This document shows positions 1 to 64,000 of a DNA stretch of 64,000 nucleotides, in pieces. The notes beneath the pieces were generated by a model that worked only from the letters and a program-made list of their open reading frames with translations, was not told the DNA's origin and ran no database searches. Both the position numbers and the translations under genes were made by a program. Position 1 is the first letter of the stretch; each line of letters begins with the position of its first letter. This DNA is from Gloeobacter violaceus PCC 7421 (GTDB taxonomy: Bacteria > Cyanobacteriota > Cyanobacteriia > Gloeobacterales > Gloeobacteraceae): assembly GCF_000011385.1 (NCBI RefSeq), contig NC_005125.1, positions 3,100,001-3,164,000 on the forward strand, in the 5' to 3' direction.

Positions 1-1137
1 GCCGAAGAACAGGCACAGCAGGCGGAGTGGGCTGCCAACCAGGCCCCTGTCGCCACCGAAAATGCCCCCGCCGAGAACTTCGACTTTCACCGGAGGCAAT
101 TTCTGGAGGCGCTGCGCCAGCAGTTCAGCCTCCAGCGCCGCCGCAGCTTGATTGCTATCCTCGGGTTTTTGCTCGACTGGGCACAGGCGGTCGCCTGGGT
201 CGTCGGGGCCACCGTGGTGCTGTATATCTTTCCCTGGACGCGGGCCTATGCCTTTCAGGTGCTGCGCATCCCCTTCGTGCTGCTGGGGATCTGGTTTGTG
301 GCGGGCCTCGCCAACCGGATCGGCGACGCGGTGATCGAACGCTTCTCGAAGGTGTGGGAAGAAAACGACCTGTTCGACCTGGCGGACGTACAGCGCAAGT
401 CCCTGCGCATCGCCACCACCATCCAGGCGCTCAAGGGCCTCAAGACTTTTATGATCTACCTGGTGGCCATCGGCTCAGCGCTCTCGTTTCTCGGAGTGCC
501 CCTGGGCTCGGTGCTCGCCATCGGCGGTCTGGTGGCCTTCGCGATTTCTTTTAGTCTGCAAAACCTGGTCAAAGACCTGGTCAACGGCTGCCTGATTCTC
601 TGGGAGGACCAGTTTGCGATCGGCGATGTGGTGGCGATCGGCGCGGTCTCAGGCGCGGTCGAGAACCTGAGCCTGCGGGTCACCCAACTGCGCAACAGCG
701 AAGGGCGGCTGATTACGATTCCCAACAGCGCCATCGCCCAGGTGGAGAACCTGACGCGCACCTGGTCGCGGGTGGATTTTGCCGTCGAGGTCGCCTACGA
801 CACCGATATCCGCCGCGCCCTGGCGGTGATTGGCGACATCGCCCGCACCATGTACGACGAGCCCGAGTGGCACGCCCAGATGCTCGAAGCGCCGCAGGTG
901 CTGGGAGTCGACGCGCTCTCTTCGACCGGGGCGCTCATTCGGGTATGGCTGCGCACCCAGCCGGGGCAGCAGTGGGCGGTGGGGCGCGAATTCCGCCTGC
1001 GCGTGCGCCTGGCCCTGGAGCAGAACCAAATCGATATCGGCACCCCCCAGCAGGCGCTGCTCTACAAGGGGACGGTACCCACGCCCAACGGCAACAGCAG
1101 CGCCGGGAGCGGGAGCCAACCCGTCAACAAGCCATAA
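1..1137 (+). CDS. MscS-family mechanosensitive channel, 5' end outside window
   Basis: The frame is open from base 1 and ends at a TAA, so about 378 residues are visible and the start lies upstream; the TTG at 148 is inside the gene. The visible N-terminal part is polar and leads into several hydrophobic helices. A Gly/Ala-rich pore helix (GSVLAIGGLVAFAISFSLQ) is followed by NLVKDLVNG, the typical MscS TM3-to-beta-domain transition, then a beta-rich domain with TIPNS. The family opens under membrane tension to release solutes during hypo-osmotic shock. The C-terminus is a low-complexity Ser/Gly/Asn tail. It converges on the atp operon. The family call is firm; whether the missing N-terminus adds a sensor domain cannot be seen. 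Confidence 0.9.
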   Translation, partial: AEEQAQQAEWAANQAPVATENAPAENFDFHRRQFLEALRQQFSLQRRRSLIAILGFLLDWAQAVAWVVGATVVLYIFPWTRAYAFQVLRIPFVLLGIWFVAGLANRIGDAVIERFSKVWEENDLFDLADVQRKSLRIATTIQALKGLKTFMIYLVAIGSALSFLGVPLGSVLAIGGLVAFAISFSLQNLVKDLVNGCLILWEDQFAIGDVVAIGAVSGAVENLSLRVTQLRNSEGRLITIPNSAIAQVENLTRTWSRVDFAVEVAYDTDIRRALAVIGDIARTMYDEPEWHAQMLEAPQVLGVDALSSTGALIRVWLRTQPGQQWAVGREFRLRVRLALEQNQIDIGTPQQALLYKGTVPTPNGNSSAGSGSQPVNKP

Positions 1138-1330
1138 AAAATGGACGCCCTCGGGCCGAAAAAGCACCGACTCAAGGCAAGGTGATCTGCCCTACCTGGG
1201 TTTCCCACTGGCACTCACCGGCGATCGTGGTGGCCCGCTCGCCCACCACCCACACGCCGGTCAGATCCGGGGCTGTCTGTGCGCCCAGGTAGTCACCATA
1301 CCTTTTGCTGCTTCATGCGCACAATCGTCC

Positions 1331-1369
1331 CAAAGAAAAAGGCGCGCGCTTCAGCTGCGCGCCCTTTGA
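1331..1369 (-). terminator. Rho-independent terminator of the atp operon
   Basis: Read on the minus strand, CAAAGGGCGCGC pairs across a short loop with GCGCGCCTTT and is followed by TTTTTCTTT. It lies about 20 bases beyond the atpA stop, so transcription of the operon appears to stop right after the alpha subunit. Confidence 0.85.
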
Positions 1370-1388
1370 GGTTGAACGAAATCTGCGC

Positions 1389-2930
1389 CTACTTCTTGAC
1401 GGTCGTCTTAAAGTCGTTGAGCGCCTTTTTGAGCAGGTCCACCGCTTTGTCGGTGAGGGCTTTGGTGGTCTCGATTTCCTGGCCGTACTCAGACACGCTG
1501 GAATCGAGATAGTTGAGGAACTGCTGCTTGAAGGGCTGGATGCCTTTGACGTCGATGTCGTCGAGGTAGCCGTTGGTGGCGGCATAGATGATCGCCACCT
1601 GCTGGGCCACCGACAGGGGCGAGTACTGCGGCTGCTTGAGGATTTCGCGCAGGCGCAGACCGCGGGCGAGCTGGGCCTGGGTGGCCTTATCGAGGTCGGA
1701 GGCAAACTGCGAAAAGGCCTCCAGTTCGCTGAACTGGGCCAGATCGAGGCGCAGTTTGCCGGCCACTTTTTTCATCGCCTTGGTCTGGGCGGCCCCGCCC
1801 ACCCGCGAGACCGAGATGCCCGCGTCGATGGCAGGGCGCAGTCCCGAGTTGAACAGGCCCGAATCGAGGAAGATCTGGCCGTCGGTGATCGAGATGACGT
1901 TGGTGGGGATGTAGGCCGAGACGTCACCCGCCTGGGTCTCGATGATCGGCAGGGCGGTGAGCGAACCTTCGCCCAGATCGGGGCTCAGTTTGGCGGCGCG
2001 CTCAAGCAAGCGCGAGTGCAAGTAGAACACGTCGCCCGGATAGGCTTCGCGGCCCGGCGGACGGCGCAACAGCAGCGACATCTGGCGGTAGGCCACCGCC
2101 TGCTTGGAGAGATCGTCGTAGACCAGCAGGGCGGCGTTGATCTTTTTGTCGGAGCCCGGCAGGGTGAGGCCGTTGTACATGACGTACTCGCCCAGGGTGC
2201 AACCGGTGTAAGGCGCCAGGTACTGCAGGGCGGCAGGCTCGTTGGCATTGGCGGCGACGATGATCGTGTATTCCAGGGCGCCGCGCGAGCGCAGCACCTC
2301 GACGATCTGAGCCACGGTAGAAGCTTTCTGGCCAATGGCGACGTAGACGCAAACGACGCCTTTACCCTTCTGGTTGAGGATGGTGTCGATGGCGATCGTC
2401 GTCTTGCCGGTCTGGCGGTCGCCGATAATCAGCTCGCGCTGACCGCGGCCGATCGGGATCATGGCGTCGATGGCGGTGATGCCCGTCGCCAAAGGTTCGT
2501 AGACCGATTTGCGCTTGATGATGCCGGGGGCGGGCGATTCGAGCAGGCGGGTTTCGCTGCCGACGATGTCGCCCTTGCCGTCGATGGGAATCGCCAGGGC
2601 ATTGACGACCCGGCCCAAGAAGGCCGGTCCCACCGGAATCGAAGCGATGCGGCCGGTGGCGCGCACGGTGGAGCCTTCTTCGATCGTGCGGCCTGCGCCC
2701 ATCAGCACCGCGCCGACGTTGTCCTCTTCGAGGTTGAGGGCGATGCCGATCGTGCCGTCCTCGAATTCGAGCAGTTCGGAGGCCATGCACTTTTCAAGAC
2801 CGTAGACGCGGGCGATGCCGTCGCCGACCTGCAGCACCGTGCCGACGTTGGTCACCTGCAGTTCGGTGTTGTACTTCTGGATTTGATCGCGGATGACGGA
2901 GCTGATTTCGTCCGGGCGAATCGTGAACAT
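1389..2930 (-). CDS. atpA: ATP synthase F1 subunit alpha
   Basis: This 513-residue protein is the non-catalytic nucleotide-binding subunit of the F1 head (about 505 residues is usual in cyanobacteria). The P-loop GDRQTGKT lies near residue 170, and the alpha signature [14 protein letters not shown] is present. Three domains follow the family order: N-terminal beta barrel, nucleotide-binding domain, and C-terminal helical domain. It is the last gene of the leftward operon, 16 bases after atpH, and is followed at once by a terminator. The gamma gene that often follows alpha in cyanobacteria is absent here. Confidence 0.99.
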
Positions 2931-2946
2931 GGCTACCTCTCGATTT

Positions 2947-3504
2947 TCAAGAAAGCGTGAGCTGCAAGGTGAGCTTGCGCAGCTGGCCGCGCAGACTGGC
3001 GTCGATTACTTCGTCGCCAATCTTGATGATCATGCCGCCCAAGAGTTCTGGATCGACGCGCCGGCGCAACTCGACGCGCACAGCAGCGGTGCGCCGACGA
3101 ATGCGCTCGATGAGAGCGCTCGCCTGCTCTTCACTCAGGGGCACCGCCGAGATCACCTCCGCCAGGGTCGTCTGCTGCAGCTCGCGCAAGATGCGCTGGT
3201 AGCTCGTGCAGACGGGGCGCAAAAGCGCGATCCGCCGCCGGTCTACCATCAACTGCAAAAAGTTGAGCATGTAGGGATGCACCTTGCCGCCAAAAGCTTC
3301 GACCAGCAGGCGCTTCTTGTCCGCCATGGCGATGATGGGCACTACCAGGAAGCGCTCGAAATCGGGAGACTCCTCCATCACCTGGAGCATTCCGTCGGTG
3401 TCGTTGCCAAACTGCTCCAGAAGCCCCGTCTCGGAAAGGGCGAGTTCTTTGAGTGCCTCGGCGTAGCGCTGGGCTATCTGTTCGCTGTCTTTGCCTTGCT
3501 GCAT
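2947..3504 (-). CDS. atpH: ATP synthase F1 subunit delta
   Basis: This 185-residue OSCP/delta-family protein is the cap that joins the top of the alpha3-beta3 head to the peripheral stalk. The N-terminal helical bundle ([14 protein letters not shown]) and the C-terminal family signature ([20 protein letters not shown]) are both clear. It sits 3 bases after the b subunit gene and 16 before alpha, so it is translated as part of the same operon. In cyanobacterial nomenclature this gene is often called atpD. Confidence 0.97.
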
Positions 3505-3507
3505 GGT

Positions 3508-4035
3508 CTAGTCCAGTAATTGGATGCTGCGATCGAGCAGGCGGCGCTGGGTGGCCTCGTCGAGTTCGCCGGGCAGGCGCTCGCGCAGGCGGGCGAGGGC
3601 GTCGCCCACCACTTTGAGGCGCACCTGGGTGAGGATGCGCTGCTGCTCGTTGCGCAGGTCTTGATCGACTGTCTCGCGCACCCGGGCGATATCGATCTGG
3701 GCTTGATCGAGAACCTGGGCACGCACCCGCTCGGCGTTGGTGCGGGCAGAAGCGAGGATCTGCTGGGCTTGAACCTGGGCCTGGGAGAGGTTCTGGCGGG
3801 CGGTCGCCAGTTCCTGCTCCGCCTGGCGGCCCCGGTTTTCGACCTCGCGGATGCCGTTTTCGATCTCGCTCTTGCGCTCGCCCAGCACGCGGCCAAAGTA
3901 GCCGCGCGCCAGGAAGATGAGCAACCCAAACACAATGGCGATGTTGATGATGTTGGTCTCGAGCAGGTTCAGATTGAGGCTGAACCCGCGGCTTTCGGCC
4001 TCCTCGGCAGCCAGAACCAGCGGCATCCAATCCAT
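3508..4035 (-). CDS. atpF: ATP synthase Fo subunit b
   Basis: This 175-residue peripheral-stalk subunit has one N-terminal membrane helix (NIINIAIVFGLLIFLARGY) followed by a long charged coiled coil rich in Glu, Arg, Gln and Ala. It pairs with b' to form a heterodimeric stalk, as in photosynthetic bacteria and plastids. Its ATG overlaps the TGA of the b' gene by one base (TGATG), indicating translational coupling that would favour equal amounts of the two subunits. Confidence 0.96.
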   Translation of the reverse strand: MDWMPLVLAAEEAESRGFSLNLNLLETNIINIAIVFGLLIFLARGYFGRVLGERKSEIENGIREVENRGRQAEQELATARQNLSQAQVQAQQILASARTNAERVRAQVLDQAQIDIARVRETVDQDLRNEQQRILTQVRLKVVGDALARLRERLPGELDEATQRRLLDRSIQLLD

Positions 4036-4565
4036 CAGAACCTCCTGGCCGAATCGCTCAACAACTTCTCGCTGAGGGTGCGGCTGATCGCCTCCACCTC
4101 CCCCGACAGGCTGGCCAAAGCCGCCTGCTTCTGCTTGTCCAGATCGGCCTGGGCCTGCGCGATGCGCTCCTGGGCTTCTCTTTGGGCTTCGGCAAGCTGC
4201 TGGGCGCGGATCTTCTGCGCCTCGGCTTCTGCCGCTGCGATCACCTGCTGCGCCTCCAGGCGGGTGGTGCGCAGCTCCTGCTCGTACTGATCGGCAAGGG
4301 CCTTGGCCTCGTCGAAGCGGCGCTGGGCGCTGCCGGCATTCGAGCGGATGTACTCGCTGCGCTCCTCGATCACCCTGGAGATCGGTCCATAGAAGACCGC
4401 GCTCAAGATGGTCATCAACAACAGGAAGTTGACAATCTGCAGCACCAGCGTGCCGCCGAAGTCGAACAATCCTCCCGATTCAGCCTCCGCCGCCGCCGCT
4501 TCCTCGGCCGCCAAAAGCAGCAGGTGAGCGGCCCAACCCGGGTCAAACAGCATATCCACGATCAA
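4035..4565 (-). CDS. atpG: ATP synthase Fo subunit b'
   Basis: This 176-residue second b-type subunit has an acidic, Ala-rich N-terminus, one membrane helix ([20 protein letters not shown]) and a coiled coil from about residue 65. The [17 protein letters not shown] segment is typical of b' subunits. It lies between the c subunit gene and b, the standard cyanobacterial order, and its stop codon overlaps the start of b. The name atpG is used for b' in many annotations and should not be confused with the gamma gene of E. coli. Confidence 0.95.
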
Positions 4566-4581
4566 CCCCTCCGCCAGCGGC

Positions 4582-5620
<1,039 letters not shown>

Positions 5621-5647
5621 CCAACCATCCTCCAAGTGCCAACCCGT

Positions 5648-6052
5648 CTAAACGTCACCGAACAGCGTCCGCAAAGTGTCGACCAGGATCGCCGCCTTGA
5701 TGGTCAAAAAACCAAAGAAAGTCGGCAGAATCTCGAGTGATCCGGACTTGATTGCCATCACCATCAGGACGGCGAAAAGTCCGACGCGCGCCGGCCCTCC
5801 CAGACGGCGGTCGCCATCGCCAATACTCTGGATACTGCGATCGAGCATCCGAAAGTATAGTAGGCCACCGCCCGCACCCAGAAGGTAACTTAAAGCCGTA
5901 TTCAATGAATAAGCGAAACCGATCACCACAAACGCAAAAGCAGCAATGACGACAACTGTCAGATAGATCCGCCGCCTCAGCGCGTGGTAATCTGCCATGG
6001 AATCACCCACCATTGTCGGTTGGGATCCCTCGGCCGGCGATTCGCTCAACAT
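5648..6052 (-). CDS. atpI: ATP synthase subunit I (AtpI)
   Basis: This 134-residue hydrophobic protein has about four membrane helices and heads the operon, the usual place for AtpI. AtpI-type proteins are thought to help assemble the c ring or handle cations and are not part of the finished enzyme. The GGLLYFRMLDRSI segment is characteristic of cyanobacterial members. The start is uncertain: the ATG at 6052 has GGGGGAAG almost touching it, and in-frame ATGs at 6013 and 5998 would remove a poorly conserved N-terminus. Confidence 0.88.
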   Translation of the reverse strand: MLSESPAEGSQPTMVGDSMADYHALRRRIYLTVVVIAAFAFVVIGFAYSLNTALSYLLGAGGGLLYFRMLDRSIQSIGDGDRRLGGPARVGLFAVLMVMAIKSGSLEILPTFFGFLTIKAAILVDTLRTLFGDV

Positions 6053-6099
6053 CTTCCCCCGATGAACCAGATCGGCTGCGAAAGCAGGTTTTCGGCTTC

Positions 6100-6105
6100 A
6101 CTATA
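6100..6105 (-). promoter_or_regulatory. Possible -10 element for the atp operon
   Basis: On the minus strand TATAGT occurs about 48 bases before the atpI ATG and matches a sigma-70-type -10 box. No good -35 hexamer stands at 16-18 bases, so this is only a candidate. Confidence 0.3.
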
Positions 6106-6203
6106 CCATAGGCTGCGCAACAAACCTTAAGATTCAGTAGGAATTTTTGCTTAGTTGGTGAAAGTTGTGCATTCCCGATGTCAGGCACCCGCTCAGTGCC
6201 CGA

Positions 6204-6377
6204 CTAGAGGCCAAACAAGCGCGAGAGCAACGAATAAACCAGCAATACGGCTCCGGCAGTTAGCACAACCAGGCCGCCCGCGAGCACCAGGTCCTCCTCC
6301 CGTTGCCGCCAGCCCCGCTCGATCAGGTGGATAGCCCACCCCAACAACAACACTGCTATAATCGCTGTGGTTAACAT
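6204..6377 (-). CDS. Small two-helix membrane protein, 57 residues
   Basis: This short ATG-to-TAG frame encodes a 57-residue protein: a hydrophobic helix (TTAIIAVLLLGWAIHLI), a charged turn (ERGWRQREED), and a second helix (LVLAGGLVVLTAGAVLLVY). The hairpin topology and strong codon bias fit a real small membrane protein. It lies upstream of atpI on the same strand, with the candidate atp promoter between them, so it is probably a separate unit. No strong ribosome binding site is seen. The function is unknown. Confidence 0.6.
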   Translation of the reverse strand: MLTTAIIAVLLLGWAIHLIERGWRQREEDLVLAGGLVVLTAGAVLLVYSLLSRLFGL

Positions 6378-6420
6378 AACTTTACACTAACAAAGATTCG
6401 GCAAAACGGGCGGGTTAGCG

Positions 6421-6783
6421 GTGGATCTCGACCTTCAGACAGTCGAACGGGCGGTGCGGGCGGTCCGCCTTGGGGCGATTGGAGCGGCGGGGCTTGCTTC
6501 GATGGCCGAGCGCAGCCTCGCGGTGGCCGAGTTCGCAGGGGAGCACGCCCGTGCAGGTGGCCTGACCCGGCAGACCCTTTCGGAGCGCGCCGCCGAGGAT
6601 GAACTGATGTGGCTTTTTCGAGTCGGGGTGGTGCGCCGCGAAGTGGACGGCCAGGGCATCACCGATCGCTTTCGGCTGACGCCTTTGGGCAATCGCGTGC
6701 TCACCGAGGTGCGCCGGGCGGACCTGCCCGCGCTTTCGCCGCTCGATCAGGTGGGCAATCTGCTCACCCGCTGGCTTTCCTAA
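6421..6783 (+). CDS. Npun_F0494-like cyanobacterial protein
   Basis: This 120-residue soluble protein begins at a GTG. Its C-terminal half, with ELMWLFRVGVVRREVDGQG and DRFRLTPLG, resembles a conserved cyanobacterial family known by the Nostoc name Npun_F0494 and has the look of a small winged-helix or helical domain. The assignment is from memory of the motif, not a search. It precedes another cyanobacterial hypothetical on the same strand 46 bases downstream. The function is unknown. Confidence 0.6.
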   Translation: MDLDLQTVERAVRAVRLGAIGAAGLASMAERSLAVAEFAGEHARAGGLTRQTLSERAAEDELMWLFRVGVVRREVDGQGITDRFRLTPLGNRVLTEVRRADLPALSPLDQVGNLLTRWLS

Positions 6784-6829
6784 CGGCCGGTGCTCTAAAC
6801 TACGGCTAGCGCGAAGTCGGGATCATTAT

Positions 6830-7435
6830 ATGGACGCAGCACTAAAGACAGTTTTGGACAAAGCTCGCCAATCGGACCTGCGCGCCCTGCGCACCGAAGT
6901 CGCGGCCCTGGGTGACGGGTTGGTGGTGCGGGCGACCTTGGTGCTCGCGGAGCAGGAATTTACCGCCCACGCCCCTTGCGAAAATACCGCGGACGTCGGC
7001 CGCGCCGAGGAGCAGGCGATTTTGCGCGCCTGCTCCTTCGCCGGTCTGGAGTCGGGCCGGCTGCTCGCGGTCGTACCGCCGCCCGCTTCCCCGATGGCCG
7101 CCCCGCAGGCGGACGCCGCTCCCCAGCCCGCGCGGCCGGGATTGTTCGACAACAGCGGCCCGCTCTACCCGGAAGCGGACATCGAACCGGCCGCCCCTTT
7201 CGGGGAGGAGCCCCTGGAGGCAGCGGGCGAACCGTTCGACCGCGACGCGCTGATGACTGAGAGCTTGAGCTTGATGTCCGCCATAGACATGGACGCCAAG
7301 GCCGGCCGCAGCCATCTGGTGCAGACCTACGGCAAGCGCAGCCGCAACGAACTGAGTGACGAGGAACTCCTCAGCTTTGTCGAATATCTGCGCGCCCAGA
7401 ACCACGCCAACCTGACGAAGCGGCTGCCATTTTAG
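6830..7435 (+). CDS. Hypothetical protein with a two-part layout
   Basis: This 201-residue protein has an N-terminal alpha/beta-like domain (residues 1-85), a Pro/Ala-rich linker (about 85-120), and a C-terminal helical segment with KRSRNELSDEELLSFVEYL. It contains no membrane helix or signal peptide. Such architecture, with a single-strand-annealing-like N-terminal fold, occurs in cyanobacterial proteins of unknown role; the fold suggestion is weak. Codon use matches the surrounding core genes. Confidence 0.6.
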   Translation: MDAALKTVLDKARQSDLRALRTEVAALGDGLVVRATLVLAEQEFTAHAPCENTADVGRAEEQAILRACSFAGLESGRLLAVVPPPASPMAAPQADAAPQPARPGLFDNSGPLYPEADIEPAAPFGEEPLEAAGEPFDRDALMTESLSLMSAIDMDAKAGRSHLVQTYGKRSRNELSDEELLSFVEYLRAQNHANLTKRLPF

Positions 7436-7541
7436 AGTCTGGTCGCCGAAATATATCGCAATCATTCTCAACGCCTTCCAGAAGCTCACTACAATTTATG
7501 TATTCGGTTGAATTCCTCGAAGGAAGGCGGAGGGACGCAAT

Positions 7542-7850
7542 ATGAACGGCCTGGACAAATTCACCAAAAAATATCGACTTGTCTGTACGCTGACCTTCGG
7601 GGACATCTACGGCCAAGTCGTCGTGTGGCTCATCGGCATCTTCGTCATCCTGGCGCTGTCGCTGTCGTTGATGGGAAGCTCGCCGGTGCTGGCCCTCGGA
7701 GCGATCGGGCTGATTATCGTCGTCTCGCTGCCGTTTTTGCTCTTTGCGTTCGTGACGACGCTATTCAGTCACATCGAGGTCTACCAGACCAACTTCTTCG
7801 ACGACAGCGCCCTTAAGACAAAGGCGTATTCGCGCACCGACTCGAACTGA
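7542..7850 (+). CDS. Small membrane protein, function unknown
   Basis: This 102-residue protein has two strong membrane helices (residues about 28-48 and 52-75) and a polar C-terminal tail. A purine-rich ribosome binding site (GGAGGGA) lies about 6 bases before the ATG, which supports the start. The last 38 bases overlap the 3' end of the convergent PHP gene. No family was recognised. Confidence 0.65.
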   Translation: MNGLDKFTKKYRLVCTLTFGDIYGQVVVWLIGIFVILALSLSLMGSSPVLALGAIGLIIVVSLPFLLFAFVTTLFSHIEVYQTNFFDDSALKTKAYSRTDSN

Positions 7851-8604
7851 GCCAGCCGTCTTCGAGGCCGATAGGCGGGAGCAGGCCGTCGCGTTGAGAG
7901 CCCGACCAGCCGTGGTAGTCGTGGCTGCCCCAGCAGGCTTTGCCCCGCTTTTGCGCCTGTTCCAGCCAGTACTGCTGCCGGTCGAGGGGATGATCCGGGT
8001 GGATCACTTCGATGGCATCGACGGCTGCGAGCAGCTCTTCCATCTCAGGAAGATCCGGGTAGCGCTGGGGGTGGGCGAGGCCCACGGTCGCCTGCGATTC
8101 GCGCAGCCAGGCGATGCCGTCGCGCCAGTGGGGAATGCGCGGCCTGAGCCGCTCCAGGTAGGCGTCGCTGTGGGCGGCGGCCCAGGCGTGCAGCGCCTTA
8201 AGAGCGCCGACGGTTGAACCGAGGTGATCGATGACTTGATCGCGGGTGGTCGGGTCAAAAGCGAGGGTGGCTAGCTCCGCGTCGCCGGTGGCATCTTGAA
8301 TGCCGTCGCGCCACACGCGGTTGTATTCGTTTTGAAAAGTACGGGTGTGTTCGAGCAGGCGGCCCTGGGGCTCCAGCCACAGGCCCAGGATGTGCACCTC
8401 GGTGCCGCCGTCGCTCAGGGTACTCAGTTCAATTCCCGGCACCACCCAGGCGGGCAGCGATTCGAGGCTCTGCCAGCCCGCCACCGAGTTGTGGTCGGTG
8501 ATGGCGAGCCGCTCATATCCCAGCGCCTCCGCCTGGGCGACCAGGGCGGCGGGGCTATAGCGACCGTCCGAGAAGCAGGTGTGGTTGTGCAGGCCGACAA
8601 GCAT
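7813..8604 (-). CDS. PHP-domain phosphoesterase
   Basis: This 263-residue protein starts with the PHP metal-binding motif HNHTCFSDG (residues 6-14). Further metal-ligand patterns follow: ITDHNS near residue 37, GIELS near 57, GLAHPQRYPD near 175, and GSHDYHGWSG near 227. PHP proteins hydrolyse phosphoester bonds with a trinuclear metal centre; stand-alone members act on small phosphorylated substrates or nucleic acid ends. The specific substrate cannot be told. The gene overlaps its convergent neighbour by 38 bases. Confidence 0.85.
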   Translation of the reverse strand: MLVGLHNHTCFSDGRYSPAALVAQAEALGYERLAITDHNSVAGWQSLESLPAWVVPGIELSTLSDGGTEVHILGLWLEPQGRLLEHTRTFQNEYNRVWRDGIQDATGDAELATLAFDPTTRDQVIDHLGSTVGALKALHAWAAAHSDAYLERLRPRIPHWRDGIAWLRESQATVGLAHPQRYPDLPEMEELLAAVDAIEVIHPDHPLDRQQYWLEQAQKRGKACWGSHDYHGWSGSQRDGLLPPIGLEDGWLSSSRCANTPLS

Positions 8605-8814
8605 GTTGCGATTCCTTAACTGCCACTGCCACCACGGTAATCAGCCAGGCCCCCGATCGCAAGTTGCCTTCCTTACTATGGAAGACTTCGCCAGCCCCCT
8701 ACGGCAGAGCTGCTGCGCAGAAAACACGGAATCATCGACAAAAGCATAACCCGCCCTTAACCCATGACTGCGAGTCGCAAGCTAAGATTTATGGGATTTT
8801 TCCAGGCTTAATAT

Positions 8815-10366
8815 ATGAACGCGCGATTTTGGCGGTGGCCGGGGGTTTTGCTGGGGATTATTTTTGTCGGGTTGGTGTGGCTGTCGGCTTCAACCGCTGT
8901 CCGCTCGCAAGTTTCCTCGGTGGATGTGATTCACATCTTTCCTCCAGGCGAGGGATTTGGAAAATTTCCCGAGGGTGTGAACCCCTATGGAGGTCTGGTT
9001 CAAGGTACCGACGGCGCCTTTTATGGCACCAACAGCAGCGGCGGGGCCCACGACCTGGGAACGGTCTGCGGTAGGCAGCAGTTCCAGCTTCATCGGCGGC
9101 ACCTATGGCGGCGGTTTGCAGGGTGAGGGAATTCTCTACGAGATTACGACCGATGGGGTTTTCACCGTACTGCATTCGTTCAGCGGTGGGGACGACGGAG
9201 TCGCACCGACTTCTGTCATCCAGGGCAGCGACGGCTACTACTACGGCACCTCCCTCAACGGCGGCGATCCCACCAAGGGTGGCTCGGTCTTCCGCTTCGC
9301 CTATTGCCTGGGTTTGGCGGCCATCAGCAACGCCATCAGCACCGAAGCCGCACCGACCTGCAGTGTGCCCATCACCGCCCGTCTCTTCTACAACGGTGAG
9401 GATATTACCGACACCAAGACACCGAAACGGGTCATCGTCGGTCAACAGATTCCGTTGACAGTGAAGTTCTACCAGAATGGTAAGGAGCTGACGGCGCCGA
9501 ATCCGGTAATCACGACTCTCAAGTGGATGATTCCCGGGAGTTCAATTGCAGGTTATAGTCCCAGTATTGAGGCTGCGACAGTGACTCCACTGGTCACAAC
9601 CGACATCACCAAGCGCAACATTGCCTACTATTGGGTGGATGGCAGCAGCCAGCAAAATTGGGCGGTCTCCATCAACGTTACGGCCAATAACCAGCCCGTG
9701 AGCGCGCGTACCACTCTCACTTTGCTGCGGCCTACAGCAAAAATTACGGCTATTACGGGCGCTGTAACCGTCGGAGGAGGTTGGGACAATACTTACACCC
9801 TAGCCTTTGGCAGTAACAATTCAAGCCCAGGGATTGTTTTTAATCGCACCAGGCTCTCAAATCCAACTGGGTTTTCGGGAAAATGGGAATGGGTGCAACT
9901 AGCCAATATTAATCGACGGCGTTTTCGAACTGATACTAATACATGGGAACGCTTTGTTGGGGTTGGGGTTCTTGATTGCACAGTCTCCGAAGGTACAAAT
10001 GCGGCTGACTGCAGTACATATAATTACGCTGCAACCGTAATAAGAACTAGTGACAGCCCAAGAACACCCTTGTCAAAATCATTCAATATTCCGCTAACCC
10101 CACCGATCAATCGAGCAGAAGTCGATGAAAGCTTCTCAATGTACCTGATGTACCAACCAACTGGTGCGGCGGGCGCGAATGCAATTTGGGTTCCACTGCG
10201 CAAAGTAACTTGGTCTTGGCACGGAAAGGCGCAACTTGACAGCACTGTCCAGAAATGGAAACTGGTTCCCGGCTCAAGCGACAACTCCGTAGATCCCAAG
10301 GACGGGGACGCGACGATACACCCGACATGGACCAGCAGGTTTCCACAGCTTGAGTGGAAGCCATGA
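8815..10366 (+). pseudogene. Frameshifted secreted GloVer-repeat protein
   Basis: The first part (frame of ATG 8815) encodes a signal peptide (hydrophobic residues 9-27) and one Gloeo-Verruco repeat, GLVQGTDGAFYGTNSSGG, then leaves the family pattern at about 9065. The second frame resumes with GGTYGGG, continues through YEITTDGVFTVLHSFSGG and another repeat core (QGSDGYYYGTSLNGG), and then runs into a long beta-rich region ending in a TGA at 10366. The junction lacks roughly 35 residues of a repeat unit and changes frame, which suggests an out-of-frame deletion between repeats, though a sequencing error or two genes cannot be excluded. GloVer proteins are exported beta-propeller-like proteins. 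The gene is AT-richer than its neighbours. Confidence 0.7.
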
Positions 10367-11388
10367 AGATGCTTTACCCGGCTTTGAAAGCAGGTATGTG
10401 GGGTTATATAGACAGTGTAGGCAACTTCAGCATCCAGGCCCGATTCGATCGAGCTGAGGAATTTCACGAGGGATTTTCCTTGGTTGTTCTAAATGACGAA
10501 TGGTGTTACATCGACCAGAAAGGAAGCCCCGTATTTCGCACAGGATTTACAAACCAGCCTAGAGAATTCAGTGGCCCAGTCCTCTACGATAAGGACGGTT
10601 GGATTATGCACCGAAGTATGCGCCACTTCTATGAGGGCAGGGCCGCGGTTTGGCGAGGAAATTCAGGCTACGGCTACATCGATTCAGGCGGAATATTTGT
10701 GATCTCACCTCAGTTTAGCGAAGTCGACGACTTCTCGGAGGGGGTAGCAGCGGCGGCAGTTCCCGAAGAGCGAAATTGCGGCAACTGGGGCTATATCGAC
10801 AGGGAAGGCAACTGGATTATATCCCCACAATTTTATTATGCAAGGCATTTCTGTGAAGGTCTCGCACCCGTGCGTTGGAAAGAGAGCATTTTGTTAGGGT
10901 ATATCGATAGGATAGGCAAGAAGATTATCGAACCATCTTTCGATTGGGCCTGGAGCTTCAGCGAAGGACTCGCCCAGGTTGAGGTCGACAGCAATCACGG
11001 CTACATCGATCAGTCGGGCCGGATTGTTATTTTTCCTGAATTCGAAGACGCCCGGCGCTTTCGCAACGGGTTTGCGGCTGTGCGGCTTGGCAAACAATGG
11101 GGGTTCATCGACGCGGAGGGACGGCTAGCTACTGAACCGCAATTCGACGCTGTCGGGGAATTCTCCGAAGGTCTGGCTCAGGTGTTCATGAAAAACAAAG
11201 ACACCGATGCATACCCTTACTACCCCTTCAAAGTTGGATATATTGACACCCATGGCAACGTGGTCATTCCGATACGGTACGAGTGGAGCACGTCATTCCA
11301 CGCAGGATTGGCGGTGGTGCGGGAAGCTATTTGGGGCCCGTCGATAGGTATCGATCGAACAGGACAGTGCCTTTGGAAACAGGCGTAA
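10363..11388 (+). CDS. WG-repeat protein
   Basis: This 341-residue protein is built from about nine repeats of the WG/KWG type: WGYIDSVGNF, YGYIDSGGIF, WGYIDREGNW, LGYIDRIGKK, HGYIDQSGRI, WGFIDAEGRL and VGYIDTHGNV alternate with FSEGLAQV-type segments. Such repeats form beta-rich surfaces thought to bind partners. The ATG at 10363 overlaps the stop of the preceding GloVer gene (ATGA), so the two are translationally coupled. An in-frame GTG at 10354 is less likely. There is no signal peptide, so the protein is probably cytoplasmic while its partner is exported. Base composition is AT-richer than the core genes. Confidence 0.85.
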   Translation: MKMLYPALKAGMWGYIDSVGNFSIQARFDRAEEFHEGFSLVVLNDEWCYIDQKGSPVFRTGFTNQPREFSGPVLYDKDGWIMHRSMRHFYEGRAAVWRGNSGYGYIDSGGIFVISPQFSEVDDFSEGVAAAAVPEERNCGNWGYIDREGNWIISPQFYYARHFCEGLAPVRWKESILLGYIDRIGKKIIEPSFDWAWSFSEGLAQVEVDSNHGYIDQSGRIVIFPEFEDARRFRNGFAAVRLGKQWGFIDAEGRLATEPQFDAVGEFSEGLAQVFMKNKDTDAYPYYPFKVGYIDTHGNVVIPIRYEWSTSFHAGLAVVREAIWGPSIGIDRTGQCLWKQA

Positions 11389-11473
11389 TCGCCATAGCTC
11401 CTGACTGGAGCATCCTCGGGCACAAATCGGCGGACGTTACACTGGAGAGCATCGTTCGTTCCCACCAGTCCAA

Positions 11474-14167
11474 ATGGCGCGCACCCTACCCAGTCAATAC
11501 GATCCATTTGACGCCGAACCTCGCTGGCAGCGCTTCTGGGAGGAGCACCGCTTCTTTTCGCCCGCCGCCGACGGCCCGGGGAAGCCTTTTAGCCTTGTGC
11601 TGCCGCCCCCGAACGTCACCGGTTCGCTGCACATGGGCCACGCCCTCTGTTTCACCCTGCCGGACGTGGTGGTGCGCTACCGGCGCATGAAAGGTTTCAA
11701 GACCCTCTGGCTGCCGGGGACCGACCACGCGAGCATCGCCGTGCACACGGTACTTGAAAAACAACTGCGCCAAGAAGGCAAGACCCGCTTCGATCTGGGG
11801 CGCGAGGCTTTCCTGGAGCGCGCCTGGGCCTGGAAAGAGCGGTCGCAGGATACCATCCGCGGCCAGTTGCGACGTCTCGGGCTCTCGCTCGATTGGACGC
11901 GCGAGAGTTTTACCCTCGACGAGAAACGCAACCGGGCGGTGGTGAAAGTCTTCGTGGACCTGCACCGCAAGGGTCTGATTTACCGGGGTAAGTATCTAGT
12001 CAACTGGTGCCCGGCTTCCCAGACAGCGGTCTCGGATTTGGAAGTGGACGATAAAGAAGAAAAGGGCCACCTGTGGCAGCTCAGATACCCGGTGGCAGAT
12101 AGCGACGAATTTCTGGTGGTGGCCACCACGCGCCCCGAAACGATGCTGGGGGATACGGGAGTGGCGGTGCACCCGGAAGATCCGCGCTACAAGCACCTCA
12201 TCGGCCGCGAAGCGGAACTTCCGATCCTTGGGCGGCGCATTGTGATCGTGGGCGACGAGGCGGTGGATCGCGAATTTGGCACCGGCGCGGTCAAAGTCAC
12301 CCCCGCCCACGACCCGAACGACTTTGAAATCGGCAAACGCCATGGTTTGCCGATGATCAACCTGCTGAACCCGAACGGCACTTACAACGAGAACGCCGGT
12401 CCCTACGCAGGGCTCGATCGCTTCGTGGTGCGCAAGCAGGTGGTCGCACGGGCCGCGGCCGAAGGCTGGCTGGTGGGCATCGAAGATCACGTCCACAACG
12501 TGCCTTACTCCGAGCGGGGGGGCGTGCCCATCGAACCGTACCTGTCGGATCAGTGGTTTCTCGATGTGTCGGGGATGGCCACGCGCGTGCTCGAAGCTTT
12601 CGACAGCCAGAATCAGCCCGCCTTCGTGCCCGAGCGCTGGGGCAAGGTCTACCGCGATTGGCTGGTGCGCATCCGTCCCTGGAACATCTCCCGGCAACTG
12701 TGGTGGGGGCACCGGATTCCCGCCTGGTTTGTGGCCGGAAGCGAGGGCGAGTACGTGGTGGCCCACGACGAAGCGGAAGCGTTCGCCGTCGCCCGTGAGC
12801 GCTACGGGCCGGATGTGCAGCTCCAGCGCGATCAAGATGTCCTCGACACCTGGTTCAGCTCGTCGCTGTGGCCGTTTACCACCCTGGGCTGGCCCGACCA
12901 GACCGAGGATCTGGGAGTCTTTTACCCGAACGCGCTGATGTCGACCGGGTTCGACATCATCTTCTTCTGGGTGGCGCGCATGGCGATGATGGCGGGCGAA
13001 TTTACCGGCCAGATTCCTTTTGAGACCGTCTACATCAACGGCCTGGTGCGCGACGAAAAAGGCCAGAAGATGTCGAAGACCAAGGGCAACGGCATCGACC
13101 CTATCGAAATGATGGACAAGTACGGCACCGACGCTCTGCGCTACACCCTCGTGCGCGAGGTGACGGGGGCCGGACAGGATGTGCGCTTTGACTACAACCG
13201 CAAGACGGGCGAATCGGGCGCGGTCGATGCGAGCAAGCGCTTCGCCAACAAGATCTGGAACGCCAGCCGCTTCGTGCTGATGAACCTGGATGAACTCACC
13301 CCCGCCGCACTCGGGGCAGCGGATCCCGGCTCGCTCACCTTAGAAGATCGCTGGATCTTGGGTCGGCTGGGCCAGACAGCACGGCAGATCGACGAATTAC
13401 TGGGCCGCTACGCCCTCGGGGAAGCGGCGCGTTCTCTGTACGAATTTATCTGGGACGATTTTTGCGACTGGTATGTGGAGCTGGCCAAGCCCCGCCTGGA
13501 GGCGCTTGAGACCCGCAGAGGTGCCCAGCAGGTGCTTGCGGCCGTGCTCGATCGGACCTTGCGCCTGCTGCATCCTTGGATGCCGCACCTGAGCGAGGAG
13601 ATCTGGCAACTACTCCACCAGCCCCTAGAAGTGGCTTCGATCTGCGTGCAGCCCTTTCCCACGGGAACGGACCTGCCCGCGGAGCCCCCTGCCGAATTTG
13701 CCCTCATGCAGCAGATAGTGCGCACAATCCGCAACTTGCGCGCCTTTGCCCAGGTGCCGCCTTTGCGCACCCTGCCCGCGGTGCGCCTGGCTTCGCGCAA
13801 CGCCGAGGAGCGCGCCGCCATCGACGCGACCCGCCAGGCCATCGCCCATTTGGGCCGCGTCGAGCAACTGCCCCTCGAAGAGGTGGCCGACGAGCACCTC
13901 AAGCAGGTGGCGGTGGGCGTGGCCGGTACCGTACAGGTGATGCTGCCTTTGGGCGGGCTGGTGGACGTGGCGGCCCTGGCAGGAAAGCTCCGGCGCTCTT
14001 TAGAGAAGCTGGATAAAGAAAGCGGCGTGCTCGCCGCCCGGCTGGACAACGCGAGCTACCTGGCGAATGCCCCGGCCGAACTGGTGACCGAAAGCCGCGC
14101 CAAACTCGCCGAGCAGAGGGCTCAAGCGGCGATCCTGGCGGAGCAGTTGGCGCGGCTGGAAAATTAG
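11474..14167 (+). CDS. valS: Valyl-tRNA synthetase
   Basis: This 897-residue class I synthetase attaches valine to tRNA-Val. The HIGH-type motif HMGH begins at His53 within PPNVTGSLHMGHAL, and KMSKTKGN begins at Lys532. The editing CP1 domain lies between them (TTRPETMLGDTGVAVHP). The anticodon-binding domain follows (SRFVLMNLDEL onward), and a C-terminal coiled coil ends with RAKLAEQRAQAAILAEQL, the valine-enzyme tRNA arm. Length and domain order are normal for the bacterial enzyme. It stands alone, between the WG-repeat gene and an accessory gene pair. Confidence 0.99.
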   Translation: MARTLPSQYDPFDAEPRWQRFWEEHRFFSPAADGPGKPFSLVLPPPNVTGSLHMGHALCFTLPDVVVRYRRMKGFKTLWLPGTDHASIAVHTVLEKQLRQEGKTRFDLGREAFLERAWAWKERSQDTIRGQLRRLGLSLDWTRESFTLDEKRNRAVVKVFVDLHRKGLIYRGKYLVNWCPASQTAVSDLEVDDKEEKGHLWQLRYPVADSDEFLVVATTRPETMLGDTGVAVHPEDPRYKHLIGREAELPILGRRIVIVGDEAVDREFGTGAVKVTPAHDPNDFEIGKRHGLPMINLLNPNGTYNENAGPYAGLDRFVVRKQVVARAAAEGWLVGIEDHVHNVPYSERGGVPIEPYLSDQWFLDVSGMATRVLEAFDSQNQPAFVPERWGKVYRDWLVRIRPWNISRQLWWGHRIPAWFVAGSEGEYVVAHDEAEAFAVARERYGPDVQLQRDQDVLDTWFSSSLWPFTTLGWPDQTEDLGVFYPNALMSTGFDIIFFWVARMAMMAGEFTGQIPFETVYINGLVRDEKGQKMSKTKGNGIDPIEMMDKYGTDALRYTLVREVTGAGQDVRFDYNRKTGESGAVDASKRFANKIWNASRFVLMNLDELTPAALGAADPGSLTLEDRWILGRLGQTARQIDELLGRYALGEAARSLYEFIWDDFCDWYVELAKPRLEALETRRGAQQVLAAVLDRTLRLLHPWMPHLSEEIWQLLHQPLEVASICVQPFPTGTDLPAEPPAEFALMQQIVRTIRNLRAFAQVPPLRTLPAVRLASRNAEERAAIDATRQAIAHLGRVEQLPLEEVADEHLKQVAVGVAGTVQVMLPLGGLVDVAALAGKLRRSLEKLDKESGVLAARLDNASYLANAPAELVTESRAKLAEQRAQAAILAEQLARLEN

Positions 14168-14288
14168 GGCAGTTTCAAGAAGATCCCGACGGCCACAAGC
14201 TCGAACCCATCCCCAAAAGTCCCCACCGATCTGGGGATAATGATCCTGCCGGAAAAGGGATAAGCCTCTGAATTGGACTTTCTATACA

Positions 14289-14660
14289 GTGCAGGGTCCA
14301 GAAGACAGAGCACGATTGAGAGGCACAGGTGAACCCTGGCCTTCTGAACGGGACCGTGCCCAATTTGGGCCAGGTGTCTATGCCTGGGCAAGCAGGGCAG
14401 AAGCAGAACGGTATCTTGCGTTGCGAAAACGAAGGTTTCCAGATCTGGAGGTCATCGAATTTCAAATCAATGAAGCTGAATTGTCGAAACTGAAATTCGT
14501 CAATGTAGATGAGCAGCCCGATCCGGATGCATGGATGAATCAGTACAGCAGGATGTTTGGAGGAAACCCAGACCCTACACTAGAGTATGTACAGAGAGGA
14601 ACAGATTTTGGCGTCGAGCACTACTTTGCAGCTTCTGTTTTTCGAATACTCCAGTTTTGA
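14289..14660 (+). CDS. Possible stranded polymorphic-toxin domain
   Basis: This frame of about 123 residues starts at GTG 14289, but coding similarity seems to extend upstream to about 14268 (LNWTFYTVQGPED) without a standard start codon. The segment GEPWPSERDRAQFGPGVYAW followed by an Ala/Glu-rich helix resembles C-terminal toxin domains of polymorphic toxin systems, as I recall them. In the other frame just after valS (14168-14269) lies FQEDPDGHKLEPIPKS, which looks like a pretoxin linker remnant. The gene is followed after 8 bases by a small protein that could be its immunity partner. The identification is inference. Confidence 0.45.
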   Translation: MQGPEDRARLRGTGEPWPSERDRAQFGPGVYAWASRAEAERYLALRKRRFPDLEVIEFQINEAELSKLKFVNVDEQPDPDAWMNQYSRMFGGNPDPTLEYVQRGTDFGVEHYFAASVFRILQF

Positions 14661-14668
14661 GGTGAAAC

Positions 14669-15121
14669 ATGAGTACCTTTCACTACCGGTTTATTAAAAC
14701 TACTTGGGGTATTGCTGTTGAAATTTTTGCTGACATTCGTCTCTCTTGCCAGGAAGAGCATTATGCGACTTCATCTAACTATTCCATTGGTTTGCTAACG
14801 TTAAAACCGCCCCTTCGCAGTATTGAGCCAGCTGCTTCTCTGAAGAAGTGGCTGACCGAAGAGGAAATCAATTATCTAAATAGGGGCATGGATCTTGTCT
14901 CCGCTCAAATCCCTGTGAGCCTAGGGGTTATTGTCGAAGTGCAAGATTTGATTTTTAATGAAACGGATTATCAGCCGGAAGGCTTGGCGCTAGCAGTTGC
15001 TGGTTTGCTCACTCAGGAGTTGAACCTTCCGGGTGTCCACGTTCCGATCCAGTTTTCCAAGGAAAAGAAACGATATATTTTTGACTTTGACCACGTCGAA
15101 TCTCTAGCGAGCCGCAACTAA
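14669..15121 (+). CDS. Hypothetical protein, possible immunity partner
   Basis: This 150-residue soluble protein has no recognised family. GAGGTG stands 5 bases before the ATG, and the gene lies 8 bases after the preceding candidate toxin gene, so the two form an operon. It has lower GC than flanking core genes, consistent with transfer. Position and size fit an immunity protein, but nothing in the sequence proves it. Confidence 0.5.
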   Translation: MSTFHYRFIKTTWGIAVEIFADIRLSCQEEHYATSSNYSIGLLTLKPPLRSIEPAASLKKWLTEEEINYLNRGMDLVSAQIPVSLGVIVEVQDLIFNETDYQPEGLALAVAGLLTQELNLPGVHVPIQFSKEKKRYIFDFDHVESLASRN

Positions 15122-15438
15122 GATGCCCCTCGATTTGCTGCGCGGTTGTTCGTTCCTGAGTCCGGCACTGCCTGAACCGTTTGTGCGCTTCGAGTTGAAA
15201 AAGAGCTGAACAAAGAAAAGCGACCGGCAAAGAAGCCCAGGCACTCAAAGACTTCTGGGGGGTCTATCGGGGCAGGTTGTGGGAACTGGCGGGACGGGTG
15301 GGCTCGATTCGGGTGCGCCTTCAGCAATCGGGGGAGCGAGCCCTTGATGCAACCGCCGGCTTATGCGCGGGAGGAGTCGAGCGATGAGGTGCAGACCCGC
15401 AAAGAGATGGAGTCGGGGGGCTTTGAGCCTGTCCTGTT
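15122..15438. other. Gene-free stretch, possibly degenerate
   Basis: No convincing gene was found. A short plus-strand frame near 15240-15387 (ALKDFWGVYRGRLWELAGRV) lacks a start and could be a remnant of something lost with the neighbouring accessory pair. No terminator or RNA gene was recognised. Confidence 0.4.
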
Positions 15439-16860
15439 CTAGCTTCTTGCCACAGGCCGCGCCCGGCGGCGGGGCCTGCGCCGCCAGGCCGCCGCACCCA
15501 AAAGCGCCAGCATCCCGCCTGCTGCCCCGACGGTGGGTTCGGGAATTTCGGTGGTCTCAAAAGGAGCGTTGACGATGATGTCGCCGTCGCGGCGGTCGGT
15601 GGGCACGAAGATGTTGCCGTCGGACTCAAAGGTGCCCAGGATCTGTCCGTCCAGGTTCGCCACATAGTTGGTGAGTTGTCCGCTGCCGTTGAGCGCGTCA
15701 AAGTAGACCCGGCTGCCTTCGACCAGCACGTTCCCGCCGAAGGCCGTCAGGTTACCCGAACCGTTGGGGTCCGCCGTGCCCAGATTGGCGATTGTGACGA
15801 GCCTGCCGCCCACGTAGGCGTACACGCCGCTCTGGCCCGCGTCGGTGCGCCCCAAAAAGGCCAGCGACGTGCCATCAAGGGAGACATTGCGCGAAGCTGA
15901 GAAACTCGTGAACACCCCCCCGTCCGGCGCGCGGGTCTCACCGAGGACGACGATTTCCATTTGATCGCCGCCGAAGTTGGCGTAGAGGCCCTGGGGAACG
16001 AAGCCGCCGAAGTCGCGGGTGCCGGTGATGGCGACGACGTTGCCGTCCTGGACGTCGAGACCCCGCAGGTCGGTGGTGTCGGCGGCGAAGACCGTGCTCG
16101 GCGGCAAACCGGCGGTACTGAGCAGCGTCGAAAGACCGCTTAGATCCAGATTGCTGCTGAAGATGCCTTCGCGGGCGGTGCCGCCGGAGGTCTCAAAAAA
16201 GCTCGCCCGAAAGAAAAACTGGCCGCCGTCGATCTTGATGCCTTCGATGTCGAACAGCTCCGCCCCGCCGGGCAGCGCGAAGCGCTCCGCATCGAGGCGG
16301 GCCAGGGACGTGCCGCTCGCCAGAAAGTAACCCAGATCCCCTGCGGCGTCGGTGCCGGTGAACAGTAGATTCTCTCCTTCGATGCCCAGCACGTCGAAGC
16401 CGCCGTTGACGAACCGGCCGCTGCCGCCCGGGACCGCCGTGGTCGTATCGACGATCCGCCTGAGGCCCGTTCCGTCGATACCCACGGCATAGATGCCGCT
16501 ACTGGTATTGGCGAGGCTGCTGCCGATAAAGCCGACCTGACCGCCGCCCAACTTTGCCAGCAGTGCCGAGCTGAAGTTGCCGCTGCCGCCCGGAACGGCT
16601 GCCTCCAGCGGCTCAAAAAACGCTTCAAAGTCAAAATCGGCCACGACCGCATTGCTCACCGGGTCTTCCAGACCAGCGGCGGACGACGGTCCGGGGGCGG
16701 CAGGACGGCGCAGGAGGCTGTCGAGTTGCCACAGCTCGAAGGTGCCGCCGACCGGCCAGGGCGAAGTGGTGCCCGCAATTTCGAACGCCTGCGCCCGAGC
16801 GCTCAGCAACAGACCCAACGCTGCTACAACGGATGCAACCCCGCCGACTTTTCGAACCAT
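15439..16860 (-). CDS. PEP-CTERM sorted exported protein
   Basis: This 473-residue protein has an N-terminal signal peptide (hydrophobic stretch residues 7-24 ending ARAQA). A long body made of repeated GGSG-containing beta segments (AVPGGSGNFSS, TAVPGGSGRFVN, ADPNGSGNLTAF) follows, resembling the DUF7453-type beta-propeller family. The C-terminus carries the PEP-CTERM sorting signal: IPEPTVGAAGG, a hydrophobic helix, then an Arg cluster (RRRPRRRARP). Such proteins are cleaved and anchored by an exosortase and are linked to exopolysaccharide-rich surfaces. The exosortase is not in the window. Confidence 0.85.
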   Translation of the reverse strand: MVRKVGGVASVVAALGLLLSARAQAFEIAGTTSPWPVGGTFELWQLDSLLRRPAAPGPSSAAGLEDPVSNAVVADFDFEAFFEPLEAAVPGGSGNFSSALLAKLGGGQVGFIGSSLANTSSGIYAVGIDGTGLRRIVDTTTAVPGGSGRFVNGGFDVLGIEGENLLFTGTDAAGDLGYFLASGTSLARLDAERFALPGGAELFDIEGIKIDGGQFFFRASFFETSGGTAREGIFSSNLDLSGLSTLLSTAGLPPSTVFAADTTDLRGLDVQDGNVVAITGTRDFGGFVPQGLYANFGGDQMEIVVLGETRAPDGGVFTSFSASRNVSLDGTSLAFLGRTDAGQSGVYAYVGGRLVTIANLGTADPNGSGNLTAFGGNVLVEGSRVYFDALNGSGQLTNYVANLDGQILGTFESDGNIFVPTDRRDGDIIVNAPFETTEIPEPTVGAAGGMLALLGAAAWRRRPRRRARPVARS

Positions 16861-17099
16861 GGCCCACTCCTCACAACAAACAACGAGACAAACAAAAGCA
16901 GTCTATTGCGGGCTCACTAGGGAGCGAAGTCCTGCGCCATACCTTTCGTGGACAAATATGACCTGCATCTTTCGTACTAAAGTGACAAACAGGCAAACTG
17001 CCTGTCAAAGGCGGGTTTTATCCATAATTTTTCTGGGTTCTACAAGTCTTCGCCTGGACATTGATGGGCGGATTGCCGATCTGTTGAGAGGTAAACGCA

Positions 17100-17786
17100 T
17101 TGCAAAGTGAATGGATACCGATGCTTCAGGCGCTGGCGGAGCACCGGGAGCGCGAAAACAATTCCCGCCTGCCGCTTTCTGGGCGGTTGCCGGACGAGGT
17201 GCAGGCGCTGCCTTTTTGGCGCGAGACGCTGGCGGGCAAGCTCACGGCGCGCTTGGGAGCCCCCTTCTGGCAGGTCCACCGCCCCCAAAAAAACGAGCGC
17301 TGCCTGTATATCAGTTGTGGCCCCAGTTTTCTGACCGATCCGTGGGTGGAGTGGGGAGCGTTGTTTTGGGGCACCGATCTTGACGGGGCGATGGTGCGGG
17401 CCGTGCGCGCCCGCGCCCCCCAGCTCAACTCGAAGCTTTTTAAGGACCTGCAGGAGGCGCCACCCCACGATCTGGACCGCTACCCCGAGGGCCAGTTCGA
17501 CCTGGTGATCGCGGCGGGGTTCAGCCCGTTTATGCCCCTGGCCTACAGCGAAGCGGTAATCGCGGCGGTGCGGCGGGTACTGAAGGTCGGGGGCGGCTTG
17601 CTCTGGGAAGTGGCCGACCCCGATTCATCCTGGTTCGAAGACTGGAGCATCGGCCAGATCTATTTGGGCCTGGAGGTGGTGGCGGTGCCGCTTGCCGATT
17701 GGAAGCGCGCACTCGCCGCCGTCGGACCGATCCAGGCTGAAAATAGCGGCGAACTCCTGCACACGTTCTTAGTCGAACGCGCCTAG
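17100..17786 (+). CDS. Methyltransferase-like protein (class I SAM fold)
   Basis: This 228-residue protein shows a Rossmann-type pattern: CLYISCGPSFLT in the motif I position, WGTDLDGAMVRAVRAR at motif II, QFDLVIAAGFSPF at motif IV, and VRRVLKVGGGLLWEV at motif V. The first loop lacks the full GxGxG, so SAM binding or catalysis is not certain. The TTG start at 17100 has GAGAGG 7-8 bases upstream. It precedes the SAM hydroxide adenosyltransferase gene by 2 bases, so the two are in one operon, and a link to SAM metabolism is plausible. Confidence 0.7.
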   Translation: MQSEWIPMLQALAEHRERENNSRLPLSGRLPDEVQALPFWRETLAGKLTARLGAPFWQVHRPQKNERCLYISCGPSFLTDPWVEWGALFWGTDLDGAMVRAVRARAPQLNSKLFKDLQEAPPHDLDRYPEGQFDLVIAAGFSPFMPLAYSEAVIAAVRRVLKVGGGLLWEVADPDSSWFEDWSIGQIYLGLEVVAVPLADWKRALAAVGPIQAENSGELLHTFLVERA

Positions 17787-17788
17787 GG

Positions 17789-18586
17789 ATGGGACTCATC
17801 ACGCTGCTGAGCGACTTTGGCCTGGCAGACGGCTACGTTGCCCAGATGAAGGGGGCAATCGCCGCCATTGCTCCGCAGGTGCAGGTGATCGACCTCACCC
17901 ATCTGGTGCCGCCCCAGGACATCGCCGCCGGGCGATTCTGTCTGACGAGTACCTGTCCGTACTTTCCGGCAGGTACGGTGCACGTTGCGGTGGTCGATCC
18001 GGGGGTGGGCGGTGCTCGGCGGGCCGTAGCCGTCCGCTGCGAGGAGGCATTTTTCGTCGCTCCCGACAACGGCCTGCTCAGCGGCATCCTGGCTGTTACC
18101 CCGGCGGTGGCTGCCGTCGAACTTACGGAATTTCGCTATTGGCGCACCCCATCCCCGAGCGCCACCTTTCACGGGCGCGACATCTTTGCCCCAGTGGGCG
18201 CCCACCTGTCGAGCGGCGTACCTTTCGAGCAACTGGGCCGCCCCATCGATGCGGCAAGCCTGGTGGTATTGGATCTGCCCGATTGCCGGGCAACGGCGGA
18301 AGGCTACGCAGGGGCAATCCAGGCTGTCGATCGCTTCGGGAACTTGATTACCAATTTTCCGGGCGGGGTTGTCGCGGGCCGACCATGGAGTGTCGTTCTG
18401 GGAAAGTGGACCATTCCCGGTGGCCACACTTACAGCGATGTTCCTCGGGGAGAGACGCTGGCACTGGTGGGCAGCCACGGCTTCGTCGAGGTGGCCGTCG
18501 CCGGTGGCAGCGCCGGGCAGGTGCTTGATCAAACGGTCGGTGCCCCAGTCATACTGATTTGGCAACCAAGTGTGGACAGACATTAA
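17789..18586 (+). CDS. SAM hydroxide adenosyltransferase (DUF62 family)
   Basis: This 265-residue protein matches the S-adenosylmethionine hydroxide adenosyltransferase family, which hydrolyses SAM to adenosine and methionine. Key stretches are LLSDFGLADGYVAQMKG (residues 6-22), VHVAVVDPGVGG near 68-79, FVAPDNGLLS near 90, and HGRDIFAPVGAHL near 129. The start is ATG. It follows the methyltransferase-like gene by 2 bases and overlaps or abuts the DUF1824 gene, suggesting a three-gene unit. Confidence 0.88.
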   Translation: MGLITLLSDFGLADGYVAQMKGAIAAIAPQVQVIDLTHLVPPQDIAAGRFCLTSTCPYFPAGTVHVAVVDPGVGGARRAVAVRCEEAFFVAPDNGLLSGILAVTPAVAAVELTEFRYWRTPSPSATFHGRDIFAPVGAHLSSGVPFEQLGRPIDAASLVVLDLPDCRATAEGYAGAIQAVDRFGNLITNFPGGVVAGRPWSVVLGKWTIPGGHTYSDVPRGETLALVGSHGFVEVAVAGGSAGQVLDQTVGAPVILIWQPSVDRH

Positions 18587-18590
18587 AGCG

Positions 18591-18986
18591 ATGGAATCGC
18601 CCGAACTGAACGACAAGCAAGCCCAGCGCATTCTGGAGAACAGCGCCTTTGCCGATCGCGCTCTGGTGCGCCGGGCGCTTGTCCGGCTGGCCGGACCTGC
18701 CGAGTACAAGATGATCGGCGTCTGCGCCGATGCGGTGGAATCGGCGGTGTCTGCTCTGCGGGGGTATCTTGCCGCCTTCGGTTACCCCGAGCCGCCCCTG
18801 GCGTTCGACCCCATCGACGAGCGGGGAGTGTACCTCAAGTTCAACCCCAAGACCGGCAGTTGCTACGTTTCGCCCTACACCGGCAGCGAGCGGGGGGTGA
18901 TCGTCTCCTGTTTTTCGCCGGGGAGCGAGGAATACAACGAGACTTACGCCCATTTGCCCCTGGAATTGTTTACAAGAACAGATTGA
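18591..18986 (+). CDS. DUF1824 family cyanobacterial protein
   Basis: This 131-residue protein of the DUF1824 family, found mainly in cyanobacteria and plastid lineages, contains YLKFNPKTGSCYVSPYTGSE and GVIVSCFSP, which are diagnostic of the family. An in-frame GTG at 18570 would overlap the previous gene by 17 bases; ATG 18591 is preferred because it leaves a 4-base gap and fits the family length. The function is not established. Confidence 0.8.
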   Translation: MESPELNDKQAQRILENSAFADRALVRRALVRLAGPAEYKMIGVCADAVESAVSALRGYLAAFGYPEPPLAFDPIDERGVYLKFNPKTGSCYVSPYTGSERGVIVSCFSPGSEEYNETYAHLPLELFTRTD

Positions 18987-19033
18987 ACGGGTCGCTCTAC
19001 GGCGGTTCCGGTTTGCCGAGCCCTTCTTTGTGC

Positions 19034-20425
19034 CTACAACAGCGTCCGCGCCAGCGCCAGCGCCTCCTCGCGGCCGGTCACTTCACCGGTGGCCTGGGCC
19101 TCCTGGATGGCGGCGAGCAACTGGCCCACCCGCGGCCCCGGCTTAAGGTCCAATTCGGCCATCAGCCCGTTGCCGTCGATGAGCGTGCGCGGGTGGGCGA
19201 GCGGGTCGCCGGGGGTGTAGTAGTGCCCCAGCAACCGCCCGGTCAGTTCCACTGCCCGCGCCAGGTCGTCTTGGCCGACCTGGGGGCCGAGGGTCGAACG
19301 CCGGTCGGCCAAGGCCAGCATCAGCAGGGCAGGGAGCATCTGGCCCAGATCGCGGCAGAGGCGATAGACCGCCCGGTTGCTGGGCGGCCAGTGGGCGGCC
19401 AGCTGGCCGGGGCGCAAGTGGTGCTGCACCAGGGCCGCCACCCAGCGCTCCTCGTCGCGGCTGAATTTGAGGCGCTGGAGAATCTGCCGGGTCATGTTCG
19501 CCCCCAGGCTCTCGTGGCCGATGAAGCTCATCCGGCCGCTCGCCGGATCGAGTTTGCTGGTGGGGGGCTTGGCAATGTCGTGCAGCAGCGCCCCAAGCTT
19601 CACCAGAGTCCGGACGCTGTGGCCCCCTGTGACCTGCCGGTCCATGTCGGCTCTCACCTGCTCGGCAAAATCAGCAATCGCACCGTCCACCTGGCGGATC
19701 ACCTCGAAGGTGTGCTCGATGAGCGGCAGGTGGTGGTAACCGCTCGGTCCAATCGCCTCCATGGGAGCAATTTCCGGCAGCCAGTCGGCGAGTAACCCGT
19801 CGCGGTAGGTGGCAAGCAGCGCGTCGGCGCCGGTGGGGGCGCAGATCAGGGCGCACAGTTCCTCGCGCACCCGCTCGGCGGAGACCGCCGCGAGCCGGTG
19901 GGCGTGCAGGCCGATCCAGGCGCGGGTGGCGGGCTCGATCGCAAAATCCAGCTGGGCCGCGAGGCGATAGCCCCGCAACAACCGCAGCGGGTCGTCGACG
20001 AGATTGGCTTCACAGATGGCGCGCAGCGTGCGGCGGGTGAGATCGCCCCGGCCGTCAAAGGGATCGAATAGTTCCCCGGCATGCACGTCCCAGGCGATGG
20101 CGTTGACGGTGTAGTCGCGGCGGGCCAGGTCGCTCACGAGGTCGGCCCCCTGCCGGCGGGCGAAATCGAGGGTGATCCCCGAATCCAACACCAGCCGCAC
20201 GATCTCGTGCTCGGCGTCGAGGACGGCAAAACCGGCCCCCAACCGCCGGGCCAGAACGCGGGCGCGCTCGGCGACCGGGCCGGGGCAGACGAAATCCAAA
20301 TCGAGCGGCACGCGGGTGCGGTTCAACAGTGCGTCGCGCACGCTGCCGCCGACGAGCGCCAGCGGACCCGGCCAGTCGGCCGGGGCGAAGGGAATGGCAT
20401 CGAGCAGGGAAGTCAACTGCGGCAT
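19034..20425 (-). CDS. CCA-adding enzyme / poly(A) polymerase family protein
   Basis: This roughly 463-residue nucleotidyltransferase has the family signature LALVGGSVRDALL followed by LDLDFV, which supplies the metal-binding acidic pair. RRDYTVNAIAWD, DPLRLLRGYRLAAQL and an HD domain (LGALLHDIAKP) follow. It belongs to the class II family that includes CCA-adding, A-adding and CC-adding enzymes; some cyanobacteria split these activities between two proteins, so the exact product cannot be stated. Starts at 20458 (ATG) or 20467 (TTG) would add a poorly conserved N-terminus; MPQLTSLLD is taken as the start. Confidence 0.88.
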   Translation of the reverse strand: MPQLTSLLDAIPFAPADWPGPLALVGGSVRDALLNRTRVPLDLDFVCPGPVAERARVLARRLGAGFAVLDAEHEIVRLVLDSGITLDFARRQGADLVSDLARRDYTVNAIAWDVHAGELFDPFDGRGDLTRRTLRAICEANLVDDPLRLLRGYRLAAQLDFAIEPATRAWIGLHAHRLAAVSAERVREELCALICAPTGADALLATYRDGLLADWLPEIAPMEAIGPSGYHHLPLIEHTFEVIRQVDGAIADFAEQVRADMDRQVTGGHSVRTLVKLGALLHDIAKPPTSKLDPASGRMSFIGHESLGANMTRQILQRLKFSRDEERWVAALVQHHLRPGQLAAHWPPSNRAVYRLCRDLGQMLPALLMLALADRRSTLGPQVGQDDLARAVELTGRLLGHYYTPGDPLAHPRTLIDGNGLMAELDLKPGPRVGQLLAAIQEAQATGEVTGREEALALARTLL

Positions 20426-20467
20426 CGTCTTTTGGAAGTTTCTCTGGACACTGCCCATTCGAAGCAC

Positions 20468-20795
20468 TTTGCGCTACTCTGGATCACGCCGGGACATCGG
20501 GGTTACCTGAGACCGTCTTGGGCCGGGCCGCTTAGGCCCACGGCACTCACAGTAACTCGGACACCCTCGGATCCAAGCTTTACCTACACCTATGCTATTT
20601 TTGCCCATCGCCGAACGGTTGCGGTCGCGTTCCTCTGTCGTGTCTATGAGAGGCCACGGAGGAGACATCCGATCCCAGCCCTTCCCAGGGGATGGTCCGC
20701 ATCGAGATCGAGCTGCAAACGAAGGCGGGGCCTTGCGCCTGCGCCTGTCTTTGTCCATGGTTTGTGTTCCTGGTTCATCGCATTAGGAGTTGCGT
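20468..20795. other. Intergenic region upstream of the RRM gene
   Basis: This 328-base stretch between divergent genes holds no supported gene. It probably contains both promoters and the long leader of the RRM protein gene; cyanobacterial rbp leaders are often temperature-responsive, but no specific element could be identified. Confidence 0.4.
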
Positions 20796-21383
20796 ATGTC
20801 CGTTCGACTCTACGTTGGAAATTTGCCCGAAGAGGTCACCCGCCAGGAATTGGAGGCGATTTTCGCCCCCGCCGGCGAAGTGGTCTCCCTCAAAGTGATT
20901 ACCGACCGCAAGACCGGCAAGTGCCGGGGCTTTGGTTTTCTGACCGTGTCCACCCCCGAAGCCGCCGACAGCTTCATCGAGCAATTCAACGGCGTCAGCT
21001 TCAAAGATGTCGCCCTGCGCGTCGAGAAGGCCCAGCCCAAGGCCAAGAGCGACCGCAGCGACGAAGGTGACGGCGAAGCCGCCGCCCCCGCCCCCGCCGT
21101 GGCCGCCGGCAGCGAAGCGACCGAACCGCAGGTGGAGAGCGCCGCTGCTCCCCGCCCCGTCCCGGCCCGCGCCGCCGGTCCGATTAGCACCGGCCGCCCG
21201 CCGATCCGCAAAGTCGACAAAAGCCAGCGCGACCGTCAGGGCGACGGCGGCCGCCGCCAGGGCGACAGCCGCCGCGATCGGCCAGCGGCCACCACCGTCT
21301 CCTCCGACGAGGCCAACCAGCCCGACCCGCGCTGGGCCGACGCCCTGCGCGACATTCGCCGCCAATTGACCACCAAGGCCTAG
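20796..21383 (+). CDS. RNA-binding protein with one RRM
   Basis: This 195-residue protein has one RRM at residues 3-80. RNP2 is LYVGNL and RNP1 is KCRGFGFLTV, with the aromatic residues for base stacking present. Residues 90-180 form a low-complexity tail rich in Ala, Pro, Arg, Gly and Asp, and a short helix follows (DPRWADALRDIRRQL). Cyanobacterial Rbp proteins bind mRNA and are often cold-induced; the long Arg/Gly tail is larger than in the shortest members. AGGAG 6 bases before ATG 20796 fixes the start. A strong terminator follows. Confidence 0.92.
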   Translation: MSVRLYVGNLPEEVTRQELEAIFAPAGEVVSLKVITDRKTGKCRGFGFLTVSTPEAADSFIEQFNGVSFKDVALRVEKAQPKAKSDRSDEGDGEAAAPAPAVAAGSEATEPQVESAAAPRPVPARAAGPISTGRPPIRKVDKSQRDRQGDGGRRQGDSRRDRPAATTVSSDEANQPDPRWADALRDIRRQLTTKA

Positions 21384-21410
21384 GCGCTCCAGACCAGGAA
21401 CACGGCAATC

Positions 21411-21457
21411 GAGCGGTCCAGGACTGAATCTCTTCAGCCCTGGACCGCTCGCTTTTG
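21411..21457 (+). terminator. Terminator after the RRM gene
   Basis: A perfect 11-bp stem GAGCGGTCCAG / CTGGACCGCTC encloses an inner CTGAA/TTCAG stem and is followed by GCTTTTGC. It lies 28 bases beyond the stop. It sits between convergent genes; the minus-strand side lacks a T-run, so it mainly serves the plus strand. Confidence 0.8.
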
Positions 21458-21495
21458 CTCGATTGTTTCAAGGAGGGCAAAATAGTCGCGTTCCA

Positions 21496-23853
21496 TCAGC
21501 TGCGCAGATCGACCGAGTAGCGCTCGGCCAGAGCCTGCCGGACGCGCTGGTGGACGGCGGTGATCTCCTCTTCGGTGAGCGTGTGGTCGCTGCGGTAAAC
21601 CATCCGAAAGGCGAGGGAGCGGCAGCCCTCCGGCACCCCCTGGCCCTTGAATTCATCGAGCAGCGCGACCGATTCGAGCAGCGGTTCGCCCTGCTCGCGG
21701 ATGAGCCGCTCGAATTCGAAGACGGTGAGCGCCTCGCGGGCATAGAACGACAAGTCCCGCGCCGCCGGAGGAAAGGGGGAGAAGGAACGAAATTCGACCG
21801 GCCGCTCGCGCACCAGGTCGATCAAAAAATCGAGATCGATCTCGAATACAAACGTCTGCTCGGGTAGATCCAGTCGGGAAGCCAGACGGGGGTGAAGCTG
21901 GCCGAGGGTGCCGAGCCGCTCGCCCGATACCCACAGCGAAGCCGTTCGCCCCGGGTGCAGCCGCTCGTCCCGGCGGTCGGCCTGGTATTCGACTTCGATC
22001 TGCCACGGCTGCAAAATCGCCGCAAGCACGCCTTTGGCTGCGAACCAATCGAAGGGGGGGGTGAGTTTTTGCCAGTCGCCCACCGCAGGCTCGCCGCACA
22101 TCACCGCCCCAAGCCGGCCCGACTCGAAGATGCCCTCGTCGGAGCGCAAAAAGACGACCCCCACTTCGAAGGCGTGAAAGGGCATGTTTCCCTGGGAGCG
22201 GTTGAAGCGCAGGATCTCAAGCAAGCCGTCGATCAAATTGGTGCGCAGGCTGTTGAGTTCGGCGCTCAGCGGATTGCTGAGCACCACCGGCTGCTGGTCG
22301 CGGTCCGGGGCGAGCGAGTAAGTCACCACCTCGGTGAGCCCCGCTCCCTGACAGAGCGAGCGCACCCGCCGCTCGATAAAGTCCTCAAAAGGCAGATAGC
22401 CGCCGTCGGCGGGGGGCGGCAGGGTGGGCGCGAAGCGGTCGTAACCGACGACGCGCGCCACTTCTTCGATGAGATCGATTTCGCGCTCGATATCGCGCAA
22501 TCGATGACCCGGTACGGTGACGGCGAATTCCTGCGGCCCCGTCTGTACGTCGAAGCCGAGGTTCTTGAGCACCCGGGCAATCTCCGCATCCGGGATGTCT
22601 TCGCCCAGGATCTGGGCGAGGCGCTCGGGCCGCAGGGACACCACGCGGTTCTCGCGACGGCGGTAATCGTCGGTTGCCTGGACGACGGCGCGCGCCCCTG
22701 CGCAATCGGCCAATAGTTGCAGAGCGCGGCCGAGGGCGTGTTCGAGGGCGGAGGCGTCCACACCACGTTCGTAGCGCGCCGAAGCCTCGGTGCGCAGCGC
22801 AAAGACGCGGGCGGAGCGGCGAATCGCGGGCGGGTCGAAGATGGCCGCCTCCAGCACGATGCGCCGGGTCTGTCCGCCCACCTCGGTGGCCTCGCCCCCC
22901 ATCACCCCGGCGAGGGCAACCGGCCGCTCGCCGGCGGTGATGAGCAGATTTGCGGGTGTCAAGGGCCGCTCGGTTCCATCCAGGGTGACCAGCTGCTCGC
23001 CTTTGTGGGCGAAGCGCACCCCCAGGGTACCGGCGGCGAGCCGGTCGGCATCGAAGGCGTGCAGCGGCTGGCCCCATTCGAGCAGCACGTAGTTGGTGAC
23101 ATCGACGACATTGTTGATGGGGCGCATGCCGGCTTTTTCGAGGCGCTCGCGCAGCCAGTCGGGAGCAGGACCGACGGCGACTTCCTCTAATAAGGTGGCG
23201 GTATAGACCGGGCAGGCTTCCGGCTCGGCGATCCGGGCGGCCAGATCGCCCCTGGGCACCAGGGGCGCATCGACCAGGGGCAGGCGCAAGATGCCGCCGG
23301 TCAGGGCCGCCACCTCGCGGGCGATCCCCACCATGCTGAGGGCGTCGGCGCGGTTGGCGGTCGAGGCCACTTCGAGAATCGCGTCGTCGAGGCCGAGCAG
23401 CGGTCCCACGTCGAGGCCAAGGGGCAGCGACGCCTCGGGAAAGATATGAATGCCCTCGGAGGCTTTTTCGAGGCCCAACTCTTCGAGTGAGCAGAGCATG
23501 CCTTCGCTCGGCATACCCCGGATGCTCGCGGCGCGCAGTTTCAAGTCTTTGATCGGTAGATACGTGCCGACCGGGGCCACCGGCGCGTAGATGCCGGCGC
23601 GGGCGTTGGGAGCGCCGCAGACGATGTTGAGCAATCGGCCCGTGCCGATATCGACCCGGCAGACGTGCAGCCGGTCGGCCTGGGGATGGGGCGCGCACTC
23701 GAGCACCCGGCCCACCACCACCCCGGCCGCCCAGGTGCGCCGATCTTCGACATGTTCAACTTCGAAGCCCGCCATGGTCAGCTTCTCGGCCAGTTCGGAC
23801 GGCGTGAAATCAAATTCGACGTACTCTTGAAGCCAGTTGAAGGAGACGCGCAT
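21496..23853 (-). CDS. pheT: Phenylalanyl-tRNA synthetase beta subunit
   Basis: This 785-residue subunit works in an alpha2-beta2 enzyme that charges tRNA-Phe; pheS is not in the window. The tRNA-binding OB domain spans about residues 40-150 ([19 protein letters not shown]). The B3/B4 editing domain follows, then B5, the catalytic-like core ([21 protein letters not shown]) and the C-terminal ferredoxin-fold anticodon-binding domain ([13 protein letters not shown] to the end). The ATG at 23853 begins [12 protein letters not shown], the canonical N-terminus; a longer frame continues upstream without similarity. Confidence 0.97.
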
Positions 23854-24095
23854 GGGATGCAGGCCGGTTGAATGGAGCGTTTCGATGCTATCAGTTTGCC
23901 GGGGCACCCGACTATGCACCTGCGGGGCGGCCTTCAAGCTTCAGTTTGAGATTTCCAAATGCTTGCCTCAATTGTCAAAAATTGCCGCGATCGGTTTCGA
24001 ACACATCGACTCCCGAAAATATGCGACAAGACTTGACAGGAACTCCGCGATTTTTTAGGCTGACTCAAGGTTATCCAGGTCGCGCCCACTCCGCA

Positions 24096-24965
24096 GTGAA
24101 CACTCTCCATCGATCGGTCCTGTTGGAAGAAACTATTGTCGGTCTGCAGGTGCACCCCGGCGGACTCTACCTTGACGCCACCGTCGGCCTGGGTGGGCAC
24201 AGCGAGGCCATCTTGCGCACCGAAAGCACCCGGGTGGTCGCCCTCGATCAAGACGAGGACGCCCTTGCGCAGGCGCGGCTACGCCTGGCCCCCTTCGGCG
24301 AACGGGTGCGCTTTGAACACATCAACTTTGCCGAATTCGAGCCGGGGGAGGAGCGCTTCGACGGCATCGTCGCCGATCTGGGCGTCAGTTCGATGCAACT
24401 GGATAGCCCCGAGCGGGGTTTTTCGTGGCGGTTCGAATCGCCCCTCGACATGCGCATGGACGGCGGGGGCGAGGCCGAGACGGCGGCGGACCTGGTCAAC
24501 ACCTGCAGCGCCGAGCAGTTGAGCGACCTGTTCTGGCGCTACGGTGAGGAGCGCTTCTCGCGGCGCATCGCCCGGCGGATCGTCGAGCGGCGCCCCTTGC
24601 GCACGACCACCGAACTGGCCGCGGTAGTCGCCTCGGCCATCCCGACCCGCCAGCCCATCCACCCCGCCACCCGCGTCTTTCAGGCGTTGCGCATCGCCGT
24701 CAACGGCGAAGTCGCAGCTCTGGAAACCTTTCTTGAGCGCAGTCCCGACTGGCTGGTACCGGGAGGACGCCTCGCCGTCATCAGCTTCCACAGCCTTGAG
24801 GACCGGCCGGTCAAGCACCGCTGGCGCGCCGATCCCCGTCTCGAAGTGCTCACCCGCAAAACGATCACAGCCGGCGAAGCTGAGATCCAGTCCAACCCCC
24901 GCGCCCGTTCGGCCAGGCTGCGCCTGGCCCGCCGCCTTTCACCCAGTGAGGAGTCTCGATCGTGA
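24096..24965 (+). CDS. rsmH: 16S rRNA m4C1402 methyltransferase RsmH
   Basis: This 289-residue protein methylates N4 of cytidine 1402 in the decoding centre of 16S rRNA. The family start [10 protein letters not shown] is followed by the SAM loop [14 protein letters not shown], then [39 protein letters not shown], and the C-terminal [16 protein letters not shown] 24096 is chosen because it stands 4 codons before the conserved motif; ATG 24021 would add 25 residues without similarity. It heads a short division-and-wall cluster, its stop overlapping ftsL. Confidence 0.95.
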
Positions 24966-25411
24966 ACGCCCTACCCCAGAGCCAGGTTTCCCCAAATACC
25001 GGCGTCGTGCTGCCGCTCGAACGTCCCCTTGCCGCCCCGCCCACCCCGGAGGAGTTAAAAACGCTGCGCCTGGCTGCCGGGCTGCGCACGGCGCGCAACG
25101 CCGGCATCGGTGTCCTCGCGCTGCTGGTCGTCGCCACCTCGGGCCTGTACTGGTGGACTTTTCAGACCCAGGCGCGCTGGGAGGACGGCTACCGGCAGTT
25201 GGTAAGCCTGCGCACGCAGTCGCGGCAACTGGCGCTTTTTAGCGAAGCGCTCACCGGCAACCTGGCAAGCAGCGTCGCCCTCAACACGCCGCTCAGGGTG
25301 GCCACCCCCGCCCAGGCGCTCAGCGTACCGGCCGCTCCCGAGCGTCCCCTCAAGCCGTTGCCCCAGGCTGCGGCCCCTGATCTGGCCCTTGCCATTCCGG
25401 CGGGCTACTGA
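24962..25411 (+). CDS. ftsL: FtsL-like bitopic division protein
   Basis: This 149-residue protein has a 45-residue cytoplasmic part, one membrane helix ([20 protein letters not shown]), a short helical periplasmic segment ([24 protein letters not shown]) and a Pro/Ala-rich tail. Sequence identity alone would not identify it. Its place between rsmH and ftsI, with GTGA overlap upstream and TGATG overlap downstream, is the classic position of ftsL. The cyanobacterial form is divergent. Assignment is by topology and context. Confidence 0.7.
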
Positions 25412-27252
25412 TGCGTTCGATCCGGCGGCAAACCACCTCCCGCCTGTGGCTGGTGGGCATCGGTGTACTCGCGGCGGCGGGCGGTCTGGGCTACCGCCTC
25501 TACGATCTGCAGGTCACCCAGGCGAGCACCCTCCAGGAACGTGCCGCCCTCCAGCGCGAGCGCACGGTCAAATCCGAGCGGCCCCGGGCAGGAATCGTCG
25601 ATCGGCGCGGGGTGGCCCTGGCCCTCGATGAGCCGATTTTTGATCTCTACGCCCACCCGTTTTTGATCGACGCGGAGGCAAAATTGCTCGCCTCGCGCCA
25701 GGCTTCCAGACAAAAAGGCGTCGATCGCGAGGCGCTGGAGGCCAAGCTTGCCGCCCAGCACCGTCAGGCGCTGCGCTCCGAGATGGCCCTGGCCCTCGCC
25801 CAGGCCACCGGTCGGCCCGCGGCCGAAATCGCCGCCCGCCTCACTGAAAATCGCCGCACCGTCGCCCTTGCCCGCGGCCTGGGCGAAAATGCCCGCGAGC
25901 GCATCGTGCAGGCGAAGCTGCCGGGGTTGGAGTTCGGTTCGCGCCGCCGCCGCTTCTACCCGGACGGGGCCAACAGCGCTGCGTTGGTGGGCTTTCTCAA
26001 CTACGAAGGCCAGGGCCAGGGGGGCGTCGAGCAGTTCTACCACAAGCGCCTCACCGGCGCCTCGTCGAGCTACCCGGTCACCCTCGGCCCCGGGGGGCTG
26101 CCGCTGGCAAGCACCCTGCCCACCGAGGCGTTCGAAGGCTTCGAGCCCGGCCGTCTGGCCCTCACCATCGACGCGCGCGTGCAGCGTGCCGCCCGCCTTG
26201 CCCTGGAGCGCGGCGTCGAGGCCAACCGCGTCACTCGGGGTGCCGCCATTGTGCTGGAGCCCCAGAGCGGCGAAATTCTGGCGATGGCGGTGAGCCCCAG
26301 TTTCGACAACAACCGCTACGGCGAATTTCCGCCCGCCCATTTCAAGAACTGGGCGGTGAGCGACCTGTACGAACCAGGATCGACATTTAAGCCGGTCAAC
26401 GTCGCCCTCGCCCTCAGCGCCGGGGCCATTCGCCCCGACACCGTCGTCAACGACTCCGGTTCGATGAGTTTTGGCCGCTATACGCTCAGCAACTACGACC
26501 GGCGGGCGCGCGGGGCGATTTCGGTCACCAAGGTGCTGATGGTCTCCAGCAACATCGGCATGATCCGCCTGATGCAAAAAATGCCGCCCACCGCGTACTA
26601 CGACAAACTGCGCGAAATCGGCATCGGGGGAGCCGGCGGCGTCGATCTGCCGGGCGAAACGCGCGGGATCATCACCAACCGCACCCAGTTCGCCAAATAC
26701 CCGGTGCAGGTGGCGACGGTGGCCTTCGGCCAGGGGGTGGCCCTCACGCCTTTGCAACTGGCAAGCCTGCACGGGGCGATTGCCAACGGCGGCATGGCCA
26801 TCCAGCCCCACCTCGTGCGCGCCTTCGAGAATGACGAAGGCCAGGTGCTCTGGAAACCGGAGCACCGATCGACCAAGCGCATCTTCACCTCCGAGGCGAC
26901 CGTCGCCGTGCGCGAGATGATGATGCACGTCGTCGAAGAGGGCACCGGCAAACCGGCGCGCATCCCGGGCTACCGCATCGGCGGCAAGACCGGCACCGCC
27001 CAAAAAGCCAACATCGGCGGGCGCGGCTACCTGGCGGGCAAAAAGATCACCAGCTTCGTGGGCTATCTGCCGGCGCGCAACCCACGCTACGTGGTGCTGG
27101 TGGTGCTGGATGAACCCAAGTCCGGTAACGCCTTCGGCTCCACCACCGCCGCTCCCATCGTGCGCGAAATCTGCCAGGAGCTGATTTCCTACGGCAACCT
27201 CCCCCCGAGTCACCCGCAGGAGTTGCTCGCCGCCGCGCCCAAAAAACCGTAG
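25411..27252 (+). CDS. ftsI: FtsI-type peptidoglycan transpeptidase (class B PBP)
   Basis: This 613-residue class B penicillin-binding protein cross-links septal peptidoglycan. One N-terminal membrane anchor lies at about residues 12-30. A PBP dimerisation domain follows, then the transpeptidase with catalytic Ser324 in GSTFK, SSN at 379-381, and KTGTA starting at Lys526. No PASTA domains are present. It overlaps ftsL by one base and overlaps the convergent rsmD by 43 bases. Confidence 0.95.
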   Translation: MRSIRRQTTSRLWLVGIGVLAAAGGLGYRLYDLQVTQASTLQERAALQRERTVKSERPRAGIVDRRGVALALDEPIFDLYAHPFLIDAEAKLLASRQASRQKGVDREALEAKLAAQHRQALRSEMALALAQATGRPAAEIAARLTENRRTVALARGLGENARERIVQAKLPGLEFGSRRRRFYPDGANSAALVGFLNYEGQGQGGVEQFYHKRLTGASSSYPVTLGPGGLPLASTLPTEAFEGFEPGRLALTIDARVQRAARLALERGVEANRVTRGAAIVLEPQSGEILAMAVSPSFDNNRYGEFPPAHFKNWAVSDLYEPGSTFKPVNVALALSAGAIRPDTVVNDSGSMSFGRYTLSNYDRRARGAISVTKVLMVSSNIGMIRLMQKMPPTAYYDKLREIGIGGAGGVDLPGETRGIITNRTQFAKYPVQVATVAFGQGVALTPLQLASLHGAIANGGMAIQPHLVRAFENDEGQVLWKPEHRSTKRIFTSEATVAVREMMMHVVEEGTGKPARIPGYRIGGKTGTAQKANIGGRGYLAGKKITSFVGYLPARNPRYVVLVVLDEPKSGNAFGSTTAAPIVREICQELISYGNLPPSHPQELLAAAPKKP

Positions 27253-27782
27253 TAGCTTACCACCGTACCGCCGTAGACCCGCCGATCGAGTCGCACCAGA
27301 GAACCCACGGCCTCGGGCAAATCCGGCAAATCTTCGCCGTGCTCGGCAGCCAGTTCGCCGTCGTCGGCCAGCAACCCGCAGGCAACGACCGCCTCCAGTA
27401 CCGGCAGGTAAAGCTCCCCACGGTAAGGCGGGTCGAAGTAGATGAGATCGAACACCCGGCCCTGCTTTGCCAGACGGGCGACACCGGTAAGCGCGTCCGT
27501 TTTGTGGATCGTCCCGAGGCCGGGGGCGATCTTGTCCCAGTTGGCCGCGGCGATGCGCGCCGCCCCGGCCGCCTGCTCGATCCCGATTGCCTCTGCCGCG
27601 CCGCGCGCCAGGGCTTCGGCCCCCATCGTGCCCGCCCCGGCGCACAGATCGAGCCAATGGCAGCCTTCCACCCGGCCGTGCCAGCGACCGAAGACGGCCG
27701 TGCGCACCCGCCCTAAAGTAGGCCGGGTATCGAGTCCGCCCGGGGTGCGCAGCAAGCGGTTGCCGTAGATACGCAGGCTCAT
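27210..27782 (-). CDS. rsmD: 16S rRNA m2G966 methyltransferase RsmD
   Basis: This 190-residue protein begins with the RsmD N-terminus MSLRIYGNRLLRTPGG and TRPTLGRVRTAVFG. It has the SAM-binding WLDLCAGAGTMGAEALARGA and the catalytic DLIYFDPPY motif (NPPY-like) of amino methyltransferases acting on guanine 966. Length is normal. It is convergent with ftsI and shares 43 bases of coding sequence with it. Confidence 0.93.
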   Translation of the reverse strand: MSLRIYGNRLLRTPGGLDTRPTLGRVRTAVFGRWHGRVEGCHWLDLCAGAGTMGAEALARGAAEAIGIEQAAGAARIAAANWDKIAPGLGTIHKTDALTGVARLAKQGRVFDLIYFDPPYRGELYLPVLEAVVACGLLADDGELAAEHGEDLPDLPEAVGSLVRLDRRVYGGTVVSYYGFLGAAASNSCG

Positions 27783-27852
27783 CGTCCGCCTATGCTAACC
27801 GGCCGTGAGGTTCAAGCAAGTCTACCCATCACCCGCTGGCTGCCACGATGCT

Positions 27853-28197
27853 TCATGAGGGAGGACGATTGACCCGTAGTAATTTTCCTGCCAGATTCTC
27901 CTCTTCATCCTCGATCGCCCTGTGGATGTTGTCAGCAAGCCGCTGCCAGTTCAAATCCTCGGAGCAGACGACGATTCCGGCATGCTCCGGACAAAAGCGA
28001 TGCAGCCGCACAAAATGGCGACGATTTTGGGTGAGAACAGCGCATTGTCGACTGGCAGCAAAGTCCAATACCTGTTCGTCTGGTATGCCCTTGGTAGCCT
28101 GGCCGGCCTCCTGAGCCGTCAATACGTCATGTCCCAGTGCCCGCAGCAAAACGACGACTGGAAACGGAAATTGCTCGTCGGCATACAACTGGGCCAT
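27853..28197 (-). CDS. DUF5615 PIN-like protein (probable toxin)
   Basis: This 114-residue protein of the DUF5615 family has a PIN-related fold and is usually the effector partner of a DUF433 protein. The N-terminal LYADEQFP carries the first acidic residues, VLTQNRRHF matches the family TxD/N loop (here Asn-Arg replaces the usual Asp), and GIVVC follows. It lies 3 bases after the DUF433 gene. Nuclease activity is presumed from the fold and not shown; the altered acidic loop may weaken it. Confidence 0.8.
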   Translation of the reverse strand: MAQLYADEQFPFPVVVLLRALGHDVLTAQEAGQATKGIPDEQVLDFAASRQCAVLTQNRRHFVRLHRFCPEHAGIVVCSEDLNWQRLADNIHRAIEDEEENLAGKLLRVNRPPS

Positions 28198-28200
28198 GAG

Positions 28201-28527
28201 CTATGCGTTCTCGTTATCCCGAATGGCAATCTCGATTTCGTCGGGAAAGGCTTGTGCATAAGCCCAGGCGTTCCGCAGGTCCGCAGCCGTGAGTTGGGGA
28301 AAGGCCGCGAGAATCTGAGCATCGTCGGCTCCCAGGCGTCGGTAGTTGATCAAGCCCCAAACCGGGATACGGGTTCCGGCGACGCAGGCGTCACCGCCGA
28401 CGACATCGGGAATTTTCGTGACGCCACGCCAGGAATTGCTAAGACTTTGAGCCAAAAGCTCAATCGCCTGAGCTTTCTCTTCGGGAGAAAGGGCGAGCAG
28501 TTGGGGCTGAAGTTCCTTAAGGCTCAC
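28201..28527 (-). CDS. DUF433 protein (probable antitoxin)
   Basis: This 108-residue protein has an N-terminal helical segment and a DUF433 domain with IPDVVGGDACVAGTRIPVWGL followed by DDAQILAAFPQLTAADLRNAW, a compact helix-turn-helix-like fold. DUF433 proteins usually precede DUF5615 genes and are regarded as antitoxins. The order and 3-base spacing here fit that. An operator in the 200-base gap to argG is likely but not identified. Confidence 0.85.
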   Translation of the reverse strand: MSLKELQPQLLALSPEEKAQAIELLAQSLSNSWRGVTKIPDVVGGDACVAGTRIPVWGLINYRRLGADDAQILAAFPQLTAADLRNAWAYAQAFPDEIEIAIRDNENA

Positions 28528-28723
28528 GGCAAGGGCGGCAAAGTAAGTCAGGCTACTATTCTAGGGCTGCACAAGCCGGTCCGTCGGCCAACACATTAAC
28601 AATCGCGATCGTTTTTCGAAAGCAGGCCATGCGCTGAACATCTGTAACCGGCTGTTCCCATCCAAGGCAAAGCGACCCGCGCGTTAAGATGGCTGCGGAC
28701 AGATATTCAACAAGCAGGTTGCG

Positions 28724-29920
28724 ATGCGGGCGAAGAAAGTCGTACTGGCCTACTCGGGCGGCGTGGACACCAGCGTGTGCATTCCTTATCTAAAGCACGA
28801 ATGGGGTGTGGAGCAGGTGGTGGCCCTGGCGGCCGATCTGGGCCAGGGTGAAGATCTCGAAGCCGTCCGCCAGAAGGCCCTCGCCTCCGGCGCCGACCAG
28901 GCAATCGTCCAGGATGCCCGCGAAGATTTTGTCTACGACTACGCCTTTGCGGCCCTGCAGGCCAACGCCCTCTACGAGGGGCGCTACCCGCTCGCCACCG
29001 CCCTCGCCCGGCCACTCATCGCCCGGATCCTCGTCAAGTGCGCCCAGGCGGTAGGGGCCGACGCCGTCGCCCACGGCTGCACGGGCAAGGGCAACGACCA
29101 GGTGCGCTTCGACGTGTCTATCGGCGCGCTCGACCCGAAACTGAAAGTGCTCGCCCCCGCCCGCGAGTGGGGCATGTCCCGCGAGGAGACGATCGCCTAT
29201 GGCGAGCGCTACGGCATCCCCGCCCCGGTCAAGAAAAAATCGCCCTACTCGATCGACTTCAACCTGCTGGGCCGCTCCGTCGAGTGCGGCGTCCTCGAAG
29301 ATCCCTGGGCGGAACCGCCCGAGGAGGTCTACGCGATGACCAAATGCGTGGCGGACACCCCCGACCAGCCCACCTACATCGAACTGGAGTTCGAGCGCGG
29401 CGTGCCGGTGGCTTTGAATGGAGCGTCCTTGGGCGGGGTGAAGCTGGTGGGCGAACTCAACCGCCTGGCCGGGGAGAACGGCGTCGGGCGCATCGACATG
29501 GTCGAAAATCGCCTGGTCGGGATTAAATCGCGCGAAATTTACGAATGCCCGGCCGGGGTGGTGCTGGTCCTGGCGCACCAGGCCCTCGAAGCGCTCACCC
29601 TGCCCCGGGAGGTGACCGCCTACAAGCGCGGTGTCGAGGACACCTACGCCCAACTGGTCTACAACGGTCTGTGGTACAGTCCGCTGCGCGGCGCCCTCGA
29701 CGGGTTCATCGACTTCACCCAGCAACGGGCGAGCGGTGTGGTGCGCGTGCGCCTGCACAAAGGAACCGCCACCGTCGTGGGCCGCAAAAGTCCCTATTCG
29801 CTCTACGACGTGGAGCTGGCCACCTACTCCGAAGGGGACAGCTTCGATCACAAAGCCGCCGAGGGCTTTATTTATGTCTGGGGCCTGCCCACGCGCATTT
29901 ATGCGCAGGTGCGCAAATAA
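28724..29920 (+). CDS. argG: Argininosuccinate synthase
   Basis: This 398-residue enzyme joins citrulline and aspartate with ATP, the next-to-last step of arginine synthesis. The N-type ATP pyrophosphatase loop [14 protein letters not shown] is at residues 10-23; [13 protein letters not shown] and [17 protein letters not shown] follow. Length is standard for the bacterial short form. It is monocistronic and ends 5 bases before the convergent flavoprotein gene. Confidence 0.98.
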
Positions 29921-29925
29921 GTTCC

Positions 29926-30972
29926 CTAACCTCCCCGCGGCGCTCCAAGGCTAATTTCTGGGCGAGCTGACTCCTCCGCTCGGGCAGCCGCTTCCTGTAG
30001 CGGAGCTGTCCACTTGCGCGGGGCACTGGCGCGGCGGATCTCCTTCCAGATGGCGGTGGCGGCGAGGGTGCCGTCGGCCACGGCGATCGACACCTGGTTG
30101 AGACCCTTTTTAAGATCGCCCAGTGCGAAGACGCGCGGGTGGGAAGTGCGGCAGTCGTACTCGGTGACGATGTCGCCGCCGTCGGTGAGCAAATCGAGAT
30201 TTTTGAGATAGCCGTCGTGGCGGATCGAACCCATCGAAATGAGGCCAGTATCCACTTTGATCGATGTGCCGTCGGCAAACTCGATGCCGTCCATGACGTG
30301 GTCTTTGCCCAAAAAGCGGGCGATCGGCTTTTCGATGAGCGGATAGCCGTGGTCGGCGAGCTTGGCGCGCATTTCGTCCCCCACCGGATAGGCGCCCAGG
30401 GTGAGCACGGTGATGTAGGGCGTGAACCAGTTGAGCACGAAGGCGGTGTTGATCGCCTTTTCGCTGCCCGCGATCAGGGCCGCGCGCCGGTTGGTCATCT
30501 CGTAGCCGTCGCAGATCAAGCAGACGTGCAGGTTGTACCCGGCGTACTCATAGACGTTCTGCATGTTCTCCAGCTGCGGCAGCACATCCATCAGACCGGT
30601 GGCGGCGATCAGGTATTTGGCGCGGAAGACCGGGTAGTCGCTGTTTTTGAAGCGGTACTTGACGCGCACCTGGAATTCTTCGCCGGTGTCGGTGACTGCT
30701 TCGACAAAGCCGTTGAGCCAGTCGGCCCCGTAGTGCAGGGCCATCTCCTTGCCGCCTTCGATGAGTTCTTTGCCGCTAACCACCCGGGGAACATAGTTCC
30801 AGAGATCCTGCATCCAGAACGATCGGCCGCGTCCTTTTTCGATCACCAGGACTTTGAGGTTGTAGCGGGCCAGGTACACCGCCGCCGACAGACCACCGGC
30901 GCCGCCGCCGGCGATGATCACATCATAGAGCTGGGCTTGCTTTTCATCGAAGTGTTCGCGCTTGAGGATCAT
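29926..30972 (-). CDS. Thioredoxin-reductase-like flavoprotein with CxxC
   Basis: This 348-residue FAD protein has an N-terminal FAD-binding GGGAGGLSAA (about residues 20-31) and EKGRGRSF. The disulfide motif CLIC (Cys151, Cys154) is followed by DGYE, the same layout as CATCDG in thioredoxin reductase. The second nucleotide-binding region reads ALIAGSEKAINTA and lacks the GxGxxA and Arg pattern needed for NADPH, so another donor, such as ferredoxin or a second flavin, is likely. Gloeobacter is known for unusual members of this family (ferredoxin-linked and diflavin disulfide oxidoreductases); which one this is cannot be told. Near the end LGDLKKGLNQVSIAVADG binds FAD. Confidence 0.85.
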   Translation of the reverse strand: MILKREHFDEKQAQLYDVIIAGGGAGGLSAAVYLARYNLKVLVIEKGRGRSFWMQDLWNYVPRVVSGKELIEGGKEMALHYGADWLNGFVEAVTDTGEEFQVRVKYRFKNSDYPVFRAKYLIAATGLMDVLPQLENMQNVYEYAGYNLHVCLICDGYEMTNRRAALIAGSEKAINTAFVLNWFTPYITVLTLGAYPVGDEMRAKLADHGYPLIEKPIARFLGKDHVMDGIEFADGTSIKVDTGLISMGSIRHDGYLKNLDLLTDGGDIVTEYDCRTSHPRVFALGDLKKGLNQVSIAVADGTLAATAIWKEIRRASAPRKWTAPLQEAAARAEESARPEISLGAPRGG

Positions 30973-31083
30973 GACAACGATTCTTGCCCCTCGCTACACT
31001 TTCATTGTGACCGATACCAGGCTCTGCCCCCTGACCCGTTGGGCCAATCGAGGAACCCTTTGCCCCCGCAGGCTGTCGCCAAG

Positions 31084-31992
31084 ATGATGACTATGTACCG
31101 CCCGTCGATCCAAAGCGTCTGGCTTGCCGCTGGGCTGCTGATGTTGTCCGTCGGGCCGCTCGCAGCCCAGCAGGCGGGCGATATCGACGGCAACGGCAAA
31201 ACCGAGGGAGCGGATCTCACCTTGCTGGAGCAATACCTGGACGGCTCGGGATTGCTCGTCGAAGAGCAGAGCCGCCGCGCCGACATCACCGGCGACGGGC
31301 AGGTGGACGGCAAGGACGCCAACGCCCTCAGGCGGCAGTTGGGGGTGGCCGCGGTCGAAGAACCGTCCCTGAGCGGCCGGGCGAGCACCGAGCGCGCCGA
31401 AGGCGAACGGCGCCGCACCCCTTACCGCGCCAGTGCGAGCGGTTCGGCGTTTTCGCTGGGACTTGAGGAAGTGGTGCCCGAGTGGGTGCGCGGCAGTTGG
31501 CGGTTCGTCTCGCAGATTTACGAAGCGCGCGGCGGCTTCAGCAGCGGCAGCGGCAACGCCCAAAGCGAACAAATCAGCCTCCCGGGCGACTTGTCCAATC
31601 TCTACAGCACCTACAAAGTCGCCACCGGCGAGCGCCTCGACCGGCTGTGCTGGCAGGTCAACGATTATTCCGACGTGCGCTTCAGCTTTACTGAGCAACT
31701 GCGCGACCAGCAGGGGGCGGTCTTCGCCTCCACCGCCAACATCACCAACCGCGGCCCTGGTCGCGCCGATATCAATATCCGCGTCGAGGTGCTCGACGCC
31801 GGCAACAGCCCCGCCGGGGGCGGCGGCATGCTGGGGGGTCTATTCGGAATGCTCTTTGGCGGCGGCAGGCCCATCGGCGGCGGGGTGCGCACGGGCGATT
31901 ACTACGTGCGCGGCGGCCCGATGGACCGGCTGGGCGGCTCCGAGCGCACCCGTCTACCCCAGGTCGACCTCGAAGCGCTGCGCTGCCGCTAG
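31084..31992 (+). CDS. Exported dockerin-like protein
   Basis: This 302-residue protein has a signal peptide (hydrophobic stretch about residues 11-26, cleavage near LAAQQA). It is followed directly by a type I dockerin-like pair of EF-hand loops, DIDGNGKTEGADL and DITGDGQVDGKDA. The rest is of unknown fold with a Gly-rich patch near residue 240. Such loops bind calcium and in other bacteria dock to cohesins; stand-alone dockerins in cyanobacteria have no known partner. Starts at 31087 and 31093 are also possible. Confidence 0.75.
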   Translation: MMTMYRPSIQSVWLAAGLLMLSVGPLAAQQAGDIDGNGKTEGADLTLLEQYLDGSGLLVEEQSRRADITGDGQVDGKDANALRRQLGVAAVEEPSLSGRASTERAEGERRRTPYRASASGSAFSLGLEEVVPEWVRGSWRFVSQIYEARGGFSSGSGNAQSEQISLPGDLSNLYSTYKVATGERLDRLCWQVNDYSDVRFSFTEQLRDQQGAVFASTANITNRGPGRADINIRVEVLDAGNSPAGGGGMLGGLFGMLFGGGRPIGGGVRTGDYYVRGGPMDRLGGSERTRLPQVDLEALRCR

Positions 31993-32048
31993 ACCCATGT
32001 CCACCAGCCCAGAATGCATCTGCAACCCCGAGCGACGAGCAGACACCG

Positions 32049-32438
32049 ATGAGCACTCAGATCACCATTAGCCTCCCCGATGAGATGTACCAACGCGCCG
32101 AATCCCTGGCTAAGTTGGTCAGTCGTGAAGTCGCCGATATTCTAGTCGATGCCATCGCCCTATCTTTGCTGCCCGTGGTTTCTAGATCCCAAAATTTCCA
32201 AAAAATCGCTGAAATGTCCGATGAAGAAGTCCTCGCGTTGACTGCACTGCAAATGTCTCCCAAGCAAGATGAGCAATTGAGTGCATTGCTTGACAGGCAG
32301 CAGGCAGGGGAACTGGCCGAGGGGGAGCGCTTCCAGTTGATAGTCTTGATGCAGATTTATCAAGAAGGGTTGCTTAGAAAAGCCCAGGCTTTACACGTAG
32401 CAGTCAGCAGAGGTTTGCGAGAACCGCTCAGCCCGTGA
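32049..32438 (+). CDS. Small regulator-like protein, possible antitoxin family
   Basis: This 129-residue protein begins TQITISLPDEMYQRAESLA, the pattern of ribbon-helix-helix proteins, and continues with a helical region (SDEEVLALTALQMSPKQDEQ). Similar cyanobacterial proteins often stand next to an HNH nuclease or another small gene; here no partner follows. It has lower GC than its surroundings. The function is not known. Confidence 0.6.
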   Translation: MSTQITISLPDEMYQRAESLAKLVSREVADILVDAIALSLLPVVSRSQNFQKIAEMSDEEVLALTALQMSPKQDEQLSALLDRQQAGELAEGERFQLIVLMQIYQEGLLRKAQALHVAVSRGLREPLSP

Positions 32439-32540
32439 GTTCCAGCCGGATTCCAGAGCATGTCCGCTCCCGCAGGTACTTGCCGGTGATCAGTGTGCCA
32501 AACTTGCCTTGACGATGGGCCGCTGAATAGGCCGCAACGG

Positions 32541-33295
32541 ATGTACTCAAGAGTGGCTGAAACTCGACCCGCTCTCCAACATCTCGAACAAGCACGGGTT
32601 ATTCTCCTGGATATGAACGGGACGTTCATGTTCGGCGAGGACCGATTCGGCCCGGAGGAGAACTTTGCCTTCACCTACGCAGGCTTGGGCGGCTGTCTTG
32701 ATTCCAAGCAAGTGGAGGAGATTATCCGGCTCTGTTACAACTCCATGGCCCTCGATTACGAAAACCCACTCAAGTACGACGACTTTCCGCAAGTCCGAGA
32801 GGTTCTCGAGCGCGTCACACCCAACCTCAGTGCAAAACACCTGCAAGAGATTGAACTTGTGGTGGCGCTTCACGAACTCGGCACAGTTCCGCCACCATTT
32901 GCCGATGCGTTGAAACGGCTTTCCCATCGCCGCCGACTTGGATTGGTGTCGAATCTCTGGTCCCGTAAGGAGCTATGGTTGCAAGAACTCGATCGAGCAG
33001 GGCTTCTTGACATATTCGAGGGGTTGTATTTTCTTCTGACATCAGGAGCATCAAGCCCTCGCCTGCGCTGTTTGAGATGGCTGTGGAGGCGCTTGAGATT
33101 GATAGTGTTCAGCGTTCGCAAGTATTGTTTGTAGGTGACAGTTTGCGCTGCGACATTTTGGGAGCAAAAGCGGCGGGCCTGTCCACTGCATGGATCAATC
33201 CTTCCGGGACTGCTCATCCGGCTGCAGATATTGTTGTGCCGGGACTCATCGAACTGGAGCAACTACTCATATCGAATCCGCGTAGATCGACATGA
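32541..33295 (+). pseudogene. HAD-family hydrolase, frameshifted
   Basis: The first frame carries HAD motif I as VILLDMNGTFMFGED (Asp nucleophile) and continues to GLLDIFEG, with motif II at LVSNLWS. At about 33027 the family sequence moves to another frame (VFSSDIRSIKPSPALFEMA), which carries the motif III/IV region QVLFVGDSLRCDILGAKAAG and ends at 33295. A single missing base near GGGTTGTATT explains the break. Either the gene is inactive or the sequence has an error. Nearby accessory genes and lower GC suggest transfer. Confidence 0.75.
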
Positions 33296-33596
33296 AATAG
33301 CCCGGCGACATTGCCTGCCAGCTATCTCGGCGCAGTCGCCACGCAAAGCGTGCACGCACAAGAAAAATGAGCCAAGCCCACGCACCGAGTCTCCCGCCTA
33401 CCGCGCCAATAGGTCCGGGGGGTGTCGGGGGGTGGCACCCCCTCGACGCGGGGAGGGGGAGAGCGCGAGAGGGGAACCCGAAGGAGGTTCCGCCTCTCGC
33501 TCCACAGATTGTCGTGCCAAGCCAGGTGTCAGGATACCAACCGTTGCATCGAGCTTTCCAGACGGCCTGCCGTTGTCTGGGCAACTGAAAACCGCT
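33296..33596. other. Non-coding GC-rich palindromic stretch
   Basis: No gene was recognised. The region holds runs of G and an imperfect hairpin at 33461-33510 in which GCGAGAGG and GGAACC pair with GGTTCC and CCTCTCGC. No T-run follows, so it is not a simple terminator. It could be a chromosomal repeat element; a genome-wide search would tell. Confidence 0.45.
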
Positions 33597-34541
33597 CTAA
33601 GCCATCTCCAGTTCGCCTACCACTTCGAGACGCTGGTGTTCGCCCAGTACGGCGAAGCGGTCGCCCAGAGCGTCGGCCACCGACGGATCGATCCAGCCCA
33701 ACTGGCGCAACAGATGAATGACCACCGGGTACTTGGCGCGGTCGGAACCGTCGTAGACCTTGATGGCAAGTCCCATGCCCTGACCCGTGCGACCGATGCA
33801 CTGCACCCCTTCAGCACCGGCCTTGCTCACCAGGTCGCCGCCGCTCATCTGCATCAGGACTGTGTCGAAGCGGCCTTCGCCTGCCACCATCTCCGGTTCG
33901 CGGATCATCGCGCGTGCGAGGCATTCGAGTTCGGCCGATTCGCCTGAAGAGAGTTGGGCGTACAGCCAGGCCATCTGCGCCAGCGCCAACTGGTAGGTGG
34001 GTACACCGCAGTCGTCGCGCGCCTGGACCAGTTCGTCGAACGGAAGCGCGAGCAATTCACATAGGGTCTTGGCGACCAATAGTTGCACCGGGTGGCGCCG
34101 GTCGGCGTAGCGCTCGGTGGTCCAGGAGCGTTGCCGGCAGACAGCCAGCATGCCGGCGTGCTTGCCCGAGCAGTTGTACTCGAGCGGGCTGGTGCGGCCT
34201 GGGGGTACCGGGCAGACGAGTATCGCAGGGTCGAGCCCCATGCGCCAGAGCAAATTGAAGGCACGCCGGGCATGCACCAGTTCGCCGCTGTGGGAGGAGC
34301 ACAGCAAGGCCAGATCCGCGTCGTCCATGGCGTAGGCCTGGTGGGCGCCACTGCGCAGGACGGGCAGCGCCTGAAAGGGTTTGAGGGCCGAGCGGATGAA
34401 GGTGGTGGGCAATTGCTTGTTGCCGCCGTGGGCCAGGGTGCGACCGCGGTGATCGACGACGACCGCCTCGCAGTAGTGGACGGATTCGACGAGGCCTTCG
34501 CGCAGCAGGCGCACCTCGATGCTCGGAATGTACAAGTTCAA
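33597..34541 (-). CDS. Asparaginase II family protein
   Basis: This roughly 314-residue protein matches the L-asparaginase II family, a group distinct from the classical bacterial asparaginases. Characteristic stretches are GGNKQLPTTFIRSALKPFQALP, LALLCSSHSGE, YNCSGKHAGMLAVCR, and DDCGVPTYQLAL. Neither ATG nor GTG lies at the N-terminus; TTG at 34541 or 34535 is the likely start. An open frame continues far upstream without similarity. It is divergent from the LpxB-related gene. Confidence 0.82.
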   Translation of the reverse strand: MNLYIPSIEVRLLREGLVESVHYCEAVVVDHRGRTLAHGGNKQLPTTFIRSALKPFQALPVLRSGAHQAYAMDDADLALLCSSHSGELVHARRAFNLLWRMGLDPAILVCPVPPGRTSPLEYNCSGKHAGMLAVCRQRSWTTERYADRRHPVQLLVAKTLCELLALPFDELVQARDDCGVPTYQLALAQMAWLYAQLSSGESAELECLARAMIREPEMVAGEGRFDTVLMQMSGGDLVSKAGAEGVQCIGRTGQGMGLAIKVYDGSDRAKYPVVIHLLRQLGWIDPSVADALGDRFAVLGEHQRLEVVGELEMA

Positions 34542-34649
34542 CGTTCTCGCTCGGCTTATCCAGTTTAGCGCGGCGCCAGCGGCGACTGGCAGGCGGCTAC
34601 AATATGCACCAGTAGCGGCGTCGGGCCAGCCGAGGCATCGGGAATACAC

Positions 34650-35801
34650 GTGTCGAAGAAGCGGTTGTTGTGCTTGAGCAACGGTCACGGTGAGGATCTG
34701 ATCGCCACCCGAATTGCCGAGGCCTTGCTCGCCTACGACATCGAGGTGCTCGCCCTGCCAATTGTCGGTGAGGGGCAGGCCTACCGCGCCCTGGGCATGG
34801 AGATCGTCGGCCCGACGCGCACGATGCCCTCGGGGGGCTTCATCTATATGGATGTGCGCGAGCTCTGGAAGGACGTGCGCGGCGGCCTCGGCAAGCTCAC
34901 CCTCGAACAGTGGCGGACGTTGCGCAGGCTGGCCCCCGGCTGCGATCTGGTCCTGGCGGTGGGCGATGTCGTCGTCCTCACCCTGGCTTACCTGACGGGA
35001 GCGCCCTACGCCTTCGTGGGCACCGCCAAGTCCGACTATTACCAGCTGGGGCGGCCCAGCGACTACACGCCGCTGGAGCGCTGGCTGATGACCCGGCCGG
35101 CCTGTCTGGCCTCCTACGTGCGCGACCGGCTCACCGCCGAGAACCTCGGCCGCTGGGTGCCGCGGGCGACCTATCTGGGCAACCCGATGATGGACCGGCT
35201 GGAGCCGACCACCACCCTGGCGATACCCGAGGGAGCGCTTGTGGTGCTGTTGTTGCCGGGATCGCGCCCGCCGGAGGCCTATCGCAACCTGGCGCGCATG
35301 CTCGAAGTGGTCGAACGGCTGGGGGAGGTGCCGGATAGACCCGTGCATGTGCTGTGCGCCCGGGCGGGCAGCCTGGAGGATGCGGGTATCGGTGCCCACC
35401 TGCCTGCCGGCTGGCGCCTCGAAGGAGCGTTGCTGCGCCGGGCGGATCTGGCGGTGCACCTGGAGCGGGGGCGCTTCGCCGAATGCCTGCACCGCGCCCA
35501 ACTGGCCATCGCCATGGCCGGGACCGCTACCGAGCAGTGCGTGGGACTCGGCAAACCCGTCTTCACGATGCCCGGCGAGGGGCCGCAGTTTACCTATCGC
35601 TTTGCCGAGGCGCAAACGCGGCTATTGGGCGAATCGGTGCAACTGGTGAGCGGCGGTCCCGAGACGCTCGCCCGGCGCATCCAACAGGTGATCGGCGACG
35701 CGGAGCTATGCGAGCGCATCCGCCGCAACGGCATCGAACGCATGGGCAGTCCCGGGGCGGCGGACCGCATTGCCGAGCATTTGATTAAGCACATCGGCTA
35801 A
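34650..35801 (+). CDS. Lipid-A-disaccharide-synthase-related protein
   Basis: This 383-residue protein belongs to the cyanobacterial family related to LpxB. It has CLSNGHGEDLIA at the N-terminus (LpxB has a similar GE motif), a GT-B-like two-domain layout, LLLPGSRPPEAYRNL near residue 200, and AIAMAGTATEQCVGLGKPVF near 288, the sugar-nucleotide side of the fold. Its reaction is not established, and it is likely a glycosyltransferase in envelope synthesis. The next gene encodes a TamB-like outer-membrane assembly protein, which suits an envelope role. Confidence 0.85.
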   Translation: MSKKRLLCLSNGHGEDLIATRIAEALLAYDIEVLALPIVGEGQAYRALGMEIVGPTRTMPSGGFIYMDVRELWKDVRGGLGKLTLEQWRTLRRLAPGCDLVLAVGDVVVLTLAYLTGAPYAFVGTAKSDYYQLGRPSDYTPLERWLMTRPACLASYVRDRLTAENLGRWVPRATYLGNPMMDRLEPTTTLAIPEGALVVLLLPGSRPPEAYRNLARMLEVVERLGEVPDRPVHVLCARAGSLEDAGIGAHLPAGWRLEGALLRRADLAVHLERGRFAECLHRAQLAIAMAGTATEQCVGLGKPVFTMPGEGPQFTYRFAEAQTRLLGESVQLVSGGPETLARRIQQVIGDAELCERIRRNGIERMGSPGAADRIAEHLIKHIG

Positions 35802-35884
35802 GGCTGCGGTTCCCTCGCAATGGAGGTGAACAATTTTGGCGCTTTCCCTTAGACTGAAGCTTAACTTTTCTTTGGGTTGAGCTG

Positions 35885-38800
35885 GTGAAATTCCGGCGGC
35901 TGTTGTTCCTGGGTGGCGCTCTGGTGCTGCTTGTGGTTGTTCTGGGTTGGTTGGGGACCGTCTGGCTGGGGCCTGCCGCCCTCGCCCAGGCGGAAGTACA
36001 GCTCAGCCGCACCCTGAAGACGCCGGTGCGCCTGGGTCGATTGCAGGCGCTTTTGCCCTGGCGGATCGCCGTGGGTCCGGTGAGTGTCGCTTCGCCCAAG
36101 AAGCCGGACTTGCTCGAAGCGCCGAGCGCCAGCGTCGGGTTCAATCTGCTGCGCTTTGCCTTCGGCCAGGGTCTCGATGCGCGCATCCGCGTCGAGAAGC
36201 CGGTGCTGCGGCTCAGGCGCGACGCGCAGGGCCGCTTTAACCTGCCCTCCTTTGCCGCGGGCGAGACCCGGAGCGGCGGCACCATCGATAAGCTTTTAAG
36301 CCGGGTGGAAATCGACGATGCGACCTTCGTCTACGACGATCGGGTGCTGGGGGGCAAGAGCCTTACACTCACAGGCATCGACGTGCTGGCCGACATTGGC
36401 CCAACAGGAGCCGCCTACACGCTCAATGCACCCTTTGGGCGCGGCGAGGTGCAAGCCGAGGGCAATAGCGACCTCGACGACTTCGATACCACGATCGACG
36501 CCCGGTTGCGCAATATCCCGGTGGCGACGGCGGCGGTGCTGCTCAACCTGGGCGATCTGTCGGTGCGCGGGGGAACCGCCGAAGGGGCGGTGCAACTGCG
36601 GCTCAAAAACGGTGTCTTCGCGGCGAGCGGGCCACTCAGGCTCACCGGGGGCGAACTGCTGTTGAGACCCTATCGCGCACCCCTAACCAACCTCGATGTC
36701 GCAGCAAAGCTCGCCTGGCCGAAGCTCAACCTGGAGCGCATCGAGGGGCGGCTCGCCGGATCGCGCGTGAGCGGCACCGGGGCGTTCAACCTCCCCGAAG
36801 ATCTGGGCCTCGATCTCATCGTCGCGGGTCCCCTGGAGCAACTGGTGCCGGCCTTTACCTCACCGCCGGTGCCAGTGCGCGGAGTGACGCGCACCGCGCT
36901 GCAGGCGCGCATTCCGCTGGCAAGACCCGACAGGCTCACAGCCACCGCCCGGGTGCGCGCCCAGACCCCTGTGCAGGTCGACCGGCTGGTGGTCAATAAC
37001 TTTCAGGCCGAGCAGCAGCTTACCAATTTGCGTCTCAGCGGCCCTTTTCGCTTCGAGATCGCCCGCGGCCAGGTGGCGGGCCGCACGGATCTGAACTTTG
37101 CCCCCGGGGCGCAGGCGCAGGTCGACATTGTGGCCACCGGCCGGGACGTGGTGCCGGAGGAGATTCTGGCGCGCTACGACGCCCGGCTGCCGGTGGAGCG
37201 GGTAGGCCGCCTCGCTTTTCAGGCGCGCATCGCCGGGCCTGCCAACCGGCTGCTGGCGCGGGCCGACTTTAACCAGCGCGACGGCCGGTTGCAGGGAAAA
37301 GCCTTTTCGAGCACCGGCACCGTCGTGCTCGCAGGCAGCGAACTGTTTGTCGAGAATACCCGCGTGCAACTGGACGGCACCGCGGCGCAGCTGCTGGCAA
37401 ACGGCCAGGCGAACCTGGTCGGCCGCCGCCTGTTCGGCGCGCAGCTGACCGTCGCCGCGGTGCCGCTGTCGCTGGCGAGCCCAGCTCTAGGCGGTACGGC
37501 CGAGGGCCAAGTTGAAGTGAGCGGCAGCTTGCAGTCGCTCGCTTCGCTGCAGGGATCCGGTACCTTCACCGTCCCCCGGCCGTTCGTCAACAACCGGCTG
37601 CTGCCGCCCGTCGCAACTGCCTTTCGCCTGCGCGATCAAGTCGTGCAGCTCGACCGTTTCACCTTCAACGGCCTGACGGCCGACGGCGAGTTGCGGCCCA
37701 ACCTGAGCGGCGCTCCCGGTCCGCTCCTGCGCTCAGCCGACTTGCGCATTGCCCTCGACGGGTTTGACTTGACAGCCCTGCCGCTGCCGGTGCGCGTCGA
37801 CGGGCAGCTCGATGGGAACGGCACCTTTAGGGGCAATCTGGAGCAGCCGGACCTGGCCCTCGACTTGCGGGTGCGCGGCGCCGGGGTGGGCCGCTACCGC
37901 GCCCCGGTGCTGAGCGGCCCGGTGCGCTGGCGGGGCGATACCCTGTCTGCGCGCCTGACGGGCGACAACCAGCGCGCCTTCGCCGAGGCGCGGTTGGAGC
38001 CGCGGGGGGTGCGCCTGATCACTTTCGACGTGCTGAGCGACCGCACGCGCATCGCCGCAAGCCGCGGCTACTTCGACTTCGAGCAGGGGCTGATCACACT
38101 GGCCGCCCAAGTCAAAAACTTTGATCTAGAAAGGTTGCAGCTCGACCCGGTAGGACCGCTGCGCACCATCGAAGGCAGCCTCGACGCCGAGGTTAACCTC
38201 GCGCGCACCGCCCGCGGCTACGAAGGCCGCGTCGATGCCACCCTCAGCGGGGGCCGCCTCAACGCATTTACCCTCGGTCCCACCCGACTGCGGGCGAGCC
38301 TGGCCAATAACCGCCTCACAGTCGAGCCGACGCTCATCACCCTCGGCAACAGCCGCTACACCCTGGGCGGCCAGGCGGGTCTGGGTGCGGACGACCCGAT
38401 TGCCTTCGAGCTGCGCGTCGAGCGGGGCCGCCTGGAGCAGGCAGTGCAGCTTCTGGGACTTTATTCGCTCACCACCCTGTTTTCCGACCAGAGCGGCCCT
38501 GTCTGCTGTGCGATGGATTTGGGCCCCCTTGCCCTCGGGGGAACGGCCCTGCCGCTGCAGCAGTTGCTTGCCGTTTACCAGCGCGCTTCGGAGGTGACCC
38601 TGGCGCGCATCGATACCACCGCCCGTGCCTTTATCCCCGACGATCTGCGGCGGCTGCGCGGGCGCTACGACCTGAGCGCCCGGTTGGGCGGCAGCCGCAA
38701 CGCCCCGGTGGTGGGCTTTGTGCTGGCTGGGCGCAACTGGCAGTGGGATCAGTACCGTCTCGACACGGTCGAGGCTGCGGGCGATTACCGCGACGGCAAC

Positions 38801-40555
38801 CTGGAGCTCACCCAGGCCCAGGCCCGCTACGCCGAGCGCAGCGGCAGCCTCTCGGGGCGCCTGTCGCCGGCGGGCGAGCAGAACGCGCGGCTGGTCATCG
38901 ACCGTTTGCCCCTCGAACTGGTCGAACCGCTGCTGCCCACGGGTACCCAAATCGAAGGCGACATCAATACCGAGGCGGTCCTCACGGGTACCCTCGCATC
39001 GCCGGCCTTTCAAGCGAATGTCGCGGCGGAGGCGCTGGAGTTCAACGGCCGCCAGGTAGATCCGGTGCGCACGGAGCTGACCCTGCGCTCCGGGCGGCTG
39101 TCCCTGGCCAACACCGCGATCGGCGTCGGCAGGCGTGGTGTCCAGTTGGTCGGCAGTCTGCCCATCCCGTTGCTCAACCCCGACAACGACCAGATCGATA
39201 TCCGGGCGCAACTGACGGGTGAGAACCTGCCGCTACTGAACATCTTGAGCGATCAACTTGTCTGGCAGAGCGCCGAAGGGGAAGCGACCCTCGCCGTGCG
39301 GGGCACCTACGGAGCGCCGCTCATCGACGGCAACGTCGAATTGCGCAACACCCAGGTGCAAATTCCCCGGCTGCAGACGACCCTCGCCATCGACCAGTTC
39401 GCGGCGCGCTTCAACCGGCGGCGGCTTCTGGTCGACCGACTTGCGGCCAATTTGGGCGGGGCGCCCCTGACGGGCGAAGGGGAACTGGCGCTGTTGCCGA
39501 ACAACGGAGCGGGCGGGGAATTGGCTTTGTCGATCGTCGGCGACATCAACCTGCCGGGGCTCTACAGGGGCGGCATCGACGGCCAACTGAGCGTAGGCGG
39601 GGCGCTGCTCGCACCGCGCATCGGCGGCAACCTGACGGTGAGCCCCGGAGATCTGCTGCTGTCGCTGCAGGATATTCAAAATCTCTCCGGCGCAGGATTG
39701 CGCACGGCGAACAGCAACGGCGCTCCGGCGCTGCCGGTCGAATTCGACGACCTGCGCATCCGGGTCGGCCCGCAGTTTCGCGTCAACATTACGGCCCTGA
39801 GCGCTCGGCTCGATGGGTTATTGGCCTTGAGTGGTCCGCTCGGCAAACTGGCTGTCGAAGGCTATATCAATGTCCCGCAGGGTTCGGTCACCATCGGGGT
39901 GGCCCGCTTCCGCCTCGACAGCAGCCGCCGCAACGCTCTCTACTTTGGCGGCGGCCTCGATCCGACCCTGGACCTGGTGGCCGAAGCGCGCGTCAGCGAA
40001 TCTTTCACCAGCGGGGTGGCGCGCCTCGACAGCGGCGGGCTCATCAACCCCAGTCTGCCTTCCGACCAGGCCAACCTCGGCCGCGCCTCGAAGGTCGACG
40101 TCGAAGCGACCGTCACCGGCACCGCCTCCAAGCCGAACATCGAACTGACTTCCAGTCCCTACCGCGACGAGACCGAGATCATCGCGCTGATTGGCGGCGG
40201 CGGCAACGCCGGTTCGCTTTTGACCGGGCTCATCCCGGCGGTGGGTACGACGCTCCTCCGGCCGGTCGAGCAGGAACTCGCTTCGCTGCTGGGTGTGGAC
40301 GAACTGCGCGTCGAATTTGCCAGCCGGGTAGCGAACGCCAGTCCCGAAAACATCGCCATCGGCATCGGTGTCGAGGCGATCAAAGACCTCACCCCGGCGG
40401 TGTCGGTTTCACTCTTTAAAAACATCACCGACAACATCCAGCCGGTGATCTTCGGCCTGCGCTACCGCATCAACGACAACATCGTCACCCGCGTCAGCGG
40501 CAACGAGACCTTCGATGATGTCAGCCTCTCGGTGCAGTTCGAATCGCGTTTTTAG
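35885..40555 (+). CDS. tamB: TamB-like envelope assembly / lipid transfer protein
   Basis: This 1556-residue protein has one N-terminal membrane anchor (LLFLGGALVLLVVVLGWLG) and a very long repetitive beta body. The C-terminal TamB (DUF490) domain is clear: GYINVPQGSVTIGVARFRL, DPTLDLVAEARVSE, IELTSSPYRDETEIIALIGG and a final beta region ending ESRF. TamB/AsmA-like proteins form hydrophobic grooves that span the periplasm and move phospholipids or help barrel proteins fold. The GTG start at 35885 is followed directly by a basic stretch and the anchor. The plant and cyanobacterial homologues (Tic236-type) are of similar kind. Confidence 0.92.
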   Translation: MKFRRLLFLGGALVLLVVVLGWLGTVWLGPAALAQAEVQLSRTLKTPVRLGRLQALLPWRIAVGPVSVASPKKPDLLEAPSASVGFNLLRFAFGQGLDARIRVEKPVLRLRRDAQGRFNLPSFAAGETRSGGTIDKLLSRVEIDDATFVYDDRVLGGKSLTLTGIDVLADIGPTGAAYTLNAPFGRGEVQAEGNSDLDDFDTTIDARLRNIPVATAAVLLNLGDLSVRGGTAEGAVQLRLKNGVFAASGPLRLTGGELLLRPYRAPLTNLDVAAKLAWPKLNLERIEGRLAGSRVSGTGAFNLPEDLGLDLIVAGPLEQLVPAFTSPPVPVRGVTRTALQARIPLARPDRLTATARVRAQTPVQVDRLVVNNFQAEQQLTNLRLSGPFRFEIARGQVAGRTDLNFAPGAQAQVDIVATGRDVVPEEILARYDARLPVERVGRLAFQARIAGPANRLLARADFNQRDGRLQGKAFSSTGTVVLAGSELFVENTRVQLDGTAAQLLANGQANLVGRRLFGAQLTVAAVPLSLASPALGGTAEGQVEVSGSLQSLASLQGSGTFTVPRPFVNNRLLPPVATAFRLRDQVVQLDRFTFNGLTADGELRPNLSGAPGPLLRSADLRIALDGFDLTALPLPVRVDGQLDGNGTFRGNLEQPDLALDLRVRGAGVGRYRAPVLSGPVRWRGDTLSARLTGDNQRAFAEARLEPRGVRLITFDVLSDRTRIAASRGYFDFEQGLITLAAQVKNFDLERLQLDPVGPLRTIEGSLDAEVNLARTARGYEGRVDATLSGGRLNAFTLGPTRLRASLANNRLTVEPTLITLGNSRYTLGGQAGLGADDPIAFELRVERGRLEQAVQLLGLYSLTTLFSDQSGPVCCAMDLGPLALGGTALPLQQLLAVYQRASEVTLARIDTTARAFIPDDLRRLRGRYDLSARLGGSRNAPVVGFVLAGRNWQWDQYRLDTVEAAGDYRDGNLELTQAQARYAERSGSLSGRLSPAGEQNARLVIDRLPLELVEPLLPTGTQIEGDINTEAVLTGTLASPAFQANVAAEALEFNGRQVDPVRTELTLRSGRLSLANTAIGVGRRGVQLVGSLPIPLLNPDNDQIDIRAQLTGENLPLLNILSDQLVWQSAEGEATLAVRGTYGAPLIDGNVELRNTQVQIPRLQTTLAIDQFAARFNRRRLLVDRLAANLGGAPLTGEGELALLPNNGAGGELALSIVGDINLPGLYRGGIDGQLSVGGALLAPRIGGNLTVSPGDLLLSLQDIQNLSGAGLRTANSNGAPALPVEFDDLRIRVGPQFRVNITALSARLDGLLALSGPLGKLAVEGYINVPQGSVTIGVARFRLDSSRRNALYFGGGLDPTLDLVAEARVSESFTSGVARLDSGGLINPSLPSDQANLGRASKVDVEATVTGTASKPNIELTSSPYRDETEIIALIGGGGNAGSLLTGLIPAVGTTLLRPVEQELASLLGVDELRVEFASRVANASPENIAIGIGVEAIKDLTPAVSVSLFKNITDNIQPVIFGLRYRINDNIVTRVSGNETFDDVSLSVQFESRF

Positions 40556-40644
40556 TTTGTGCGGCACCCGTATGGCGTCTGCATCGCCGGGCGTTGGAGA
40601 TGGCAGTTTTGTTATGCTTTACTGGCAAACGCGGGAGAGCAGCG

Positions 40645-41010
40645 ATGAGTTTGAACATGGTGACCCTGGTCGGTCGGGCCGGGCGGGATCCGGAAGTGCG
40701 CTATTTCGAATCGGGCAATGTCAAATGCACCCTCACCCTCGCGGTCAACCGCTTGCGGCGCAAGGGCGAAGAGGACAAACCCGACTGGTTCGACCTCGAA
40801 GTGTGGGGTAAGACCGCCGAAATCGCCGCCGAGTACGTGCGCAAAGGCTCACTCATCGGCGTGTCCGGCGCCCTCACCTTCAGCCGCTGGCAGGATAAAG
40901 TCACCAAAGAAGCTAAAGAGCGCCCGATTATCAAAGTCGACCGCCTGGAATTGCTCGGCTCCAAGCGCGACAGCACCGGCGAGGCACCGAGCATGGACGA
41001 GGATTTTTAA
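40645..41010 (+). CDS. ssb: Single-stranded DNA-binding protein
   Basis: This 121-residue OB-fold protein has LNMVTLVGRAGRDPEVRYFE and FDLEVWGKTAEIAAEYVRKGSLIGVSG. It is the short cyanobacterial type, and it ends in SMDEDF, a good match to the acidic SSB tip that recruits partners. ATG 40645 is chosen; the frame extends upstream without similarity. The nitrilase gene starts directly after its stop codon. Confidence 0.93.
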   Translation: MSLNMVTLVGRAGRDPEVRYFESGNVKCTLTLAVNRLRRKGEEDKPDWFDLEVWGKTAEIAAEYVRKGSLIGVSGALTFSRWQDKVTKEAKERPIIKVDRLELLGSKRDSTGEAPSMDEDF

Positions 41011-41823
41011 GTGATAGAAAGCTACCTGGCCGCCGCTATCCAGATGACCAGCACCGCCGACATCGAGGCCAACCTCGACCAGGCCTATGCGCTGATTGGC
41101 ATCGCGGTGCGCCGCGGCGCCCGCCTGGTCAGCCTGCCCGAGAACTTTGCCTTTCTGGGACTGGAGGCTGAGAAACTCGCCCTCGCCCCGCGCATCGCCG
41201 AGATGAGCGAAAAATTTCTTGTCTCCGCCGCGCGCGACTGGGCGGTGACGCTGCTGGGCGGCGGCTACCCGGTGCTCGCCGAGCAGACGGCCAAGTGCTA
41301 CAACACAGCCCTGCTCGTGGGTCCCGAGGGTCAGGAGTTGGGCCGCTACCGCAAATTGCACCTGTTCGACGTCAACCTGCCCGACGGCAACACTTACCAC
41401 GAGTCCGACTCGATCGTGCCCGGCAAAGACCTGGTGGTGGTGCGCAGCGACACCCTCGGCAATCTGGGTCTATCGGTCTGCTACGACCTGCGCTTTCCGG
41501 AACTCTACCGGGCCCTCTCGGCGGCGGGGGCGGAAGTCCTGCTGGTGCCCTCGGCCTTTACCGCCTTCACCGGCAAGGACCACTGGCGGGTGCTCCTGCA
41601 GGCGCGGGCGATCGAAAATACCTGCTACGTGATCGCCGCCGCCCAGACCGGCGAGCACTATCCGCGTCGGCAAACCTACGGCCACGCGATGATCGTCGAT
41701 CCGTGGGGCAACGTGCTCTCCGACGCCGGGGACACCACCGGCATCGCCATCGGCGAAATCAACCCCATGCGTCTGGAGGCGGTGCGCCGCCAATTGCCCG
41801 TGCTGCAACACCGGCAACTTTGA
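41011..41823 (+). CDS. Carbon-nitrogen hydrolase, Nit1/Nit2-like amidase
   Basis: This 270-residue nitrilase-superfamily protein has the catalytic triad Glu44 (LPENF), Lys115 (YRKLHLFDV) and Cys157 (VCYDLRFPELYR). The closest pattern is the Nit group that removes the amide from deaminated glutathione, a metabolite-repair step. The GTG start follows the ssb stop with no gap, so the genes are cotranscribed. Length is normal. Confidence 0.88.
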   Translation: MIESYLAAAIQMTSTADIEANLDQAYALIGIAVRRGARLVSLPENFAFLGLEAEKLALAPRIAEMSEKFLVSAARDWAVTLLGGGYPVLAEQTAKCYNTALLVGPEGQELGRYRKLHLFDVNLPDGNTYHESDSIVPGKDLVVVRSDTLGNLGLSVCYDLRFPELYRALSAAGAEVLLVPSAFTAFTGKDHWRVLLQARAIENTCYVIAAAQTGEHYPRRQTYGHAMIVDPWGNVLSDAGDTTGIAIGEINPMRLEAVRRQLPVLQHRQL

Positions 41824-41938
41824 TCCCGGGCCGCCATTACAAACTGTTCATTTTGAACTAAAATTCGCCCCAGGCGTTCCGGCGAGCGGATATGGTAGTG
41901 TTGGTGGCTACGTCCAGCCACACTGCCGGTATTTTTAG

Positions 41939-42892
41939 ATGGAAATTACTATTCGCATCCGCCGCCAGGCCGAATCGGGTTCGCCGGATTACAAAAGCTA
42001 TGGGCTCGATGTCGATCCCGGCACCACGGTGCTCGACGCCCTGATGCGCATCAAGGGCGAGATCGACGGCACCCTTGCCTTTCGCAAAAATTGCCGCAAC
42101 GCGATTTGCGGCAGTTGCGCGATGCGCATCAACGGCCGCTCGGCCCTCGCCTGCGCAAACCGCATCCGCGATGTGGCGGACGCCCGCGGCGAGATATTGA
42201 TTCAACCGATGGGCAATATGCCGGTGATTAAGGATCTGGTGGTCGATATGACCAGTTTCTGGAAGCACCTCGACCAGGTGGATCCCTACGTGAGCACGGC
42301 CGCTCGCCGCCCGCCCGAAAAAGAATTCCTGCAGACGCCCGAGCAGCGCGCCGCCGTCGAGCAGGCGGGCAACTGCATCCTCTGCGGCGCCTGCTACTCC
42401 GAGTGCAACTCCCGCGAGGTCAACCCCAATTTTGTTGGTCCCCACGCCTTGGCCAAGGCCCAGCGGGTGATGGCCGACAACCGCGACGACCGGACCGCCC
42501 AGCGCCACGCGCTGTACAACCAACCGGAATTTGCCTGGGGCTGCACCCGCTGCTTCTACTGCAACGAGGTCTGCCCGATGGGCGTCCAGCCCCTCGATCA
42601 AATCCAGAAGATCCGCCACGAACTGCTCACCGACAAGGCGGCTCAGCCCAACACCGCCATGCGCCACCGCCGGGTGATGGTACGCCAGATCAAAGAATCC
42701 GGCTGGCTGGACGAAGCCAGCTTCGCCCTGCAGGTGGTCGGTCGCGACTTTAAGGGGCTGTGGAACCTGGTGCCCCTCGGCGTGCGCATGGCCGCCAAGG
42801 GCAAGATGCCCCTGCGCCACCGGCCCATCGAGAATTGTGCGCAAGTGCGCGACTTGATCGAGGAAATCCAGAAAGAAGACGCCCAATCATGA
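41939..42892 (+). CDS. sdhB: Succinate dehydrogenase / fumarate reductase iron-sulfur subunit
   Basis: This 317-residue protein carries electrons from the flavin subunit to the membrane subunit. The 2Fe-2S ligands are in CRNAICGSCAMRINGRSALAC, and two further cysteine clusters (CILCGACYSEC and CTRCFYCNEVCPMG) hold the 4Fe-4S and 3Fe-4S/4Fe-4S centres. The last cluster has four Cys, as in type E enzymes. The stop overlaps the HdrB-like gene (ATGA). sdhA is not adjacent. Confidence 0.92.
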   Translation: MEITIRIRRQAESGSPDYKSYGLDVDPGTTVLDALMRIKGEIDGTLAFRKNCRNAICGSCAMRINGRSALACANRIRDVADARGEILIQPMGNMPVIKDLVVDMTSFWKHLDQVDPYVSTAARRPPEKEFLQTPEQRAAVEQAGNCILCGACYSECNSREVNPNFVGPHALAKAQRVMADNRDDRTAQRHALYNQPEFAWGCTRCFYCNEVCPMGVQPLDQIQKIRHELLTDKAAQPNTAMRHRRVMVRQIKESGWLDEASFALQVVGRDFKGLWNLVPLGVRMAAKGKMPLRHRPIENCAQVRDLIEEIQKEDAQS

Positions 42893-43785
42893 TCGCCACT
42901 CCCCTCAAATATGCCTACTATCCCGGCTGTGTCGCCCGCGGCGCCTGTCGGGAACTGTACACTTCCACCGCCTTGATCACCGAAGCCCTGGGCATCGAGC
43001 TGGTGGAACTCAAAAGTGCCTCCTGCTGCGGCGCGGGCACACTCAAAGAAGATTCGCAGCGATTGCAAGACGCGGTCAACGCCCGCAACATCGCTCTGGC
43101 CGAGGAGCAGGGGCTGACCATGCTCACCCAGTGCAGCACCTGCCAGGGGGTGCTGGGGGCGGTGAACGACAAGCTGCGCGCCGAGCGCGGCTCCGCCTAC
43201 CGCGACGAGATCAACGCCCTGCTGGCCCGGGGCGGCCACCACTACGACGGCTCGGTGGACGTGCGCCACCTGCTGTGGATCTTGCTGGAGGACGTGGGGC
43301 TCGACAACTTGCGTGCCCGGGTGCGCCGTCCGCTCACGGGTCTGCGCTGCGGCAGCTTCTACGGCTGCTATCTACTGCGTGCCCAGGCGCATCGGCGCGT
43401 AGACGACGCCTTCAATCCCCAGTCGCTGGAGAAGATCTTCGAAGCGCTGGGGGCTACCCCCGTCTACTTCGAGGGCCGCACCAAGTGCTGCGGCTTTCCG
43501 CTGTCGAGTTACGACACGCCAACGTCTTTTTCGATGGCGGCCGTTCGCCTGCAGGATGCCATCGACTGCGGGGCCGACTGCCTGGTCACCCCCTGTCCGC
43601 TCTGCCACCTCAACCTGGACGCCCGCCAACCCGAAGTCGAACGCCAGGTGGGCCGCAAGCTGGGTTTGCCCGTGCTGCATCTGCCGCAGCTGGTGGGTCT
43701 TGCCCTGGGCCTCTCCCCCGAGCAGCTCGGCCTCGGGCGGCACATCGTTTCGACCCGGCCGGTGCTGGAGCGGTTGGGACTTTAA
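42889..43785 (+). CDS. HdrB-like CCG-domain subunit (SdhE/SdhC-type membrane partner)
   Basis: This 298-residue protein has two CCG domains with ASCCGAGT...CSTCQGV and TKCCGFPL...CPLCHLN, the cysteine-rich motif of heterodisulfide reductase subunit B. In type E succinate:quinone reductases this protein replaces classical membrane subunits. It starts at ATG 42889, overlapping the sdhB stop by 4 bases, which supports a shared complex. A CCG protein is otherwise found with lactate or glycolate oxidases; the neighbour decides for the SDH role. Confidence 0.85.
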   Translation: MIATPLKYAYYPGCVARGACRELYTSTALITEALGIELVELKSASCCGAGTLKEDSQRLQDAVNARNIALAEEQGLTMLTQCSTCQGVLGAVNDKLRAERGSAYRDEINALLARGGHHYDGSVDVRHLLWILLEDVGLDNLRARVRRPLTGLRCGSFYGCYLLRAQAHRRVDDAFNPQSLEKIFEALGATPVYFEGRTKCCGFPLSSYDTPTSFSMAAVRLQDAIDCGADCLVTPCPLCHLNLDARQPEVERQVGRKLGLPVLHLPQLVGLALGLSPEQLGLGRHIVSTRPVLERLGL

Positions 43786-43829
43786 GTCCGATGCGCTAAC
43801 ATCAAAAAGCCCAATTGCCGGACCGTCCC

Positions 43830-44057
43830 ATGCGTCACCCTCAGTTACGCGAAGAACCCCGCCACCAGAAGGCCGCTGTCCTTCCCTCCACCCAGCGCGA
43901 GAGCATCCTCGACTGGCTGCGGCGCAGCGGCAAGCTGCAATCGCGCAATGTGGTCGATGAAGAGGCCCTCGCCGAGGACGAAGATTTCGACGATCTCGTC
44001 GACGACGACGAGCAACTCTACGACGACGACGACACCGCCGCCGACGATGAGGAGTGA
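43830..44057 (+). CDS. DUF3134 family small acidic protein
   Basis: This 75-residue protein is a cyanobacterial family member with MRHPQLREEPRHQKAAVLP, SILDWLRRSGKL and a very acidic C-terminal tail of Asp and Glu. ATG 43830 is the start; MPDRP would add five residues. The function is unknown. It is 44 bases after the SDH pair. Confidence 0.78.
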   Translation: MRHPQLREEPRHQKAAVLPSTQRESILDWLRRSGKLQSRNVVDEEALAEDEDFDDLVDDDEQLYDDDDTAADDEE

Positions 44058-44209
44058 TCTCAATTTCTATTGAGAAGCTTTAAAAGTCGCCCCGCGGCAA
44101 AATTTTGCCCTTAGCCTGAAAGAGCCCTCCCACGGCAGCATTCTCTCCTCAGGGTGCCGATTTTTGGGGGGGTTTTTTGCTGGGACTTCGTGGCATTCTG
44201 AAGGGTGAA

Positions 44210-44224
44210 TGTTCACGGTGAACA
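44210..44224. promoter_or_regulatory. 15-bp perfect palindrome before a hypothetical gene
   Basis: TGTTCAC G GTGAACA is a perfect odd-length inverted repeat ending 2 bases before the AGGAGG ribosome binding site region of the next gene. It looks like an operator for a dimeric repressor, or a leader hairpin that affects translation. Confidence 0.5.
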
Positions 44225-44239
44225 ACAGGAGGTATTGCG

Positions 44240-44716
44240 ATGACGGAGCCCCTCAGAGCCCGGATGCTGCTGTCCCACAACTTCGACACGTCCACTGCGG
44301 CGGTGGAAGCGCTCAGCCCGGCGCAATTTGCCCAGATATTCACCGAAGGGCTCGCCGCTTACCCGGATTTGCAGTGCCGGTGCCTGGAGGATAGCCCCCA
44401 CTGGTTGGTGGAAATTTATTTTCCGATTGCTTTTACCCCCCGCCAGGTGGGCGAACTGTGCGGGCGCACCCTCGCCAAAAACCGCGCAGGCGAGCGCAAA
44501 GGCGAAGGCCGCCTACCGGACACCTTGATACTGGGGGGTCTGAAGACCACCCCAGCCCTGGGCAACGCCCCCTACAGCCTCAGGCCGGGCGAATGGGGCG
44601 TCGATGTCGTCGAGACCGACGCGGCGGAAGCCTTTCTTACGGCCATCGGCTGGGAAGCCACCGTCGCCGGCCGCCCCACGGACACCAGCTTCAAATTCGA
44701 AATTCGGGGTGCATGA
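44240..44716 (+). CDS. Hypothetical soluble protein
   Basis: This 158-residue protein has a strong AGGAGG site 7 bases before the ATG. There is no signal peptide or membrane helix. It is rich in Ala, Thr and Pro, with an alpha/beta look (SHNFDTSTAAVEALSPAQFA, HWLVEIYFPIAFTPRQVGELC). No family was recognised. A 15-bp palindrome in its leader suggests specific regulation. Confidence 0.65.
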   Translation: MTEPLRARMLLSHNFDTSTAAVEALSPAQFAQIFTEGLAAYPDLQCRCLEDSPHWLVEIYFPIAFTPRQVGELCGRTLAKNRAGERKGEGRLPDTLILGGLKTTPALGNAPYSLRPGEWGVDVVETDAAEAFLTAIGWEATVAGRPTDTSFKFEIRGA

Positions 44717-44771
44717 GCCGCGATGCCTCGGGCTTGGTCGGCACCGGTTGAAAAGGCCGTGCATGCCGACT

Positions 44772-45584
44772 TCAGCGGCGCTTGCGGTTCTGTTTGCGCG
44801 AGCGCTTGGCCATCTTGCGCCGCTGGTCGGTACCGCGCTTACGCGCTTTGTGGCTGTCGCCTGCCCGCCCACTGAAGCCGAAGGCAGGCGGCAACCACCC
44901 TCCGGGCAGCCGACTGGGCGATTTGAGGCCAAAGGCCACCTGTACATCGTCCCAGTCGCCGATAAATATTTCATCGACATTGCCGGTGGCAAAGGCGCTC
45001 TCGATCGCCGCCAGGGCTTCGAGGCCGTCCAACTCGATAAGACTGCCAATCAAAAAGGCGTTCCACTCCGCGTCGTTGGTCGCCGCCGTCTCCAGTTGGC
45101 TGGTCAGTTCCGCCACGACGGTCTCGCGCGCTTCAGGGTATTTGCGGGCAATCAGCGTCAGGGCGGAGAGGGGACTGCCGCGCATGTCCGTCGAGAGATC
45201 GCGATTACTCACCATCGCCAGGGTGGCCGGCAGCGCCGCCATCCCGATCATCTGCAGAACCCGCGGAATTTCGATGCACACCCAGTCGTCCTCCGGCAAC
45301 TGGCCCATCAGATCGAGCAGCGGCTCGACGGCCGCCTCGGCACCCAGTTGGCCCAGGGTGCGCCAGGCGTGGACCGGTCCCCAAACTTGCGGCACTTCCT
45401 CTTCAGAAGTATGCAAAGGTACGTTCGTCGCCAACTGCATCAGTTGCGGGATGTGTTCGGCCGTCAGCCCCATCGCCAGGTAGTCGGGCCAATCGATAGC
45501 TGTGCCGTTGGCATCGCCCAGTTGCAGTAACCGGTCCACCGGCAGCGAGTAATTCACAAATTCGGGAAGTGTCGTGTCACTCAT
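44772..45584 (-). CDS. HEAT-repeat-like protein with basic tail
   Basis: This 270-residue protein begins with a region of about 40 residues, then helical repeats of HEAT type (VWGPVHAWRTLGQLGAEAAVEPLLDLM, VLQMIGMAALPATLAMV, LSALTLIARKYPEARETVVAEL). Related proteins often end in an SEC-C zinc domain, but this one ends in a basic tail (KARKRGTDQRRKMAKRSRKQ). It is divergent from the helicase gene at the island's edge. Function is unknown. Confidence 0.65.
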   Translation of the reverse strand: MSDTTLPEFVNYSLPVDRLLQLGDANGTAIDWPDYLAMGLTAEHIPQLMQLATNVPLHTSEEEVPQVWGPVHAWRTLGQLGAEAAVEPLLDLMGQLPEDDWVCIEIPRVLQMIGMAALPATLAMVSNRDLSTDMRGSPLSALTLIARKYPEARETVVAELTSQLETAATNDAEWNAFLIGSLIELDGLEALAAIESAFATGNVDEIFIGDWDDVQVAFGLKSPSRLPGGWLPPAFGFSGRAGDSHKARKRGTDQRRKMAKRSRKQNRKRR

Positions 45585-45649
45585 GGGCTTTGGTTTGGGC
45601 TGGTCGGCTCACCCCTGTATTTTACTGGGCCGATTTTGGCGTCTACACC

Positions 45650-45659
45650 GTGTCGACAC
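45650..45659. promoter_or_regulatory. Palindrome GTGTCGACAC between divergent genes
   Basis: A 10-bp perfect palindrome lies in the 107-base gap between the divergent HEAT and helicase genes. GTCTACAC and GTATAGAC flank it as an imperfect inverted pair. It may be an operator serving one or both genes. Confidence 0.35.
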
Positions 45660-45691
45660 AGTTGTTGCACTGGGTATAGACACAATAGAGC

Positions 45692-48600
45692 GTGAGCTAT
45701 CCTCGAAGCTGCCGTTTATCTTCAACCAACACTGTGTCAACGCAACCCGCTACTTCCATCGAGCACGCTTGCCTGGATGTGATCAGCTACTGGCACACCA
45801 GCTTACTTGATGCAGAGCGCTTGGGGCTTGATGGCCAGGTTTTCAAAGAAGAAACGATCCATCGCGCCGTGACCCGTGCGCAACTGGCGACAGGAGCCCT
45901 CAATGCACAAATCGTCGAGTGGTTGTTTGAAAAGGACGACCAAGATTTACAGACTGCAGGTGAAACGCACCCACGGGCTGTAGGCGTTCGGCCTGATCCG
46001 CTCAGCCCCCAGGCTGCCCGTGAGCAGGCAGTCGGCCCGACCGTCGCGCAGCAGGAGACCGAATTTGTCGAGGTGCAATTGTGCCCCATCCGCCTGATTG
46101 ACGAGCGTTCCGGCGCTTCTGTGGCCCCCGTCTGGATGCCGGCGGTTGTGTCGCGCTGCGGACAATTGTCTGTAGGCTCCCAGACCCCCTGGATCGCGCG
46201 CCGGTTGCTCGAACCGAACGAGGCATACCTGACGATCGGCACCATCGAAGCATTCAACGATTATGTCTCCCGAGCAGCTCTGCCCACTGATAATTGGTCG
46301 AAATACTGGGAATACTGCCATACGATGCTGCAACACGTGGCAGGAGCGGGGTACGACAATCTTGAGATGCAAGGCTTCCGCATTGCGCCTGAGGCGTATG
46401 TCTTTAAAGGCTCGCAAATTCCAGGGATCACCAAACACGTCCGCAAGCTCTACGAGTACATGCTCGCGAACACTGTGCCGCCTTTGGCGTACCACTTCAC
46501 GGGCGCTCATTTGAGCACCCTTTGCCCGTTACTCGACCGGGATCAACAGCGTCGGCAAGCCCTACGTCACTTAGGGCAGATGAGCGGCACTTACCCGCTG
46601 TCGCCTTCGCAGCGCGAAGCACTGCACCACTTTTTCAACTGCGGAGTCGGGGAGGTACTGGCTATCAATGGTCCCCCCGGAACCGGCAAAACCACCCTCG
46701 TGCAAAGTCTTGTCGCCAGCTTGTGGGTGGAGTGCGCAGTCGCAGCCAGCGAACCACCCGTGATCGTAGCGGCCTCGACTAACAACCAGGCAGTCACCAA
46801 CGTCATCGCCAGTTTTGGGAACCAGGAGCCAATGGGTGGTGAACTCGCCCGTCGATGGCTGCCCGAGTTGCTGAGCTACGGTCTGTACCTGGTATCCGCA
46901 GCCAAGCCGGACGAAGAGACCAAAGCTTTCCAGTGCATCAAAGGCAGTAATAATTTCTTTGCAACATTGGAAAACGAGGATTATGTTCGCCAAGCTATTC
47001 CGCATTTTCTCGATTATTCTCGACGGCAATACGGGCAGGCGATAGATTCGGTTCAGGTTGCCGTTGAGCATCTGCATCGAGAGTTAAAGCAACTCGTCGA
47101 GTGCATCCACCGGCTTTTATCAGAGCTGCTCGATTGCAACGGCCGGTACCGCCAAATCATCGATTTGGTTGAGCATATGCGGGGTACCCTCTGGCAGGGC
47201 AGTGCCCTGCCAGAGCCGTTCGAAAAGCTCGTCGTCGACACAATGCGGCAAATTCAATCGGCGGAGGATGGCCGGAAAGCTACTGAAGCGACCTATGAAC
47301 TGCTCGACACTGCAAGATACCTGGCCTTTTTGCTCACCACCCATTACTGGGAGGGGCGCTGGCTTCTTGAAACGCAGAAACTATTACAAAAAGCGCTGAC
47401 AGGTCCGAGAGTCGCAAGACACAAAGAGGAGGAGCGCCGATGGCGGCGCTACGCCAAGCTTACTCCCTGTTTTGTCTCCACGTTCTACATGCTGCCGCGC
47501 TTTTTCAGCGTCTACGAAGCTGGACAGGACAACGCCCCGCTGTTGGAATTTCTGGACTTGCTGGTTGTCGACGAAGCCGGACAGGCGAGCCCGGAGGTGG
47601 CGGGGGCTTCCTTCGCCCTGGCCAGGCAGGCTCTTGTGGTCGGTGATGAACAACAAATCGAGCCGGTCTGGTCGATTCCTGAAGCCATCGATTGCGGGAA
47701 TCTTCTCAAACATCGTTTGTTATCGGAGCAAACCCAAAAACCCGACTTCGACATAACCGGGCGCAGCGCTTCGGCGGGCTCTGTCATGCGCATCGCCCAA
47801 TGCCTAAGCAAGTACCAGAAATATCCGGAGCAACGGGGAATGTTTTTGAGCGAACACCGCCGCTGCGTCCGACAAATTATCAACTACTGCAACGAACTAT
47901 GCTACAGAGGGCGCCTGGAGCCAAAGACGAAGGAGCCCACCAAAATGCCTGTGCTCTCGGGTGAGCACCATCTGACGCCCATGGCTTATTGCGACATCCA
48001 CGGCAAGGCACAGCGAGTCGCGGGCAGTTGGCAAAACGAGATCGAAGCGCAGGCCATTGTCGCCTGGCTTGTCCGGGAACGGTCGGCTCTGAAGGCCCAT
48101 TACAATCAGCCGATTGAAAAAATTGTCGGAATTGTCACCCCTTTTAAAGTGCAAGCGCGCTTGATTCGCACCGCACTGAGAAACGTCGGCATACTCAACT
48201 TAACGGTTGGAACCGTCCATGCTCTGCAGGGAGCAGAACGGCCTATCGTCATATTTTCGTCGGTCTACGATGCGCTTCATAAGGGCAGTTTCTTTTTTGA
48301 CGCCAAACCGAACATGCTGAACGTGGCCGTCTCGCGGGCAAAAGAAAGCTTCATTGTTTTTGGCGACATGCGAATCTTTCGATCACAGCTTGAGAAAGCT
48401 TCTGGTGCATCGGCTCTGCCATCACATTTGCTGAGCCGATATCTCCGCGAGCATGAAGGCAATGCCCTTCCCGGTCTCCTTACCCAGGGGCAGCGCTCGC
48501 GCGAAGAATCGACAATTGTGCCGCCTACAGAGTCTGTAGATTCTGTGCTCGCCGAGGCGAAAACAGACCCTCTCCCCAAGGAGATCGGCACAGATGAACA

Positions 48601-48826
48601 ACCGATTTTAGACTCTGAATCTGTGTCGACCCACTCAGCTGTATGGGCGTGTCCAGTGTGTTCGGCAGCCCTCGAAGCGGGATTGTCTTTCGACGAAGAC
48701 GGACGGCCCACTGTGCTGTTGCGCTGTTCGAACCGGGAGGCGCGGCAGCAACCCGATCACGATGGAGCCATCTTTACCTTAAGACAGATTTGGTGGAGCG
48801 CGCGATTCGGCTATCTGTCACCTTGA
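45692..48826 (+). CDS. Upf1-like SF1 helicase, large AAA protein
   Basis: This 1044-residue protein has a helicase core of the Upf1/DNA2 type: Walker A GPPGTGKTT at Gly327, Walker B DEAGQ at Asp627, motif III VVGDEQQIEP, motif IV LSEHRRC, motif V GTVHALQGAERP, and motif VI AVSRAKE near 880. The 300-residue insert between Walker A and B is helical. The C-terminus has CPVCSAA...LLRCSNREA, a possible zinc-ribbon half. The N-terminal 320 residues are of unknown fold. Start at GTG is uncertain. AT-richer than the core genes, it stands in the defence-rich island; stand-alone Upf1-like helicases are often defence genes. The role is inferred. Confidence 0.85.
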   Translation: MSYPRSCRLSSTNTVSTQPATSIEHACLDVISYWHTSLLDAERLGLDGQVFKEETIHRAVTRAQLATGALNAQIVEWLFEKDDQDLQTAGETHPRAVGVRPDPLSPQAAREQAVGPTVAQQETEFVEVQLCPIRLIDERSGASVAPVWMPAVVSRCGQLSVGSQTPWIARRLLEPNEAYLTIGTIEAFNDYVSRAALPTDNWSKYWEYCHTMLQHVAGAGYDNLEMQGFRIAPEAYVFKGSQIPGITKHVRKLYEYMLANTVPPLAYHFTGAHLSTLCPLLDRDQQRRQALRHLGQMSGTYPLSPSQREALHHFFNCGVGEVLAINGPPGTGKTTLVQSLVASLWVECAVAASEPPVIVAASTNNQAVTNVIASFGNQEPMGGELARRWLPELLSYGLYLVSAAKPDEETKAFQCIKGSNNFFATLENEDYVRQAIPHFLDYSRRQYGQAIDSVQVAVEHLHRELKQLVECIHRLLSELLDCNGRYRQIIDLVEHMRGTLWQGSALPEPFEKLVVDTMRQIQSAEDGRKATEATYELLDTARYLAFLLTTHYWEGRWLLETQKLLQKALTGPRVARHKEEERRWRRYAKLTPCFVSTFYMLPRFFSVYEAGQDNAPLLEFLDLLVVDEAGQASPEVAGASFALARQALVVGDEQQIEPVWSIPEAIDCGNLLKHRLLSEQTQKPDFDITGRSASAGSVMRIAQCLSKYQKYPEQRGMFLSEHRRCVRQIINYCNELCYRGRLEPKTKEPTKMPVLSGEHHLTPMAYCDIHGKAQRVAGSWQNEIEAQAIVAWLVRERSALKAHYNQPIEKIVGIVTPFKVQARLIRTALRNVGILNLTVGTVHALQGAERPIVIFSSVYDALHKGSFFFDAKPNMLNVAVSRAKESFIVFGDMRIFRSQLEKASGASALPSHLLSRYLREHEGNALPGLLTQGQRSREESTIVPPTESVDSVLAEAKTDPLPKEIGTDEQPILDSESVSTHSAVWACPVCSAALEAGLSFDEDGRPTVLLRCSNREARQQPDHDGAIFTLRQIWWSARFGYLSP

Positions 48827-48902
48827 ACGCGTTTGGGTCTACCCAAACGCCAGGTTACGGCAGCAAGCCCCTACATCGAGTACTTGGATTTAGGAGCAAG
48901 CT

Positions 48903-49186
48903 ATGCCGGACGAACCGCTTCTGACGACCAGCAACGGCAGCCCCGTTGCCAATGACCAGCATTCTTTGAGCGTGGGTTGATGAGCGAAGACCAGAAGTCG
49001 CAACTGGTCTTGAACATCGTCGGCCACATGGCCGCTGCGCGCCGCGAGACCCAACTGCGCCAGATCTGCCACCTGTTCCGGGCGGACGCGGACTACGGCC
49101 GGCGGGTCGCCCAGGGTCTGGGGATCGACCTCGAACAGGAGATGGCCAAACTTGCCCGACGGCCGGAGGCCATGGAGAAGGTCTAA
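48903..49186 (+). pseudogene. Internally deleted catalase gene
   Basis: Bases 48903-48980 encode a typical monofunctional catalase N-terminus (MPDEPLLTTSNGSPVANDQH) that runs into a stop. The next frame from 48977 (TTG ATG AGC) encodes a typical catalase C-terminus (MSEDQKSQLVLNIVGHM, then LFRADADYGRRVAQGLG). The heme and catalytic core of about 400 residues is missing, and the two ends are joined out of frame at about 48978. It is a clear relic, not a functional enzyme. Confidence 0.85.
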
Positions 49187-49192
49187 TGGGCA

Positions 49193-50131
49193 CTACCCCT
49201 TGCGGGTCGCCAGGTTGACTACAAGGGGAGCCGCCAGGCTCGAACGCTTCAGCAAGACGGATCCCCCCTTCGCCACCTCCTCAGCAACCTCCAGTACCCA
49301 GCGCTCGATACGTTCGACATCCTGCTCGGGTACCCCTTCCAGCGGGGGCGGTTCGCAGGCGGCAGCCCCCATCTGCGCCCGGATGCCGTGGACAATCCTC
49401 GCCGCCTTGAGCGCGCGCCTCAGCAGCGGAGCCCCTTCGCTTTCTTTGGCATAGTTGGCCCACAGTACAAAAAAGCTCAGTACAAACGGCCAACCGGTCC
49501 AGTTCTCCGGAAGCGGCCCGAGCCACTCAACCAGTTGCTTGCGTTGAGTGAGCCGAAACAGCCACCGATTTTTCTGGGCGATCTTGTGAAGCATACCTCC
49601 CAAATGAAGCGCTTCGAGGGTGTTCGCAATGTTGCGCTTCGTGTAACCGACGGCTGCGGCAATCTCTGTGGCACCCAGCCCGCTACCGGTGTCTGCAAGC
49701 AGTGCCGCCAGGGTGGCCGAGCGGCTGCCAACCCCGAAGATCGCAGCAAGGCGCAATAGCAGCAGCGACGACCGGTTCAACGGCGGAAGCTGAGACCTGC
49801 TCCTGCCGCTTGAGGCGTGGGGGTTACCCTTCTGAGATTTTCCAAATAGTGGCTCAACTGCAGCGGTCACCTCCGGAATCGTCAGATGTTTCTCCAGGCT
49901 GCGGATCCGCTGCAGCGCCAGCAAGTGAGCGTACTGCGCGCACCAGTCGGACATTTCCTCCAGTAATCTGGGATCTTCCTCGCCCAGCCACCAGCTCGCC
50001 GCCAGCAACGCTTCAGGATCTACCAGGCAACGTTCATGGTGTCGCTGCAGGCCCACCACTCCCAGTTCCGTCCACAAGCTCCACAAGAGGGTCAAGGTGT
50101 GTTCCAGCAGCCGTTCTTTAAAGTTCGACAT
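49193..50131 (-). CDS. Winged-helix protein of a NTase/HTH module
   Basis: This 312-residue protein has a helical N-terminal region, a winged helix-turn-helix at about residues 150-190 (LGATEIAAAVGYTKRNIANTLEALHLGGML), and a C-terminal domain with SFFVLWANYAKESEG. It overlaps the preceding nucleotidyltransferase gene by 14 bases and is cotranscribed with it. In AbiE-type systems a winged-helix antitoxin pairs with a nucleotidyltransferase toxin; this protein is the likely antitoxin and autoregulator. No close family was recognised. Confidence 0.7.
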   Translation of the reverse strand: MSNFKERLLEHTLTLLWSLWTELGVVGLQRHHERCLVDPEALLAASWWLGEEDPRLLEEMSDWCAQYAHLLALQRIRSLEKHLTIPEVTAAVEPLFGKSQKGNPHASSGRSRSQLPPLNRSSLLLLRLAAIFGVGSRSATLAALLADTGSGLGATEIAAAVGYTKRNIANTLEALHLGGMLHKIAQKNRWLFRLTQRKQLVEWLGPLPENWTGWPFVLSFFVLWANYAKESEGAPLLRRALKAARIVHGIRAQMGAAACEPPPLEGVPEQDVERIERWVLEVAEEVAKGGSVLLKRSSLAAPLVVNLATRKG

Positions 50132-50687
50132 CGGCCACCCCGAGACTGTTTAAGGCCGCCTGCAAATCCTGCTCGATGCCGTCGGCGTGGGTGAGACACC
50201 AGCGGGCCGCCGCGATCAGTTCTGCAGCGCTCGGCTTGAGCCGCTTCAAGTCTGCATAATGTTTGCTCTTGGGTCCTTGATCCACCGCTGCATACAGCTT
50301 GAAGTGCACCTGGTCGTATCGGCTGGCTATCTGCACGGTCAAAGCTTTGTAGGTGCGGACCACAGCCCGCTCGCGAAATCCTTCGGGCAATCCTGCGCGC
50401 AGTAAATCGGTCGGTGCACCGTTCAGCCAGTCGTCCGCCAGCCCCAATAACAGCGCCACCTCTGCAGCCGCTTCCCTTAAGACCCTCGGCAGCGGCTGAG
50501 CGCTCTGGTAGCGATTCCCTTCGACCAGGGCCACCACATCGATGTCCCGGGTGGCACGCTCAAGCAAATTCAGCAGGACCAGCCCACCACCACCGATAAC
50601 GACAACTTCGCAAAAGACACCGCGTTCAGCCAACACCTCCCCCAGGGTTGCAAGGGCTCGCTCTAAAATCTCATGGGTAACTGACAC
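50118..50687 (-). CDS. DUF6036-like nucleotidyltransferase (probable toxin)
   Basis: This 189-residue protein has the minimal nucleotidyltransferase signature VIGGGGLVLLNLLERATRDIDVVAL: a Gly-Gly loop followed by the acidic pair Asp-Ile-Asp. LYAAVDQGPKSKHYADLKRLKPS near 140 matches DUF6036/AbiEii-type proteins. These modify tRNA or other substrates in toxin-antitoxin systems. The start is GTG 50687; a 31-bp inverted repeat lies 28 bases upstream. The winged-helix gene follows with overlap. Confidence 0.75.
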   Translation of the reverse strand: MSVTHEILERALATLGEVLAERGVFCEVVVIGGGGLVLLNLLERATRDIDVVALVEGNRYQSAQPLPRVLREAAAEVALLLGLADDWLNGAPTDLLRAGLPEGFRERAVVRTYKALTVQIASRYDQVHFKLYAAVDQGPKSKHYADLKRLKPSAAELIAAARWCLTHADGIEQDLQAALNSLGVADVEL

Positions 50688-50714
50688 AACGGTGCTTTAG
50701 AGGTTCTAACGAGA

Positions 50715-50745
50715 AGTTTAACTTCTTGTTTCAAGAAGTTAAACT
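50715..50745. promoter_or_regulatory. Perfect 14-bp inverted repeat, probable operator
   Basis: AGTTTAACTTCTTG, a TTT spacer, then CAAGAAGTTAAACT form a perfect palindrome just before the nucleotidyltransferase gene. No T-run follows on either strand, so an operator for the winged-helix protein is more likely than a terminator. It touches the 3' end of the ParE-like remnant. Confidence 0.65.
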
Positions 50746-51059
50746 ACGCCTTTTCTAAATAACGCGTATCGGACGGAAGAACACCAGGCCAGTCCTGCCT
50801 GCCGTGGACTATGCCGACAATCACCACCGACTCGCGCGCCGGTCGGTAGACGATGACATCGAGAGTGCGGGCCACCACCCACTCGCGCGTCCCCCGCAGG
50901 CGACCGGCACGTCCGGACAGCGGAAAGCGTGCCATCTCGGCGATCACAGTTGCGATACGCCCAAGTCACAAATTGCGGCCACTTGGAGGAGACCCGGCTA
51001 GCCTCCTCCCGAATCAAGGCCAGCCGCTCGACCGCTTCGATCGTCCAGAGTACCTGCAT
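50744..51059 (-). pseudogene. ParE/RelE-like toxin, frameshifted
   Basis: The first frame (ATG at 51059) starts MQVLWTIEAVERLALIREE as in ParE-like toxins. Near 50960 the family pattern moves frame and continues as RIATVIAEMARFPLSGRAGR, then TREWVVARTLDVIVYRP, to the stop at 50744. An indel explains it. A short upstream frame (51059-51172) ending in EQDQAAFDAFKPT overlaps the ATG as TGATG, which looks like the tail of an antitoxin gene. The module is decayed. Confidence 0.65.
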
Positions 51060-51294
51060 CAGGTCGGCTTGAAGGCGTCGAAAGCAGCTTGGTCCTGCTC
51101 GACGCTCGCCCATTCTCCACAGCGTCCCTTCGGTAGCCATCCGTCCGGTTGGCCGTTTGCCGCGAAACTGGGCTACAGGACGGCGCAAATGTTTGGCGAT
51201 TGAAGATGATTTCGAGGGCGGCGCCCGCAGGCCCCTCTAACTGCACATGGACAAAAATTCACCAAAATTGTGGTAGCAGATTACACTGAAAGCC

Positions 51295-52074
51295 ATGACC
51301 ACCACACACACGGCCATCGAATGGACCGACAGAACCTGGAATCCGACCACCGGTTGCACCAAGGTCAGTCCAGGTTGTCGCTATTGCTACGCCGAGGCGC
51401 TCACCAGGCGATTTAAGAACCATTTCGCCCATGGCTTTCAATTTACCCTGCATCCGCAAAGGCTTCTGGAGCCCAAACAGTGGCGCATCCCCGGTCGCGT
51501 CTTTGTCAATTCGATGAGCGATTTGTTTCACGAACAGATGCCTCTGGAGTATTTAGAGCAGATCTTTCAGGTCATTGCCGAAACGCCGCAGCACGTCTAT
51601 CAGGTGCTCACCAAGCGCCATGAACGGCTCACTCAGTTGGCGCCGCGGTTGCCGTGGCCTGAGAATCTGTGGATGGGGGTGTCCGTTGAAGATCAAAACT
51701 ACGTCCATCGAATTGAGCATCTGAAGCAGGTACCGGCCAGGGTCCGCTTTCTTTCATGCGAGCCGCTTTTGGGTGCATTGCGGATGGACCTCGAAGGCAT
51801 CGACTGGGTGATCGTCGGTGGAGAATCTGGTCCAAAGCACAGACCCATCGAGCCGCAGTGGGTGCGTGATATTCAGCAGCAAACCCACGACGCGGGCGCG
51901 GCTTTTTTCTTCAAGCAGTGGGGAGGCCACACGGCTAAAGCCGGTGGGCGGATGCTGGACGGCCGCGTATGGGACGAGATGCCGCCGGCTTGGGAGGAGC
52001 ATTTGGCCTGGCTGCAGAACCACTCTGCCAACTTTAAGCGTCGTGCGTCACCGGCGGCTCGGGAAAAACAATGA
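51295..52074 (+). CDS. DUF5131 (Gp37/Gp68) three-Cys-motif protein
   Basis: This 259-residue protein has the family N-terminus IEWTDRTWNPTTGCTKVSPG followed by CRYCYAE; the three Cys (CTKVSPGCRYC) give the name three-Cys-motif and resemble a radical-SAM cluster loop. FVNSMSDLFH, VYQVLTKRHERL, LWMGVSVED, and WVIVGGESGPKHRP follow. DUF5131 genes are typically beside tcmP, as here, though in this locus they converge and overlap by 41 bases. The activity is not firmly established; phage and defence contexts are common. Confidence 0.88.
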   Translation: MTTTHTAIEWTDRTWNPTTGCTKVSPGCRYCYAEALTRRFKNHFAHGFQFTLHPQRLLEPKQWRIPGRVFVNSMSDLFHEQMPLEYLEQIFQVIAETPQHVYQVLTKRHERLTQLAPRLPWPENLWMGVSVEDQNYVHRIEHLKQVPARVRFLSCEPLLGALRMDLEGIDWVIVGGESGPKHRPIEPQWVRDIQQQTHDAGAAFFFKQWGGHTAKAGGRMLDGRVWDEMPPAWEEHLAWLQNHSANFKRRASPAAREKQ

Positions 52075-53173
52075 AGAGATGGTTGGCCATCGTTCCTTTT
52101 CTACGGGTTCCAGTGGTCGCGCGCACTTGGATCTTGCCCTGGCGCTCCAGTTCAAGCAGTGCGGCTTTGTAGTTTTTGATCACGTAGGGTGTATCGACGT
52201 GGTGGCGCAGGAAGACCTGCTCCACGCTAAGGCTTTGGCCTGCGTAGCGTTGCAGCAGTTCGTCCGCCAGGGTATCCAGAGGGCGAGACATCTCAAAAAG
52301 AAGTTTCCGTTGCGGTGGAGCGGGGGCATATTCGAACGTCGGAACCCCCTGATGCGAATGGCTACTCTCACCGGCCATTATGTCTTTCATCAGGATGTAG
52401 CCGCGCTCGGCTTTGGAGACAAACACAATGTAGTGGCTGGTGCGGCCACCGGAGGCGTTTTTGAAGCGAAAGGGCAGCACGTACCTGCCGCCGGCTTTGA
52501 GCGCCTGACAGAGCGCCTCGACCACCGCGAGTTCCCGCTCCTGCGGGGGCAGGGCCGCCACCTGCTCGCGCAGAGTTTGCGCTCTGGGCGGGCCAAACAG
52601 GGCGTCCATGTGGGCCTTGACGGCGGGGTTAGCAAGTCCCATCGAGACCCGGTTGTAGTTGAAAAAGAAGATGCAGTCGCAGCCCCAGTCTTTGAGGACG
52701 GAGTTGATCAGCTCCAGGGACAGCCCCTTGTACCCCCACGGATCGACGAAGAATAGCGTCGGCACAAAGCTGATCTGCTTGAAGCGGCGGGCGATAGTTT
52801 CGCCCACTTCCTCGTTCCAGATTTCCGGGGCATAGCGCAGGATTTTGATGCCGGGAAGATCCTGAATCGCTTGCTGCAAGGTTTCGCAGGCATCGCCGTC
52901 TTTGTCGTTGAAAATCGTGACCAGCATCTGCCGCAGCCTGGGGTCGGCGACGGCCTGCCCCAAAACCTTCAGCGGTGTCGATGGGGCTCCATCTGCGTAT
53001 TCACCGGGGCCGCAGAACAGATCGATATAGGCAATCCTGCCGCTGGATCGCTGCGGATACCTCCGCGCTGCGCTCATCATCACCTGTGCCCAGGCCCAAA
53101 AATACTTCGAGACGATCGCCGACTTGACCTGCGATTGCTCAGTGGACTCGTCGAAGAACGATGCATCGGTCAC
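52034..53173 (-). CDS. tcmP: Three-Cys-motif partner protein TcmP
   Basis: This 379-residue protein matches TcmP, partner of DUF5131. It starts with KYFWAWAQVMMSAAR and AYIDLFCGPGEY, a methyltransferase-like Rossmann loop, followed by FVDPWGYKGL and CIFFFNYNRVSMG. The C-terminus (SVEQVFLRHHVDTPYVIKNY) looks like a winged helix. The GTG start at 53173 has GGAGG about 10 bases upstream. The 3' end overlaps the DUF5131 gene on the other strand by 41 bases. Confidence 0.85.
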   Translation of the reverse strand: MTDASFFDESTEQSQVKSAIVSKYFWAWAQVMMSAARRYPQRSSGRIAYIDLFCGPGEYADGAPSTPLKVLGQAVADPRLRQMLVTIFNDKDGDACETLQQAIQDLPGIKILRYAPEIWNEEVGETIARRFKQISFVPTLFFVDPWGYKGLSLELINSVLKDWGCDCIFFFNYNRVSMGLANPAVKAHMDALFGPPRAQTLREQVAALPPQERELAVVEALCQALKAGGRYVLPFRFKNASGGRTSHYIVFVSKAERGYILMKDIMAGESSHSHQGVPTFEYAPAPPQRKLLFEMSRPLDTLADELLQRYAGQSLSVEQVFLRHHVDTPYVIKNYKAALLELERQGKIQVRATTGTRRKGTMANHLFIVFPEPPVTHDA

Positions 53174-53269
53174 GGTCGCCCCTTCCTCCGAAAAGCATCC
53201 TATGTTCCCCTGTCCAGGATAAACGATGAACCGGCTGCCCTGGAAGCCGTCTGCCGGACTCCATCTGGC

Positions 53270-53617
53270 TCAGAGGGGCAGAAACCAAACGCGGTCGGCC
53301 ATTTCCAGCGGCTCCATGGCCTTGGCAACAATCTCCAGATCGTTCACGCACTCGGCAATACTCGCCCGCATCGGATGCGCGTAGATTATACCGGGAAAGG
53401 AAGTTGCCGCTTCCTGCCGCCGTTGCGCCTCGACGAGCAAATCATCGTCCTGGGTGAAAAGTACCCGTCCCAGTTGGATAGCGCGATCGAGCACGGCAGA
53501 GTCCGAGGTTCCACCCCTACCGTCCTCGACCACTGTGAGCACATCCACGCCCCGGCGACGGAGTTCCCGCGCCACTGGTCCGGGGGCATTTTCATCGAAG
53601 TAGTAAGCAAGGCTCAG
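53270..53617 (-). CDS. DUF5615 PIN-like protein with CTG start
   Basis: This protein of about 115 residues has the DUF5615 N-terminus AYYFDENAPGPVARELRRRG, which carries the first acidic residues, followed by VLFTQDDDLL (acidic loop) and GIIYAHP. No ATG, GTG or TTG stands before the conserved start; the only candidate is CTG at 53617, overlapping the TGA of the upstream DUF433 gene (CTGA). A GTG at 53575 would cut off the metal-binding start. Translation is probably coupled. It is the likely toxin partner of the DUF433 protein. Confidence 0.78.
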   Translation of the reverse strand: MSLAYYFDENAPGPVARELRRRGVDVLTVVEDGRGGTSDSAVLDRAIQLGRVLFTQDDDLLVEAQRRQEAATSFPGIIYAHPMRASIAECVNDLEIVAKAMEPLEMADRVWFLPL

Positions 53618-54225
53618 AAATCACCCTCGGCGGCCAGGGCTTCCTTGAGTTTGCGTAGCTTTTGGGTGACAGGATCCTCTTGCTGTTCGCTGCGCAGGCG
53701 ATCGGCATACTCCGCATCGCGGCCAATCTCTGCGTCTATTACCTCTTTGTGGTCGTAATAGTAAGCCAGGGCCGAGAGGATTTGACCAAGAGTGAGATGG
53801 GGATAGGCATGCAACAGGGCCTCGGGTCCGTAAGCCCAGGCGGTATGATCAGCGGCCAGGTGCTTCACTTTGATCCGGGTGCCCTCGATGATGGCACGAC
53901 CATTTCTATCAAGAACGATGTGTTCGTAAGTCGTCGTGTGTTTGTCATATGTGTCGATCGACACGGGCTCCAGCACGCGCTCTGGAAAATGATTACTCTT
54001 TATGTAAGAGTTGATCTGGTCCTGATGATCACTGTAGTAGCTTAACGCATCGAATACTTGAGCCAATGTCAGATGAGGTAGTCGGCTTGGAATAGTTTCA
54101 GCCGAGACGCCTTGGCGCCAGATTTCGACGATTGCGCGCACAGGTGTACGAGTTCCCTTGATAATTGGCTCACCGCTCAAGATATTCTCATCCGTGACGA
54201 TGTAGACATGTTCAGTTTGACGCAT
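53614..54225 (-). CDS. Double DUF433 protein (probable antitoxin)
   Basis: This 203-residue protein carries two DUF433 domains in tandem: the first (residues about 8-75) with GEPIIKGTRTPVRAIVEIW and PHLTLAQVFDALSYYSDH, the second (about 95-170) with GRAIIEGTRIKVKHLAADH and PHLTLGQILSALAYYYDH. A charged helix follows. Usually one such domain is present. ATG 54225 is preferred, with GGAGAAG upstream and TGATG overlap with the truncated R-M gene; the frame extends upstream in the wrong sequence. It precedes and overlaps the DUF5615 gene. Confidence 0.85.
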   Translation of the reverse strand: MRQTEHVYIVTDENILSGEPIIKGTRTPVRAIVEIWRQGVSAETIPSRLPHLTLAQVFDALSYYSDHQDQINSYIKSNHFPERVLEPVSIDTYDKHTTTYEHIVLDRNGRAIIEGTRIKVKHLAADHTAWAYGPEALLHAYPHLTLGQILSALAYYYDHKEVIDAEIGRDAEYADRLRSEQQEDPVTQKLRKLKEALAAEGDF

Positions 54226-55091
54226 CACTTTTTCTTCTCCACGATATATTCCATGGCAAAAGGATTCTCTACTTTCTTTAACGCATCCAGAATTTCCAGG
54301 CCAACAACCCGACCCAGACAGGCAATCGCCTCCTCCACGCCTTTGCGCAACTGATCGAGGGCGCGCGTTCCCCGCTGCCTGGCTTCCCGAGACCACTTTT
54401 CGAGCCGACACTCCTCGGGCTTCTCAGCCTCCACCCGCGACTGGTGACACAGCAACCACAGCAGGGCGAAGTCCGGGTAAACCCCGCCTTCCATCATCGA
54501 TTCGAGATCGAATTCGACAAAAGCCTGGCGCGTCAGGCTGACATTGTTGCGCAGGATGCGTAGCTTCAAACCATTCGAGACAAAACCCCAAAGATACATG
54601 TTCGAGCGGTTGAGCAACTCCTGCACCAGACTGTGGGGGCTCATCTTCGCCGCTCCCGCCACCCCCGCAGTGCGCGTGTCGAGCCCCACCCCGCAACCGA
54701 CCAGATGCATCGGCGTCTGCTGCCAAAAGTGCGAGATCGCGTAGCTTTTCTCGCCCACCTCCACGGCTTTGGCCGCTCCGACAAGCCGCCCGTAACCCAA
54801 TTCGCCGAATAGCGGCAACAACCACCGCTCGCGGGTCAGCGTCGTCGCAGGCTCGTTGCCCAGGAGGGCGTCCTTTTTGGCCTTGAACGCACTCCAGAAC
54901 CCCAGCAACCTCTGCCAGGACCGGCTCGCCGCTTCGCCCAGCTTCTCGCCCGGCGCCAGATAATAATCTTCGACCGGCCGCAGACCGCCCAGTTCCTTGT
55001 CCGCCTTGGCCACCCGTTCGAGCAGATCCGCAGGCAGAAGCGACCCCTCGGTACGGATCGTTGAAAAAACGGCTCTCGAACGGACCTGCAC
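54225..55091 (-). pseudogene. Truncated restriction-modification methylase N-terminus
   Basis: About 288 residues match the N-terminal domain of large Eco57I-like type II restriction-methylase fusions, as I recall them: VFSTIRTEGSLLPADLLERV, TTLTRERWLLPLFGELGYG, NRSNMYLWGFVSNGLKLRIL, DFALLWLLCHQSRVE. The match breaks at EEAIACLGR, where full proteins go on for about 1000 more residues with the nuclease-like and methylase parts; here unrelated sequence ends at a TGA. GTG 55091 has AAGGA upstream and avoids overlap with the Uma2 gene. It may persist because it is in an operon with the DUF433 gene. Confidence 0.7.
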
Positions 55092-55122
55092 GGTGAGTCC
55101 TTCGATCAAAAATGCATTCTCA

Positions 55123-55794
55123 CTATAGCGGCCCACCGCCCGGACGCCGTTGGACTTGATCGCGCACCCACGTTCTGAGTTCCCGCTCCGCCGCATTTTG
55201 CCCTAGCGCCTGGGCCAGTTGCACAAAACGCGCAAAATCGTCGGCAATCCGCAGGCCGGGCAAGGCGAGGCTTTGCTGGTGCTGCCGATAGGCAGTGCCG
55301 TCGAAGTGGTAAATTTCAAGTTTCTCGTCGCGGTACAGCCAGATTTCCGGCACCTTCAAAGCGGTATAAATCGCGAACTTGGGCCTGGAACTGCTGGCGA
55401 TGTCTACCTCAATAATCAAGTCCGGAGGGGGGTCGCAGGTGAGATCGATTTCCCGGTTCTGCTGAGCGAGGGCACGGATAGCCGATTCATGCTGAATGTA
55501 ATAGCACGAGTTCGGTTCCACACCGGCCAGGGGCTTGATTTTCCAGGTGGTGGAACCGAGGGCGTAAACCTCGAGTGCAAGTTCCTGGGTCAGCGCCAGT
55601 ACGAACCTTTCGAGCAACCGGTTGATCCGTTCGTGCCTGGGCGAGGGGCTCATAATCTCAAGCGTTCCATCAAAGTAAGCCAACCGCGCGGAGCGATGAT
55701 CCCCCATCTCCGCCAGCATCTGCTCAAAGGTGTTCCAAGAAATGTCGTGGAGGACGACCCGTTGGGTAGAATCCGTGGATGGAGTGGCAATCAT
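55123..55794 (-). CDS. Uma2 family endonuclease-like protein
   Basis: This 223-residue protein of the Uma2 (DUF820) family has a PD-(D/E)XK-like fold and is extremely common in cyanobacteria. It shows YFDGTLEIMSPSPRHERI near 40-57, PDLIIEVDIASSS with the catalytic acids near 125, and KFAIYTALKVPEIWLYR with the Lys/Tyr near 142. Nuclease activity is presumed from the fold. It heads a leftward group with the truncated R-M and DUF433/DUF5615 genes. Confidence 0.9.
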   Translation of the reverse strand: MIATPSTDSTQRVVLHDISWNTFEQMLAEMGDHRSARLAYFDGTLEIMSPSPRHERINRLLERFVLALTQELALEVYALGSTTWKIKPLAGVEPNSCYYIQHESAIRALAQQNREIDLTCDPPPDLIIEVDIASSSRPKFAIYTALKVPEIWLYRDEKLEIYHFDGTAYRQHQQSLALPGLRIADDFARFVQLAQALGQNAAERELRTWVRDQVQRRPGGGPL

Positions 55795-55900
55795 GACGGT
55801 CTGCTACATCCGCGCATTGGGCAAGTAAAGATATAGTCCCAGGATATCAGGCGGCAACTGGAGCTCTATTTCGGTAGCGCACCTACGTGGGAAAAGTGGA

Positions 55901-56515
55901 TCAGGTGGTTTTCCTGTTGCGGGAGAAGCCCGGCTTTGGGGAGCGGCGGGCGGGCATGGGCGCAAAGAGCGTCTGCAGTTGCTTGTTGATGAGCTTGAAG
56001 TTCGGCAGTTCGGGTGCGAAGAAGTTGCCGGCCCAGCTTCGCAGTTCCTGATGGTCGGGATCTTCGAGATCGCTCAGCGTTTCGAGTAGCTGCTCGTATC
56101 CGGGAGGGCCGCCGCAATCTTCCGGGGGACAGGCCCCTCTTCCCGCGGTGCACCGGGGGTAGTGGACCTTCGCCTGGGCGGACAGGCGGGCCTCCAGGAC
56201 AAGTTCGTGCTGCCAGCTGTCGCCGAAGTCGTACTCGTAGATCATCGAAAATGCGTCGCCGGTGACCACGGCGTGCAGCGAAACGATGCACTCGTTCTCG
56301 GCGGGCGGGTCGTTGCCGAAGGCGGGGTCCATATAAAGCGTTGTACCGATCCGAAACGCATGCAGATGGCTGTTGTGCCAGCCCATGACCACCTGCAGAA
56401 CGGTGTGCAGACCGCCGAGGGTGAGCGCGGAGGGTACCTGTAGGCGGCGCCAGACTGGAGGCTCTGTGTCCAGGAGGGTCACCAGAAATTGATAGACGGG
56501 CGCTTGTGCTTCCAT
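55901..56515 (-). CDS. Plasmid pRiA4b ORF-3-like protein
   Basis: This 204-residue protein matches the IS1096/pRiA4b ORF-3 domain: YQFLVTLLDTEPPVWRRLQVPS, TLGGLHTVLQVVMGWHNSHLHAF, YEYDFGDSWQHELVLE, and YPRCTAGRGACPPEDCGGPPGYE with Cys that may bind zinc. The family occurs on plasmids and beside mobile elements; its role is unknown. It adds to the accessory nature of this region. Confidence 0.88.
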   Translation of the reverse strand: MEAQAPVYQFLVTLLDTEPPVWRRLQVPSALTLGGLHTVLQVVMGWHNSHLHAFRIGTTLYMDPAFGNDPPAENECIVSLHAVVTGDAFSMIYEYDFGDSWQHELVLEARLSAQAKVHYPRCTAGRGACPPEDCGGPPGYEQLLETLSDLEDPDHQELRSWAGNFFAPELPNFKLINKQLQTLFAPMPARRSPKPGFSRNRKTT

Positions 56516-56629
56516 GGTCGCTTTGCCTGGTATCGGCAGTCTAACCCACGCACCGCAATCGGGAGCAGCCCCGGATCAGTTGCTGAGCGTGGGCCAGGTT
56601 ATCTGCAGCTTCTGTCGGATGCTGCCCAG

Positions 56630-57022
56630 TCAATAATCCTCATCACCCTGTTCTGCGAAGCCGTATCCTCGGTTCATCCAGTAGTGCCAGTCCTCCACCG
56701 CTTCTCTGGTCTTCTCATCCGGCGTGAAGGGTTCGAGCGAGCGCAGGGGAACAGGCAGTTCGTCCCCCTCCCAATCGATCAGCACGTAGATTTCTGCTTC
56801 GCACTTCTCCGAGTCGGCGAGGCCGATCACTTGGACTTCCCGTTTGGTGTCGCCCCCAGTCCTGGGTCGCCGATCGACGTACCAGGCGGAAAAAGGGAAC
56901 TGCAAAGTGTTTTCCAGGTAGCAGTACCAGCCCATGGCCTGCTCTTCAGGGCCGTAGGCATCGACCACAATCTGCATGGTGATCCGGTGTTCGCGTTCTT
57001 CGTCGAGGGGGGTGTCGGGCAT
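56630..57022 (-). CDS. CcbP-like calcium-binding protein
   Basis: This 130-residue acidic protein matches the cyanobacterial calcium-binding CcbP family. It has EREHRITMQIVVDAYGPEEQAMGWYCYLE at the N-terminus and IDWEGDELPVPLRSLEPF followed by a C-terminal helix (EAVEDWHYWMNRGYGF). In Nostoc CcbP buffers calcium during heterocyst formation, but homologues occur in unicellular species. Family assigned by motif; binding here is untested. Confidence 0.75.
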   Translation of the reverse strand: MPDTPLDEEREHRITMQIVVDAYGPEEQAMGWYCYLENTLQFPFSAWYVDRRPRTGGDTKREVQVIGLADSEKCEAEIYVLIDWEGDELPVPLRSLEPFTPDEKTREAVEDWHYWMNRGYGFAEQGDEDY

Positions 57023-57221
57023 GGCGAAAATTCAACGCGGGTTTTGCTGTGAGTGTACACAGGCGGCGACCGAGCTTGGTGGCCCCCAGCGATTGGACCC
57101 GTTTTTTGAGAGCAGACCACCTTAGGGAGCATCAATCCTCCTCCGAACTTGTAAAATCCTCACGCTTCAAAGTCCGAAGGATGCAAGCGGAACCGGGCAA
57201 AGTCGCCTTCATGCAACGCTG

Positions 57222-57443
57222 TTGCAGAAGTTAAGGGATGAATTGGGCGGCGGTGATACGATTCGCCGTCTATTTTTCGGAGATCTAGAACCCATTGCAC
57301 TCCAGCCAGGAGGAGCTGGTACAGTTGTCCGTCTCTATAACAAGGCCAACGACGTCACAATCACCTACTGCGTGGCTTACGATGTATTTCTGGCTGCCCG
57401 ACTAGGACGAGTCACCGAATTTGACCCCGCCGAGCTCAAGTAA
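57222..57443 (+). CDS. Small hypothetical protein or gene fragment
   Basis: This 73-residue frame starts at TTG 57222 but stays open upstream to about 57127 with no better start. It contains DLEPIALQPGGAGTVVRLYN and VAYDVFLAARLGRVTEFDP. There is no ribosome binding site. It may be the end of a lost gene. The surrounding 57023-57221 and 57444-57733 stretches hold nothing else recognised. Confidence 0.3.
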   Translation: MQKLRDELGGGDTIRRLFFGDLEPIALQPGGAGTVVRLYNKANDVTITYCVAYDVFLAARLGRVTEFDPAELK

Positions 57444-57733
57444 GGTTCTTGGGTGTTGTGAATTGATAAGTTCGTGGGAGAAAAGCCCGGGCTTTAAATT
57501 AGATAGTGACTCCTCTTTAGAGCTGGAGTGTCCCCAAATTCCAACTTTGTGACATGAGCCAGCTTTGGGCACCTTCCACGCTTTGCGGCAAGGTGTTCCG
57601 TTTGGGGAGCGCGATTTGCCATTTTGCTCTCAAGTCGTTCAAACATATTAACAGTTGAGCCCGTGGATTACCTAAGCGTTAATATGCATGAATCGCTGCA
57701 ATGGCTTGCTCTGCCACTGTTGGAGTTCCCTCG

Positions 57734-58600
57734 ATGCCGCTGACTTTGATCAAAGGCCAATACAAGATTGTTGGGGCCGCCCCCGACGGCGATTCGATCA
57801 AGTTCTATCCTGACAACCCCGATCTCTGGCGCCGACTGCCGACCCGTGTACGACCCAACCGCTCCGGTGGGGTGCAACTGCGGCTCGACGCGGTCGATAC
57901 GCTCGAAACGCACTACCAGCCGCAGGTAAGCGGTGTGGGCGTGCAACACCAGCCTTTTGAATACGGTCGGGCCGCTGCTGACGAACTGCTGCGGTTTTTG
58001 GGCTTTGGCGATGTGACCCGCGGCCGCAACGAAGTCGTCAGCGCCGCCGAACCGGAGGCGGTGCGGGGCTCGATCCTCACTCGCTTTGCCGACAAGTACG
58101 GCCGCAGTGTGGCTTTTGCCTTTGCGGGGGATCTTGACGGGGAGGACGGCGGCGATGTGTTTATCGATGGGGAATTGCTGCGCACCAGTGCCAATCACCA
58201 TCTGCTCTCGGTGGGCCTTGCCTACCCAACTTTCTACTCCAAGCTCTTTCCGGATCTGCGCACGGTACTGACCGAAGCCGCCGTCGGGGGGCGCGAGGCG
58301 GACAAGGGCCTGTGGCCGTCCGATGTCACCAATTCCGGCTTCGAAGTGGAAAGCATTGAGACCATCACCGACGACGCGGTGATCCTGCCCAAGTTGTTTC
58401 GCCGGTTGCTCGATTACCTTGAACTCAATGACGGCGACCCGTCGCTGGCGGGCTTCAAGACGTATCTGGAGTCGCGCGAAGACGAGGTGACGATTCTCTC
58501 GACGGGCCATTTTACCCACTTCGACACCGTCGTCGAAGTCGAGGGGCAGCGGCTGAAGCTGCTCGTTTCCCCCGAGGACCTGGTGTTCCGGGAGGGGTGA
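57734..58600 (+). CDS. SNase-like (thermonuclease-fold) protein
   Basis: This 288-residue protein resembles staphylococcal-nuclease-like proteins in its first half: IKGQYKIVGAAPDGDSIKFYP, VQLRLDAVDTLETHY (Arg and Asp pattern of SNase), and RGSILTRFADKYGRSVAFAF. The second half (EDGGDVFIDGELLRTSANHHLLSVGLAYP) also fits the fold, with a longer C-terminal helical part. Catalytic Arg/Glu are not all clearly placed. The ATG at 57734 is preferred over an upstream TTG. There is no signal peptide, so it is probably cytoplasmic. Confidence 0.72.
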   Translation: MPLTLIKGQYKIVGAAPDGDSIKFYPDNPDLWRRLPTRVRPNRSGGVQLRLDAVDTLETHYQPQVSGVGVQHQPFEYGRAAADELLRFLGFGDVTRGRNEVVSAAEPEAVRGSILTRFADKYGRSVAFAFAGDLDGEDGGDVFIDGELLRTSANHHLLSVGLAYPTFYSKLFPDLRTVLTEAAVGGREADKGLWPSDVTNSGFEVESIETITDDAVILPKLFRRLLDYLELNDGDPSLAGFKTYLESREDEVTILSTGHFTHFDTVVEVEGQRLKLLVSPEDLVFREG

Positions 58601-58666
58601 ATTGTCGTTGTTTTTTTCAATCATTGCCCATAGGCTCAAGGACAGGCCCATTCCGAGGTTCTGTCG

Positions 58667-59668
58667 ATGCCCAGAGGGTGTCTTCTCAGCGGCATGCTGA
58701 TCTGGCTGCTGGCCAATGCCGGTGCTGCCCAGCTTCCTGCTCCGATGGAGCCCGATGCCCCGCCAAAATCGCTCCCTCAGACACCCCGCCGCCGCTCCCT
58801 GCCCAAACGGGCTTCCACCCCACCCAGGCAGGCCGAACCCGTCAAGAAACCCAACCTCCAACCGGCACCGGCAGACCCCCGCTACGAGGTTGCCCGGCGC
58901 TTTCTCGAACCGCTAGACCGGGGAGAATGGGCGCCCGCGCTGCTGAGCGCCGAATTTCGAGACGAAATCGACAACGAGTTTGAGGCCGGGCGCTCGGCAC
59001 TTGTTTCGCCGGGCGCACTCGGTCGACTCAAATCCGGGCGGGCGATAGCGGATGCCCCATTCAACTACACGATCGAGCGGCGGGGAGCGGACGGCAAGGC
59101 ATTGCCCAGCTTGCGCCTGCGCCTCATCAACGTGGTCGGTCAGTGGCAAATCGATGGCTTCGACCCACAAAGTATGACCCAGCCAAAGCGGCGACCATTC
59201 CGCCAGGATACTTTTTTGCCCACCAGCGAAGATCGGCTGTTCAACACGATGCGGCTATTGCGCCTTGCCCCCCTCGACCCGTCCCAGCAACAGGCCGCCC
59301 GCGGCGAAATCGTGCGGCTCTTCGAACAGCTTGACTCGCCCAATCGCCGCCACGAACAACTGATCGAGCTTTTTGGGCCACGCATGCGCGAGCGGTTGCG
59401 GACGGAAGCAGACTTGAACAAGTTGCTGCAACCCAACAACCTCGGACACCTGCGGGTGCTGGCAGGCGAGCCCGGTACCGCGATGATGCGCATCGAACTT
59501 GCCGCTCGCCAGGGGGCGCTCTATCTTGGAGCCGCGTTCGTCACGTTTGCCGGCGGCCGGATGACCATCGACGCCATGGACTACTACGGCCCCGGTGTGC
59601 TCGACCGGCAACCGCAGCCGCTCCAACCGCCCGCCGACCCGGAGCAGAATGGCAGAAGTCCGCCATGA
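58667..59668 (+). CDS. Exported protein with Pro-rich N-terminal linker
   Basis: This 333-residue protein has a signal peptide (residues 1-21, cleavage near AGAA-Q), a Pro/Lys/Arg-rich linker (22-70), then two helical-plus-beta domains (YEVARRFLEPLDRGEWAPALL; LFNTMRLLRLAPLDPSQ). Both domains look like the DUF-type NTF2/cystatin-like periplasmic units that follow a helix with beta sheet, but no family was assigned. It stands 66 bases after the SNase gene and 156 before the vWA operon. Confidence 0.65.
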   Translation: MPRGCLLSGMLIWLLANAGAAQLPAPMEPDAPPKSLPQTPRRRSLPKRASTPPRQAEPVKKPNLQPAPADPRYEVARRFLEPLDRGEWAPALLSAEFRDEIDNEFEAGRSALVSPGALGRLKSGRAIADAPFNYTIERRGADGKALPSLRLRLINVVGQWQIDGFDPQSMTQPKRRPFRQDTFLPTSEDRLFNTMRLLRLAPLDPSQQQAARGEIVRLFEQLDSPNRRHEQLIELFGPRMRERLRTEADLNKLLQPNNLGHLRVLAGEPGTAMMRIELAARQGALYLGAAFVTFAGGRMTIDAMDYYGPGVLDRQPQPLQPPADPEQNGRSPP

Positions 59669-59824
59669 ATGTATGTCTGTACATGTGTCAATAAGAGTGT
59701 GGTCTGTGCTGAAATTAGCAACGGATCGTTGTTCTACAATTTGTAAAACCTTCTTTAAGCACGCCGCTTATCCAGCAACAAGAAGCTATATGTATACTGT
59801 TTCAACCCTTCTAGGCTGCCGGGC

Positions 59825-61150
59825 TTGAGATTCTCGATCGTGCCGCTTGCCGTATCCTTGCTAGCCGCCTGCACTTCTGTCGCACCGCCGCCCTCACCTT
59901 GCGAAGCGGGCCTGGTCGCCAGGAACGATTGTCTGGCACGCTCCAACCAGCAGGAGTACTCGCAGGATATCCAGGTCGGCTTGTTCGTGGATGGGACAGA
60001 CTCGATGCGCGGTTACGTCACCCGCTCCGGAACGACCACGCGCTATCAAGAGTTGTTGCGTGCCCTCGAAGACGCCCTGCAGCAATTTCCCCAATCTTCA
60101 AGACAGGCCTACAAATTCGGCACCCGCGTCGAGGCGCTCCCCGAGCGCCGCTTGAACATCGTGGCGGGCAAAGATCCCGGTTTCTACGGCGGCGTCGGAC
60201 TATACACCGAAATTGAAAGGGTGCTCAGCGACCGCTATATCCCGACAAAGCCCAATTATTTGGCTGTCATCGTCACCGATCTCTACCAGCGCGGCACCGA
60301 CGTCACCAGTCTGGTGCGTCTATTAAAAACGCGCTACCTGGACAAGAACTGGGTCGTCGGCCTGGTGGGGATCGAGAGTTTGTTTGCGGGCAGAGTCTAC
60401 GACCTCGATACCGCCGAAGCGAATCGGTCGATCAAGGCCAACCGGCCGGTGTACGCCCTGGTGATAGGCACCCAGGCCAACGTCGCCCATTACTTCGACG
60501 CTCTCAAGCGCGCCAACCGCACCCTCGAGCAAAGCGCCCAATTTGTCATCTTCTCGGGCCAACCACTCAAAGCCGGGGTGAATTTCTTCGCGGAAGCGCC
60601 GCTGCTCGATAGCCAAGACGACGGCGGTCTTATCAGCATGGGGCTGCTTGAGGATGGGCGGACTTTCTGGTTTCGCCAGCAGGGCCAGGCGGACAGGGCG
60701 ACTTTTCGGGTGTGTCCGCGGCTGAGCCTGCTTCCTTACGCTGTCGGCCTGGACGGGCAGGGCGATTGGCAAAGCCGCGTCGCGGTCTTAGAGCCGGAAT
60801 CGAGTCCCAAGACTGTGCCCTGGGTCGACGCGGTGCAGGTGCGCTCCGATCCGGCGGCTTGTTCTACCGAGCCGCAGAGCCCGCTGCCGACCGGCACGCC
60901 CCTGGGCCTGGCGATCAGCGTGAACACCAAGCTTCTGAGCAACGCCCAGGAGGGCGACTATTTTTTTGAGGTCAATCTGCGCCCAGCCCCGGGGCGTTAT
61001 CCGTCCTGGTGGGACAGCTGGAACACCGAGGACGGCGTCGGCGAACCCAGCCGGACTTTGCACCTCAAGCAATTTTTGCGCAGCCTGCAGGCGGTCGCCT
61101 TGGGCGGCGCCCGGCGAGAGCTTTCCATCCCCTTTTACATCCGTAGGTGA
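59825..61150 (+). CDS. vWA-like lipoprotein
   Basis: This 441-residue protein has a lipobox LLAAC with Cys16. The vWA-type core begins VGLFVDGTDSM, where D56-x-T58-x-S60 matches the metal-binding DxSxS motif, and VIVTDLYQRGTD supplies the later Asp. A beta-rich C-terminal domain follows. The protein is likely anchored in the membrane facing the periplasm. The TTG start is inferred from the signal peptide. It begins a rightward unit of four closely spaced genes. Confidence 0.75.
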   Translation: MRFSIVPLAVSLLAACTSVAPPPSPCEAGLVARNDCLARSNQQEYSQDIQVGLFVDGTDSMRGYVTRSGTTTRYQELLRALEDALQQFPQSSRQAYKFGTRVEALPERRLNIVAGKDPGFYGGVGLYTEIERVLSDRYIPTKPNYLAVIVTDLYQRGTDVTSLVRLLKTRYLDKNWVVGLVGIESLFAGRVYDLDTAEANRSIKANRPVYALVIGTQANVAHYFDALKRANRTLEQSAQFVIFSGQPLKAGVNFFAEAPLLDSQDDGGLISMGLLEDGRTFWFRQQGQADRATFRVCPRLSLLPYAVGLDGQGDWQSRVAVLEPESSPKTVPWVDAVQVRSDPAACSTEPQSPLPTGTPLGLAISVNTKLLSNAQEGDYFFEVNLRPAPGRYPSWWDSWNTEDGVGEPSRTLHLKQFLRSLQAVALGGARRELSIPFYIRR

Positions 61151-61157
61151 GCCTTCC

Positions 61158-61613
61158 ATGGGTAGATATGCAGGCTTAATCTGGACCATCGTCGGAGCAG
61201 TCGTCGCCTTTGTTCTGACGCAGTTGCTCTGGCCGGCGCTTATCGAAACCTCCATCCTGATTCGACCCGCCGGCCGGGTGACGCTGGCGAACTGGCTCGC
61301 GGATTTTCGCCAGTTGGGCACCATCGGGATTGGGGTCTGTTTCGTGCTTGGCTGTTTTTGGTGGGTGATGGGCGAATTTGTCTGGAAGGTGGTCAGCGGC
61401 GGGATCGTCGCCCTCTGGTACATTTTGGCTTTCCTGGGCTTGGCGGCAGTTACTGTACCTGCCATCTTCAACTTGCCTGCGGCCCAAAGCCAGTACATTG
61501 CTTACGGTGCCTATTTTCTGAACTTCATCGCCGCCTTCTACGTGCCGACGCTCGTCGGCTCGCCGGATACGGTGGCCCTCGTTCCACTCGGCGGTCCACT
61601 GTTGCGCAAATAA
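61158..61613 (+). CDS. Four-helix membrane protein
   Basis: This 151-residue protein has four membrane helices: YAGLIWTIVGAVVAFVLTQL, IGIGVCFVLGCFWWVM, GIVALWYILAFLGLAAVTV, and AYFLNFIAAFYVPTLV. It starts 7 bases after the lipoprotein gene and 18 bases before the tubulin-like gene. No family was recognised. It could anchor the complex or pass a signal between the lipoprotein and the cytoplasmic protein. Confidence 0.72.
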   Translation: MGRYAGLIWTIVGAVVAFVLTQLLWPALIETSILIRPAGRVTLANWLADFRQLGTIGIGVCFVLGCFWWVMGEFVWKVVSGGIVALWYILAFLGLAAVTVPAIFNLPAAQSQYIAYGAYFLNFIAAFYVPTLVGSPDTVALVPLGGPLLRK

Positions 61614-61631
61614 TCTGAGGCAGGCAAATCT

Positions 61632-63047
61632 GTGAGTTACTACATTATTGGCATCGGCGGAACGGGGGCCAAGTGCGTGGAGGCACTGGTGCACCTGACG
61701 GCCGCTGTGGCACTGGACCAACCCATTCATGTCCTGCTGGTCGATCCGGATAAGGCCAACGGCAGCGTCGGTCAAACCCAACAGACGATTGGCAAATACG
61801 TCGAAGCCAGTCGGCTCTTGCGGGGATCCGATGCAGGCAGCCCTTTTCTGCAGACGCAGTGGGTGCCCGCCGAGCCGTTGGTCTGGTCGCCCTTCGCCAA
61901 TACCCAGCAACCGGTCCTGCGCGATCTGTTTCAGTACGAATTTCTTAGCCAGCAGCATCCGGTGGCGGCGGGGCTGATGGAGGTACTCTACAGCGAACAG
62001 GAAATGAACGCTTCGCTCGATAAAGGCTTTTTGGGCAGGCCCTCGATCGGCGCGGCGGTCTTTGCAGACTCGGTGGACCTGCTGGGTTCTTCGCCCTGGC
62101 AGCGCTTTTTTGGTGAGCAGATCCGCAACGACAACGACGCGCGCATCTTTCTGGTGGGATCGGTCTTCGGGGGCACGGGGGCGGCCGGACTGCCCACCCT
62201 GGCCCGGCTGCTCGCGGACGCTCTTCAAGATCGCCGCCAACAATTTCGGCTGGGAGGCGCGCTCCTGCTGCCGTACTTTTCGTTTCCCCCCGGCAAAGAT
62301 CCAGCCCAGTTGCAGGCGAAGGCCGGAGAATTCCTGCTGCGCTCCCAGGCGGCTCTGGGCTACTACCAGGACCGACTCAAAGAAGCCGACCGATCTATCT
62401 TCGATTCGGTCTATCTGCTCGGTAATGACAGCCAGCCGTCCGTGGGATTCCACAGCCTGGGATCCACCGAGCAGCGCAATCCTCCACACTTTTTGGAGAT
62501 CTACGCGGCGGCCGCTGCGCTGCATTTTTTCAAAGATGCAGCGCAGCGGCAGACAAGAACCTACATGACCGCCCGCCTGAACACCAAAGTCATCGGCTGG
62601 GACAGTCTGCCCGAGGGTGCAGCCCTGCGGGAGCCGCTCGCCAATTTATTGCGCTTCGCCCTTGCCTATTCTTCGAAGTTCTTTTATGGACAGCTTCAAA
62701 ATCAGTTTCTCAACGAGCGCGGCGGCCCGCTCAAGTGGACGAAATGGTACAAAGCTTTCTTTCCCAAAGGACAGTCCCAGCAGAGCGAGGAGGACTCCCA
62801 GTGCATTTTCTCGTACCGTGAGCGCCTGATGAACTGGCTACAGACCATTCAGCAGCCGCAGGAAGGCATAAAAGTTCACCTGCTGAGCACAGACCACTTC
62901 AAAGTACTCGACACGGACGGACCCAACCGGACGCCGGACGATGTGTCCAAAGTGCTCGACCGCTACAAGCCCCAGTCGGGTTCCACCGAGTCCGGCCTGC
63001 GCCAGTTTGTCCACGCCCTCTACAACGAATGCCGCCAACGCCCATAA
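61632..63047 (+). CDS. Tubulin/FtsZ-like glycine-loop protein
   Basis: This 471-residue protein starts with GIGGTGAKCVEAL (residues 7-19), a nucleotide-binding loop, and has FGGTGAAGLPTLARLL at 179-194, resembling the GGTGxG signature of the tubulin/FtsZ superfamily (Tubulin_2-like group). The C-terminal half is helical. Length is close to that of such divergent tubulin-like proteins. GTP or ATP binding is inferred. The gene is in the middle of the vWA operon. A bare dinucleotide-binding fold is the alternative, since the first loop alone would fit NAD binding. Confidence 0.7.
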   Translation: MSYYIIGIGGTGAKCVEALVHLTAAVALDQPIHVLLVDPDKANGSVGQTQQTIGKYVEASRLLRGSDAGSPFLQTQWVPAEPLVWSPFANTQQPVLRDLFQYEFLSQQHPVAAGLMEVLYSEQEMNASLDKGFLGRPSIGAAVFADSVDLLGSSPWQRFFGEQIRNDNDARIFLVGSVFGGTGAAGLPTLARLLADALQDRRQQFRLGGALLLPYFSFPPGKDPAQLQAKAGEFLLRSQAALGYYQDRLKEADRSIFDSVYLLGNDSQPSVGFHSLGSTEQRNPPHFLEIYAAAAALHFFKDAAQRQTRTYMTARLNTKVIGWDSLPEGAALREPLANLLRFALAYSSKFFYGQLQNQFLNERGGPLKWTKWYKAFFPKGQSQQSEEDSQCIFSYRERLMNWLQTIQQPQEGIKVHLLSTDHFKVLDTDGPNRTPDDVSKVLDRYKPQSGSTESGLRQFVHALYNECRQRP

Positions 63048-63062
63048 CCGGGGGATTCATCG

Positions 63063-64000
63063 ATGCAGACCGATGGTAAGCAAGATGCCGTTCCGATGCT
63101 GCCGGAACTAGATAGCACCGTCAACAAAGTGCCCACAGTGGCAGCGACCCAATGGACCCCGCATAACGGTGTGCTCCTCTCCGATGTCGGCGTCAGCATC
63201 AAAGTGCCCAAACTGCCCGCCGGCGAGCGCTCGATCGACTCGATTCCGGATATTTGGGCGCGGCCATTGCTGTTCGAAAAAGCGCTGTTCGACAAGAAGC
63301 ATCCTCTGCACGAGCGGGTGCGCGACGAATGGCGGGGACTGCTGGCCCTGTGCGCCCTCTGGGAAGTGCGCAGTCTGCCTTTTGAGGCGAAACTCCTGGA
63401 AATCCCGGTGACCCAACCCGAGCGGGCTTCGGCATTCTTGCGGGCTGCGGCGCGACTTTGCCCGCACAGGGTTTTGTCGGAAGACACCCCCTGGAACAAG
63501 CTTTATGTCCTTTACTACAACAATCGGCCCGTCGGCATGACCTCTCCGACCACGCTCGTCTGCACGGCGGCGGACAGTCGGGGGCGTTTCGACGGGCGGG
63601 TGAACTGGGCTGACGAGGGCGGCTTGACAAATCCGGCCGCATTTTTGACCGGCCAAGAAAGATCTGCGCTCGCCCACTGGCTGCAAAACCTGATGAGCGC
63701 TCTCAACGGTCACCCCGGCATCGACAGCGTGCAGGCGGGCGACCGGTTCAATCGGCTCACGGGTTTGCTGGTGGAGTACATCGGCGATCTCGGCCCGGCT
63801 GTCGCCCACGATGCCAGCAATCGCCCCCTGGGTCTTGATATCGGAATTTACTCCTACCTCAACAGTCCCATCAAGGCCCGCGAAGTCAAATTGGAGGACT
63901 CCGCCGCCAGATTGGTTCCCAGCGACGGCTTCGAGCCCGCCGTGCAATTGCTCGTCGTCGATCCGTCTATCGCCGATTGCTGGCGCGTCCGCCCCGCCCA
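63063..64000 (+). CDS. Hypothetical protein of the tubulin-like operon, 3' end outside window
   Basis: The frame opens at ATG 63063 after a GGGGG stretch and stays open to the end of the window (about 312 residues visible). Landmarks are WARPLLFEKALFDKKHPLHE, NKLYVLYYNNRPVGMTSPTT, and GYLNSP-type GIYSYLNSPIKAREV near the end. No family, membrane helix or catalytic motif was recognised. The 15-base gap to the tubulin-like gene puts it in the same operon. Being cytoplasmic, it probably works with that protein. Confidence 0.75.
   Translation, partial: MQTDGKQDAVPMLPELDSTVNKVPTVAATQWTPHNGVLLSDVGVSIKVPKLPAGERSIDSIPDIWARPLLFEKALFDKKHPLHERVRDEWRGLLALCALWEVRSLPFEAKLLEIPVTQPERASAFLRAAARLCPHRVLSEDTPWNKLYVLYYNNRPVGMTSPTTLVCTAADSRGRFDGRVNWADEGGLTNPAAFLTGQERSALAHWLQNLMSALNGHPGIDSVQAGDRFNRLTGLLVEYIGDLGPAVAHDASNRPLGLDIGIYSYLNSPIKAREVKLEDSAARLVPSDGFEPAVQLLVVDPSIADCWRVRPA

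Follow-up and report, generated by a model that had tools for sequence, protein, structure and literature searches.

A catalase gene of which only the two ends survive lies on the plus strand of Gloeobacter violaceus PCC 7421, at 48903-49186 of the 64,000-nucleotide stretch of DNA that we analysed (the window). We are highly confident that it is the pseudogene of a clade-3-type heme catalase whose core was deleted in the decay of a dispensable enzyme. Judged by sequence comparison, the remnant appears to be a unitary pseudogene; several heme catalases in the family, this one among them, are broken in different ways, and the decay runs in parallel across the relatives. It is an ordinary but well-documented gene loss.

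Read directly from the sequence, the N-terminal fragment (48903-48980, plus strand) opens at ATG 48903, runs for 25 codons (MPDEPLLTTSNGSPVANDQHSLSVG) and is closed by a TGA at 48978-48980 that was created by the join; 24 of its 25 residues are identical to those of the catalase of a congener, G001. The C-terminal fragment (48977-49186, plus strand) was recognized as Catalase-rel (PF06628) by Pfam, by its match to the Gloeobacterales MAG ES-bin-141 and by alignment. It lies in another frame, TTG ATG AGC ... TAA, giving MSEDQKSQLVLNIVGHMAAARRETQLRQICHLFRADADYGRRVAQGLGIDLEQEMAKLARRPEAMEKV, and comprises 69 codons from TTG 48977 or 68 from ATG 48980, with the TAA stop ending at 49186. The TGA of the first frame and the ATG of the second overlap as TGATG (48978-48982). 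When we aligned the pieces to L001, an intact catalase of 498 residues encoded by another member of the order, the first corresponded to residues 1-25 and the second to residue 430 onward, so that about 404 codons (residues ~26-429 of the homologue) are missing between the ends. A first-pass annotation made from the letters alone had described a catalase N-terminus of about 25 residues beside a C-terminus of about 67, a missing heme core of roughly 400 residues, an out-of-frame join and a retained start and stop, and all of these features were confirmed.

The remnant lacks the PF00199 heme core, with the distal His and proximal Tyr, that marks a functional heme catalase. The C-terminal Catalase-rel region is present, matching positions 18-65 of the 65 in PF06628 with an E value of 6.5e-13, above the cut-off. 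All columns conserved among intact catalases were still matched by this fragment in the alignment, and it would thus seem to have undergone no visible decay since the deletion. Searching the genome by family (4,659,019 bp, one contig), we found no match to the PF00199 heme core anywhere and no PF06628 match other than that of the remnant. Relocation of the core to another part of the genome was rejected on the same genome-wide PF00199 result. The locus therefore has what is expected of a unitary pseudogene: both termini are orthologous to a catalase gene, the middle is missing, the frame is broken, and these searches found an intact copy nowhere else in the genome.

The first-pass annotation itself raised the concern that the N-terminal match might be due to chance. 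The N-terminal DNA, however, was 85% identical over 98 bp to the G001 catalase (blastn 1.7e-23, and 1.2e-22 in another search), with L028 of G001 at 1403-1500 aligned to 48880-48976 of the window, and 23 bp of this match lay upstream of the remnant's ATG. This identity, together with synteny to the same HEAT-repeat neighbour, led us to reject a chance match. Among the species genomes scanned, the C-terminal piece was nearest to ES-bin-141 (72%, tblastn 1e-31).

Overlay on the relatives, G001 for the N side and ES-bin-141 (G005) for the C side, placed the deletion joint at approximately 48974-48979 of the plus strand, an estimate that leans on one relative lacking the C side (G001) and another lacking the N side beyond codon 16 (G005). 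The N side matched through ...GTGGG and the C side from GG(C/T)TGATGAGC; GG, or at most GGY, could be assigned to either side, a possible microhomology of 2-3 bp. Short direct repeats at the joint, which the first-pass annotation had proposed looking for, were found in this minimal form only, and no direct repeat of several bases was present at the breakpoints as judged from the relatives' sequences. Repeat-mediated deletion was accordingly rejected. With so little homology, the joint would fit end joining or slippage rather than repeat recombination, and the deletion is mechanistically ordinary.

The surroundings of the remnant have also changed. A HEAT-repeat-like gene on the minus strand (44772-45587) served as the syntenic anchor, with 86% DNA identity to L028 445-1260 in G001 and to L053 8547-9362 in the congener G003. 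In G001 this gene directly adjoins the start of the catalase (L028 1427 on). In the window, the space between the end of the HEAT gene (45587) and the remnant is filled by a MkoC-like superfamily-1 helicase gene of 1044 codons (45692-48826, plus strand; PADLOC MkoC, 7e-280). MkoC in PADLOC is a Mokosh-type defence model. Among the other 8 genomes of the order we found no full-length homologue of the helicase. Its stop codon is closely followed by a perfect 10-bp inverted repeat, GCGTTTGGGT CT ACCCAAACGC (48829-48850), with no T-run behind it and no further copy within the window. Homology to G001 does not return until 23 bp upstream of the remnant's ATG, in a retained 5' leader with a ribosome-binding-site-like AGGAG (48880-48902, plus strand), which indicates that the ribosome-binding region was kept and the promoter region replaced. 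The lesion thus reaches beyond the coding region.

In G003 only 113 bp separate the HEAT gene from a ParE-toxin-containing segment that corresponds to 50776-51124 of the window (minus strand; 86% to L053 9475-9822; Pfam ParE). G003 thus has an empty site, without the catalase and its surroundings. The minus strand at 49193-50687 of the window carries a gene that weakly matches a winged-helix model and another that resembles an AbiEii/DUF6036-like nucleotidyltransferase (E about 1e-5); the pair looks toxin-antitoxin-like and is absent from the matching G003 site. Farther on, at 51295-53173, a DUF5131 protein adjoins the three-Cys-motif partner protein TcmP, and both match PADLOC candidate defence models (PDC-M30/M41).

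The analysis covered a single assembly of the genome, which leaves room for the view that the organism does have the core and that cloning or assembly dropped or collapsed it. We regard such an assembly or cloning artefact as very unlikely. Assemblies usually collapse across a repeat, and the joint offers only 2-3 bp of homology; the genome is a single contig with an estimated completeness of 99.96%. An intact copy is independently missing from relatives, two others of which are also in few contigs. Decay has left independent marks at this site too, in the loss of the promoter region and in the presence of the helicase gene. Comparison with relatives supports an internal deletion of a catalase gene, as the first-pass annotation had proposed.

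We examined the substitutions in both fragments. Across the 25 codons shared with G001 there were 8 synonymous changes and 1 non-synonymous change, and dN/dS was 0.19 for the C-terminus against ES-bin-141 and 0.21 for the neighbouring HEAT gene against G001. From this pattern, selection acted on the catalase over most of the divergence, and the losses are recent and separate. An alternative is that the locus is a working short bicistron whose 68-residue Catalase-rel peptide is translated by coupling and has taken on a new role; the TGATG overlap, the retained AGGAG leader and an open C-terminal frame with intact conserved motifs are in keeping with that idea. Yet the measured constraint mostly predates the deletion, because the relatives compared are distant. 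In addition, the promoter region has been replaced, the fragment has neither the heme core nor the greater part of the fold, and the same short form is kept in no relative examined. We consider a functional bicistron extremely improbable and take the locus to be a pseudogene.

The rest of the genome, checked as the first-pass annotation had advised, held no intact heme catalase and did hold KatG, a Mn-catalase and peroxiredoxins. KatG occupies a 744-codon open frame in which the cofactor Trp, Tyr and Met and the heme-site motifs align to solved catalase-peroxidases. A suspected loss of the Met of the Met-Tyr-Trp cofactor, whose position we take to be in the RMAMND motif, would have deprived the cell of its back-up catalase; it was rejected when the alignment to 5l05 showed this Met to be retained, and the Gln that had seemed suspect in KatG is likewise Gln in 5l05, a solved catalase-peroxidase. 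The Mn-catalase match lies in a 311-codon open frame. There were fifteen AhpC-TSA matches in the genome, probably with thioredoxin-like proteins among them, and one survey counted nine peroxiredoxin genes in Gloeobacter PCC 7421 (PMC3514251). Retention of these enzymes suggests, as far as the gene content can tell, that the loss of the heme catalase was buffered and that peroxide defence was not lost. Among the 9 genomes of the order, 5 with KatG had no intact heme catalase and 2 with an intact heme catalase had no KatG; we do not claim mutual exclusion from this count, as the genomes are too few and phylogenetically confounded.

The first-pass annotation had presented the locus as gene loss in an oxygenic organism. 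The heme catalase is indeed lost, but that phrase makes the loss sound graver than it is, since KatG, the Mn-catalase and peroxiredoxins remain and heme catalases are rare in cyanobacteria anyway. Typical catalases are described as scarce in the phylum (PMC8017148), and we found a near-full-length PF00199 match in one open frame in 13 of 146 sampled cyanobacterial genomes. Apparently broken or truncated heme catalases were also seen in other cyanobacteria (G039:C96:1905-2855 and G073:C88:59790-60104), which suggests that heme-catalase decay is wider than Gloeobacter.

We propose that the ancestor of Gloeobacter had a clade-3-type small-subunit monofunctional heme catalase adjoining the HEAT-repeat gene. 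In the PCC 7421 lineage the heme core would then have been lost in a single internal deletion of about 1.2 kb, through end joining at no more than 2-3 bp of homology. This would have left 25 codons of the N-terminus and about 69 of the C-terminus, out of frame with each other. In a separate change, a helicase gene of defence type would have come to lie upstream, with loss of the promoter region. The catalase would have been dispensable because KatG, the Mn-catalase and peroxiredoxins take care of peroxide, and sister lineages would have lost their heme catalases through other lesions. We infer the single deletion event, the order of events and dispensability as the cause. It is also conceivable, if improbable, that heme catalase activity was selected against in the Gloeobacteraceae, beyond mere dispensability, with KatG and the Mn-catalase taking over; the core would then have been removed repeatedly, in PCC 7421, in ES-bin-141 and in the large-subunit catalase of another species.

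With decay of a dispensable enzyme as the preferred reading, the locus catches heme-catalase loss in progress in thylakoid-less Gloeobacter, the group that branches deepest among cyanobacteria, and the sister genomes carry separate lesions. Such separate losses help explain the patchy distribution of heme catalases in a phylum that produces oxygen, and the Catalase-rel match here should not be counted as a catalase gene. In the freely accessible literature searched, we found no published report of the PCC 7421 remnant.

Comparison of close relatives, also advised in the first-pass annotation, revealed other lesions of heme catalases. The G001 gene is retained from its N-terminus to about model position 220, spread over three frames, where it meets a transposase fragment of ISAs1 type, the family name being our own reading of a DDE_Tnp_1_assoc match. 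G001 and G005 are draft assemblies, whose lesions may in part reflect errors of assembly or sequencing; since the G001 Mn-catalase is likewise split over frames, sequencing error may account for the small frameshifts in G001. The transposase junction does not depend on these frameshifts. ES-bin-141 (L030 8473-9272) resembles PCC 7421 in having an orthologous start (85% DNA identity) and end (77%) and an internal deletion that is also out of frame; it differs in that codon 16 is joined to about residue 255 and the C-terminal 246 codons survive. The HPII-type remnant of G002, a congener with a genome of 4,724,791 bp (L029 9713-10321), likewise keeps N- and C-terminal parts with the core deleted, about 70 N-terminal residues being joined to part of the Catalase_C region, but it derives from a large-subunit catalase (Catalase_C match) at another locus. 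The surviving C-terminal half in the nearest relative is closest in the PDB to small-subunit catalases (2isa, human, bovine). The PCC 7421 remnant agrees with the clade 3 (small-subunit) monofunctional heme catalases (PF00199 plus PF06628) in both ends and in the order in which they stand, and differs from them in having lost the heme core, residues ~26-429, and in joining what is left out of frame.
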